A DNA stretch of 47,169 nucleotides from Gammaproteobacteria bacterium (GTDB taxonomy: Bacteria > Pseudomonadota > Gammaproteobacteria > Arenicellales > Poriferihabitantaceae), in the NCBI GenBank assembly GCA_011088265.1, contig JAALKB010000004.1, positions 20,702-67,870 of the forward strand. Reading direction: 5' to 3'. The notes under the pieces were generated by a model, which saw nothing but the letters and a program-made list of their open reading frames with translations, searched no databases and had not been told where the DNA came from. This document shows positions 1 to 47,169 of this stretch, in pieces. Made by a program: the position numbers and the translations under genes. How positions within the stretch are numbered: the first letter of the stretch is position 1; every line of letters begins with the position of its first letter.

Positions 1-66
1 TTCATAAAAAATTCATAAAAAATTCATAAAAAATTCATAAAAAATTCATAAAAAATTCATAAAAAA
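1..66. repeat. 11-bp tandem repeat, six copies
   Basis: Six head-to-tail copies of TTCATAAAAAA start at the first base of the window, so the array may continue to the left. The last copy runs into a longer A-run that forms the T-tract of the adjacent terminator on the minus strand. There are no spacers, so this is a simple tandem repeat and not a CRISPR array. Confidence 0.95.
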
Positions 67-100
67 ATCCAACTACCATAAACGGTAATTGGATTTCTTT
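58..100 (-). terminator. Rho-independent terminator for the cold-shock gene
   Basis: Arms at 65-77 and 84-96 pair with one mismatch around a 6-nt loop. Read on the minus strand, the stem ends in a run of seven T. It lies about 170 bp past the csp stop codon in the direction of csp transcription. The plus strand also has a weaker T-rich tail after the stem, so it may work in both directions. Confidence 0.65.
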
Positions 101-121
101 TAATACCGGGGCTGGGCTGGT

Positions 122-182
122 TACCTGAAAAAGTGCTAGTCTTTTCAGGTAGCCTTTTTCAGGTAGTCTTTTTAGATAGTCT
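122..182. repeat. Degenerate 14-bp tandem repeat with an overlapping hairpin
   Basis: Units of about 14 bp, of the form TAGTCTTTTTCAGG, repeat roughly three times at 138-182. The first unit also pairs with 122-133 (ACCTGAAAA against TTTTCAGGT) to form a hairpin with a loop of about 7 nt. It lies between the csp stop and the stronger terminator at 58-100. Confidence 0.7.
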
Positions 183-264
183 CCAGCGGGTGAATACGGT
201 ATATCAAGGGTTTGTTCTGACAAACCCATACCGGATTAACTCATACCTATGTATAGAGCCCCAT

Positions 265-474
265 TTATAGGGCAACAATGTTCTCGGCTTGTGGGCCTTT
301 TTGACCCTGAGTAAGATTGAACTGAACCTTTTGACCTTCAGCCAATGTTTTGAATCCCGAATCCACGATTGCGCTATAGTGAGCGAAAACATCAGGACCG
401 GATTCCTGTTCAATAAAGCCGAAACCTTTAGTTTCGTTGAACCATTTAACGGTTCCTGTAGCTTGAGTAGCCAT
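265..474 (-). CDS. Cold-shock domain protein, CspA family
   Basis: This 69-residue protein is a single cold-shock domain, the usual length for the family. Both RNA-binding motifs are visible: RNP1 as KGFGFI near residues 16-21 and RNP2 as VFAHYS near residues 29-34, where VFVHFS is more typical. Such proteins bind single-stranded RNA and DNA and act as RNA chaperones in the cytoplasm. The start is supported by an AAAGGT ribosome-binding site about 7 nt upstream. The gene stands alone, with a terminator at 58-100 and a long AT-rich upstream region that could hold the long 5' leader usual for csp mRNAs. Which Csp paralogue it is cannot be told from sequence alone. Confidence 0.93.
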
Positions 475-879
475 GTTTATTACCTTTGTTAGTAAATATG
501 TTGGACGCCTTAATCGGCACGAATAGCGAAAAATTAAAGCAGATATTTATAAACTTTGATGCGGTAAACTAGCGAAGGAAACAAACTATTTGTTACGAAC
601 TACTAAAGAGCTGTGAAAGAGAATGTGACAACTTGCGAGAGGCAATACAAAAAACGAAGAATTTAAACTTGCTGAACCTTTATGCTGCAGCGGAACATAT
701 AGGATAAAGGTTCAGAAGTAAAGCGATATCTTTGAATCCTGATGGCAGACGTTTGTGGTCTATTACCCATGAGCAAGATATCCAATTTTTTAGCATCCAA
801 TCATCAAAATAAATAGGAGTTAGTGATTTAACCCTAGGACTCAGGCGGATTAACATTCTGAGTTGGCATAGTTTTTGCT
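475..879. other. Gene-free region upstream of the cold-shock gene
   Basis: About 400 bp lie between the csp start and the end of the class II aldolase gene, both on the minus strand. The part next to csp is AT-rich and may be its 5' leader. I see no convincing ORF, tRNA or strong terminator. Confidence 0.5.
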
Positions 880-1608
880 CTATTGGCGATATTCAGGTTC
901 TTCTTTGTCCAGTATTCGCTGTATCGCATTAAAGTGCCCTTCTACTTGCCCGTTTTCTTCCTGGATAGCTGGAGCGAGTTGATTAGCCTTTTCGTCAGAG
1001 AGAATGTTCAGGCCTTCGCCGGCATTGTTCGCTAGCAGCTGATATTTAGCGGTTAGCTCTAAATAATAAAAGTCATCCAGCGCTTTGGCCACCGAAGGAC
1101 CAGTAACCGTAATGCCGTGATTAGCCATTAGCATGATTGACTTACCGTCCAGTGCATTGGCGATTCGCTTACCCTCTCTGGTGTCATCGGCCAATCCGCC
1201 AAAATGATCGTCATAAGCGATTCTTCCGTGGAATCTCAAACTATCCTGACTGCAGTTCACAATTCTTCCCGGTTTAGAACACATGATCGCGGTTGAGTAG
1301 GGAGGATGGGCATGTAATATGCAGGTAGCCGACGGAAGTTGATTATGAATGGAAAGGTGGATGAAAAAAGCGGTGTCCTCGACAGCTCCTTCACCATCGA
1401 TAATTCTACCATCAGCATTCATCAATAATAGTGATGAGGCAGTCAATTCCGACCAATGAAACCCCTGTGGGTTGATTAGTATACCCGCCGGGCCGCTGGA
1501 GCCATCAACCGCCATACTAAAATGGTTGCAAATACCGGATTGCCAGCCCAAACGGGCTGCCCAGCGAAATGCCACTGCCAACTGAATTCTCTCTTGTAGA
1601 TGGTGCAT
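880..1608 (-). CDS. Class II aldolase/adducin family protein
   Basis: The 242-residue protein has the fold signature of the class II aldolase/adducin family. An HAHPP motif supplies metal-binding His99 and His101, and a third His ligand lies in ANHG (His164). Family enzymes cleave or epimerise sugar phosphates or decarboxylate 3-hydroxy acids, using a divalent metal. By my alignment, the catalytic Glu of fuculose-phosphate aldolase (in an SSEW-type motif) is replaced by Ala80 in EDTAFFIH. That is typical of the adducin-like and decarboxylase-like members rather than true sugar aldolases, so the substrate is unknown. It is divergent from the RraA-family gene at 2051, which acts on similar hydroxy/keto acids. 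Confidence 0.88.
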   Translation of the reverse strand: MHHLQERIQLAVAFRWAARLGWQSGICNHFSMAVDGSSGPAGILINPQGFHWSELTASSLLLMNADGRIIDGEGAVEDTAFFIHLSIHNQLPSATCILHAHPPYSTAIMCSKPGRIVNCSQDSLRFHGRIAYDDHFGGLADDTREGKRIANALDGKSIMLMANHGITVTGPSVAKALDDFYYLELTAKYQLLANNAGEGLNILSDEKANQLAPAIQEENGQVEGHFNAIQRILDKEEPEYRQ

Positions 1609-2050
1609 TGGGTTTTTAAGTTCAATTTTATATTTTGCGATTATATTTCGCGCTTATCTTTTACGCTTGTGTTTTACGTCGTTCATCAATGTTGATGAAT
1701 ACGCGATTACCCGGAAATTCCCTATCACCTGATTGCTCTTGTCACCTCAATTTTCGGTGGCTTTTGGTGTTCCAAAGAAAATCTACATTGAATTGGAACG
1801 ATGACTACCATTATATTCGCGATATTCACATTCATTAATCAATGCATTTTCGAGGTCACTAAAGTGGAAAGATAACTGACGAATCCCAGAAGGTAAATAG
1901 GGGGGCGACCGAAGAATGTTTGTTTCCCTGATGCTTATACGACACGATTTTTATCGGGCATGAGCGTTGATGGCTCCAACCTTAACATCCGGCTTCGTAT
2001 TATTTTCACGCTAATTACACATTAATCACATACTAATTTCATACCGACCT
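1609..2050. other. Divergent intergenic region, no supported gene
   Basis: This region separates the minus-strand aldolase-family gene from the plus-strand RraA-family gene and must hold both promoters. A 67-codon frame at 1635-1838 has no recognisable domain and is rejected. The last 50 bp before the RraA start are AT-rich, with imperfect repeats of the type CACATTAAT/CACATACTAAT. Confidence 0.5.
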
Positions 2051-2749
2051 ATGATTGAAGAACCTGTTAAATTGACAATTAGGAAACCCTCTCGGCGACC
2101 AAACGCTGATCAGATCGTTGCATTTGAGGGAGTTCCCACTGGATTCATTGTAGATGCCATGGATGGAATCGGAGCCCTCAGTCCCGAAATTCGACCGGTA
2201 GGAGACGGAAGAGATCTGCCATACAATTTTGTTGGACCGGCTTTGACTGTAGACACGGGGCCGGCGGATATTTTGGCATTGTTAGGTGCGCTTAAATTCA
2301 TACAAGCTGGTGATGTGGTTGTTTCATCATTCAGCGACTATCAGCATTGCGCAGCCTGCGGAGATCGATTGGCGGGTATGATGAAAAATAATGGCGCTAA
2401 AGCATTGGTAACAGACGGACCAGTGCGAGATTATGCGGGTATTGTGGAGGTGGGCCTGCCTATATGGTGTAAGGGAATTAATCCAAATTCTCCCGTGGGG
2501 CAAGGGCTAGGGAAAATCGGAATGCCGATTCAGATTGGGGGGATGGAAGTTGAAACTGGCGATATGGTAGTTGCTGATCGAGACGGAGTAATCGTCGTAC
2601 CCTATGAAATTATTGATGAAGTCATTAAGCGACTTGTGCGGATCAAGGAATTGGAAACTGCTCTCGATAAGGAAGTGGTGGATGGATTGAAACTGCCAGC
2701 GGCAATTGAAACGCTGCTAGAAAACGATCAGGTTCGATTTATCGATTAA
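2051..2749 (+). CDS. RraA-family protein, HMG/oxaloacetate aldolase-like
   Basis: This is a 232-residue member of the RraA/4-hydroxy-4-methyl-2-oxoglutarate aldolase family. The diagnostic part is Asp105 in CGDRLAG, followed 20 residues later by Arg126-Asp127 in VTDGPVRDYAG, which bind substrate and divalent metal in HMG aldolases. A VADRDGVIVVP stretch near residues 190-200 is also typical. Family members either cleave 4-hydroxy-4-methyl-2-oxoglutarate and oxaloacetate or, like E. coli RraA, bind RNase E. The intact Arg-Asp pair and the catabolic neighbours favour an enzyme. It is a single gene divergent from a class II aldolase-family gene. Confidence 0.88.
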   Translation: MIEEPVKLTIRKPSRRPNADQIVAFEGVPTGFIVDAMDGIGALSPEIRPVGDGRDLPYNFVGPALTVDTGPADILALLGALKFIQAGDVVVSSFSDYQHCAACGDRLAGMMKNNGAKALVTDGPVRDYAGIVEVGLPIWCKGINPNSPVGQGLGKIGMPIQIGGMEVETGDMVVADRDGVIVVPYEIIDEVIKRLVRIKELETALDKEVVDGLKLPAAIETLLENDQVRFID

Positions 2750-3035
2750 TCATCTATCACCTCCAATTTAGCTGCCCTGTTAACGCTAAGTGAAATATAA
2801 GTAAGTGATAGATAAGTCTGGATGCACTTAACAGTCCACCCCTAAATTCTGTGTCGTTAGAGGTGTGGCTAGCGTTGTCTATTTCTTTATCTCTCTAATT
2901 GTTTCAGGATGATTCAGGATAGTCTGATCCACGGCTGAATCCACTGACATCTACTGACGAATCAGTAATTGGAGAAGCGGTTTGTCGTAATCTGAAATTG
3001 AATTTGCGTGACCAGATCCATGTTGATCTGTAACG
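2750..3035. other. Convergent intergenic region
   Basis: It lies between the ends of the RraA-family gene and the minus-strand dioxygenase gene. A 6-bp hairpin (CAGATC at 3013-3018, GATCTG at 3025-3030) sits just past the dioxygenase stop but has no T-tract on either strand. Confidence 0.4.
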
Positions 3036-3884
3036 CTATGAACAATCAGGAGCACGTCGGTCGTGGACCACGGTAATCCGGTTCATGCAACGGTAGTGAG
3101 GCATATAGTCCGCAAGGGCATAGTGCATGGTGACGCGATTATCCCACATGACGAGGTCGCCCACTGACCACCGCCACCTTACCTGATCTTCTGGTTTGTT
3201 CATATGATTAGCCAGAAAAGTTCTAAGCGCATTCGAATCATTGGTGGTCATCCCGGCAATGTGGGTCACAAAAGCCTCATTAAAATTCAGAAACTTTCTT
3301 CCGGTTACAGGATGGCTATCGATTAGAGGGCGAATATTGTGCCCAAATCGTGATACGTTGAGATTGAGGCGTTCAACCCCGGACTGCCCGTCCTGATCAG
3401 AAACAAAACTATTTCTGAAATCCCCAAAGTCGTGCACAGCCTGTAAGTTCTCGAGATCATTTTTCATGCCTTCCGGGAGTCGATCGTAGGCGGCATAACA
3501 ACTGGACCACATAGTGTCTCCTCCGGAAGCCGGGATATGCCTTGCAATCAGAATCGACGCAAAAGGCTGAATTGCTTTGAAAGTAAGGTCGGTGTGCCAG
3601 CTATTGGTGTCTGGGGGATTGTTCTGATCATTCTCAAGTAATACGATGTTGGCATAGCCCTCAACATGGGGGTAGTGAAGATGGGGATCGTCCAAAGTTC
3701 CAAAATTCTCTGCAAACGCCAGATGTTGGCTGGGTTTAAGGTTTGACTGGGGAATAAAGATTACCTGATGTTTTAGCAGTGCCTGATAAATTTCATCGCA
3801 TAACAAGGGATCTGAAAAGGAGTTAGAACCGATTCCGCTAATCGATGCTCCTATTGCTGGCGTGATGGGGTCGATGTTCAACAT
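3036..3884 (-). CDS. TauD/TfdA-family Fe(II)/2-oxoglutarate dioxygenase
   Basis: This 282-residue protein has the normal TauD length. The iron-binding facial triad is visible: His97 and Asp99 in SWHTDLTF, and the distal His254 in RVTMHYALADY. Arg265 or Arg269 in RCMNRITV is the usual 2-oxoglutarate carboxylate ligand. Enzymes of this family hydroxylate taurine, alkyl sulfates, 2,4-D-like acids and related small substrates using O2. The substrate cannot be fixed from sequence. A good AGGAAAC ribosome-binding site precedes the ATG on the minus strand. It has no transporter or other pathway gene beside it. Confidence 0.9.
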   Translation of the reverse strand: MLNIDPITPAIGASISGIGSNSFSDPLLCDEIYQALLKHQVIFIPQSNLKPSQHLAFAENFGTLDDPHLHYPHVEGYANIVLLENDQNNPPDTNSWHTDLTFKAIQPFASILIARHIPASGGDTMWSSCYAAYDRLPEGMKNDLENLQAVHDFGDFRNSFVSDQDGQSGVERLNLNVSRFGHNIRPLIDSHPVTGRKFLNFNEAFVTHIAGMTTNDSNALRTFLANHMNKPEDQVRWRWSVGDLVMWDNRVTMHYALADYMPHYRCMNRITVVHDRRAPDCS

Positions 3885-4100
3885 GTCGTTTCCTGACGAT
3901 TAAGAAGGTAATCCCAATGGGTAGTAATTAGTAGAATCGTAATTCATATCATCTGGGGTGGGAATAGGAGATATAGTTTGGTCGGTTGGCTTTCTGACAA
4001 TTTCCTGGAATGATAGATGATATATTTACCTAAGCTAGGATAGCTTGAGTTGTATTGGAGAGGCTCCGGACAGACAGTGGCAGTAAAGGGTTTCACGGAC
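3885..4100. other. Region upstream of the dioxygenase gene and left flank of the intron
   Basis: This stretch holds the promoter region of the minus-strand dioxygenase gene and the left flank of the group II intron. No ORF is supported. The exact 5' end of the intron is not obvious; a GTGTGCC start near 4105 resembles the family 5' consensus but is not decisive. Confidence 0.35.
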
Positions 4101-4496
4101 GACAGTGTGCCACGAAGACAGGAGGATCAGATATGGATTAACAGAGACTAACTGTTGAACTGCATAAAAGATGAGGGGAGGCCCCTCGAAGCCGCCTTTC
4201 AGGAGGCGGCTTCAAACCACCGTCAGCTGCGAAGGTAAAGAGCCCTGGTGGTGAGCGTGACGGAAAGTGTAGCGGTGATGTCAAAACCGAGGGGGAGTCG
4301 TTAACTCGGGATAAGTTTGGGAGGAACCTGATTACTGCCCAAGTGGCATCCGGCATGCAGAAGGCGAGAATGTCGCACAGGCTTTTATGTGGAACGTGGG
4401 AACCTGTCGTCTTGATGAGAAGAGAGCACTTCAAGTAGAGACCCTATGAGAAACTGAGTATCGAGGCAAGGCACAGGGGCGGATGATCCCGTATTA

Positions 4497-5294
4497 GTGA
4501 TGAAGGCAGTAAAGAAGCATACAGATAATCGTTGGCTATTATTGTCGATCGAGCGTTGGTTAACTGCTCCGATTGAACAGGAAGATGGGACAACGATTCC
4601 CCGCACACGCGGCGTGCCGCAGGGTGGGGTGATTAGTCCGGTTCTGTCTAATTTATTCATGCACTATGCATTTGATAAATGGATGGAAAGAACGTTTCCG
4701 AGTGAGCCATTTTGTCGCTACGCTGACGATGGGCTTGTGCACTGTGTGAGTGAGCAAGCAGCCAAAGTGGTGCTAGAGACTTTATCGGCACGGTTGGAAG
4801 CATGTGGACTATCAGCTCATCCGGATAAGACGAAGATTGAGTATTGTAAGGACGATGATAGGCGAGGAGGCTATGCGGTGACGAGCTTTGATTTTTTGGG
4901 CTATACCTTTAGGCCAAGACGGTCAAAGAGTCGTTATGGTAAGTTCTTTATCAATTTCAGTCCAGCGATTAGCGCCCAGGCGATCAAGGTGATCAGACAA
5001 ACAGTGAGGCGTTGGCGACTGCATTTGCGGAGCGACAAATCATTGCTTGATCCATCGCGTATGTTCCGGGCGGAGATTCGAGGCTGGATTCACTATTATG
5101 GTCGATTCTACAAGTCTGCATTGTATCCGACGTTACGTCATATCAATGGTAAGCTGATCTTATGGGCGACGAGGAAATATAAGAGGTTGCAACGCCATAG
5201 AAGACGAACGGAGTATAGATTGGGGAGGATTGCGAAGCGCAGTCCTCATCTATTTCCACCTTGGCAACTGGGTGTGAAGCCGACGGTTGAATGA
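4497..5294 (+). pseudogene. ltrA: Group II intron reverse transcriptase/maturase, N-terminally deleted
   Basis: The remaining 264 residues start inside the reverse transcriptase. They include the GVPQGGVISPVLSN motif (residues 39-52), the catalytic YADD (residues 75-78), the downstream FDFLGYTFRPRRSK block, and a complete maturase X domain ending at the usual GVKPTVE-type C-terminus. Full-length relatives have roughly 420 residues, so about 150-160 N-terminal residues, including the first catalytic Asp region, are missing. The first residues (MMKAVKKHTD) match an internal segment of intact proteins. The GTG/ATG at 4497-4502 is therefore probably not a native start but the scar of a deletion. 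No endonuclease domain is present. Confidence 0.9.
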
Positions 5295-5297
5295 TGG

Positions 5298-5331
5298 GAG
5301 CCCAGTGAGTTGAGAGACTCACGCTGGGTTC
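5298..5331 (+). ncRNA. Group II intron domain V
   Basis: The 34-nt hairpin begins GAGCC and ends GGTTC, with the terminal GAGA-type loop and the AGC triad expected for the catalytic core. It lies directly after the maturase stop and is followed by a domain VI stem at 5338-5364. An intact domain V implies that the ribozyme core was not lost with the maturase N-terminus. Confidence 0.85.
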
Positions 5332-5443
5332 TAAGAGCAGCCGAGGGGGTAGTTCCCTCGGCTGACTCGCCGGGGGGTGCGTTAACGATCTTTTTGAACA
5401 AAAAAAAGCGGGATAGAGTACACTGTTCCCGAAAGCATTCGAA

Positions 5444-5477
5444 CTCCCGCAACCAGGGGTAGCGGGAGCTTTTATTT
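5444..5477 (+). terminator. Rho-independent terminator-like hairpin
   Basis: CTCCCGC at 5444-5450 pairs with GCGGGAG at 5462-5468 across an 11-nt loop and is followed by CTTTTATTT. It lies between the intron 3' end and the adhesin gene and could end transcription leaving the intron. Confidence 0.55.
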
Positions 5478-5487
5478 AGGTCCCAGG

Positions 5488-5519
5488 TTTCCGTTAACAA
5501 CAATTTCCATTAACAACAA
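5488..5519. repeat. 16-bp tandem duplication
   Basis: TTTCCGTTAACAACAA and TTTCCATTAACAACAA lie head to tail, differing at one base, about 40 bp upstream of the adhesin start. Confidence 0.9.
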
Positions 5520-5560
5520 ATAATTAGCGAATAATTATTGAAATAACTCAGATCAAGATC

Positions 5561-7653
5561 ATGTATCCGGTTAGAAAAAACCCGACCACTCTCTGGGAGA
5601 AATTATTGATCTTTCTAACGGTGATCTTTATCGTTTCTACTCAGAGTGCCTCAGCCTCTTCTACTCAAGAAACGCAAAAGGATACTCAATTAACTGCAGG
5701 TTTCCGGGTGGGGGACTCGACGTTGGAACCATTCGCGGATTTTCTTATCCCGCTCTATGATAGAAACGACGGAACGCTTTTATTGAATCCCAGATTCTCC
5801 CTTAAAGATGAAGGTGAATTTGAAGGAAATTTTGGAATTGTATGGAGAAAACTAATTGCTCCGAATGCGATCATTGGTACAAATGCCTATGTTGATAGTC
5901 GACGTTCCCGTTTTGGGAATCGTTTTAATCAGGCGGGCATTGGTTTCGAGGTTCTGAGTAAGTGGGTCGATGCCCGGGTGAATTGGTATGATGCAGATTC
6001 TTCACCCAAAGTAGCCAGGGAAACCACATCACGGGAAACCCAGGTGAGCACCCGAACTTCAAGTAGCACATCCGTGAGTAGCACGACCACCTATGGTGTG
6101 CCTACACCCCGGGAGTATGCAATCGTCCAGGACTATACCACTACCCGAACCTCGACGACTACCGTAACGAATACCCAGACTACCACCACTACTGACCGGG
6201 TGTTACAGGAGTTTGAGGCGGGTTTGGACGGCTATGATGCAGAGATTGGATTGAATCTCCCGATATCGCGCAATTCTCCGACAATCCGGCTCTTCGCAGG
6301 CGTATACGATTTCCAGGGTGAGTTTGGTCGTAGGGTCGAAGGGCATAAAGCCAGGCTGGAAGTGAAAGCTGGCCCCTATCTAACCTTTGACGCTGAGATA
6401 TTCGAGGACGATGCACTAAACGGCACAGATTATTTTGTCGGGGCGAAACTACGTATTCCGTTAAAAGGGAGAAACACATGGGAAAGCTTTAAGCGGAATT
6501 TTCGACTGGCTGGTACCAAATCATTCGCCCATCGAAAATACACTGATATGGTAATGAGGGACGTGAGGGTTCAAACGGGTCAAAGTGAGCCAATCGAAGA
6601 TGTTAGTCGGCAGGAATCCAGTGAAGAGGTGGTATCGAGTAGCAGTTCCATTAGCTCAAGTACCGTCGTTTCAGGAACGAATACCTTACGGGGAAACATC
6701 ACCTTTGTTGATAACGGGAGAGTGGGAGGAGGGATTCCGGATGGAACATTCGAGAACCCATTTGCAGACGTTAATGCTGCATCATTTTTTGGTCCTCCAG
6801 GAAATACTATTTATATCGAAGGACGGGGAGCAGATGAATATGACAGCGAAATATTCTTTAATGACGGTGCAGTCGTAATATAGGCAGCGCCACGCCGCTG
6901 GAAATTGAGGGGGGCGTCTATAGCGGGAGTGGGGTACGCCCAACTTTAAAGTTTGATGGTGGTGGGAGCGTGGTGAGTATTGGCGGAGATGTGTCGATCA
7001 GTGGAATAGCCATTGAGGGTGCCGGGGCGGATGTCGAAGACAATGATGGTATTTATTTTGCGTCTGATTTCACTGCTTCACAATCGTTTATTCTGGATAA
7101 CATCATCATCTCTAACGCGGGAGATAATGGTATTAACTTCGAGAACGCAGGAAGAGATGCCTCCGGGGAAGTGGTGGCTAGTCTAACCAATATAATTATC
7201 CAGGGGGCCTAGGATAATGGAATTTATTTCCGCCGTCTTGGGATGAGGGCATCCGGAGTCACTACAAGTCTGACTGACGTCACGATTACAGATAGCGGTT
7301 CACATGCGTTAAATTTCGGTGACATGGCTAGAAACGCCGCTACGTCTACCACAACCCTAACGAATGTAGTGGTTAGTAATACGGATGAATCTGCTGTTCT
7401 ATTTAGTACAACTCCGGGACAGTTCATCTTTGACGGTGTCAGTTTTTCAGGAGAGATCGGTCGCGACGGCGGCAATGAGGAAACACTGTTGGAATTTAGC
7501 GGTGCTGGATTAGGCACTCCCGTTGTTCCGGTTGCGAATGGTACACTGTCAACTGATACTACAAACACACCAGAAGGGTGTCGAGGCAGTTTTTCTGGTT
7601 CTATTTCGATTGATGAAGTCGTTACGAATAATGCAGATTGTGGTAGCTTGTAG
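5561..7653 (+). pseudogene. Inverse-autotransporter-like adhesin, frameshifted and interrupted
   Basis: The first part (5561-6883) has a signal peptide (residues 1-33, ending SASAS). It is followed by an outer-membrane domain resembling the intimin/invasin inverse autotransporter barrel, with GTNAYVDSRRSRFGNRFNQ and GIGFEVL as the clearest blocks. A Ser/Thr-rich insert lies near residues 150-215. From about residue 390 a beta-helix-like passenger begins. A one-base loss near 6875 shifts the frame; restoring it continues as NIGSATPLEIEGG. An in-frame TAG at 7210-7212 then interrupts the passenger, which resumes as DNGIYF and ends at 7653. The passenger contains DNGIYF/DNGINF-type repeats typical of parallel beta helices. 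Family assignment is moderate; the disruption is clear if the sequence is correct. Confidence 0.65.
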
Positions 7654-7792
7654 CAAACCCGAACCTCAGGGCCCTGTACGATGAGTATGGACTATCTTTG
7701 GTATCCCACTTTGAGATCTGTTCCGGCGAAGGGTGTTTTGCAAACTTTTACTACTAGCCACGATAGCTGGTGAATAACTCCGATGAATAGCT

Positions 7793-9706
7793 ATGGTTAA
7801 CCACCCCCTTGATTCATTAAAGCCTGAAGAAATCACCCTGGCAGCCGAAATAGTTAAACGGGATATGGATTTGGGTGCGAGTTTCTTTTTTGAACAAATT
7901 AGGTTAAACGAACCAGATAAAAAAGTTGTTCGCAGTTTTTTGCTGGAAGATGCCATCGAGCGTGAAGCCTTTGTGGTTGTGTGGAATCGGAATTCGGGCG
8001 AATTGTTTGAGACCGTTATCTCCATTACTCAAGAAAAAGTTAAGTCTTCCACTCATATCCCCGGAGTACAGGCTGGCTACCTACCTGAAGAAAGTGAGCA
8101 GATAGCAGGAATTGTTAAGGCTCATCCTGATTTCGTCCAAGGGCTTAAAAAAAGGGGGATCGATAATCCTGACCAGGTCTACGTAGAGGGATTAGCCGTG
8201 GCCAATTTTGCACGCGCCGAAGAGCGCCATCTTCGGTTATCCCGGGCGCACTGCTTTTATATCGAAAACCCTTCGGACAATACCCACGCACGTCCAATTG
8301 AAGGTTTGGTTCCGATTATTGATTTAAATAAGATGGAAGTATTGCGTATCGAAGATAGTGGCATTGTTCCAATTCCACCAAACCGTGGAATGTACCAAAA
8401 AGGCGAGATTGGGGTCGAACGTCCTGCTCTTGCGGAACTGGACATTATTCAGCAATCTGGCCCAGATTTTGTTGTTGATGGACATGAAGTTAGTTGGCAA
8501 GGATGGAAATTCCGATTGGGGTTTACTCCCCGGGAAGGGCTGGTTTTGCATACCCTTTCTTTTAATGATGGTGAGGCGGAGCGTTCGGTGATCTACCGGG
8601 CTTCGCTCAGTGAATTAGTAGTGCCTTATGGCGAAACATCCGGTGACCATTTTTCCAATCACTCCTTTGATTTGGGGGACGGTATTTTCGGTCGATCTGT
8701 GAATTCCCTGACTTTGGGTTGCGATTGTTTGGGTGAAATCAGATATTTTGATGTGGTCCTAAGTGATGGTTATGGCAATCCTGTAATTAAACCAAATGCC
8801 ATTTGCATGCATGAAGAAGACTATGGGATTCTCTGGAAACACACAAATACCTTGACCGATGAGACGGAAGTACGCCGGTCTCGCAGGCTCGTTATTTCTT
8901 CTTTTTTTACCGTGGGAAATTATGACTATGGCATTTTCTGGTATTTATATCTTGACGGTAATATCGAATTTGAAGCCAAGTTGACAGGAATACTTTATTC
9001 GAGGGCATTGGACTCTGATGAAATCGCGTCCGGTAAGGACCCGCAATATGGACGCATTGTTTCGCCCAACCTAGTGGGAATGATTCATGAGCACTATTTT
9101 AATGTCCGGCTCGACATGAGTGTGGATGGAGATCGAAACTCAGTGGTTGAGGTGGAGGTTAATCGGATACAAACCGGTTCCGATAATCCACATGGTAATG
9201 CCCATGGTGTCACTGAAACAATGTTGGAGTCAGAAAAAGATGCTGGACGGGATACTAAACCTGAGAATGCAAGATATTGGAAAATAGTTAATCAAGGCAA
9301 GCAGAATGAGCTTGGTTGGCATCCTGGATATAAGCTTATGCCTGGGCCCACGATTAAGCCCATGCATCAGCCCGATTCACCCTTTATGAGAAGGGCGGGA
9401 TTCCTTGCCCATGATCTTTGGGTGACTGCATTCGATGCAACACAGTTAATGGCGCCTGGTCACTACGTGAATCAGAATGAACTTGGTCCAGGTATCCCGG
9501 AGTGGGTTAGGGAGGATAGGCCACTGGTGGATGAAGATGTGGTTTTGTGGCACACCATGGGGATAATGCATCTTCCAAGGCCTGAAGACTTTCCGGTAAT
9601 GCCCGTTGAATATGTGGGTTTTATGCTGAAGCCGGTTGGCTTTTTCAGGCGCAACCCAGCACTGGATTTAGCACCATCAAAAAAGTGCAGGATTACGTCA
9701 GGCTAA
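7793..9706 (+). CDS. Copper-containing primary-amine oxidase
   Basis: This 637-residue protein matches the bacterial copper amine oxidase family over its full length. Tyr377 in GNYDYG is the precursor of the self-made topaquinone cofactor. Asp293 in SFDLGD is the expected catalytic base. His432 and His434 (IHEH) with His593 (GIMHLPR) are the copper ligands. The enzyme oxidises a primary amine to aldehyde, ammonia and H2O2. No signal peptide is seen, unlike periplasmic E. coli TynA, so it resembles the cytoplasmic Arthrobacter-type phenylethylamine/histamine oxidases. Substrate identity (aromatic or aliphatic amine) is not resolved. No aldehyde dehydrogenase gene is adjacent. Confidence 0.95.
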   Translation: MVNHPLDSLKPEEITLAAEIVKRDMDLGASFFFEQIRLNEPDKKVVRSFLLEDAIEREAFVVVWNRNSGELFETVISITQEKVKSSTHIPGVQAGYLPEESEQIAGIVKAHPDFVQGLKKRGIDNPDQVYVEGLAVANFARAEERHLRLSRAHCFYIENPSDNTHARPIEGLVPIIDLNKMEVLRIEDSGIVPIPPNRGMYQKGEIGVERPALAELDIIQQSGPDFVVDGHEVSWQGWKFRLGFTPREGLVLHTLSFNDGEAERSVIYRASLSELVVPYGETSGDHFSNHSFDLGDGIFGRSVNSLTLGCDCLGEIRYFDVVLSDGYGNPVIKPNAICMHEEDYGILWKHTNTLTDETEVRRSRRLVISSFFTVGNYDYGIFWYLYLDGNIEFEAKLTGILYSRALDSDEIASGKDPQYGRIVSPNLVGMIHEHYFNVRLDMSVDGDRNSVVEVEVNRIQTGSDNPHGNAHGVTETMLESEKDAGRDTKPENARYWKIVNQGKQNELGWHPGYKLMPGPTIKPMHQPDSPFMRRAGFLAHDLWVTAFDATQLMAPGHYVNQNELGPGIPEWVREDRPLVDEDVVLWHTMGIMHLPRPEDFPVMPVEYVGFMLKPVGFFRRNPALDLAPSKKCRITSG

Positions 9707-9725
9707 AAAGGAAGGCTAAAAAGGA
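9701..9725. repeat. 13-bp tandem duplication across the amine oxidase stop codon
   Basis: GGCTAAAAAGGA occurs at 9701-9712 and again at 9714-9725. The first copy contains the TAA stop of the oxidase gene. Confidence 0.9.
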
Positions 9726-9790
9726 GATGGCAAGCAGAGGTCCCCAAAAGGGGGAGCCATGTTTAAGGGTTCCGGCGGCTAATTCAGTGA

Positions 9791-9860
9791 TCCAGGTGGG
9801 GCTGAGCGGTTAGGTCGCTGGCACGGGAATGCCAGCAAGAAAAGGCATGAACCGCCTGGA
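9791..9860. other. Potential structured RNA or cruciform element
   Basis: The outer stem TCCAGG (9791-9796) pairs with CCTGGA (9855-9860). CGGTT (9807-9811) pairs with AACCG (9850-9854). A perfect inner hairpin GCTGGCA (9817-9823)/TGCCAGC (9830-9836) has a 6-nt loop. The pairings are nested and exact, which is more than expected for random intergenic DNA. It does not match an RNA family I recognise and lacks a T-tract. Confidence 0.45.
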
Positions 9861-9955
9861 ATAAATTGCGTTAGATTACAGTAGCTGCTCTCAAAGTCTG
9901 GGGCGATTAAAACCTACGGCACTCAAAATCTATGTTTGAAGGTTCTTCTTAACGC

Positions 9956-9992
9956 AACTCTGCTTGAAGTAACTCTGCTTGAAGTAACTGTG
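9956..9992. repeat. 15-bp tandem repeat, about 2.4 copies
   Basis: The unit AACTCTGCTTGAAGT starts at 9956 and 9971, and a partial third copy begins at 9986. Confidence 0.92.
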
Positions 9993-10078
9993 GGCAACCT
10001 GGACAATATGAATATTTCGATCAATTTGTCTGCACATCACCCAGGTACGACTTCTGCTTAAAGATTGCAGATTCTAAT

Positions 10079-10342
10079 CTATCTCCCCCTTCCACCTTTG
10101 GGTGCCTGGGTTTCAAAGTTCACTTTGATGGTATTACCATTAAATTCTTTACCATTAAGCCCTTCGATTGCTGCCCGTGCTTCGTGTCCTTCCATTTCAA
10201 TGAACCCGAATCCCTTACATTTTCGGGTAAACATGTCCATGATGATTTTGTGTGACCGGACTGTTCCAAATCTTTCAAATAGTTCGATTAAGTCGGCTTC
10301 TTTAGTATCAGTTGGCAAGTTACCAACAAACAGTTTTTTCAA
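10079..10342 (-). CDS. Small RRM-domain RNA-binding protein
   Basis: This 87-residue protein is one RNA-recognition motif with a short Gly/Arg tail (GGRGR). RNP2 appears as LFVGNL (residues 4-9) and RNP1 as KGFGFIEM (residues 43-50), with the aromatic residues needed for RNA stacking. Small single-RRM proteins of this type are widespread in cyanobacteria and proteobacteria and are often cold-induced; their RNA targets are generally unknown. A GGGAAATCAC sequence precedes the ATG on the minus strand. The gene stands alone, with about 650 bp of non-coding DNA upstream. Confidence 0.93.
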   Translation of the reverse strand: MKKLFVGNLPTDTKEADLIELFERFGTVRSHKIIMDMFTRKCKGFGFIEMEGHEARAAIEGLNGKEFNGNTIKVNFETQAPKGGRGR

Positions 10343-10990
10343 TGTGATTTCCCTGTATTAAGTTAGGTGGCCAAAACCATTTAATTTGGTTCTCGAAAGC
10401 CTGTTTTCGGTGACTGACTCTGTTGCCTATTAGCTGATCTGGTCAAACAGTGAATTGCGATGTTGTAGTGACATCGTTGATTTCATTGCCTTGGGCCACA
10501 CGGAAAAATATCTCGCTACCGGTGTTGGCCAGGGATGAAAGAGAGTCTCCTTGACTCAACTGTCTCACAGTACCTATAGAAGTTTTCCACTGTGAGTATA
10601 GTAAATCACTGTTTGCTTACAGGCTTGTTAAACCAGAAAATCATGCGGCGGAGGAAAAATCCGATAAGGTCTACGACAGAAACCGAAGCGAGGGCAAGTA
10701 TAGGTTTAAATCGAATAAAAAGGTACTGTTTTTAGAGTGTTGAAGGGGCGTTATTTGAAATAAACTCATCCTATGCCGTCTGATTCATGGTTAAGATCGG
10801 TGGGTTTTGGAAAATCCACAATTCGGCTTATTTTCTGTGCTGGTTAAGATCTCCTGGGTCTCGTTAGGACCCATGGGCCAGGAGGTGCACTGAATAGGGG
10901 CTGATGCGCTTGGTCCAGAACGGGAATGGGGCTTATTTGGGGTTCACCATTAACATTGAATTTGGCGCAGAATTATGAAGAAAGAAGAGA
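10343..10990. other. Long divergent intergenic region between the RRM and cysZ genes
   Basis: Nearly 650 bp with no supported ORF or tRNA. It contains an 8-bp inverted repeat (CTCACAGT at 10564-10571, ACTGTGAG at 10589-10596) that could be an operator or promoter element of the RRM gene. A second palindrome (CTCCTGG at 10851-10857, CCAGGAG at 10878-10884, enclosing GGGTC/GACCC) lies about 110 bp before cysZ. Confidence 0.5.
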
Positions 10991-11758
10991 TTGATGACTA
11001 ATGTATTGAGTGGTTTATCGGTAGGGTTTGGTTTTGTATTCGATGGATTCCGCCTGATTTTTCAACCTGGAATTCGTCGATTCGTCATTATCCCCTTCAT
11101 GGTAAATATAGCCGTATTCACAACGGCCATCCGGGTTGGGTTATGGGTTTTCGATTCATTCTTGCAGTCCCTGATTAACTGGCTACCAGCATGGCTGGAT
11201 TGGATTCAGTGGTTAATTTGGCCGCTGATTATCCTGTTGGTCATGATTGTGGTTTATTATAGTTTCACATTGGTTGCTAATTTTTTGGCCGCTCCGTTTA
11301 ACTCACTTCTGTCCCAGAGAGTGGAAAACGACCTAAGAGGAGCAGTGGCTAAAGAAACCGGGACAAACCTTACATTGGGACTGGTTGGCCGAACAGTTCT
11401 TAGCGAAGCTAGAAAAATCCTGTATCAGATAAAATGGCTAGTGCTTCTGGCCATTCTCTCCATTATCCCTTTTATCAATGTTTTTGCTCCAGTTGCCTGG
11501 GTCTATTTTGGCGCCCGAATGTTGTCGGTAGAATATGTAGAATATCCGATATCGAATAAAGGGCTATTCTTCAAACAGGTCAGGTTGCGCATAAAAGCTG
11601 ATCGATTTGCTTCCATTGGGTTTGGCCTTGGGGTAATGATTATCACTTTAGTGCCAATGCTTAATTTTTTCGCCATGCCAGTGGCCGTTGCTGGCGCTAC
11701 TTCCTATTGGGTTAATCGACTGGAAAAGCAATCGAATAGTCCTGACCTCACAGATTGA
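10991..11758 (+). CDS. cysZ: CysZ-like sulfate transporter (EI24 family)
   Basis: This 255-residue membrane protein of the CysZ/EI24 family has about four to six hydrophobic segments. Family blocks include NFLAAPFNSLLSQRVE near residues 96-111, a SIIPFINVFAPVAW segment near 158-171, and the C-terminal PMLNFFAMPVAVAGATSYWV. CysZ is an inner-membrane protein that mediates sulfate uptake for cysteine synthesis. No cysteine-biosynthesis gene lies nearby, so the assignment rests on sequence alone. The start GATTGATG at 10991 gives a normal length. Confidence 0.88.
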   Translation: MMTNVLSGLSVGFGFVFDGFRLIFQPGIRRFVIIPFMVNIAVFTTAIRVGLWVFDSFLQSLINWLPAWLDWIQWLIWPLIILLVMIVVYYSFTLVANFLAAPFNSLLSQRVENDLRGAVAKETGTNLTLGLVGRTVLSEARKILYQIKWLVLLAILSIIPFINVFAPVAWVYFGARMLSVEYVEYPISNKGLFFKQVRLRIKADRFASIGFGLGVMIITLVPMLNFFAMPVAVAGATSYWVNRLEKQSNSPDLTD

Positions 11759-11819
11759 TGTTGGTCATTGCTCTAGCAAAGCCTTTATGAAGGTCTCTAA
11801 AGATGATCAGGCTTCATCC

Positions 11820-13943
11820 TTACTGTCTCGGTTGAGATAGATAAATGTCTGGCCAACTGTCATTTCCGGTGTCAAAGGTCAGTCTTTGTGCCTCGGCATT
11901 ATCTGTGTCTGTTTTCCAGATATAAATCTCGTAATCTTCAATATCTGGTTCATGAGCTCCGTCTGATGCGGCGAATACCAGAAAGTTCTGGGAAGCGTCC
12001 AGTCTGGGAAAGTACTCATGGCTGAGTTCGCCTGGCAGATCGAGCCACTTTATTATTTCTCCAGTTTTAGGGTCATACCTATTAAACTGATTTTGTTGGT
12101 TGCCCCCTTCAATATTTGATACAAAAATAGCGAAATCATTTTGTGGTGACCAGGTTAACATACATCCCAACGCGACCACAGTCAGATCCTTGCCTGGTTC
12201 CGCAATAATGGTTGTCGGTCGACCTCGATCTTTATAGGAAACGGCTAATCTGCCTTTCCCATCTATAGAAGGCCACAGTAATTCTGCATCGGGTACGCCA
12301 TGTTCATTTTTCTGATACAGCCGGGTTTGACTACCACTTTCGAAATCGTGCGCCCATATCTGGGCAGGACTGCGATAGAAGTAAAGGGTTTTTCCGTCTC
12401 CCGACCAGCTGGGTGCGGTTCCGGATTCTGCAATTAGTTCTTCCTCTCCGGATTCAATGTCTTTTATCCATACATTCCATGGGCGCTGGTCCCGCCAGGA
12501 TTGCCATTTGCTCAGTGATCGAATAAAGGCCACTTTTTTGCCGTCTGGGGAGATTCTCGGATGGGTTTCCGTATTGGGATGATTAGTTAATTGTCGAGAA
12601 CTGAGATCCGCTAGATCCATGATAATAATGTCGTGATTCCCGTATTGATTGGATGACCAAACCACGAATCCACTAAGTTCCTGCATCCACTCCGGGCGTT
12701 CGGTCAAAGGGATAGCGGGAAAATTGGTTTCGAAGTGGAACTCATTGGATTGTTTCTCAAACCACTGCCAACTACCCGCCGCCACACCGATGGCCAGGAT
12801 GCTGGACCCTAATGCCAGTAGCAGGGATTTTGAGATTAGTTTATTGTTTGTTGCCAAAGAATGGCCCTGATTAGCAGAACGGCTCATAATTCGTCCACTA
12901 CTGAAGAGCAATAAAAGGGCAGTTAATCCTATTCCATAGTCCACCGCCTGGGTTTTGATATGCACTGCAATCAGTGCAAGCAGTGAGTCTTGAGGAGGTG
13001 CACCGAAGTAAGACATGAAGGTCATGCCACCGGCTTCCCAGGCGCCAAAACTCATGATCGTCGGAATCGGCAGTGCAGCAGTCATTTCCGAGGCAATCAT
13101 TGCACCAAGGGTTTTTATCGCATTCATATCCTGTAACTCGGGAAAGCTTCCTCTGGCAACGCTGTAAAACAGAATAAGCAGACCTGAATATTTGAGTGTG
13201 CGAATAACGATAGTAATGGACAGAACTCGCAGAAAAACCCCGGCGCGAAGCGTAGTCTGAACCGCTGTATTGAGCTCGTTGATGATTTTGATAAGTTTAA
13301 AAATAACACCACTGGACTTTTCCCTTTTATCGTTGAATCCATTAATGAGAGACATAATTAACGGCAGAATAAACCGTATGCCAATATAGAAAGAGACAAC
13401 AATGGCAAGCGCCAGGATGGCGATCTTGAGAGGGGTGGCGGTGGGGAAACCGATAAGCAGGACCAATAATATGGTAATTGGAGCGAGTACGGCAATGTCC
13501 AATAAAATTGCGAATAGCAAAGAGGATAAGCCAGCCGGGATGGATGTTCGGGCAAATTTTTTCAGAAGGGCCACATAGGCGAGCTCCCCGAGTCTGGCAG
13601 GTAACAAATCTACCAACATGCCACGAATCGCTGTAATTAGCATCATCTGCCGGATAGTTGGGACCTCAGAGTTTAGTGCCTCGGGTTGGTCCATGAGGGA
13701 AGCCTTGATGAGAATAAGGTAGCGAATTGCCCGAAGCCAGATTCCGATAACACCAATCACAATAAAGAGAAAAAACCACGATATGGAGCTTTCCCGAATG
13801 GCGGAAATAATTTTTTGAGGATGGATTTCCTGGCCCGGGTTGACCGATGCGTAAAACAAAAACGCGATCACAATGAATGATCCCGTTATTCCGAGAAACA
13901 GATGCCTGATGACGTCCCTGGTTAAAAAGTCCGATAATTTCAT
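11820..13943 (-). CDS. Flippase-like membrane domain fused to a C-terminal PD40 beta-propeller
   Basis: The 707-residue protein has two halves. Residues about 1-345 form a multi-spanning domain of the lysylphosphatidylglycerol-synthase/AglD-like family, with the usual region MTAALPIPTIMSFGAWEAGG near residue 290. After another membrane segment near 370-390, residues about 410-700 carry TolB-like PD40 repeats such as ETHPRISPDGKKVAFIRS and APSWSGDGKTLYFYRS. The propeller should face the periplasm. The membrane family is linked to lipid or polyprenyl-linked sugar handling, while PD40 propellers bind proteins or ligands. The combined function is unknown. A single gene convergent with cysZ. Confidence 0.82.
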   Translation of the reverse strand: MKLSDFLTRDVIRHLFLGITGSFIVIAFLFYASVNPGQEIHPQKIISAIRESSISWFFLFIVIGVIGIWLRAIRYLILIKASLMDQPEALNSEVPTIRQMMLITAIRGMLVDLLPARLGELAYVALLKKFARTSIPAGLSSLLFAILLDIAVLAPITILLVLLIGFPTATPLKIAILALAIVVSFYIGIRFILPLIMSLINGFNDKREKSSGVIFKLIKIINELNTAVQTTLRAGVFLRVLSITIVIRTLKYSGLLILFYSVARGSFPELQDMNAIKTLGAMIASEMTAALPIPTIMSFGAWEAGGMTFMSYFGAPPQDSLLALIAVHIKTQAVDYGIGLTALLLLFSSGRIMSRSANQGHSLATNNKLISKSLLLALGSSILAIGVAAGSWQWFEKQSNEFHFETNFPAIPLTERPEWMQELSGFVVWSSNQYGNHDIIIMDLADLSSRQLTNHPNTETHPRISPDGKKVAFIRSLSKWQSWRDQRPWNVWIKDIESGEEELIAESGTAPSWSGDGKTLYFYRSPAQIWAHDFESGSQTRLYQKNEHGVPDAELLWPSIDGKGRLAVSYKDRGRPTTIIAEPGKDLTVVALGCMLTWSPQNDFAIFVSNIEGGNQQNQFNRYDPKTGEIIKWLDLPGELSHEYFPRLDASQNFLVFAASDGAHEPDIEDYEIYIWKTDTDNAEAQRLTFDTGNDSWPDIYLSQPRQ

Positions 13944-14252
13944 TTTTCCTCGGGTTGTGTGCTAATTGAGTTACAAATTGATGGATTGGTAAGTGAACCG
14001 AGCCACCCCGAAATTATGATCCATATGTGCCATGATTGTTCACCAATAATTGAAATTATTACGAAATCTTAATGATAAATAGGATAATCCAGCCTCTGCG
14101 GACTAGTCTCCCCTGGTAAGGACAGAGGGGGAGCCTTCGACGGGCCATAACTCTGGCTCTGACAAGGGTATGCCAGAAGCTCTTTTTTGTGTTACAAAAC
14201 CGCTCTGTTAGTGATGCTGGCAATCCAGTAGAAAACAAAGAGATTCGAATAC
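13944..14252. other. Divergent intergenic region
   Basis: It holds the promoters of the minus-strand membrane/propeller gene and the plus-strand chimera. A G/C-rich hairpin (CTCCCCT at 14108-14114 with AGGGGGAG downstream) is present, and CTGGC/GCCAG with a long loop is followed by a T-run near 14184. Neither is convincing as a terminator or riboswitch. Confidence 0.4.
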
Positions 14253-15302
14253 ATGAAAATACAGCAGCTGGAAATAGTGGATAGTAAGGTCAACGTGCAC
14301 TGGAGGGATGGGACTATGACGTCATATCCGTCATTTTGGTTGCGCGACCATGCAAAAGATCCGCTGAGTTTCGACTCGAAAAGCCAACAAAGGGAGTTAT
14401 TCACAGCGAAAGTCAATCCGGAGATTGTGCCATTAGGAGCTGATATTTCCACGGACGGCGAGTCAGTCCTGATTCATTGGCCGGGCCTGCCGGATCCGGT
14501 TCATTATTCCGGCAAATTTTTGCGAGAATTTATACAGCCCAGGAATCAGTTAGATGTCTGGAATAAAGTAATCTGGGACGCAAACTCCATTACTGAGGAC
14601 TCGTATTTGATTGAATGGAGTCAGTTTTTGCAGGATGACGGCCTTGCCAGGCTAATGGCCCGGATAACGGAAAACGGTTTTGCATTAATGCGCGGTTGCC
14701 CAACCAACTTTGACACGGTTCAACAAATTGCGAGTCAAATCGGTTATGTCAGGCATACTATTTTTGGTGGTTCTTCAAGTGGAGGAGGGGGCGCAACCAG
14801 CGCTAGCAAAATCCTGGTTATTGGAGATAGCATTGGTGCCGGTTATGGTCTTGCGGTGCCCTACCCAGTTCGCATTCAGCAGTCCACTGGAGCCACACTG
14901 ATCAATGATAGTGCGGATGGAAGGGTCACTAGTGAAGGTGCTGCACGGATAGTGGGATTGATTACTCTGCACAAACCCACCCATCTTATTGTGCTGCTTG
15001 GCACAAATGATGCTCGGTTAGGAACGGTTTCAGGTGCCCTTAGAAATTTACAGTACATGATTAACTTTGCAAACTCTTCTGGCGTAACGGCGATTGTTGG
15101 AACACTGCCTCCCTATTTAACAACCGCGACACTGAACCAACGATCGGCGGAAATCAGTAGCGGTATTAGATCATTGAGTGGCGCGAGAATCGCTGAGGTC
15201 CGTAATGCGTTGGGGGATGGTAGCGTAACCCTTGCCGATGGCATCCACCCAAACGACGTCGGCCAACAGATCATAGCGGATACGTTCGTTGGGCAGCTAT
15301 GA
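14253..15302 (+). CDS. Chimeric ORF: butyrobetaine-dioxygenase N-terminus fused to SGNH hydrolase
   Basis: Residues 1 to about 173 match the N-terminal region of gamma-butyrobetaine dioxygenase-type proteins: the small DUF971-like domain (RDGTMTSYPSFWLRDHAKDP), then the start of the TauD-like core up to QIGYVRHTIFGG. The iron-binding His-x-Asp and the distal His should follow but are absent. The ORF continues instead through a Ser/Gly linker (SSSGGGGATSAS) into a complete SGNH/GDSL hydrolase, with GDSIGAGYG (block I), GTNDA (block III) and DGIHPN (block V, catalytic Asp-His). The linker resembles the low-complexity region after a lipoprotein Cys, so the hydrolase probably lost its export signal. 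The oxygenase half should be dead. The esterase half may fold but would be cytoplasmic. Confidence 0.88.
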   Translation: MKIQQLEIVDSKVNVHWRDGTMTSYPSFWLRDHAKDPLSFDSKSQQRELFTAKVNPEIVPLGADISTDGESVLIHWPGLPDPVHYSGKFLREFIQPRNQLDVWNKVIWDANSITEDSYLIEWSQFLQDDGLARLMARITENGFALMRGCPTNFDTVQQIASQIGYVRHTIFGGSSSGGGGATSASKILVIGDSIGAGYGLAVPYPVRIQQSTGATLINDSADGRVTSEGAARIVGLITLHKPTHLIVLLGTNDARLGTVSGALRNLQYMINFANSSGVTAIVGTLPPYLTTATLNQRSAEISSGIRSLSGARIAEVRNALGDGSVTLADGIHPNDVGQQIIADTFVGQL

Positions 15303-15543
15303 CCCCATCGATCCAGATAACCAAGCCAGATAATTAGGCGAGATACACCCCATGGAGTCTGCGCATAAGTCTGAGCGAGCAGATTGGCATGGGAAACCAT
15401 CGAAATCGAGGAGCGAAAGCTCGCAATAGCAGGGTATGTGCGAAGTTTTGCAACACTGATCTTCTTCGATTTCTCGCATAAGATGGCCACTCACGACTTT
15501 TGTCGAGGTCAACCAATTCGTGGAGAGTGATGAGACTGAATTT

Positions 15544-16029
15544 CTAGAACACTCCAGATTCCAATCCAGCGGCCATCAATGTGCCAAGGTCCCTACATTG
15601 GTCCACGAAATCTGGTTTGAACTCTCCAGTCATGACCAATGGAGGCTGAACCTGTTTCCATTTTAATCCCGTTATTATTCGTTCCACGCTGGTCCTGGCA
15701 CCCAATCCATCTAATCCTCCTTTAATAAAAATCGCCACGGGTAGTCCTTCTGTTTTTTCCAGGCAGGGGTAGTAGATACGTTCAAAAAAATCTTTTATCT
15801 GGCCACTCATGTAACCAAAATTCTCTGTGGTTCCCAGTATCAGACCATGAGCCCACAATAGGTCTTCATGATCGGTTTCCAATGGCTCCCTGGCTTGGGT
15901 AATCACGCCATTGATATCCGGGTGCTGACAACCTTCAAGCACCGCGTTTTGCAGGAGTCGGGTGTTTCGAGAAGGACAGTTAGAGACAATTAGCAGGTTT
16001 GGCATTGGATGCTGAGGGTTGTTTTGCAC
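15544..16029 (-). CDS. Flavodoxin-like / NADPH-dependent FMN reductase family protein
   Basis: This 161-residue protein has the flavodoxin fold pattern: an early strand with a phosphate-binding loop (LLIVSNCPSRNTRLL) and the characteristic LGTTENFGYMSGQIKDFFER segment, which corresponds to the WrbA/flavodoxin FMN-binding loop. It is expected to bind FMN and transfer electrons from NAD(P)H or another donor in the cytoplasm. Met9 (MPNLLIVS) is the more likely native start, because the fold begins there; the first eight residues add nothing. Partner proteins are not identifiable. It is divergent from the malonyl-CoA synthetase gene. Confidence 0.8.
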   Translation of the reverse strand: MQNNPQHPMPNLLIVSNCPSRNTRLLQNAVLEGCQHPDINGVITQAREPLETDHEDLLWAHGLILGTTENFGYMSGQIKDFFERIYYPCLEKTEGLPVAIFIKGGLDGLGARTSVERIITGLKWKQVQPPLVMTGEFKPDFVDQCRDLGTLMAAGLESGVF

Positions 16030-16057
16030 AAGTGTTTTTGCGTAAGTGTTTTGCGAC
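16030..16057. repeat. 14-bp imperfect tandem duplication
   Basis: AAGTGTTTTTGCGT is followed directly by AAGTGTTTTGCGAC, just upstream of the flavodoxin-like gene start. Confidence 0.8.
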
Positions 16058-16218
16058 GCACCTTGTTATGGCAATTCAATTTGGATTATAGCTGAGTAAC
16101 CAAAAGGGGCGGCACTGATACCGTAAAGTACTCGGTGCAGAACTTTACCCAGAATCAGTTAAAATTCGCAGAGATTATCGTAAATATGAACAAAATCCAT
16201 ACAGTTGAATCCAGATAA

Positions 16219-17727
16219 ATGAGCAATCCATTATATGACGCGCTTTTTGGGAAATATGCCAGCGCTGAAACCATTTTTATCACTACTACGGATGGTCGCG
16301 ATATAACCCATCGCTCTTTTCTCTCTACGAGCGCACGATTTGCCAATGTTTTCGCCAATGCTGGGTTGAATAAAGGTGATCGTGTGGTCGTCCAGGTAGA
16401 GAAGTCCGTTGAAGCATTATGTATTTATGCTGCCTGCGTTCAGTCTGGTTTGGTTTTTCTTCCACTGAATACTGCGTATACCCAGCGGGAGGTCCGATAT
16501 TTCGCTGAGGATAGCGGAGCCGGTTTGATTATTTGTGATACTTGCCGACAGGAGGGTCTCCAGCCCATTGCCAGAGATATAAGCGCGTTGTTGATGACTC
16601 TGAATGCGGACGGTTCCGGGTCGCTTGCTGATCTGTCCTTAGCCCAGGAAAGCGAATTTAACACCGTGGAAGCCCATGGTGAGGACCTTGCTGCATTTCT
16701 CTACACTTCAGGAACTACCGGTCGATCCAAAGGAGCCATGCTGTCGCAAAACAATTTGTTATCCAATGCAAGAACCCTGACAGAATATTGGGAGTTTACG
16801 AGTAAGGATGTGTTGTTACATGCGCTACCAATTTTCCATACACATGGTTTATTTGTTGCCACTAATATTGTCCTTATATCGGGTGCTTCAATGATTATGA
16901 TGCCGAAATTCGATGTTAAAGCCATGCTTAAAAAGCTGCCTGATGCCACCTGCTTGATGGGTGTGCCCACGTTTTATACCCGATTATTGGCTGAGACTGA
17001 CTTTGATAAGGACCTCACCAGGGAAATGAGACTGTTTATCTCCGGCAGCGCACCACTTTTGGCAGAAACCCATTTTCAGTTTGAGGAGCGCACAGGGCAC
17101 CGTATTCTGGAACGTTATGGAATGACGGAAACCAATATGAACACGTCAAACCCCTATCGGGGAGAACGTCGGGCTGGAACGGTTGGTTTTCCTTTACCTG
17201 GAGTGGAGTTAAAAATTGTATCTCCGGAAAGTGGAATAGAAGTTCAAAGAGGAGAAACCGGGATGATCGAAGTGAAAGGACCAAATATTTTTAAGGGTTA
17301 TTGGAATATGCCGGAGAAAACCAAAGCGGAGCTCCGGGAGGACGGTTTTTTCATTACCGGGGATTTGGGGAAAATTGATGAGGATGGTTATGTACATATC
17401 ATTGGTAGAGATAAAGATCTTATTATCTCTGGGGGCTTCAATATCTATCCAAAGGAAATTGAATCAATCCTCGATAAACAGGGCGGAGTGTTGGAAAGTG
17501 CTGTGATTGGTGTTCCTCATGCTGATTTTGGTGAAACACCCGTGGCGATTTTGGTCCGACAGCCTGATCAGGAACCAGATCCTGATACTATTTTGAAACA
17601 TATCGCTAGGGAACTAGCACGTTTCAAGCACCCAGGAAAACTAATCGTGGTTGACGAGCTACCCCGTAATACCATGGGTAAAGTGCAAAAAAATCAGCTA
17701 CGAGAACAATACAAAGATCTGTTTTGA
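16219..17727 (+). CDS. matB: Malonyl-CoA synthetase
   Basis: This 502-residue acyl-adenylate-forming ligase has the AMP-binding P-loop-like motif YTSGTTGRSKGAM, a HALPIFHTHGLF block, the ERYGMTETNMNTSNPY motif and the GFPLPGVELKI block. The last two are close to the MatB malonyl-CoA synthetase signature rather than long-chain acyl-CoA ligases. The C-terminal catalytic Lys is visible in NTMGKVQKNQL. It converts malonate, ATP and CoA into malonyl-CoA in the cytoplasm. No malonate decarboxylase or transporter is adjacent, although an MFS carrier of the oxalate/formate antiporter type lies about 2 kb downstream. Confidence 0.92.
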   Translation: MSNPLYDALFGKYASAETIFITTTDGRDITHRSFLSTSARFANVFANAGLNKGDRVVVQVEKSVEALCIYAACVQSGLVFLPLNTAYTQREVRYFAEDSGAGLIICDTCRQEGLQPIARDISALLMTLNADGSGSLADLSLAQESEFNTVEAHGEDLAAFLYTSGTTGRSKGAMLSQNNLLSNARTLTEYWEFTSKDVLLHALPIFHTHGLFVATNIVLISGASMIMMPKFDVKAMLKKLPDATCLMGVPTFYTRLLAETDFDKDLTREMRLFISGSAPLLAETHFQFEERTGHRILERYGMTETNMNTSNPYRGERRAGTVGFPLPGVELKIVSPESGIEVQRGETGMIEVKGPNIFKGYWNMPEKTKAELREDGFFITGDLGKIDEDGYVHIIGRDKDLIISGGFNIYPKEIESILDKQGGVLESAVIGVPHADFGETPVAILVRQPDQEPDPDTILKHIARELARFKHPGKLIVVDELPRNTMGKVQKNQLREQYKDLF

Positions 17728-17854
17728 TCGTCAGTATGTCTGCGGGTAGCGGGTTATCCTGACAGAAACCGGTTGTAAAGGGCTAGGAATGACAAATTTT
17801 AACAGCCCCTGGTCGCTGGTATTGGCGTTTCCAGGGTATTTGCAATAGTTCGAC

Positions 17855-17877
17855 GGGGATTTTTCTGGGGCTTTTCT
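17855..17877. repeat. 11/12-bp imperfect tandem duplication
   Basis: GGGGATTTTTCT is followed by GGGGCTTTTCT. Confidence 0.75.
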
Positions 17878-17981
17878 GAGAGCTTTTAGTGCCTGATAGA
17901 TACTAAATGAATTATCGTGATTGATCTGTGGGCTGCGGTCGTAGTGTCTTGAGATTCTCCATGCCATTTAAAGTGCAGCCG

Positions 17982-18006
17982 GATTTAAATGCCCAGATTT
18001 AAATGC
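17982..18006. repeat. 14-bp period tandem duplication
   Basis: GATTTAAATGC occurs at 17982-17992 and at 17996-18006. Confidence 0.85.
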
Positions 18007-18013
18007 AATGAAG

Positions 18014-18096
18014 TATGCTAAATGGAAGTGATCAAACACTGGTATTCGGTTATGCTATTGTTTCCATATAGTAATGTTTTTATGCTAACCGATACT
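18014..18096 (+). promoter_or_regulatory. Candidate promoter/operator of the protease-inhibitor pair
   Basis: TATGCTA occurs three times (18014, 18051, 18081). The last two are embedded in an inverted repeat, GTATTCGGTTA at 18042-18052 against TAACCGATAC at 18086-18095, with one bulged base and a 33-nt interval. It ends 16 bp before the ATG at 18112. It may bind a regulator or fold in the mRNA leader. No strong -35/-10 pair could be fixed. Confidence 0.4.
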
Positions 18097-18111
18097 AGCG
18101 GGATTTAACTT

Positions 18112-19179
18112 ATGTGTACATCTGAGCACATCCATTCAATAGAGTGTATATTACCACCTCACATGCTTGAGACTATTGGTGTGAGAGGTAATAAAAGGCA
18201 GAAATCCATGGTGTCAAGCCTGGTGAAAAATGCCGATAACTATCGCCTTGCCAGAGCGGAGGCAGCACCATCTGATGCTTTTAAAAAAGCGCCAACTCTT
18301 GGGCCTGAGCAAAAACCTGGTGTGTATCGTGAAGTGTATGATGGTCAAAAGAAAGCTCGTCTACCCGGCAAGCTTGTTAGAAAAGAAGGGGATCCGCCCG
18401 TATGTGATGACGACAGTGTGAATATTGCGTACGACGGTGCAGGAGATATTTATGATCTTTTTCTTGATGAATACCGTCGAAATTCACTGGACGGCAAAGG
18501 GATGAAACTGATTTCCACAGTGCATCATCGAAATAAATATAACAATGCTTTTTGGGACGGCCGGCAAATGGCCTACGGAGATGGGGATGGGGAGGTATTC
18601 ACCACCATGACTGAGCTTAGTGTCATTGGTCATGAATTATCCCATGGTGTCGTTCAGTTTTCAGGCGGGCTCATTTATCGTAATCAATCCAGTGCATTAA
18701 ACGAAAGTTTTGCTGATGTTTTTGGTGCATTGACTCTACAGCGGAAGTACCGGCAAAGTGCTTGTGAGGCCTCATGGTTAATTGGAGAAGGAATATTCGG
18801 CCCGAGTATTACCGGTGATTCGCTAAGATCCCTAAAGGCGCCAGGAGAGGCTTATGACGACGAGCTGCTTGGTAAAGACCCCCAGCCTTATCACATGGAT
18901 TTGTACCTGGATATTTTGGCAGACAATGGTGGTGTGCACATTAATTCAGGTATTCCGAATCACGCTTTTTATCTGCTTTCCCAGTATCCCGGCGGCAATG
19001 CATGGGAAAAAGCAGGCCATATCTGGTATGACACCTTGCAGTCGATCAACAATCCTAACGCGACGTTCAACCAATGGGCTGACAAAACCGTAGAAATGGC
19101 TCGGGAACGATTTGGCAGTGGTAGTCGGGAAGCAATCTACACACGAAGAGCATGGTTGCTAGTTGGTATCGCAGTTTAG
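18112..19179 (+). CDS. Protealysin-like M4 metalloprotease
   Basis: This 355-residue thermolysin-family protease carries the zinc site His174-Glu175-x-x-His178 (GHELSH) with Glu198 in NESFADVFG, and the catalytic His276 in DNGGVHINSG. It has no signal peptide. A short N-terminal region with the ILPPHMLETI motif resembles the compact propeptide of protealysins, which keeps the precursor inactive until removed. Protealysin-type enzymes act inside the cell or reach the outside by non-classical routes. The next gene overlaps its 3' end neighbourhood closely and resembles the cognate inhibitor, supporting a protease-inhibitor pair. Confidence 0.93.
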   Translation: MCTSEHIHSIECILPPHMLETIGVRGNKRQKSMVSSLVKNADNYRLARAEAAPSDAFKKAPTLGPEQKPGVYREVYDGQKKARLPGKLVRKEGDPPVCDDDSVNIAYDGAGDIYDLFLDEYRRNSLDGKGMKLISTVHHRNKYNNAFWDGRQMAYGDGDGEVFTTMTELSVIGHELSHGVVQFSGGLIYRNQSSALNESFADVFGALTLQRKYRQSACEASWLIGEGIFGPSITGDSLRSLKAPGEAYDDELLGKDPQPYHMDLYLDILADNGGVHINSGIPNHAFYLLSQYPGGNAWEKAGHIWYDTLQSINNPNATFNQWADKTVEMARERFGSGSREAIYTRRAWLLVGIAV

Positions 19180-19202
19180 CCACCCTTCGCTGCGGGGCGT
19201 TA

Positions 19203-19574
19203 ATGACCATGCTATATATCCACTTTTCTGGCGGCATGGGTATTTCCTATGTGGGAGAAATAGAGCTGGCTTCACTGCCCCCGGAACTGCTTGTCAGGAC
19301 TAAACACCTCATGCTCGACCAGCTTACTGAGAAGTCAGGTAAAGTGAATTCAGCTGGCGTGATATCCGACGATATATTAGATACTCCATCCGATATAGTT
19401 CCTGATACCATGATATATGAAATTAGACATCATCCCTCTTCTCAAGGGTTTCGTGTCTTTGAATCTCAAGCTGACGATGAATTTCTTGATCTGATTGACG
19501 AGCTTAGTGATTACCAATTATTAAGCCAGAGCAGGTTAATCCAGAACAGGCTAATCCAGGCTAATCCAGAATAA
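19203..19574 (+). CDS. Emfourin-like inhibitor of M4 proteases
   Basis: The start at 19203 (MTMLYIHFSGGMG) is 24 bp after the protease stop and is preferred over an in-frame ATG at 19152 inside the protease gene. The protein is 123 residues. The N-terminal pattern, a beta strand followed by FSGGMG and an acidic strand with LPPELL, resembles emfourin, the small protein encoded after protealysin that binds and blocks it. Gene order and size also agree. The C-terminus carries a tandem RLIQN/RLIQA repeat produced by a DNA duplication at 19532-19571 and may be non-native. Similarity is judged by eye, so family membership is probable rather than proven. Confidence 0.7.
   Translation: MTMLYIHFSGGMGISYVGEIELASLPPELLVRTKHLMLDQLTEKSGKVNSAGVISDDILDTPSDIVPDTMIYEIRHHPSSQGFRVFESQADDEFLDLIDELSDYQLLSQSRLIQNRLIQANPE
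19532..19571. repeat. Tandem repeat at the 3' end of the inhibitor gene
   Basis: Units CAGGTTAATCCAGAA (19532), CAGGCTAATC (19547) and CAGGCTAATCCAGAA (19557) lie head to tail. They encode the repeated RLIQ at the protein C-terminus and include the stop codon region. Confidence 0.9.
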
Positions 19575-19649
19575 GGCAATCAGGGTAACGATATATGGAA
19601 AAGCACCATTGTCCATTTCCAGTCCCGATGTTGAAATTAAAAAGACTGT

Positions 19650-20867
19650 ATGAGTGGGAAGATGCATAATTCGAAAATCGCGTTAACCGCTTCAATGCTA
19701 GTGATGACTTTGTTTGGTTCGGTGCATTCGTTTTCTGTTTTTCTTTCCCCTCTGGAGTCGTTGCTTGGAGCCAGTCGGGCAGAGGTGAGTCTTTTTTACT
19801 CACTAGCATTGGTTTTTCTAACAATCATGGTGCTTGTAGGGCATCGTTGTTATGAATGGTTATCTCCGGAAAAAATGATCTTAGCCTACTGCTTTTTAGG
19901 TGCCCTTGGCATAGGCATTGCATCGTTTAGCAACAGTTGGATTGGAATTTTTCTTGGATATAGTCTGGTTTTCGGTTGCATCAACGGCTTGTGTTACGGT
20001 TACACATTACAACTGATGGGACGGGTCTTTTCCCAGCGTCGGGGCTTCGCCATGGGAGCGGTAACGGCCGCCTATGGTTTCGGCTCCATTGTTTTTTCAT
20101 TCATTTTTGCTGACTTGCTTGAAACGGAATCGGTGAGTACTGTGTTTCGTATTTTGGCTATTTGTCTGATTGGTTTTGGAATACTCGGTGCACTGCTGTT
20201 GAGAATCAGTGGGGTTCATTACAAAGAATGTGAGCCAGATTCCGCCTCTCCCGATTTACCAAAAATGAATAATATAAATGGCTCTTCCTTTGAGACCGCA
20301 CAGTCGGATTTACAGCCAGGTGTAAGAGTATACTGGTTGTGCTATTTCTTCGGTATTCTCTCCGGTTTGATGATCATCGGTCATGCTGCTGCTATCGTTC
20401 AAAGCCGTGGTGCCAGTGAATCCGTTGCATTTTGGGGAGCGGTAGCTGTGGGAATTGGAAGTACCGCGGGGGGCTTTATGTCCGGCTACCTCATTGATCG
20501 CTGGCCAGAGTCCTGGCTGCTTAAGGGATTACCACTACTTTGCATGATCGTTTTGTTGTTGCTTATGGTTACATCGGATGCGGGGGGTGCTATTGGACTA
20601 CTTTGTATTATCGGATTTTCCTACGGCTCAATTATTACTGTCTACCCCGTTTCCATATCTAAACGCTACGGCCAGGTCGCCGGACCGATTGTATATGGAA
20701 AAGTGTTTACTGCATGGGGGTTAGCTGGGCTACTGGGTCCATGGTTCGCAGGCTATGTTTTTGATCAGTTTGCCAGTTACAACATCGCGATTTTCTTTGC
20801 AGCGATCACTGCATTACTCTGTGTGGTAGCGGTACAATACAGCGGCATTAGCAATCAACACCATTGA
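19650..20867 (+). CDS. MFS transporter, oxalate/formate-antiporter-like or MCT-like
   Basis: This 405-residue, 12-helix major facilitator has a central cytoplasmic loop near residues 190-225. Features of the OFA/monocarboxylate subgroup include the N-terminal FGSVHSFSVFLSPLE helix, FGCINGLCYGYTLQLMGRVFSQRRGFAMG between helices 4 and 5, and AWGLAGLLGPWFAGYVFD in the C-terminal half. It probably carries a small mono- or dicarboxylate or amino-acid derivative across the inner membrane. Its neighbour downstream is the broken phosphotransferase/aminotransferase gene, whose substrate it might have imported. The exact start is uncertain; Met5 is also possible. Confidence 0.82.
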   Translation: MSGKMHNSKIALTASMLVMTLFGSVHSFSVFLSPLESLLGASRAEVSLFYSLALVFLTIMVLVGHRCYEWLSPEKMILAYCFLGALGIGIASFSNSWIGIFLGYSLVFGCINGLCYGYTLQLMGRVFSQRRGFAMGAVTAAYGFGSIVFSFIFADLLETESVSTVFRILAICLIGFGILGALLLRISGVHYKECEPDSASPDLPKMNNINGSSFETAQSDLQPGVRVYWLCYFFGILSGLMIIGHAAAIVQSRGASESVAFWGAVAVGIGSTAGGFMSGYLIDRWPESWLLKGLPLLCMIVLLLLMVTSDAGGAIGLLCIIGFSYGSIITVYPVSISKRYGQVAGPIVYGKVFTAWGLAGLLGPWFAGYVFDQFASYNIAIFFAAITALLCVVAVQYSGISNQHH

Positions 20868-20910
20868 ATTTGAACGCGACCCTCATCCTATTTTTATTTT
20901 AGCGCCCACT

Positions 20911-20940
20911 GATTGGTCAGAGATTGGTCTGAGATTAGCC
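20911..20940. repeat. 11-bp tandem repeat, about 2.7 copies
   Basis: GATTGGTCAGA, GATTGGTCTGA and a partial GATTAGCC lie head to tail, upstream of the aminotransferase gene. Confidence 0.88.
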
Positions 20941-20977
20941 AAATCAGTGAACCCTGGTTTATTCTTTTTGATCTCCC

Positions 20978-24176
<3,199 letters not shown>

Positions 24177-24257
24177 CTCATTCGAATTCAATAGGTTCAT
24201 TGGGATGAACCGACTTCATTTCGGGACCCCGGGAATATCATCAGCGTCCTTTCACCA

Positions 24258-25007
24258 ATGAGTTTTCAAAGTCTATCCTCGCTATTACGTTCAATGGGCC
24301 GCTCAATGGGTAAGGGAGCATCAGCGCTATCGGGCTTTGCTATCAGTACCCTTATGTTCGGTTTGATGTTCGGAATTGCGGCAACCAGCGCTGGGCTTTC
24401 CCGACTCGAGGCATTAACCATGAGTGCGCTGGTATTTTCAGGCTCGGTGCAATTTGCCAGCCTGGAGGTGTGGAATCATCCGGCACCTTTGGTCACAATT
24501 CTGATATCCAGTATATTAATCAGTTCTCGAAATATTTTGCTCGGATTGGTACTCATTGGACAGTTTCCCGGCCGGGATGGATTTTGGCGGATTCTTTCGA
24601 TGTCATTTTTAACCGACCCCAATGCAATTACCACGCTGAAGCTCGCCCAGTCTAATGACACGCATACGAATAGGATTGCCTATATGCTCGGCGGTGGATT
24701 TATTCTCCATATAAGTTGGATGGTAGGAACATTTTGTGGTCTAACTTTTACGGATCTCTTTGGTCATTCTCAGATTCAGGCAATGCGGTTCTCTGGGGTG
24801 CTGGTTATGTCCACACTGATGGTGTTATTCGCGAAGGGAAATACAAAAAATGCCTTTCTTTGGATTGTGTCGGGGCTATGTGCGGCTATCCTGACAATCT
24901 TCCAGGTGCATAGCTATCTTATAATGCCCAGTTGTGTTCTTGCTGGGGTGCTTGCTTTTTTTTACAAGCTCAATACCTCCAGAGAATCACAGGGAAAGTT
25001 GCCATGA
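24258..25007 (+). CDS. azlC: AzlC family branched-chain amino acid exporter, large subunit
   Basis: This 249-residue integral membrane protein of the AzlC family has about six to seven helices. The family signature near residues 45-70 is visible as AGLSRLEALTMSALVFSGSVQFA, and NAITTLKLAQ follows a FLTDP motif. With the small partner AzlD it forms a two-component exporter, best known for branched-chain amino acids and analogues. The gene overlaps azlD by ATGA, showing translational coupling. An upstream methionine-rich stretch (two SMG repeats) precedes the first helix. Confidence 0.9.
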   Translation: MSFQSLSSLLRSMGRSMGKGASALSGFAISTLMFGLMFGIAATSAGLSRLEALTMSALVFSGSVQFASLEVWNHPAPLVTILISSILISSRNILLGLVLIGQFPGRDGFWRILSMSFLTDPNAITTLKLAQSNDTHTNRIAYMLGGGFILHISWMVGTFCGLTFTDLFGHSQIQAMRFSGVLVMSTLMVLFAKGNTKNAFLWIVSGLCAAILTIFQVHSYLIMPSCVLAGVLAFFYKLNTSRESQGKLP

Positions 25008-25300
25008 ATTCGCAAACAGCTCTATTGATGATATTGTTGATGTCACTCGTCGTACTCGTGACCAGAATCGGGGGCTATGTGTTAGGCATGGGTTTCCAGA
25101 GGGCTGAGCGATTTAAGGGAGTTCTTGAAGTATTACCCGGTTGCGCAATGATGGCACTAATCGTGCCGGGAGCTCTGGGGGGATCTACTTATGAAGTTTT
25201 GGCACTAGGTGTCACCTCTGTAACCATGTGGAAAACTGGAAGCGTGGCAATTGCAACGATTCTGGGAATTGGAATTTTGCTTGGTAGCAGCCTGGTTTAG
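25004..25300 (+). CDS. azlD: AzlD family small exporter subunit
   Basis: The 98-residue protein has three to four hydrophobic helices and the family pattern VTRIGGYVLG ... VLEVLPGCAMMALIVPG. The start at 25004 overlaps the azlC stop (ATGA); a longer in-frame reading starting inside azlC at 24932 is less likely. It is the obligate partner of AzlC. Confidence 0.88.
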   Translation: MNSQTALLMILLMSLVVLVTRIGGYVLGMGFQRAERFKGVLEVLPGCAMMALIVPGALGGSTYEVLALGVTSVTMWKTGSVAIATILGIGILLGSSLV

Positions 25301-25424
25301 TGTGACCGGGTTTGTTTTTTCGTTACATTTTTCAGATATCTTTTCCGTAAAGGAATAAAGCCTGGTCTACTCCGCACCCCTCTGGTTTCATTCTGTTTTC
25401 ATTTTTTTCTGACTATTTTTTCGA

Positions 25425-26329
25425 CTATATCAGCACGGGGTATCCGAGATTCTCAGCCGTGGTTTTCAACTCACCAATTTTGTCATAGTCAGAGTGAGTA
25501 ACTATCTCGAAACTGCGAATTCCCAATTGCTGGCGATGGCGCTGGTCTATGGCAACGAGGGCATTATTCATCGCGGCTGTAATACTGGTTTCGTCCGTTT
25601 GGAAAATGGGAAATCTGGACATGACTCCGGACATTATTCTGGGCATAATAAAGGGTAATCCGGTGGTGAATTCAGATTGCCCAATTAATATTATCTTACC
25701 TGGGTCAAGCAAACCTCCTTTTTTCAAATGAGCAAAAGTAACTGCGTCAATGGCAGCCAGGTCTGCCTTTTGCTGACTGATCAGTTCGACACTGGCTGCA
25801 TGTCCTCCGCTGATAATGGCTCTGGAAAAGAAAGCGTCTCCGGATTCATTTTACTAATCTCATAACGCAATACATTCATACCACTATTAGAATTATGTCC
25901 GTTTAATGCCACGACCCTATTGCGAAAATCCTCCACACTAGCCCCCTTGTAACCGGGGTGAGTAATAAACCAACTGCAATACTGATTACCCTGACAACCA
26001 TCGACATCGAAAATAGGAACGCAAACCAGTTTGTGACTGGCTTGCCAATTCAACAGATAAGGATAGCCGCAGGTATGCCCGACAAATAAACCAGGATCGG
26101 TATAGGCCTCTTTACCTGTGCTATATGACACTGACAGGTTTGTGTCCTGAAATCCATTGAAGTGTCGATGCATTTGATGGAACAAAGCTGACCATGCTTC
26201 TTTCAGGGCGTTAGTGGAAGTGTACATGCCGCAGGCCACGGAAATGGTTTTCTTCTTTGATTTATGCTGGTTTTTCATTTGATTTTGTTTTATTGCTGCA
26301 GTCAGGTAGGCTGAAAAAAAACTGGTCAC
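25425..26329 (-). pseudogene. PhnD-like substrate-binding protein, frameshifted
   Basis: Two minus-strand frames (26329-25781 and 25727-25425) are parts of one PhnD-type protein of the phosphate/phosphite/phosphonate-binding group (PF12974-like). The first has CGYPYLLNW and the ALNGHNSNSGMNVLR motif. After a one-base loss in CCGG near 25840-25843 the other frame continues as GDAFFSRAIISGGHAAS, KADLAAIDAVTFAHL and FTTGLPFI, the standard C-terminal half. The intact protein would be about 300 residues. No signal peptide is seen at the annotated start, and no ABC permease or ATPase gene is nearby. It may therefore have been a stand-alone cytoplasmic binding protein rather than part of a transporter. 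Confidence 0.85.
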
Positions 26330-26569
26330 GATTTAGTTGTCTATAAATTTCTATAAAACTAGCGGCATATAACATCGGAAATTTCCGGGCAAGTTTCTGA
26401 GTTTGTCAAATTGTTGTTAACTTTTGTCAACAATGCTGTTTTTAATGAACAAAATAACATATATTGATTCCGTGTTCTCAGGTTTCAGGTGGAGCAACCA
26501 GCCACATCCGGGGATATTTATCGTGCAATATAAACATTATCGCAATTTGTTCATTGGGAGTACGGATTA
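26330..26569. promoter_or_regulatory. Divergent control region with candidate operator upstream of the mttB gene
   Basis: The direct repeat TTTGTCAA occurs at 26402-26409 and 26423-26430, two helical turns apart. It overlaps an inverted repeat, ATTGTTG at 26410-26416 and CAACAAT at 26428-26434. A smaller repeat, TCTATAAA at 26340 and 26350, lies next to the PhnD-like gene. The arrangement suits an operator for the XRE regulator encoded at 28099, but no binding is shown. Confidence 0.45.
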
Positions 26570-28090
26570 ATGGCAAAAAGATCTGGAAGAGTGCGTCAGA
26601 AACCAGCGTTCAAGCTGGGGCAACTACCATTCACACAGTTGAGAAATCCCTACGCACCCATTGATGTGCTAAGCGAAGAATCTCTGGAGCTGATTCATGA
26701 TGGCTCAATGCGAATTCTGGAGCAGGTTGGATTGGAAATTGTGAATGATACTGCCAGATCATTGATGGTTGAACACGGTGCTACCATCGATGATGCAACG
26801 GGTTACGTGAGAATGGATCGGGAAATGGTGATGGAAAAAATTGCAACCATCCCTGGGCAGTTCATCCTGCATGCCAGAAATCCCGAACTTAATTCTACTT
26901 ATGGCGGTAATCACATTAATTTTAGTCTGGTCGCCAGTGCACCAAATTGTTCAGATCTGGATAGGGGAAGAAGAACCGGTAACTTCGAAGACTATTGCAA
27001 GTTTCTTAAACTTGGTCAGACTTTTAATGTGATCAGTCTATTTTCGGGATATCCGGTTGAGCCCATCGATATTGCCCCCCACGTGCGCCATCTTGATGCG
27101 TATCATGCATTTATCACTCTTACGGAGAAACCCTGGCATGCATACAGCTTGGGGAATGGGAAGATAGAAGATGCGTTGGAGATGATTTGTATCGCTCGAA
27201 ATATTGACAAGGAAACTCGGAAGAAAGAACCGAGTATAATGACTGTGGTAAATACGAATTCGCCGTTAAAGGTCGATATTCCGATGCTGGATGGATTAAT
27301 GGAAATGGCACGTCATGGTCAGCCAGTGGTGGTTACTCCGTTTACCTTGTCCGGAGCCATGAGTCCAGTGACTCTGGCTGGAGCATTGGCACAACAGAAT
27401 GCCGAGGCTTTGGGTGTATTGGCAGTGACACAAATGGTGAATCCCGGTGCCCCGGCAATGTATGGCGGCTTTACATCAAATGTGGACATGAAGTCAGGCT
27501 CCCCCGCCTTTGGTACCCCGGAATACGCCAAAGCTGCATTGGCTGGAGGCCAGCTTGCCCGGCATTATAACATTCCCTATCGAACCTCAAATGTAAACGC
27601 CTCCAATTGCGTGGATGCCCAGGCTGCCTGGGAATCAGGTATGTCTTTATGGTCAGCGGTAATGGGTCATGGCAATATGATAAAGCACAGCGGTGGTTGG
27701 CTCGAAGGAGGACTCTGCGCATCTTTTGAGAAACTCATTGTTGATATGGAAATGGTTCAAATGATGTCCGAAATCCTTCGCCCCATCGAAGTCAATGAGG
27801 CAGAACTTGCTTTAGAGGCCATTAAGGATGTCGGGGCGGGCGGGCATTTCTTCGGAACCCAACACACTATCGATCGATACAAGGACGCTTTTTACTCACC
27901 CATTGTCTCGGATTGGAGCAATTTCGAAACATGGGAAGAAGGTGGGGGAAAACAGACAGTGGATAGGGCGAATGTGCTCTTTAAACAAATTCTCGAAAGC
28001 TATGAAGAGCCCGATTTGGATCCGGCCATTCGAGAACAATTGGACGACTACGTTATTCGGCGACGATCTGAGTTAAAGCCGGACTGGTAG
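26570..28090 (+). CDS. MttB-family corrinoid methyltransferase, non-pyrrolysine type
   Basis: This 506-residue protein is a full-length member of the trimethylamine methyltransferase (MttB) superfamily, with a TIM-barrel pattern and typical blocks such as MRILEQVGLEI, GTPEYAKAALAGGQLARHY and ESGMSLWSAVMGHGN. The reading frame has no internal TAG, so the pyrrolysine of true trimethylamine MttB is absent. That places it with the betaine-, carnitine- or proline-betaine-type demethylases. Such enzymes move a methyl group from a quaternary amine to a corrinoid protein. The next genes are an XRE regulator (8-nt gap) and a dimethylglycine/sarcosine-dehydrogenase-type enzyme, so glycine betaine to dimethylglycine to sarcosine is a reasonable inference. 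A corrinoid protein is not in the window. Confidence 0.9.
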   Translation: MAKRSGRVRQKPAFKLGQLPFTQLRNPYAPIDVLSEESLELIHDGSMRILEQVGLEIVNDTARSLMVEHGATIDDATGYVRMDREMVMEKIATIPGQFILHARNPELNSTYGGNHINFSLVASAPNCSDLDRGRRTGNFEDYCKFLKLGQTFNVISLFSGYPVEPIDIAPHVRHLDAYHAFITLTEKPWHAYSLGNGKIEDALEMICIARNIDKETRKKEPSIMTVVNTNSPLKVDIPMLDGLMEMARHGQPVVVTPFTLSGAMSPVTLAGALAQQNAEALGVLAVTQMVNPGAPAMYGGFTSNVDMKSGSPAFGTPEYAKAALAGGQLARHYNIPYRTSNVNASNCVDAQAAWESGMSLWSAVMGHGNMIKHSGGWLEGGLCASFEKLIVDMEMVQMMSEILRPIEVNEAELALEAIKDVGAGGHFFGTQHTIDRYKDAFYSPIVSDWSNFETWEEGGGKQTVDRANVLFKQILESYEEPDLDPAIREQLDDYVIRRRSELKPDW

Positions 28091-28098
28091 GTGAGATC

Positions 28099-28947
28099 GT
28101 GAAATATGAGCAAAGAGTTGCTGTGTTTCGGCGGCGAATGCAACGGGTGATTGAGCACAGCGGACTAAATCACGCAGGTTTCGCGAAAACCATTGGTGTG
28201 GAACGGTCAACATTATCCCAGCTGCTTTCTGAAGGGAATCTGAGATTGCCCCGAGCCGATACCATCGCGAATCTGGCGGAGAAATATCAGGTCAGTATCG
28301 ATTGGTTGCTGGGCTTAACTGATCAAGGAACCCTGTCCCCGGATGTGATGAAGGAACCTCTGGAGTTCGAAGACTTTTCCGGCTCTACGATGAATGAAAC
28401 CATGCTCCAGTGGCATCGGGAAGCGGGTAGTTATCGGGTGCGTTATATTCCAATTACCCTCCCTGATCTACTCAAGACTGAAGAAGTTGCTACCTATGAA
28501 TTTAAACGATACGGTCTTGGAAAAACCCACCAAAGCATTCGCGATACCCATCGCATGTTGATTCACCATCGACAGGAAGAAGCGGAAATGGAGGTTTGTC
28601 AGTCCATTCAGGATATCGAGAGTTTTGCCTTGGGAGAGGGCATTTGGGCTGGTTTATCTGCTCAGGCGAGAAAACAGCAACTGAAACATATCATCATATT
28701 ACTGGATGAACTCTATCCGGGATTTCGTTGGTACCTATTCGATGGTCGACAAATGTACACCGCGGCCTTCACTGTGTTTGGACCCTTGAGAGTCGCAGTT
28801 TTTATCGGACAGATGTATCTTGTGTTAAACAGTCGCCAACATATTCGTTTATTCTCCAATCGGTTTGATGAGTTGATCCGAGCATCGATTGTTCAGCCGA
28901 ATGAAGGGATTAGGTTTATCCGAAAGCAGCTCGGTAAAGTAAAATAG
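28099..28947 (+). CDS. XRE-family transcriptional regulator
   Basis: This 282-residue protein has an N-terminal helix-turn-helix of the XRE/Cro type (about residues 15-66: AGFAKTIGVERSTLSQLLSEG, then NLAEKYQVSIDWLLGL). A C-terminal region of about 200 residues is not recognised and may sense a ligand. It starts with GTG 8 nt after the mttB-family stop, so the two are probably co-transcribed. It is the obvious candidate regulator of the cluster; the operator candidates at 26402-26434 and 28962-29026 are the places to look. Confidence 0.85.
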   Translation: MKYEQRVAVFRRRMQRVIEHSGLNHAGFAKTIGVERSTLSQLLSEGNLRLPRADTIANLAEKYQVSIDWLLGLTDQGTLSPDVMKEPLEFEDFSGSTMNETMLQWHREAGSYRVRYIPITLPDLLKTEEVATYEFKRYGLGKTHQSIRDTHRMLIHHRQEEAEMEVCQSIQDIESFALGEGIWAGLSAQARKQQLKHIIILLDELYPGFRWYLFDGRQMYTAAFTVFGPLRVAVFIGQMYLVLNSRQHIRLFSNRFDELIRASIVQPNEGIRFIRKQLGKVK

Positions 28948-28961
28948 CGATTCGGTCTTCC

Positions 28962-29026
28962 TGTTTTAGGTGATTTTGAGTTGTGTTTTAGGTGATTTGC
29001 GTTGATTGGATTTACGTTGATTGAAT
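28962..29026 (+). promoter_or_regulatory. Paired direct repeats upstream of the dimethylglycine dehydrogenase gene
   Basis: TGTTTTAGGTGATTT occurs exactly twice, at 28962-28976 and 28984-28998 (period 22). It is followed by CGTTGATTGGAT at 29000-29011 and CGTTGATTGAAT at 29015-29026 (period 15). They lie 75-140 bp before the gene at 29101. They may be regulator sites or simply two of the many tandem duplications in this genome. Confidence 0.55.
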
Positions 29027-29100
29027 GTTGGGGTAAGTCGATTACGGATGATTGGGAACTAAATTACGTTTTTTGCAGCGATTAATTATTTGAGGTCTTT

Positions 29101-31518
29101 ATGAAAAGTCATACCCGGGTAGCCATCATTGGTGGCGGTGTTGTTGGTTGTAGTGTGTTGTATCACTTGACGAGACTGGGCTGGAAAGACGTGACGCTGA
29201 TTGAGCGCGCGGAGTTAACCTCCGGGTCTACCTGGCATGCTGCGGGTGGGTTTCATACCCTGAATGCGGATACCAACATGGCTGCGTTACAAGGCTATAC
29301 CATCGGCCTTTATCGAGAGTTGGAACAGATTTCAGGACAAAGCTGCGGCTTGCATCATGTAGGTGGCATCACCCTGGCATCCACTCCTGATCGGATGGAC
29401 TATCTCCGTGCTGAAAGGGCGAAACATCGGTACATGGGACTGGACACCCATCTTGTCACACCTGAGGAAATCCGGGAATTGTCTCCTATTACCAACACTG
29501 ATGGAATTATCGGTGCATTGTATGATCCATTGGATGGACATTTGGATCCCTCCGGAACCACTCATGCCTATGCAAGAGCGGCGAAAAAACAAGGGGCGGA
29601 CATTATTCTACGTAATCGGGTACTCAGCCTGGTCCCCAGGACTGATGGTAGTTGGGAAATTATTACCGAACAGGGAGTTATGCATGCGGAACATGTTGTG
29701 AATGCAGCGGGGCTTTGGGCAAGGGAAGTGGGGGAAATGGTAGGAGTGAATTTACCTCTGCATCCCATGGAGCACCAATATCTTGCGACGGAAAAAATTG
29801 ACGAAGTGGTTAATCGTTCCACGGAGCTTCCCCATGTTATGGATCCCGAGGGTGAAAGTTATCTAAGGCAGGAAGGGCAGGGGTTGGTGATCGGATTCTA
29901 TGAGCAAAATTGTGATCCATGGGCGGTGGATGGAACCAGCTGGGAATTTGGACATGAACTATTGCCGGATAATCTGGAGAGAATTGGAGACTCACTGGCG
30001 CTGGCTTTCAAACGATATCCTGTTTTGGCTGAAGCTGGAATTAAAACCGTGATCAACGGTCCCTTCACCTTTGCTCCAGATGGCAATCCTCTGGTTGGGC
30101 CAGTTCCGGGACTAAGAAACTATTGGTCTGCCTGTGGCGTTATGGCTGGGTTTAGTCAGGGCGGAGGGGTTGGATTGATACTGGCCGAATGGATGGTTGA
30201 AGGGGAGCCCTCCAGAGATGTGTTCGCGATGGATGTATCCCGGTTTGGTGATTATTGCACCAAACCCTATACGCGAATCAAGGTTCGGGAAAATTACCAA
30301 CGGCGTTTTTCTGTGTCCTATCCCAATGAAGAGTTACCCGCAGCTCGACCCTTTCACACGACACCGGCTTATGGGAAATGGCAGCAGCTTAACGCAGTAT
30401 TCGGCTCTGGTTTCGGCATGGAACACGTAAATTATTTCGCACCTAAAGGTGAAGAGCCGTTTGAGATCCCATCTTTTCGACGTTCGAATGCCTTTGAAAC
30501 CGTTGCTGAAGAGTGCATGGCAGTCAGGACTTCGGTGGGGATCAATGAAGTTCACAATTTCAGTAAATTTGATGTTCGGGGTGAGAAAGCGCGAGAATGG
30601 CTGGATCACATTATGGCGGGTAGAATTCCCAGGGTTGGTCGTATTACCCTGGCTCCCATGTTAAGTCCCAAAGGTAGGCTAATTGGTGATTTCACGATTT
30701 CCCGCCTGGAGGAAGATGTTTTTCAACTAAATGCTTCTTACGGTTCCCAGTCCTTCCATCAACGCTGGTTCGAACAAAATCTGCCTGAATCCGGTGTCTC
30801 CATCCGTAATATTTCCCAGCAACGAATTGGATTTCAAATAGCGGGCCCTAGTGCAAGAACCTTGCTGAATAGGGTAGTGAGGGCAGATGTGAGTAACGAG
30901 GCTTTTCCATTTTTGTCGATCACAGCCATGCAGGTTGGGCCCTGTGACGCCATTGTGCAGCGGGTTTCGTATACTGGAGATCTGGGCTATGAAATCTATG
31001 TTCCTGCAAATCAGCAAATAGCGCTATATGACGTCCTTACCGAAGCAGGTGCAGACCTTGGTTTGCGTCCTTTTGGTATGAGAGCGATGATGAGCTTACG
31101 TCTCGAAAAATCCTTTGGTTCCTGGTTGAGGGAATACAAACCGGACTATATGCCAGCGGAAACGGGTATGGATAGATTTGTGGCTTATAAAAAAGAAGCT
31201 GAATTTATCGGAAAACAGCCGGCGCTGGAAGAAAAGCAACGAGGGCCAGCGCGCAAATTATGTACGTTTATCGTCGAGGCGGAGGATGCGGATGTGGTCG
31301 CAGATGAACCCATCTGGATAGGAGACGAAGTCGTTGGATTCGTAACTTCTGGGGGATATGCCCATTACAGTGAAAAAAGTGTTGCAATTGGCTTTTTACC
31401 CGTTGAGTCGATTAGAGAGGGGTTGAATGTGGAGATAGAGATTTTGGGCAAGCGACGATCTGCGACGTTGTTTGAGGGCATGCTATTCGACCAGAGTGGA
31501 AAAAGGATGCGTGGCTAG
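29101..31518 (+). CDS. Dimethylglycine/sarcosine dehydrogenase-type FAD enzyme with GcvT domain
   Basis: The 805-residue protein has an N-terminal FAD-dependent oxidase domain (GGGVVG dinucleotide motif at residues 11-16) and a C-terminal aminomethyltransferase (GcvT-like) domain from about residue 420 onward. His46 in SGSTWHAAGG is the position that carries covalently bound FAD in dimethylglycine and sarcosine dehydrogenases. Enzymes of this type oxidatively remove an N-methyl group, and the GcvT domain passes the one-carbon unit to tetrahydrofolate. Dimethylglycine or sarcosine is the likely substrate, fitting the MttB-family gene two positions upstream. A clear start with a GAGGTC ribosome-binding site precedes the ATG. 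Confidence 0.92.
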   Translation: MKSHTRVAIIGGGVVGCSVLYHLTRLGWKDVTLIERAELTSGSTWHAAGGFHTLNADTNMAALQGYTIGLYRELEQISGQSCGLHHVGGITLASTPDRMDYLRAERAKHRYMGLDTHLVTPEEIRELSPITNTDGIIGALYDPLDGHLDPSGTTHAYARAAKKQGADIILRNRVLSLVPRTDGSWEIITEQGVMHAEHVVNAAGLWAREVGEMVGVNLPLHPMEHQYLATEKIDEVVNRSTELPHVMDPEGESYLRQEGQGLVIGFYEQNCDPWAVDGTSWEFGHELLPDNLERIGDSLALAFKRYPVLAEAGIKTVINGPFTFAPDGNPLVGPVPGLRNYWSACGVMAGFSQGGGVGLILAEWMVEGEPSRDVFAMDVSRFGDYCTKPYTRIKVRENYQRRFSVSYPNEELPAARPFHTTPAYGKWQQLNAVFGSGFGMEHVNYFAPKGEEPFEIPSFRRSNAFETVAEECMAVRTSVGINEVHNFSKFDVRGEKAREWLDHIMAGRIPRVGRITLAPMLSPKGRLIGDFTISRLEEDVFQLNASYGSQSFHQRWFEQNLPESGVSIRNISQQRIGFQIAGPSARTLLNRVVRADVSNEAFPFLSITAMQVGPCDAIVQRVSYTGDLGYEIYVPANQQIALYDVLTEAGADLGLRPFGMRAMMSLRLEKSFGSWLREYKPDYMPAETGMDRFVAYKKEAEFIGKQPALEEKQRGPARKLCTFIVEAEDADVVADEPIWIGDEVVGFVTSGGYAHYSEKSVAIGFLPVESIREGLNVEIEILGKRRSATLFEGMLFDQSGKRMRG

Positions 31519-31587
31519 GTTAGTAGGCTGGAGTAGGTGGCCAGAGTTGACCTGTACCCACCGATGTTTCCTTACCATGTCTTCAGC

Positions 31588-31603
31588 GGACTACAGGACT
31601 ACA
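31588..31603. repeat. 8-bp tandem duplication
   Basis: GGACTACA occurs twice head to tail in the gap between the dehydrogenase and ribA-like genes; a further related copy appears near 31624. The rest of this gap (31519-31763) shows no gene. Confidence 0.6.
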
Positions 31604-31763
31604 GAGCGGGGAGTACAGAGAAAGGACTACTGGTTATCTGAGCGAAAAGGATTACTCCAGCTTTATTAAATTAAAGAAGGCTAAGGGAAGGGGCCCAATA
31701 CTCTGTGCCTAATACCCCGTATTCTTAAAAGTGCTCCTAGAATAATAAAATACGCTGGGGTGG

Positions 31764-32642
31764 TCAGATCATATCGTCAGTATCATCCGTCTTGTCAGTA
31801 GAGAGATGGGTGTGGGAGACAGACTGGGAACTGAGATCCCTGTCTTCAAGATGATGCCCCCACTTCTTTTTTGCATTCAGGTAGGAGAGATTAGTGTCGT
31901 TGACACCAATAACGTGTTTTTCCATGGTGATATTACTCAGTCCATATTTAGCGAGATCTCCTACCTTTTTAGGATTATTAGTCATTAGTCGAAACGGGCG
32001 ATTACCGATAAATCTTAGGATTAAGGAAGCCGCATCACTAAAGTCCCTGGAATCAGCGGGAAGCCCTAGAGATTCATTCGCCTCATAAGTGTTTTCCCCC
32101 CCGTCCTGAAGTAAATAGGTGGCTGCTTTTGCCCATAGACCGATACCGCGGCCTTCGTGTCCGGCCATGTAAACCAGTAATCCGCCTGAGTCCTCACGTC
32201 CTAGCCGCTCGATGGCGAGATCGAGTTGCGGTCCGCATTCGCAACGTTGTGACCCGAAAACATCCCCAGTAAGACAATTGGAATGTACCCGGACCATCGG
32301 GTTTGATGATTCACGCGGATTGCCGAAGACAAGAACGCTATTGACTGCCATGGGGGTCGCCAGGGTGGCAAAAAGATTTTGACCGCCTTGTTTGAGCAAA
32401 TCTCTGGCCAGACCTTCGACCTTACTGATTTCGGTGCTACGAACGGCAGCATACCACTTTGCATGGTATTTTTTGTTGTTTATTGACAGTGGCAAGGGAA
32501 TTGGACCCAATAACCGAATAGAGATATTTTCGTCGGCCAGCAGGGTTGATTCAGAAATCTCCTTTCCCATGTGGTCGATGCGAGTTAACTTTCCTTGTTG
32601 AATCAGTCTTTGTCTGACTTCAGGGTTTAAGTAAGTAAACAT
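31764..32642 (-). CDS. ribA: GTP cyclohydrolase II (RibA-like)
   Basis: This 292-residue protein contains a complete GTP cyclohydrolase II domain. RVHSNCLTGDVFGSQRCECG provides the three zinc-binding Cys; GHEGRGIGL, TYEANESLGLPADSRD and LMTNNPKKV follow. The enzyme opens GTP to start riboflavin synthesis. The GHEGRGIGL and EANESLGLPADSRD forms resemble the RibBA-type enzymes of plants and cyanobacteria more than enterobacterial RibA. The first 110 residues are longer than usual but contain no DHBP synthase. The C-terminal 20 residues are Ser/Asp-rich and probably disordered. No other riboflavin gene is adjacent, so it may be a stand-alone or second copy. Confidence 0.88.
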   Translation of the reverse strand: MFTYLNPEVRQRLIQQGKLTRIDHMGKEISESTLLADENISIRLLGPIPLPLSINNKKYHAKWYAAVRSTEISKVEGLARDLLKQGGQNLFATLATPMAVNSVLVFGNPRESSNPMVRVHSNCLTGDVFGSQRCECGPQLDLAIERLGREDSGGLLVYMAGHEGRGIGLWAKAATYLLQDGGENTYEANESLGLPADSRDFSDAASLILRFIGNRPFRLMTNNPKKVGDLAKYGLSNITMEKHVIGVNDTNLSYLNAKKKWGHHLEDRDLSSQSVSHTHLSTDKTDDTDDMI

Positions 32643-32683
32643 AACAATTGGATCGATAGGTCATGGGCCTGAATAAGAGTCTA

Positions 32684-32710
32684 AATAGGAGCTGGAATAG
32701 AATAGGAGCT
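32684..32710. repeat. 17-bp period tandem duplication
   Basis: AATAGGAGCT occurs at 32684-32693 and 32701-32710, just upstream of the ribA-like start. Confidence 0.75.
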
Positions 32711-32724
32711 AAATTTCTGAAACT

Positions 32725-33297
32725 CTATAATGCCCGTAGTCCTGCAGTGAATCCGCTGAGGGAGATAGATGCGGTTATCTTTTGATTGGCAACGTCAACA
32801 AAGGTCACTTTTCCCTGATCTCCCTTTTTTAGTGCCTGAAGAATGTCGTCGTTCATCAGGGTACCAGCGTAACACCCGTTTTGATCACATCGTTCAAAAC
32901 TTAGTTGCATGGATTGGGTCTCATCAACAATTACGTTTATTCCAGTGGGTAGGTAGACCCCAAGCGATACGTCAAACACGCCAATAAATCGATCATCGAC
33001 TTCCGGTGATTTGGATACCTGGAACACGAGTAATGGGTATCCATTTTCCAATAGAACACGATAAAACAGAATACATCGTTTTTTCTGGGTTTCGTCAGTG
33101 ACTGGGCATTGTACGGTCCAATCCTTGAACTGCTGAGTCTCAAGTTCTTTTTCTTTATTTGTCTGTTGGGCAATGACTGAATCAGGGTATGTAAAAAATA
33201 GGGCGAAAGAAACCCCAAGACATACGCCAGCAAAAAATGTATTCGACAACGATGACCAAAGCAGTGTTTTTTTAAAGAGAATTTCAATTATTTTCAT
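32725..33297 (-). CDS. IalB-family periplasmic/membrane-anchored protein
   Basis: This 190-residue protein has an N-terminal hydrophobic segment (about residues 18-43) ending near SVIAQQ, which acts as signal peptide or anchor. The remainder matches the invasion-associated locus B family: FKDWTVQC, a second Cys in KKRCILFYRV, FERCDQNGCYAG with a Cys pair, and a closing ITASISLSGFTAGL. The family occurs widely in alphaproteobacteria and some gammaproteobacteria; its molecular role is unknown despite the name, and the Cys pairs suggest disulfides in the periplasm. It follows no obvious operon partner. Confidence 0.82.
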   Translation of the reverse strand: MKIIEILFKKTLLWSSLSNTFFAGVCLGVSFALFFTYPDSVIAQQTNKEKELETQQFKDWTVQCPVTDETQKKRCILFYRVLLENGYPLLVFQVSKSPEVDDRFIGVFDVSLGVYLPTGINVIVDETQSMQLSFERCDQNGCYAGTLMNDDILQALKKGDQGKVTFVDVANQKITASISLSGFTAGLRAL

Positions 33298-33356
33298 TGC
33301 TAATCAATACCTAAATTAACTTTCACATTCAAGTTTTTGATCAAAAAGTGGAACGC

Positions 33357-34037
33357 CTATTTTGTCATCTCCGGCAATCCATATCGCGATGGGTCGAAAT
33401 CCACTAAGGAATCGAGAACTAGATCAGCCTGAGCGTATCGGGTCTTATCCATATTGGAATCCGGGACAGCAACAACTCTCATTTTTGCCGCAACGCCTGC
33501 GGCTAAACCAGAGGGAGCGTCTTCAAAAACCAGCGTAGCAGATGGGGTAGCGCCAATTCTTTGTGCGGCAGCATTGAAAATGTCCGGGGCAGGTTTCCCC
33601 TCCTTTACCTCGGGGTCATCTCCAGCTACCACGGTGTTGAACAGTGAAAACCAGCTTTGATGGCCGGAGGACTTGATCTCATATAGGTCGCGATTTGAAC
33701 TGGTTGCTACCGCAATGGGTATATTGTGGTGGTGGAGGTGACGAATTAACCGCTCAGCACCGGGCAGAGCATCAGTATTGCCGAACTCTATTCTTAACAT
33801 TCCGTTGCGTTCTTCAATGTATTCTTCGGCGGTGATGGGAAGATTCAGCTCAGCTACCAGATATCGGGCAGAATCAATGGCTTTTCGGCCAAGCATGTTT
33901 GACTTTAAAGACCAGTCGAAGGTCTTGCCGAAGCGCGAAACGATTTTTTGGGTGACTCGGGTATAAATTATTTCGGTGTCGAGCAATAATCCATCCATAT
34001 CGAACAGAGCGTGGGTAACAGGAACGACATTCGTCAT
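33357..34037 (-). CDS. HAD-family hydrolase, PUDP/beta-phosphoglucomutase-like
   Basis: This 226-residue HAD subfamily IA protein has all four motifs: FDMDGLLLDTE (motif I, nucleophile Asp), ATSSN (motif II), a Lys in EGKPAPDIF (motif III) and FEDAPSGLAAG (motif IV). A helical cap lies between motifs I and II. The DMDGLLLDTE form is common to pseudouridine-5'-phosphatase, 2-deoxyglucose-6-phosphatase and beta-phosphoglucomutase-like proteins, so it dephosphorylates a small metabolite whose identity is open. It is separated by about 95 bp from the membrane protein gene upstream. Confidence 0.9.
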   Translation of the reverse strand: MTNVVPVTHALFDMDGLLLDTEIIYTRVTQKIVSRFGKTFDWSLKSNMLGRKAIDSARYLVAELNLPITAEEYIEERNGMLRIEFGNTDALPGAERLIRHLHHHNIPIAVATSSNRDLYEIKSSGHQSWFSLFNTVVAGDDPEVKEGKPAPDIFNAAAQRIGATPSATLVFEDAPSGLAAGVAAKMRVVAVPDSNMDKTRYAQADLVLDSLVDFDPSRYGLPEMTK

Positions 34038-34131
34038 TGATAGTGTCCGTTTTTATTCTAAATAAAATTGTTGATGGGAAGTTGCCGCTATTCACTTCTT
34101 TCTGTGGATCCGTTGTCGCTAAATTACTTGG

Positions 34132-36561
34132 CTAATCATCCGTCGAACTACTGGAAGAAAGGTCAGAGACATATCCACTGTATAGTCTCCTATAAATAAC
34201 AAGTGCGATAATATAGGCGCACATGGCAGCTACCAGGGTTGCCTGGAAACCGAAATACACAGAGAAAATAGCGCAGAATATTCCTCCTACCACTGTGAAT
34301 AGGCCATTGAATGCCCAGGCCCATGCAACCGTGCCTTCGGGTTTAAAACGAACTGCCAGTATTCCCATGGGGAAGGGCATGCCGAGGAAAAAAGCCAAAG
34401 GGAAAATCATGGCAATGGAAATCAATATCCGCACAGGAGTTTGGTATTGCAGGAACAGATCGAACAGGTATTGTTTATAGATAATCAACAACAGCGTGGA
34501 GACAATAATTCCGACAAAAGGAAGCCACCATCTTCTGTTTTCGATCAAACGCATTTTCTCTGACATCAAACTCCCAATGCCCGCGCCAAACAGGAAGGTG
34601 AAAAATACGGTGGTATAGGCATATAAGGGGAATCCAATTAGCTTCATAAAGACCTGAATGAATATCAGTTCGAAAATGATAAACCCCGCCCCCAGACAAG
34701 AGAAATAAACCAATAAACTTCCTTTTCCTGACCATTTAGCCTTCCCGGCACGGGAGAAAAAAAGTGGAACAAAAGTGAAAATCAAGGCGAAAATTAAGGC
34801 AGCACCTGCCGTGACGATCAGATGTACGATATCAATTGGAATACCCGTGGATCGTTGGGAGTTTAATAAGCCTGAGATGGATGAGTTGACGAATACGTCA
34901 TCCTGGTGATTGGGTAGTTCATCAACGGATTTCCTCAATGAATTGAAAAAAGGCTGGTCGTCCGTGGGAGGAGCAACCCGATAGGGAATCCTGTCTACCA
35001 ATTCCTGTGGGAAATTGGGTTCAAAAAATGGTTGGGTCAGAAACGAATTATCGGAATCAAATGGGTTTACCACTAAGCTAAAACTGGACATAAATTCCCT
35101 GGTTAATTCTGTCTCTTCTTTTGTCCAGGGGGACATTTTGACCAAAAAAGTAGGAAGATTGTCATGCATCCCGGATGCTTCAAATACCATTACATAATCA
35201 CGGAAGTTCCGTCTGCCGCTATTCGCCCAGGCCTGTGCTGCCGTGGCCACCATTTTAGGATAGATGTGATGATTAATATGCAGAATACCATCATTTCGCA
35301 GTCGGCTGAAAAACTCTTCATAGGCTTCAACGGTTTGTAAATAGGCGGATTGCATGGCGCCACTTCCCGCGGCAATACTTGAGCTTGTGTGGTTGCTATT
35401 AATTTGAATGATGTCGTATCGTTTGTCAGTGGATCGCAAATAGCTCCTACCTTCTCCTCGGCGAATATCAGTTCGAGGATCGTTCATCACATTGCCGATG
35501 TATTCGGAATAGGTGGTTTTTCCAAGCTCCACAACCTTGCCAACCAGTTCAATGCCATCAACGTGAGCGGCGTTGTAGGCGAGTGCCGCTTTGGTTTCTT
35601 GCCCCCCTGCGCTACCGATGACTAGGACCTGGGCATCGCTGTCCGCCTTAAGATAGTGGGATATGGCGAGATATCTATTCCAGAAATGCAATTTGGCGTC
35701 TTCCGGGAGGCTGGCTCTTAATTTTTCATAGTCGCCATCAAAACGATAAAAGTAGCTGGTTTGAGTTCCGCCATCGTAGGCTATCCACTTAAATGTATAG
35801 TCTCTTCCAACAATCTTTCCAAGTTCTTCATAGTCGATTATGTCGACTTTGGAAATAGGATCCCACCAGGTTCCCTCAGAGATGCTTTGTAACGTTCTAA
35901 AACTTCGTTTATCCATATGGGGATCGAAGGTTTTGATGCTGCTCCAATTGAATGGTGCAACGAAAGTAATCAGCGCAAGTACCGAAGTAGTCCGTGTCCA
36001 AATTTTGTTCTGGGAAAAGCAGGCAGAAGAAACCAGACAGAATCCACCGACAATATAGAGGATTCCCACGGTGCCGAGCTTGGGAAGTAATGGAATCAGA
36101 AGGACGCTGCCAACTGCTGCTCCGATTAAATCCCAGAAATAGAGTCTTCTAATCTGCTTCGCATAATGAGAAAAAATTAGCGAAAGAGAGAATCCGGCAA
36201 GAAAAAATGGCGCACAAATGACGAGGTAGATGAGAAAAAAGTTTCTTAATGCACCTTTGGCACCTTCCTGACTTAAATCCATGTAATCAAAGGGTAATCT
36301 ATCGATAGCCGGTAATATTAGAAGGGTCAGTATGGCCATAATGAGGGTTGCAGAAGACAACCACAACCATGTTCGACTACCGAGGGAAACGGGTCTTATA
36401 GATAAATAGACGCCCGCAAGGCCAAAGGAAAATACGGCCAAAGTAATGATCATGTAGGCCATGTTGGGGTACCACAACACGTCGAATATCCGTATTAACA
36501 CTAACTCCAATAGAAGGGAGGCGAGGGCAATGCTAAAAATACCAAATGCCTGTTTGTTCAT
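34132..36561 (-). CDS. Membrane protein with central spermidine-synthase-like domain
   Basis: The 809-residue protein begins with about six membrane helices (residues 1-215), followed by a soluble Rossmann-type domain. VLVIGSAGGQETKAAL near residue 310 is the nucleotide/SAM-binding motif, and GRSYLRSTDKRYDIIQIN and LHINHHIYP are other spermidine synthase-like blocks. About six more helices follow from residue 585. Such giant membrane-anchored spermidine-synthase homologues are common but not characterised; aminopropyl or methyl transfer to a lipid-linked or peptide substrate is possible. Acidic QVxxVD-type polyamine residues cannot be confirmed by eye. Its C-terminus is Ser/Asp-rich. Confidence 0.82.
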   Translation of the reverse strand: MNKQAFGIFSIALASLLLELVLIRIFDVLWYPNMAYMIITLAVFSFGLAGVYLSIRPVSLGSRTWLWLSSATLIMAILTLLILPAIDRLPFDYMDLSQEGAKGALRNFFLIYLVICAPFFLAGFSLSLIFSHYAKQIRRLYFWDLIGAAVGSVLLIPLLPKLGTVGILYIVGGFCLVSSACFSQNKIWTRTTSVLALITFVAPFNWSSIKTFDPHMDKRSFRTLQSISEGTWWDPISKVDIIDYEELGKIVGRDYTFKWIAYDGGTQTSYFYRFDGDYEKLRASLPEDAKLHFWNRYLAISHYLKADSDAQVLVIGSAGGQETKAALAYNAAHVDGIELVGKVVELGKTTYSEYIGNVMNDPRTDIRRGEGRSYLRSTDKRYDIIQINSNHTSSSIAAGSGAMQSAYLQTVEAYEEFFSRLRNDGILHINHHIYPKMVATAAQAWANSGRRNFRDYVMVFEASGMHDNLPTFLVKMSPWTKEETELTREFMSSFSLVVNPFDSDNSFLTQPFFEPNFPQELVDRIPYRVAPPTDDQPFFNSLRKSVDELPNHQDDVFVNSSISGLLNSQRSTGIPIDIVHLIVTAGAALIFALIFTFVPLFFSRAGKAKWSGKGSLLVYFSCLGAGFIIFELIFIQVFMKLIGFPLYAYTTVFFTFLFGAGIGSLMSEKMRLIENRRWWLPFVGIIVSTLLLIIYKQYLFDLFLQYQTPVRILISIAMIFPLAFFLGMPFPMGILAVRFKPEGTVAWAWAFNGLFTVVGGIFCAIFSVYFGFQATLVAAMCAYIIALVIYRRLYSGYVSDLSSSSSTDD

Positions 36562-36836
36562 AGATCTGTATTGGGTGAGCCTTGGGGATGTTGCTGGACG
36601 ATGTTGTTAGGCGATATTGTTGAGCGATAGGCTGGCGGAATGGATGACTGCGCTTAAGAAACATCCACCAAGATACATCCAGAAAAGCGTCAATAATCCG
36701 CCGAATCTCGATAGGGGGTATTCTATAGCAAATTACTAATAAAAAATTGATCTTGAACCTCAATCTTTCAAAACTGGCGATGACGTATAAAGTCAAGCCT
36801 ATGTTATACTCGCCGTTATGAGTCGAGGGCTTCGGT

Positions 36837-36864
36837 GATAAAATACAGGGCGATGAAATACAGG
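36837..36864. repeat. 15-bp period tandem duplication
   Basis: GATAAAATACAGG at 36837 and GATGAAATACAGG at 36852, one mismatch. Confidence 0.85.
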
Positions 36865-37015
36865 ATTAAGTACACTTGTCCTGGTGATCATGAAAATCCA
36901 TAAATATTACCCTAAATATTCCTGCTAGATATCTGTGGGGTTAGTTAGGTCCTGATTAGATCGGGGTTTGGTTAGGCAAGCGAGTTTTTTTACGGGCTTT
37001 TTGATGTTATCAGGT

Positions 37016-37058
37016 TCCACTGGAGATAGCTTGGGTCGGGCTCCACTGGAAATAGCTT
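37016..37058. repeat. 26-bp period direct repeat
   Basis: TCCACTGGAGATAGCTT at 37016-37032 and TCCACTGGAAATAGCTT at 37042-37058, one mismatch in 17. Confidence 0.9.
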
Positions 37059-37107
37059 TAATCCCGGCAGCTTTAACTCGAAACTACTTAAAATTAACTG
37101 TTTACAT

Positions 37108-37142
37108 TCTTGAGTACTACTAAAACTTGAGTATCACTAAAA
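37108..37142. repeat. 17-bp period tandem duplication before iscA
   Basis: CTTGAGTACTACTAAAA and CTTGAGTATCACTAAAA lie in tandem, ending 13 bp before the iscA ATG. They may also form part of its promoter or an operator. Confidence 0.85.
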
Positions 37143-37155
37143 TCGGATTTTTGTT

Positions 37156-37482
37156 ATGGCTGTTTTGTTAACAGAGTCTGCAGCGCAGAGAGTAAAGTCC
37201 CATTTGCTATCCCGGGGTGAAGGAGCGGGGTTACGTTTGGGAGTCAAGACCTCCGGTTGTTCTGGTTTGGCATATATCATGGACTATGCCGATCAAATTA
37301 ACGAACTTGATGAGGTATTTGAAAGCTACGGAGTAAAGGTAATAGTGGAGCCTGATCATTTGAAATATCTGGATGGCATTCAGGTCGATTATGTAGAGAA
37401 TGGTTTATCTTCATCTTTTCAGTTTCGAAACCCTAATGTCACCGAACAATGTGGTTGCGGTGAAAGCTTCACTACTTCCTGA
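37156..37482 (+). CDS. iscA: A-type iron-sulfur carrier IscA
   Basis: This 108-residue HesB/IscA-family protein has the three conserved Cys: one in [11 protein letters not shown] and two in EQCGCGESF. Blocks such as [14 protein letters not shown] and FQFRNPNV are closer to IscA than to ErpA or SufA. It carries iron-sulfur clusters or iron to target apoproteins in the cytoplasm. The rest of the isc operon (iscR, iscS, iscU, hscBA, fdx) is not here, so this is a detached gene. A good terminator follows at 37519-37547. Confidence 0.92.
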
Positions 37483-37514
37483 TCGTCCCGCTTTTCTGAC
37501 AATGATCCTTACCA

Positions 37515-37548
37515 GGAAAGAAAGCCTTATCAGGGCTTTCTTTTTTTG
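37515..37548 (+). terminator. Rho-independent terminator after iscA
   Basis: AGAAAGCC at 37519-37526 pairs with GGCTTTCT at 37534-37541 (loop TTATCAG), followed by a run of T to 37547. It directly precedes the mtaB start, so iscA and mtaB are separate transcription units. Confidence 0.88.
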
Positions 37549-37556
37549 ATGTTTCC

Positions 37557-38984
37557 GTGATGAATTCCATTTCAGTCATGCCGCCGCAAATGGCGAAAAA
37601 AGACATTATCTCAGGGAATAAGCGTGTTGCCTTATCTACCCTGGGATGTAAAGTGAATAGTTTCGAAACGGAGTTAATTGCCCAAAAGCTTTCGGGTCGT
37701 CACTATTCCAGAGTCAAATCTACGGAAGAAGCAGATTTATACATCATCAATACCTGCACAGTGACATCGGAAGCTGACCGTCAGGCAAGGCAATTGGTGA
37801 GAAAGGCCATACGGTCAAATCCCCAGGCTTGGGTGGTGGTTACCGGATGCTACGCCGAAATTGATCCCAACGCCTGCTCCATGATTCCAGGTGTGGATCT
37901 GGTTGTGGGAAACAGCCAAAAGCTGGATATTCCTTCACTGCTCGACACCCTTTATCAGGGCGAATTGCCACCCATTTTAGGGAAAAATATCGATAAGGAA
38001 ATAAGCCTTCCTGATGAGTTGCTGAGTGGTTATGAGGGTCGGACCCGGGCTTTCGTCCAGATTCAACAAGGTTGTGATCAGGGTTGCACGTTTTGCGTGA
38101 TCCATAAAGCCCGAGGACCAAACCGCTCTTTTCCCTTATCCATGATTCGTCGCCAGATCGAGCGACTGGTCCTCAATGGATATAAGGAAATTGTGATCTG
38201 CGGTGTCGATATTGGGTCTTATGGTTCCGATTTTGAGGACAGTTCCCAGAATCTGACGATGTTGCTGAAAGAAGTAGTTAAAGTAGAGGGGGATTACCGT
38301 TTACGATTAAGTTCCATTGACCCCGCACATATTACGGATGAACTAATTGATTGTATTGCCTCCGAACCGGCTATTTGTCCCCAGCTCCACCTATCCATGC
38401 AAAGTGGAAGTACGTTGATTTTAAAAAGGATGAAAAGAAGGGCTACCAGAGACGTGTTATATGAGCGTGTTTCCGCTTTAAAAAAAGCGGTTCCAAATTT
38501 GGTGTTAAGCGCTGATATTCTGGTCGGATTTCCCACTGAATCAGACGAGCATTTCCAGCAAACCCTCGAAGCCATGAATGACCTGGACATTGCTTATCCT
38601 CATGTTTTTGCTTATTCCCCAAGACCCGGCACACCCGCCGCAAGAATTCCATCCTAGGTGCCCAAGGCAATCAGAAAAGAACGGGCGGTAAAGGCAAGGG
38701 AGATGGGTAAGCAGGTATGGCGCCGGGTTGCTATGGCACAAATTGGAGACCACTCGCGAATTCTGTTGGAATCCAATGACAATAGAACCAATGACAACAG
38801 GGCCAATAACGGCGTCATATCTGGTAGAGCAAGCAACTATTTTCCAATCCGGGTTGAACCTGTTAAAAACGCTGATTTTCACGCTGGTGATACTATCGTG
38901 GAAGATGGTGGCTTATCAGGATGGCTTAATGTCGAGATTACAGCAGTTTCAGCGGATGCTTTAATTGCCCGGAGACTGTCCTAG
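37557..38984 (+). pseudogene. mtaB: tRNA t6A37 methylthiotransferase MtaB, with in-frame TAG
   Basis: The frame encodes an N-terminal UPF0004 domain (TLGCKVNSFETE, INTCTVT, VTGCYAE supply three cluster-binding Cys). A radical-SAM domain follows with CDQGCTFC (CxxxCxxC), and a C-terminal TRAM-like domain comes after. TLGCKVN and the order of domains identify MtaB, which makes ms2t6A37 in tRNA, rather than MiaB or RimO. After residue 366 (RIPS) a TAG at 38655-38657 interrupts the frame, which continues without shift as VPKAIRKERAVKAREMG. The family has Gln at this place (RIPSQVP), so CAG to TAG is the simplest change. The truncated product would lose the rest of the radical-SAM barrel edge and the tRNA-binding TRAM domain. 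A GTG restart at 38658 is unlikely to rescue it. Confidence 0.9.
38773..38811. repeat. 15-bp in-frame tandem duplication in mtaB
   Basis: CCAATGACAATAGAA, CCAATGACAACAGGG and a partial third copy encode the repeated NDNR pentapeptides in the C-terminal part of MtaB. MtaB relatives do not normally carry this insert. Confidence 0.85.
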
Positions 38985-39238
38985 AGGTACAATCCGGCTG
39001 TTTGTTTATCCTTGGTCGTCGGCTTGCCCGTTGACAATTTCTACCCTGGAACGCCCGGATACAACATGACAAATCAGTGTAAATTGGTAAGAGGCATTGA
39101 CGGTTTTAATTTTAGTTTTGATTCCGGAATTGCGTCTACGTTTCATCGGGCTAATTTATCCCGAGGTGACTTAAAATCCCGCTGTTTGTCGTTGTTTGGT
39201 GTTCCGCTATATTAATACGAAAAGTATCGGAGTTTTTA
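38985..39238. other. Intergenic region upstream of ndk
   Basis: No gene is supported here; a short frame at 39012-39215 has no domain. The right end contains the ndk promoter candidate. Confidence 0.4.
39186..39213 (+). promoter_or_regulatory. Candidate sigma-70 promoter of the ndk-rlmN block
   Basis: TTGTCG (-35, 39186-39191) and TATATT (-10, 39208-39213) are 16 bp apart and end 26 bp before the ndk ATG. A CGGAG ribosome-binding site lies between. Prediction by eye. Confidence 0.4.
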
Positions 39239-39670
39239 ATGGCGATTGAACGCACTTTTTCTATCGTAAAGCCAGACGCTGTTGGCAAAGGCTATATCGG
39301 TCAAATCTATCAACGTTTTGAGGATTCAGGCTTAAACATTATTGCATCAAGAATGCTACATTTGAGTCGTGAGCAAGCAGAGCAGTTCTATGCTGTTCAT
39401 CGTGAGCGTCCTTTTTACAACGACCTGGTGGAGTTCATGATCTCAGGACCGGTTATGGTTCAGGTTCTCGAAGGAGAGAATGCGATTTTAAGAAACCGTG
39501 AAATCATGGGAGCGACCAATCCAGCAGAAGCGGCGGCAGGAACGATTCGAGCTGATTTTGCGACGACGGTCGATGAAAACGCTGTACATGGTTCAGATGC
39601 GCCGGAAACAGCTGCGGAGGAGATTGCATTCTTCTTTTCTGATGATCAAATCTGTCCTCGTACCCGTTGA
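39239..39670 (+). CDS. ndk: Nucleoside diphosphate kinase
   Basis: This 143-residue protein is full length for Ndk. The phospho-accepting His lies in [12 protein letters not shown], and the N-terminal [12 protein letters not shown] and [11 protein letters not shown] blocks are typical. It balances cellular nucleoside triphosphates by ping-pong phosphate transfer. The gene leads the ndk-rlmN-pilW-rodZ-hisS-yfgM-bamB-der block and is followed by rlmN after 45 bp. Confidence 0.97.
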
Positions 39671-39715
39671 GTTCCTGACCTTGCCAACGCCTGCGCGAAC
39701 GACTGGTCACGAAAT

Positions 39716-40882
39716 ATGCTAGACGACTCCCCCATCAATTTGCTGTCCATGGATAGAAAGACCATGGAGTCCTTTTTTTTAGACATGGGGGAGAAGCGAT
39801 TTCGCGCTAAACAGTTGTTACAGTGGATTTATCAACGTAATGTCGTCAATGTCGATGAGATGACGGATCTGAGTAAATCCCTGAGGAAAAAGCTCGGCCT
39901 TGAAGCGTGTTTTACCATGCCGGAAATTGTTAGCCAGCAGTTATCTAAAGATGGAACCTGCAAGTGGTTGCTGAAGCTTCGAGATGGGAATTGCATCGAA
40001 ACTGTCTATATCCCCGAAAAAGATCGTGGAACCCTTTGCGTATCTTCTCAGGTGGGGTGTGGTTTGAATTGCACTTTTTGTGCAACTGCCCGCCAGGGCT
40101 ATAATCGTAATCTGGATGTTGACGAGATTATTTCTCAGGTATGGATCGCCAATAATGCATTGGAGTCGATTGGCGTTGGTGGCTATTTTCAGGACGATGA
40201 CAGTACCAATCAGAGTTCCAACAGTACTTTTACGGTAGATCAAAGACGCCCGGTCACAAATGTAGTGATGATGGGAATGGGTGAGCCGTTACTTAATTTC
40301 GATAATGTTGTCGCGTCCATGAATTTGATGATGGACGATTTTTCATTCGGTTTATCCAAAAGACGCGTCACCTTGAGTACCGCTGGGGTGGTGCCGGCCA
40401 TAAGTCGTTTAGCAGAAACCTGTCCAGTCAGTCTGGCGGTTTCTTTGCATGCGCCCACCGATGATTTACGTAATAGGTTAGTTCCGATCAACAAAAAATA
40501 TCCCATTGAGCAGTTACTCGATGCTTGTCGGCAATACGTCGGAGAGAAGAATCGACAGCGTATTACCTTCGAATACGTTATGCTAAAAGGGGTGAATGAT
40601 TCTCCCGCTCAGGCATTACAATTGGCGAAGCTGCTGGTCGATATGCCTGCCAAGGTTAATCTGATTCCCTTCAATCCTTTTGACGGCGTTCAGTTTGCAC
40701 GATCGAATTCTAAAACCATAGATCGCTTTACGGAAACTCTTCTTGATCAAGGTGTTTTCACTATTAAACGTCGAACTAGAGGAGATGATATTGACGCTGC
40801 CTGTGGTCAGCTAGCTGGAAATTTTCATGACAGAACAAAACGTTCAATTCGTATGAGTCAGCAGCGGGTGAGTTTTTCGTGA
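39716..40882 (+). CDS. rlmN: 23S rRNA A2503 / tRNA A37 C2-methyltransferase RlmN
   Basis: This 388-residue radical-SAM enzyme has the cluster motif CGLNCTFC. The methyl-carrying Cys lies in AACGQL near the C-terminus, and the second conserved Cys in the N-terminal barrel. It methylates C2 of A2503 in 23S rRNA and A37 in some tRNAs. A short insert (about residues 145-180, [14 protein letters not shown]) is low-complexity and longer than usual. Its stop overlaps the GTG start of the next gene by 4 bp (GTGA), showing coupling. Confidence 0.96.
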
Positions 40883-41246
40883 ATCGGCGGATGATGACAT
40901 TGGTTGTTTTCGTTCTGGGGTTGTCAATGACCGGATGTGTAACCGTGCTCGAAAAACAGGTATCTTCAAATCAGGAGCGAGCCCAGATCCACGTCTTGTT
41001 GGCTCTTGATTATCTCCGGTACAACCAATTCGATGTCGCTCGTAGTGAACTTGATATGGCCTTCAATATTGATAACAGTCTCGATACGCTTTATCACGCT
41101 AAAGGATTATTGTTCGAACGTTCAGGTCATCCGCTGGAAGCGGCGGAGATGTTTAGGAAGTCCATTAAACTAAATCCTCTGAACTTTACGGCAATTAACG
41201 ATTACGCCGTTCATTTGTGCCAGCGGAATTCAGAACAGACTTCAGA

Positions 41247-41276
41247 GAAGATATCTGGAGAGAAGGTAGCTGGGGA
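41247..41276. repeat. 15-bp in-frame tandem duplication in pilW
   Basis: GAAGATATCTGGAGA and GAAGGTAGCTGGGGA (four mismatches) encode EKISG/EKVAG-type repeats, ending at the frameshifted A-run. Confidence 0.65.
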
Positions 41277-41345
41277 AAAAAAGCGGAGACTATTTTGACA
41301 GATCAAAATAAAAATGGAACTTTTGACGGTGCTTTGCAAATAGCT

Positions 41346-41375
41346 GAGTTTCAGGAAGATGGATTTCAAGAAGAT
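41346..41375. repeat. 15-bp in-frame tandem duplication in pilW
   Basis: GAGTTTCAGGAAGAT and GGATTTCAAGAAGAT encode EFQED and GFQED in tandem. Confidence 0.8.
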
Positions 41376-41807
41376 GAGTTGACTGCATTGGGCTTGCTTG
41401 AGACCATACAGGATCATCCAGACAACGACCAGTTGTTTCAAACTGATCTCGCTCTTGGTGTTTGTAATCAGAAATTAGGTCGGATGGATGTCGCAGTCAG
41501 CTTTTTCAGGAAGGTATTGGAAAAACACGCATACCTTCCCCAGGCACTATTACCTATGGCAGAGATTAGTTATGAAAATCGCCAGTTTCTTGGGGCCAGG
41601 GGGTTTATCGAACGCTATTTCTCTACTGGATCCGTTTCCTCACGATCGCTTTTTCTGGCTACAATGATCGAAATCGAACTGGATGATGAACACAGTTCAA
41701 AACGATATTACAGGGAGCTGACAAACAAATTTCCAGATACCCGGGAAGCGAAAAAGGCATCTTCGGTCCTGAATCTAATTTAACTGCACAACAAATTTGG
41801 AGTGTAA

Positions 41808-43187
41808 ATGGTACCTGAACTAACTGCCGATATCTCAGCCCTTGCTGCTCCAGGAAGTCTACTGAAGCAAAAGCGGATTGAGCTTGGTTGGCCAGTGGAA
41901 AAAGTGGCCGGCTCCCTATTGCTCTCCAATACCCAAATTGAGTCTATCGAGCGGGATGATTATGGAAGTCTGTCAGGTGCTACTTACGTATTAGGATATT
42001 GGCGCAGCTATTCTGCGTTACTTGGTCTGGATATCGAAGAATCCATTGAGTTGCATAAAGGGCAGTTGAAGAATCCGTTGAGCGCTATCACGCTGGAAGC
42101 AAATCACCAAAAGGCTCAAGGGCACCAGGAAAAGAACAGAAAGCGTTCGGCTTTTGTTTTTCTGCTGCTATCTGGTATTTTTCTGTCCATTATTTGGGTG
42201 TGGCAAAATCCCGAAGACAATCCATTTAATCAATGGGTTGATAATATGTCTAATACCCGATTGGCTAAACTGGCTCCCCAGGAAGAAGGGTTACAGGTCA
42301 TCGGTGGCGTTTCTGCGCCTACCGTCGGCGAAGATCAGGTCGAGCATTCAACGGTACTTCCTGAACCCAATTTCTCCGACGAATATCAGGACGATGCACA
42401 GTCACTCGGCGAAATTGTGGTATCAGTGGATTCGGCTTCGTCTCAATCTCCGGAGCAGCCGGACTCTACAGACAATGAGCTACTGACTTCGTCTTCAGTA
42501 TCCGCTAACGCCGAGTCCGGTGAGTTACAAATAGCCGATACCCAGGCCGTTGACAACCCACCAGATAACTCCCAGGGGGCATCTAATCAGAGTACATCCG
42601 ATCAGGTGATTCCAAACACAGATGAGGAGCTTTTAGTACAAAATAGTGCGCTGTTAGACAGCAGTAATACACCTTTAGTATCGATTACTGAGCAGCAAGG
42701 TGCTGAAAATAACCTCGGGCTTCAAAGTGGCTTGGTAACGATTGAGCAGCCCGGGGAGGCCGGGGCCAGCATACTTCAGCAATCAGGGGATGAATCTATT
42801 GGTGATTCGAATAATGCGTTAACGTTGAATCCGGATAGTTCCACACCGAATAGTTCCACAGTAGTATCAGGCGGTGCGAATATTGGTGGCCTACCATCCC
42901 AGGATGATGGTTTATCTACGTCTTTTGATCCACTTTCTCCCCATAGTCTTGAATTATTGGTTGAAACTGAAACCTGGATCGATGTTAGAGATGTGACTGG
43001 GGAAAAACTAATCTATCAGACTGTTGAAAGTGGTCAGCGTTTGAATTTGAAAGGAGAGCCTCCGTTTTATGTGTTTATTGGGACGTCTTCCGGCGTGTCA
43101 GTGAACTACATGGGGGAGCCAGTTGCATTTAAACCCCACTCTAGTGGTCTATTTGCGAGATTTAAACTCGGCGAGTTACAGGAATGA
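41808..43187 (+). CDS. rodZ: Cytoskeletal protein RodZ
   Basis: The 459-residue protein has an N-terminal Cro-like helix-turn-helix (about residues 14-80: SLLKQKRIELGWPVEKVA, then YVLGYWRSYSALLGLD) that binds MreB in RodZ proteins. One membrane helix follows near residues 113-133. A long Ser/Gln/Asp-rich periplasmic linker of about 230 residues leads to a C-terminal DUF4115 domain (LLVETETWIDVRDVTGEKL). It links MreB to the wall-synthesis machinery. The linker is unusually long and holds a 15-bp duplication. Its stop overlaps hisS by ATGA. In most relatives ispG lies between rodZ and hisS. Confidence 0.93.
   Translation: MVPELTADISALAAPGSLLKQKRIELGWPVEKVAGSLLLSNTQIESIERDDYGSLSGATYVLGYWRSYSALLGLDIEESIELHKGQLKNPLSAITLEANHQKAQGHQEKNRKRSAFVFLLLSGIFLSIIWVWQNPEDNPFNQWVDNMSNTRLAKLAPQEEGLQVIGGVSAPTVGEDQVEHSTVLPEPNFSDEYQDDAQSLGEIVVSVDSASSQSPEQPDSTDNELLTSSSVSANAESGELQIADTQAVDNPPDNSQGASNQSTSDQVIPNTDEELLVQNSALLDSSNTPLVSITEQQGAENNLGLQSGLVTIEQPGEAGASILQQSGDESIGDSNNALTLNPDSSTPNSSTVVSGGANIGGLPSQDDGLSTSFDPLSPHSLELLVETETWIDVRDVTGEKLIYQTVESGQRLNLKGEPPFYVFIGTSSGVSVNYMGEPVAFKPHSSGLFARFKLGELQE
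42831..42860. repeat. 15-bp in-frame tandem duplication in rodZ linker
   Basis: CCGGATAGTTCCACA and CCGAATAGTTCCACA encode PDSST/PNSST, one base different. Confidence 0.92.
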
Positions 43188-44449
43188 AACAAAAAATCCA
43201 GTCAGTCAAGGGCATGAATGACATTCTGTCGGACCAGACCAGTATTTGGCATTATGTGGAAAATGCGCTGCGTAACGTTGCCTGGGGCTATGGGTATCAG
43301 GAAATGCGCACGCCCATGCTGGAAAAAACCATGTTATTTCAGCAGTCCATTGGTGATCAGACCGATATCGTCGAAAAAGAAATGTATACATTTGTCGATG
43401 GTGGAGAAGAAATGCTTTCGTTGCGCCCAGAGGCTACGGCGAGTACGGTTCGTGCCTGCAACCAGCACGGTCTCTTGCATAACACCCAACAGCGACTGTG
43501 GTACATGGGACCGATGTTTCGCCGTGAGCGTCCACAGCGGGGACGCTATCGACAATTTCATCAATTTGGTATTGAGGCTTTTGGCTGGGTGGGTCCTGAC
43601 ATCGATGCAGAGATTATTCGAGTCGGTGCGCGTATCTGGAAAGAACTCAATATTCAGGGCGTGACACTTTTGCTCAATACTCTTGGCAACCAGTCCAGTA
43701 GGGATGCCTATCGTAATTCCCTGCATCAATATCTTGACCGTTATCGTAGAGGTCTTGATGCGGAAAGCTTACGCCGATTGGATAAGAATCGATTACGATT
43801 TCTTGATAGTAAGGTTAAGAGTAAGCAGATAATTCTCAAGGATGCGCCAGTGTTGCACAAGCATCTGGACGCCGACGCCCGGGCGCATTTTGAGGGATTG
43901 TGTGAACTACTTGATGACGCTGGCATAAAGCCGGTAGTGAGCCAGAAACTGGTGAGAGGGTTAGACTATTATACGAGCACTGTTTTTGAATGGGTCACGG
44001 ACCAATTAGGCGCCCAAAGTGCTGTGTGTGCCGGGGGGCGATACGACGGATTGGTTGAACTACGTGGAGGAAAGCCTACACCCGCTATTGGGTTCGCACT
44101 TGGTATGGAAAGAATGGTAGAGCTGTTCAGCATGCAAAGTGAAAACCTGCCTCCCATGGAGACAGACGTCTATGTGATCCAGTTGTCTGACGCAGTGTTG
44201 AGTGATTCGACGAAGTTGTCCGAAGATCTAAGAGATGGCGGTCTGCGGGTTGTCAGCCATTGCGGCGGTGGGAAAATGAAAAATCAGATGAAGAAGGCGG
44301 ACCAGAGCGGCGCCAGAATTGCTGTCATCCTTGGCGACGATGAAAAAGCCAAAGGTGTCGCGCAGATTAAGTTACTGCGGAATTCGGGTATCCAAAGGGA
44401 AGTCCCATTGAGCACTCTGGTTGACTGGTGTAAGAATTATCTGGGTTAG
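43184..44449 (+). CDS. hisS: Histidyl-tRNA synthetase
   Basis: This 421-residue class II synthetase has motif 2 around MFRRERPQRGRYRQFHQFG, the HisA motifs LVRGLDYYTSTVFEW and AGGRYDGL, motif 3 in PAIGFALGMERM, and a C-terminal anticodon-binding domain. It charges tRNA-His. The start overlaps the rodZ stop. The gene is intact and essential, which is worth noting next to the broken pilW. Confidence 0.97.
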   Translation: MKQKIQSVKGMNDILSDQTSIWHYVENALRNVAWGYGYQEMRTPMLEKTMLFQQSIGDQTDIVEKEMYTFVDGGEEMLSLRPEATASTVRACNQHGLLHNTQQRLWYMGPMFRRERPQRGRYRQFHQFGIEAFGWVGPDIDAEIIRVGARIWKELNIQGVTLLLNTLGNQSSRDAYRNSLHQYLDRYRRGLDAESLRRLDKNRLRFLDSKVKSKQIILKDAPVLHKHLDADARAHFEGLCELLDDAGIKPVVSQKLVRGLDYYTSTVFEWVTDQLGAQSAVCAGGRYDGLVELRGGKPTPAIGFALGMERMVELFSMQSENLPPMETDVYVIQLSDAVLSDSTKLSEDLRDGGLRVVSHCGGGKMKNQMKKADQSGARIAVILGDDEKAKGVAQIKLLRNSGIQREVPLSTLVDWCKNYLG

Positions 44450-44500
44450 TGGATGAATACCCGGAAGTTGAGTTATTTAGAATTTGCAACAGGCCAGAAT

Positions 44501-44524
44501 GTGAATAGACATGTGAATAGACAA
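44501..44524. repeat. 12-bp tandem duplication between hisS and yfgM
   Basis: GTGAATAGACAT and GTGAATAGACAA lie head to tail, in the gap of about 125 bp between the two genes. Confidence 0.88.
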
Positions 44525-44575
44525 GGTCACCAGCAAATCTGATGATAATTTTTAATTGATAACGAGAGTATTTAG

Positions 44576-45202
44576 ATGGCGGAAAGAGAGAAACCTCAGT
44601 TTTCGGAAGATGAAGATCTGGAAAGGGCGAGGGCATTCTGGAAATCCAATGGCAATTCAATTATTAGTGGTGTTGTCCTGGGAGTGGCTGCAATACTTGG
44701 ATACAACTATTGGCAGCATTTACAGAAAACGGAAGGTGAAGGCGCCTCGGCCTTATTTGACCAAATCACCGTTGGAGAGGATGCTACGGTCATTGCGGAT
44801 GATCTGATTGAAAACTATAGTGGATCTCCCTATGTATCCCTGGGGGCATTAGCTGCTGCAAAAAGTGCTTTTGAGGCGAAAGATATCGATAAGGCAAAAA
44901 CCTATTTAAACTGGATTTTGTCTAATTCAAAAGATCTGGGAATGCTACATATTGCTCGCTTAAGACTGGCCTCAGTGATGCTTAGTGAGGAAAAAGCAGG
45001 AGAGGTACTAACTCTGTTGGAAGTGGCGGAAATGTCGACTTTTGCATCCAGATACCATGAACTTATCGGTGATGCCCATGCACAACAGGGGGATGTTGAG
45101 CAGGCGAAAGAAGCATATCAAAACAGCCTGGACGCCTCATCCATTGCATCTGGTGGTCGGCAGTTAATCCAGCTTAAACTCGAAAATGTAAGCGGAGCTT
45201 GA
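44576..45202 (+). CDS. yfgM: YfgM, ancillary SecYEG translocon subunit
   Basis: This 208-residue protein has one N-terminal membrane helix (about residues 22-42, SNGNSIISGVVLGVAAILGYNYW) and a periplasmic TPR domain (for example GDAHAQQGDVEQAKEAYQN). YfgM works with PpiD at the SecYEG exit side in handing proteins to periplasmic chaperones. Position between hisS and bamB is conserved. A GAGAGT ribosome-binding site precedes the ATG, and bamB follows after 1 bp. Confidence 0.94.
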   Translation: MAEREKPQFSEDEDLERARAFWKSNGNSIISGVVLGVAAILGYNYWQHLQKTEGEGASALFDQITVGEDATVIADDLIENYSGSPYVSLGALAAAKSAFEAKDIDKAKTYLNWILSNSKDLGMLHIARLRLASVMLSEEKAGEVLTLLEVAEMSTFASRYHELIGDAHAQQGDVEQAKEAYQNSLDASSIASGGRQLIQLKLENVSGA

Positions 45203-45203
45203 A

Positions 45204-46370
45204 ATGAACTCATCCATAAAATACCTTTTTCTTTCTCTTTTCGCCTGTGCTTTTTTGGCGAGTTGCTCCGGAAAGGAACAGCAGGTTTTATGGGGTGTCT
45301 ATCAAGAGCCGATTGAACCTCAACCCTATCCCATCGATACTGGAGCATTGGAGCTTACCCAACTTTGGAAATTGGAGTTAGGAGAAGGCGACACGGATGG
45401 CTACACTATTCTTCGGCCGACCTATAGTGAAAATGCATTATTCACGGTGAATCGCGATGGTAAGGTTTTTAAGGTTAATGCAGACGATGGCAGCGTGGAA
45501 TGGACGAAAAAACTTGGCAAACGTATTTTTTCTGGAGTAGGAGTGGGTGATGGCGTGGCCGTAGTATCTTCTGATCTCGGTGAAGTGATTGCACTTTCGC
45601 TGGAAGATGGGCAACCGGTGTGGGCAAGCTCTATTAAACGTCAAATATCGGCGGTTCCAGTAGTGGGAAACACCCGGGCCGTGGTGAGGACCGCGGATGG
45701 GATGATCATTGGATTAAATTCGAAAACGGGTCGTCCGGTGTGGCGTTTGGAGAAGCCTGTACCTGGATTAAGTGTACATGGTGATTCCACTCCCACAATT
45801 ATTGGAGATGCGGTAATTCTTGGTTTACCAAGTGGAATGCTAATTGCGGCGAATGTCATCAATGGTCGGGAATATTGGGAGGCTGAAATTGCCTATGTGC
45901 GAGGAACCAACGAACTGGAACGCTTGATTGATTCCGACACTCCGGCTTTGGTTCAGGGAAATGTGATTTATACGGCAGCGTACGGAAGTAATATCAGCGC
46001 ACTTAGGATTGAAGGCGCGGAAACTGTGTGGAAATCAGGGTTATCCACCCGATTGCCCATGGCGATTCATCAGAATTCTCTATTCGCAACCACGCTGCTT
46101 GGTGGCGTTGCAGCTATCGACATCGAAACCGGAGAGACTCTGCGGGAGCAAAATGGGTTTCAGGGGTGGGGGGTGAGTCACCCTGTGATTTTTTCTGATC
46201 GTGTCATTGTAGGGGACTCCAATGGTAAGCTACATACACTTGAGATTAAAACGGGAAAGCTAATTCAGTCTAGAGGCGCGATTGGAGGTGCAATAGTATC
46301 CATTAGTGTTGGCGATGGTCAATTCACGGTTTATTCATCGGAAGGAAAGATTGCAACCTATTCCCTGTAG
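45204..46370 (+). CDS. bamB: Outer-membrane assembly lipoprotein BamB
   Basis: This 388-residue lipoprotein has a type II signal peptide with lipobox LASC (Cys21). An eight-bladed PQQ-like beta-propeller follows, with blade repeats such as LFTVNRDGKVFKVNADDGSVEW and VVRTADGMIIGLNSKTGRPVW. BamB supports BamA in folding outer-membrane proteins. It begins almost immediately after yfgM. Confidence 0.96.
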   Translation: MNSSIKYLFLSLFACAFLASCSGKEQQVLWGVYQEPIEPQPYPIDTGALELTQLWKLELGEGDTDGYTILRPTYSENALFTVNRDGKVFKVNADDGSVEWTKKLGKRIFSGVGVGDGVAVVSSDLGEVIALSLEDGQPVWASSIKRQISAVPVVGNTRAVVRTADGMIIGLNSKTGRPVWRLEKPVPGLSVHGDSTPTIIGDAVILGLPSGMLIAANVINGREYWEAEIAYVRGTNELERLIDSDTPALVQGNVIYTAAYGSNISALRIEGAETVWKSGLSTRLPMAIHQNSLFATTLLGGVAAIDIETGETLREQNGFQGWGVSHPVIFSDRVIVGDSNGKLHTLEIKTGKLIQSRGAIGGAIVSISVGDGQFTVYSSEGKIATYSL

Positions 46371-46654
46371 CAGTCTCGTTTCTGCCAACGTACCCGGCAG
46401 AAACCCCTGCACGGCTGCCTTGAGCGAGAAATAGTCAATCTCTGGATTGGAAAACTTCACAATAGCTTGCTATTAGTGCTGCCAATACGTGAGTTTCGTG
46501 TCTTAACCATGATCATTTCTTACCGCTATCTGTCTCGCTTAAATTTATGCAGAGACCTCTTAATTGACTCTGAGCGGCTTATGCTCCTGGATCATTCTTT
46601 TGGATTGGCCAGAACGAGGAGATTGTTCTTTTTTGTTGAATCCAGAATAAGCCG
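46371..46654. other. Gap between bamB and der with a 9-bp perfect hairpin
   Basis: GTTTCTGCC at 46378-46386 pairs exactly with GGCAGAAAC at 46396-46404, 7 bp after the bamB stop, but no T-tract follows. der is usually co-transcribed with bamB with a smaller gap, so the hairpin may be a processing or attenuating site. No ORF is supported here. Confidence 0.55.
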
Positions 46655-47169
46655 ATGTTACCTGTTATAGCCTTGATTGGTCGTCCGAATGTTGGAAAGT
46701 CTACTCTTTTTAATAGACTAACCCGTTCCAGAGATGCTTTGGTCGATAATCGTCCCGGCGTGACCAGAGATCGTTTATATGGTCGTGGACGTATAGGAGA
46801 TAAACCTTATCTTGTTGTGGATACAGGAGGGTTGGAATCTGAGGAGGGGCGTTTTACTTCCGAAATTCGACATCAGGTTTTTCAGGTAATAGAGGAAGCC
46901 CAAGTTGTTTTTTTCCTGGTTGACTATCGCCATGGTCTGGTACCTCAAGACGTTGAAATCGCAAACCAGTTGCGGCAAAGCAGTCGAGAAATCTATGTAT
47001 TGGTGAACAAAAGTGAGGGGGCGGAACCAGATATGGCGTCATCTGAGTTTCAGGAGCTGGCTATTGGGGAACCGGTAGCCATATCTGCGAAACGAGGGGA
47101 TGGTGTTGCTCAGTTTATTGATGGCGTGCTTGAAGAATTTGAGGTCCAGGAGGAAGAGCCCGATGGTGC
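46655..47169 (+). CDS. der: GTPase Der (EngA), truncated by the window edge
   Basis: The first about 171 residues of Der are present and the gene runs off the window. Visible are the P-loop GRPNVGKS (G1), the G2 region GVTRDR, DTGG (G3) and NKSEG (G4), where NKxD is normal, so the base-specificity Asp of the first G domain is Glu here. Der has two GTPase domains and helps 50S ribosome assembly; only the first domain is in view. The ATG at 46655 gives the standard start MLPVIALIGRPNVGKS. Confidence 0.95.
   Translation, partial: MLPVIALIGRPNVGKSTLFNRLTRSRDALVDNRPGVTRDRLYGRGRIGDKPYLVVDTGGLESEEGRFTSEIRHQVFQVIEEAQVVFFLVDYRHGLVPQDVEIANQLRQSSREIYVLVNKSEGAEPDMASSEFQELAIGEPVAISAKRGDGVAQFIDGVLEEFEVQEEEPDG

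Follow-up and report, generated by a model that had tools for sequence, protein, structure and literature searches.

The 47,169-nucleotide stretch of DNA analyzed here (the window) comes from a gammaproteobacterial contig of 67,870 bases. Well inside this contig (C41:34954-36000) lies a single open reading frame of 349 codons (window 14253-15302, plus strand), with an ATG start and no interruption, that joins parts of two enzymes. Its first 173 residues resemble the GBBH dioxygenase/TmpA (2-trimethylaminoethylphosphonate hydroxylase) family (TIGR02409, NF049936, PF02668 with PF06155) and comprise the N-terminal domain plus the start of a TauD-type domain. Residues 10-90 match GBBH-like_N (PF06155; E 2.6e-5, 25.3 bits against a cut-off of 22.8), and residues 13-172 match the first 166 of the 366 positions of the gamma-butyrobetaine dioxygenase model TIGR02409 (E 8.9e-16). 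The oxygenase match extends to IFGG (residues 170-173, last base 14771), and these last oxygenase codons run directly into a Ser/Gly linker that belongs to the hydrolase. Residues 189-340 match Lipase_GDSL_2 (PF13472) over its full length (1-178 of 178; E 7.4e-13), with GDSIG, LGTND, and DGIHPND retained as the GDS(L/I), GxND, and DxxH blocks. The profile matches of both halves are far beyond chance. Matches in the PDB agree, with the oxygenase half retrieving TmpA (6npb, residues 21-180 of 383) and the hydrolase half TesA-type thioesterases. An AlphaFold2 model from a 12-sequence alignment was mostly confident for the hydrolase (block means mostly 85-96) and patchy for the oxygenase stub (31-87), with the joint called disordered (26-41). 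An earlier note on this DNA had described an in-frame chimera of butyrobetaine dioxygenase and SGNH hydrolase, which the profile matches and the single frame bear out.

Table 1. Features of the chimeric locus in the window and of the corresponding region in the sister genome G001 (contig L038)
Feature	Position	Strand	Basis
GBBH/TmpA-like Fe(II)/2-oxoglutarate oxygenase, N-terminal 173 residues	14253..14771	+	profile and PDB matches; 63% identity to intact G001 orthologue
Joint, TTT GGT GGT / TCT TCA AGT	14763..14780	+	alignment with L038 10471 and about 9750
SGNH/GDSL hydrolase body, stop codon included	14772..15302	+	profile matches; 84% identity to G001 lipoprotein hydrolase
NADPH-dependent FMN reductase-like gene, conserved downstream neighbor	15544..16029	-	PF03358; collinear with L038 8613-9082, 73% DNA identity
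Malonyl-CoA synthase-type acyl-CoA ligase, conserved neighbor	16219..17727	+	NF005702, E 1.5e-242; L038 3271-4780, 73.7% DNA identity
G001 oxygenase, complete, 362 aa	L038 9880-10968	-	TauD profile 13-267 of 267
G001 lipoprotein hydrolase, complete, 226 aa	L038 9198-9878	-	signal peptide-like N-terminus, lipobox

Intact counterparts of both halves adjoin in G001, the sole genome of the same genus in a search of 60 related genomes. G001 is a sponge-associated MAG (isolate MH-Pat-SR_metabat2_5), MH-PAT being a specimen of the sponge Mycale hentscheli (PMC7157528). The matches lie on the minus strand of its contig C254 (hydrolase at 9201-9740, 84% identity; oxygenase at 10468-10971, 63% identity), which was read as L038 (public record WLWV01000116.1). 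The two genes are co-directional there, with the oxygenase TGA (9880) separated by one base from the hydrolase ATG (9878). Aligned with TmpA and human GBBH, the sister oxygenase matches along its full length, PHTDG (the HxD iron motif) and VMHGR (the distal His) included; in a profile search, it scores under the cut-off of each of the three equivalog models. In the sister hydrolase, the lipobox LLGC is followed by SSGGGSASGG. Gene order downstream of both parents is the same as in the window, which is collinear with the sister from 14.3 to 20.8 kb across the FMN reductase-like gene, the malonyl-CoA synthase-like ligase gene, and the next two genes (67-74% DNA identity). A reading of the parents as unrelated genes brought together is corrected by this arrangement, since they are immediate neighbors.

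Comparison with the sister defines what each parent has lost, and it upholds the claim in the earlier note that both losses were of essential parts. The HxD...H facial triad is absent from the window frame, where the family match is left at position 166 of 366 in TIGR02409; PHTDG and VMHGR of the sister lie beyond IFGG, as the note had anticipated in placing the break before the iron-binding residues. Given that the HTD and distal His fall within the missing piece, no oxygenase activity is expected of the window protein. Despite its likeness to the GBBH/TmpA family over 173 residues, a protein that lacks the iron site and all of the fold's second half cannot function as an active member of it. 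The hydrolase is complete from its Ser/Gly linker onward, also as previously described, and its catalytic blocks are those of TesA-like SGNH/GDSL hydrolases (PF13472; PRK10528), here of a lipoprotein subfamily that occurs in this order. A signal peptide and lipobox Cys precede that linker in the sister and the other relatives read; both are absent from the window frame, which in contrast to the subfamily carries the oxygenase stub in their place. As the export signal is missing, the predicted esterase would stay in the cytoplasm.

A DNA alignment of window and sister over both parents contains a single large gap of roughly 720 bp, with the flanks aligned in frame. In the window, alignment to the sister oxygenase runs through GGTGGT (14771; L038 10471) and resumes in the hydrolase within its Ser/Gly linker, immediately past the lipobox position (Cys codon at L038 9748-9750); this right edge is approximate because the linker differs in length between the two genomes. 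The missing piece is on no other contig of the window's genome, a fragmented but 97% complete assembly of 317 contigs. When the sister oxygenase was used as a query against that genome, the chimera was the only orthologue, and all other matches were paralogues of 25-38% identity. The search that the earlier note had proposed for a displaced C-terminal oxygenase half thus returned only distant paralogues, and the missing halves are gone. Translocation or duplication of the lost half was rejected on the same grounds.

Because the parents are immediate co-directional neighbors in the sister, a single loss of about 720 bp is enough to explain the whole arrangement. We therefore favor, with good though not full confidence, a single recent in-frame deletion that fused two adjacent genes and most likely left a young fusion pseudogene. 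The ancestor would have resembled the sister, with a complete butyrobetaine/TmpA-like oxygenase, one base, and a secreted lipoprotein SGNH hydrolase, and the deletion would have extended from just past the oxygenase IFGG codons to about the hydrolase lipobox. A few bases of homology were probably used, between GGTGGT of the oxygenase and the Gly codons that follow the Cys of the lipobox. Most hydrolase relatives have Gly-Gly-Gly(-Gly) after this Cys, and Ser often comes next; if the window ancestor encoded Cys-Gly-Gly-Ser-Ser-Ser, as it may have, about 6-7 bases would be common to that site and the oxygenase ...T GGT GGT. The earlier note had placed the joint in Gly codons, where it indeed lies, and had proposed recombination at microhomology, which the Gly runs of the relatives make plausible. 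RecA-independent deletion between short direct repeats has been reported in Escherichia coli (PMC5426353). The present case is similar in that sequence was lost between two short Gly-codon stretches of neighboring genes; it differs in that the ancestral repeat is not directly readable in the window and that the deletion happens to be in frame. The intact frame on both sides could also reflect selection, while the chance that a deletion is in frame is one in three.

The same gap could arise if the cells hold both intact genes and the joint was produced by a chimeric read or a misjoined gap, or represents a minor strain variant. Such an assembly or library artefact would suit the fragmented state of the assembly, and the same contig carries homopolymer frameshifts and early stops in conserved genes, as base errors give. 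However, the sequence shared at the joint is about 6-9 bases at most, too short on its own to mislead an assembler, the missing 720 bp are found on no other contig, and homopolymer slips do not explain at least two of the other defects, which are in-frame stops. We consider an artefact unlikely, and the favored deletion is presumed to exist in cells.

Irregular genes other than the chimera lie on the same contig. Six kilobases downstream, a kinase (APH)-M23 peptidase-class III aminotransferase gene (20978-24176, plus strand) is disrupted by an in-frame TGA (23673-23675) and by three frameshifts, each at or close to a homopolymer, whereas its sister counterpart is a single frame of about 1064 codons (L067 161-3355). 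The gene for the MtaB tRNA methylthiotransferase (37557-38657, plus strand) contains an in-frame TAG at profile position 340 of 416, beyond which the frame is open. The gene for the pilus biogenesis protein PilW is split over two frames (40879-41298 and 41217-41783, plus strand) near an A7 run at about 41276. Family searches turned up some interrupted copies in the window's genome and in the sister alike. True pseudogenization, base errors, or a mix of the two may account for the broken genes on the contig.

We also examined the distribution of both parts among relatives. A match with E < 1e-20 was present in 16 of 109 genomes of the order; outside this genus, such matches are confined to the hydrolase part and mostly fall in frames of about 180-245 codons, which suggests that the stand-alone hydrolase is the older state. 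Solitary hydrolases of this kind occur in 14 other genomes of the order, with 39-53% identity to the window hydrolase, and those read with their N-termini look like lipoproteins. Among 24 genomes of the family, a close oxygenase orthologue is confined to the window's genome and the sister. The same fusion occurs in no other of the 109 genomes, so the search for proteins sharing the junction, suggested in the earlier note, came back empty for the order. Peptide-pattern scans of genome and viral contigs found no relatives of the whole chimera, and a literature search for the same kind of fusion returned nothing specific.

These distributions bear on the direction of change. We infer that the two-gene state, represented by one sister genome, came first, on the strength of the active-site parts missing from the window and the solitary hydrolases in 14 genomes. 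The reverse, an ancestral fused gene into which G001 gained a middle piece, draws on the fact that only two genomes were compared and has no other support. The extra piece in G001 contains precisely the oxygenase half absent from the window, both parts of the iron site included, along with a signal peptide and lipobox, and each of these matches its family profile or its relatives. Family alignments in effect refute this reversal, to which we give next to no credence.

The age of the fusion was gauged from the oxygenase stub. Its amino-acid identity to the sister in this comparison is 64%, as against 57% and 63% over the corresponding half in two pairs of intact orthologues. Identities by codon position are 75/82/37% for the stub and 62/78/41% and 69/76/49% for the intact pairs, which are similar profiles, and relative-rate counts for the stub against four outgroup paralogues are balanced (8:7, 5:6, 10:8, and 9:6). 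None of these measures displays the fast evolution that old decay of the stub would entail. The stub evolves no faster than the same half of intact paralogues, and the deletion accordingly looks recent. Judged from these rates, either the deletion happened recently compared with the divergence of the two species, or constraint on the stub persists, and a recent deletion would be the simpler of the two.

A rival reading is a functional hybrid, in which the fusion is retained as a cytoplasmic SGNH esterase or thioesterase and the N-terminal oxygenase domain serves as a new module. The intact frame, the complete catalytic motifs, the high confidence with which the hydrolase domain is predicted, and the purifying-selection pattern of codon positions on both halves are all compatible with this reading. 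A recent deletion, however, would inherit that pattern from two intact genes. The stub also breaks off partway through the oxygenase fold, parts of it are low in confidence in the AlphaFold2 model, no relative among the 109 genomes carries the fusion, and the cytoplasm would be an unusual site for an enzyme whose relatives, where read, look like lipoproteins. We regard a functional hybrid as improbable. Similarly slight is the prospect that a secreted lipoprotein esterase was turned cytoplasmic by one in-frame deletion and that the newborn hybrid, with its oxygenase N-terminal domain, is expressed and selected. Under the favored pseudogene reading, the oxygenase would be dead for want of its iron ligands and the second half of its fold, and the hydrolase domain would have kept its catalytic motifs while losing its export signal. 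If translated, the product would be a cytoplasmic hybrid bearing an oxygenase stub prone to misfolding. The earlier note held that a hybrid protein could be made, and the frame permits it, but loss of function explains the frame better. Nothing supports a function for a possible cytoplasmic hybrid hydrolase, and the most likely event is an ordinary gene-wrecking deletion rather than the making of a purposeful new protein.

The two genomes provide a clean before-and-after pair in which one short deletion makes an intact-looking chimeric frame. Annotation would present such frames as a novel domain architecture even though they are probably dead. In other respects, this would be ordinary gene loss in a lineage that may be host-associated, the sister having come from a sponge. 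TauD-type oxygenases are numerous in the genus, with 25 matches in the window's genome and 15 in the sister versus 3 in a same-family genome of another genus (G006). On another contig of the window's genome (C128, read as L102), an AMP-binding match falls in an apparent frame of 28,737 aa. This might have meant a giant gene, but the length is untrustworthy because the stretch read has 4,000 N from base 16,000 on; the frame extends for at least about 4,450 codons before the N. The window also encodes a C-terminal piece of a group II intron reverse transcriptase/maturase (4497-5294, plus strand; profile positions 142-352 of 353).
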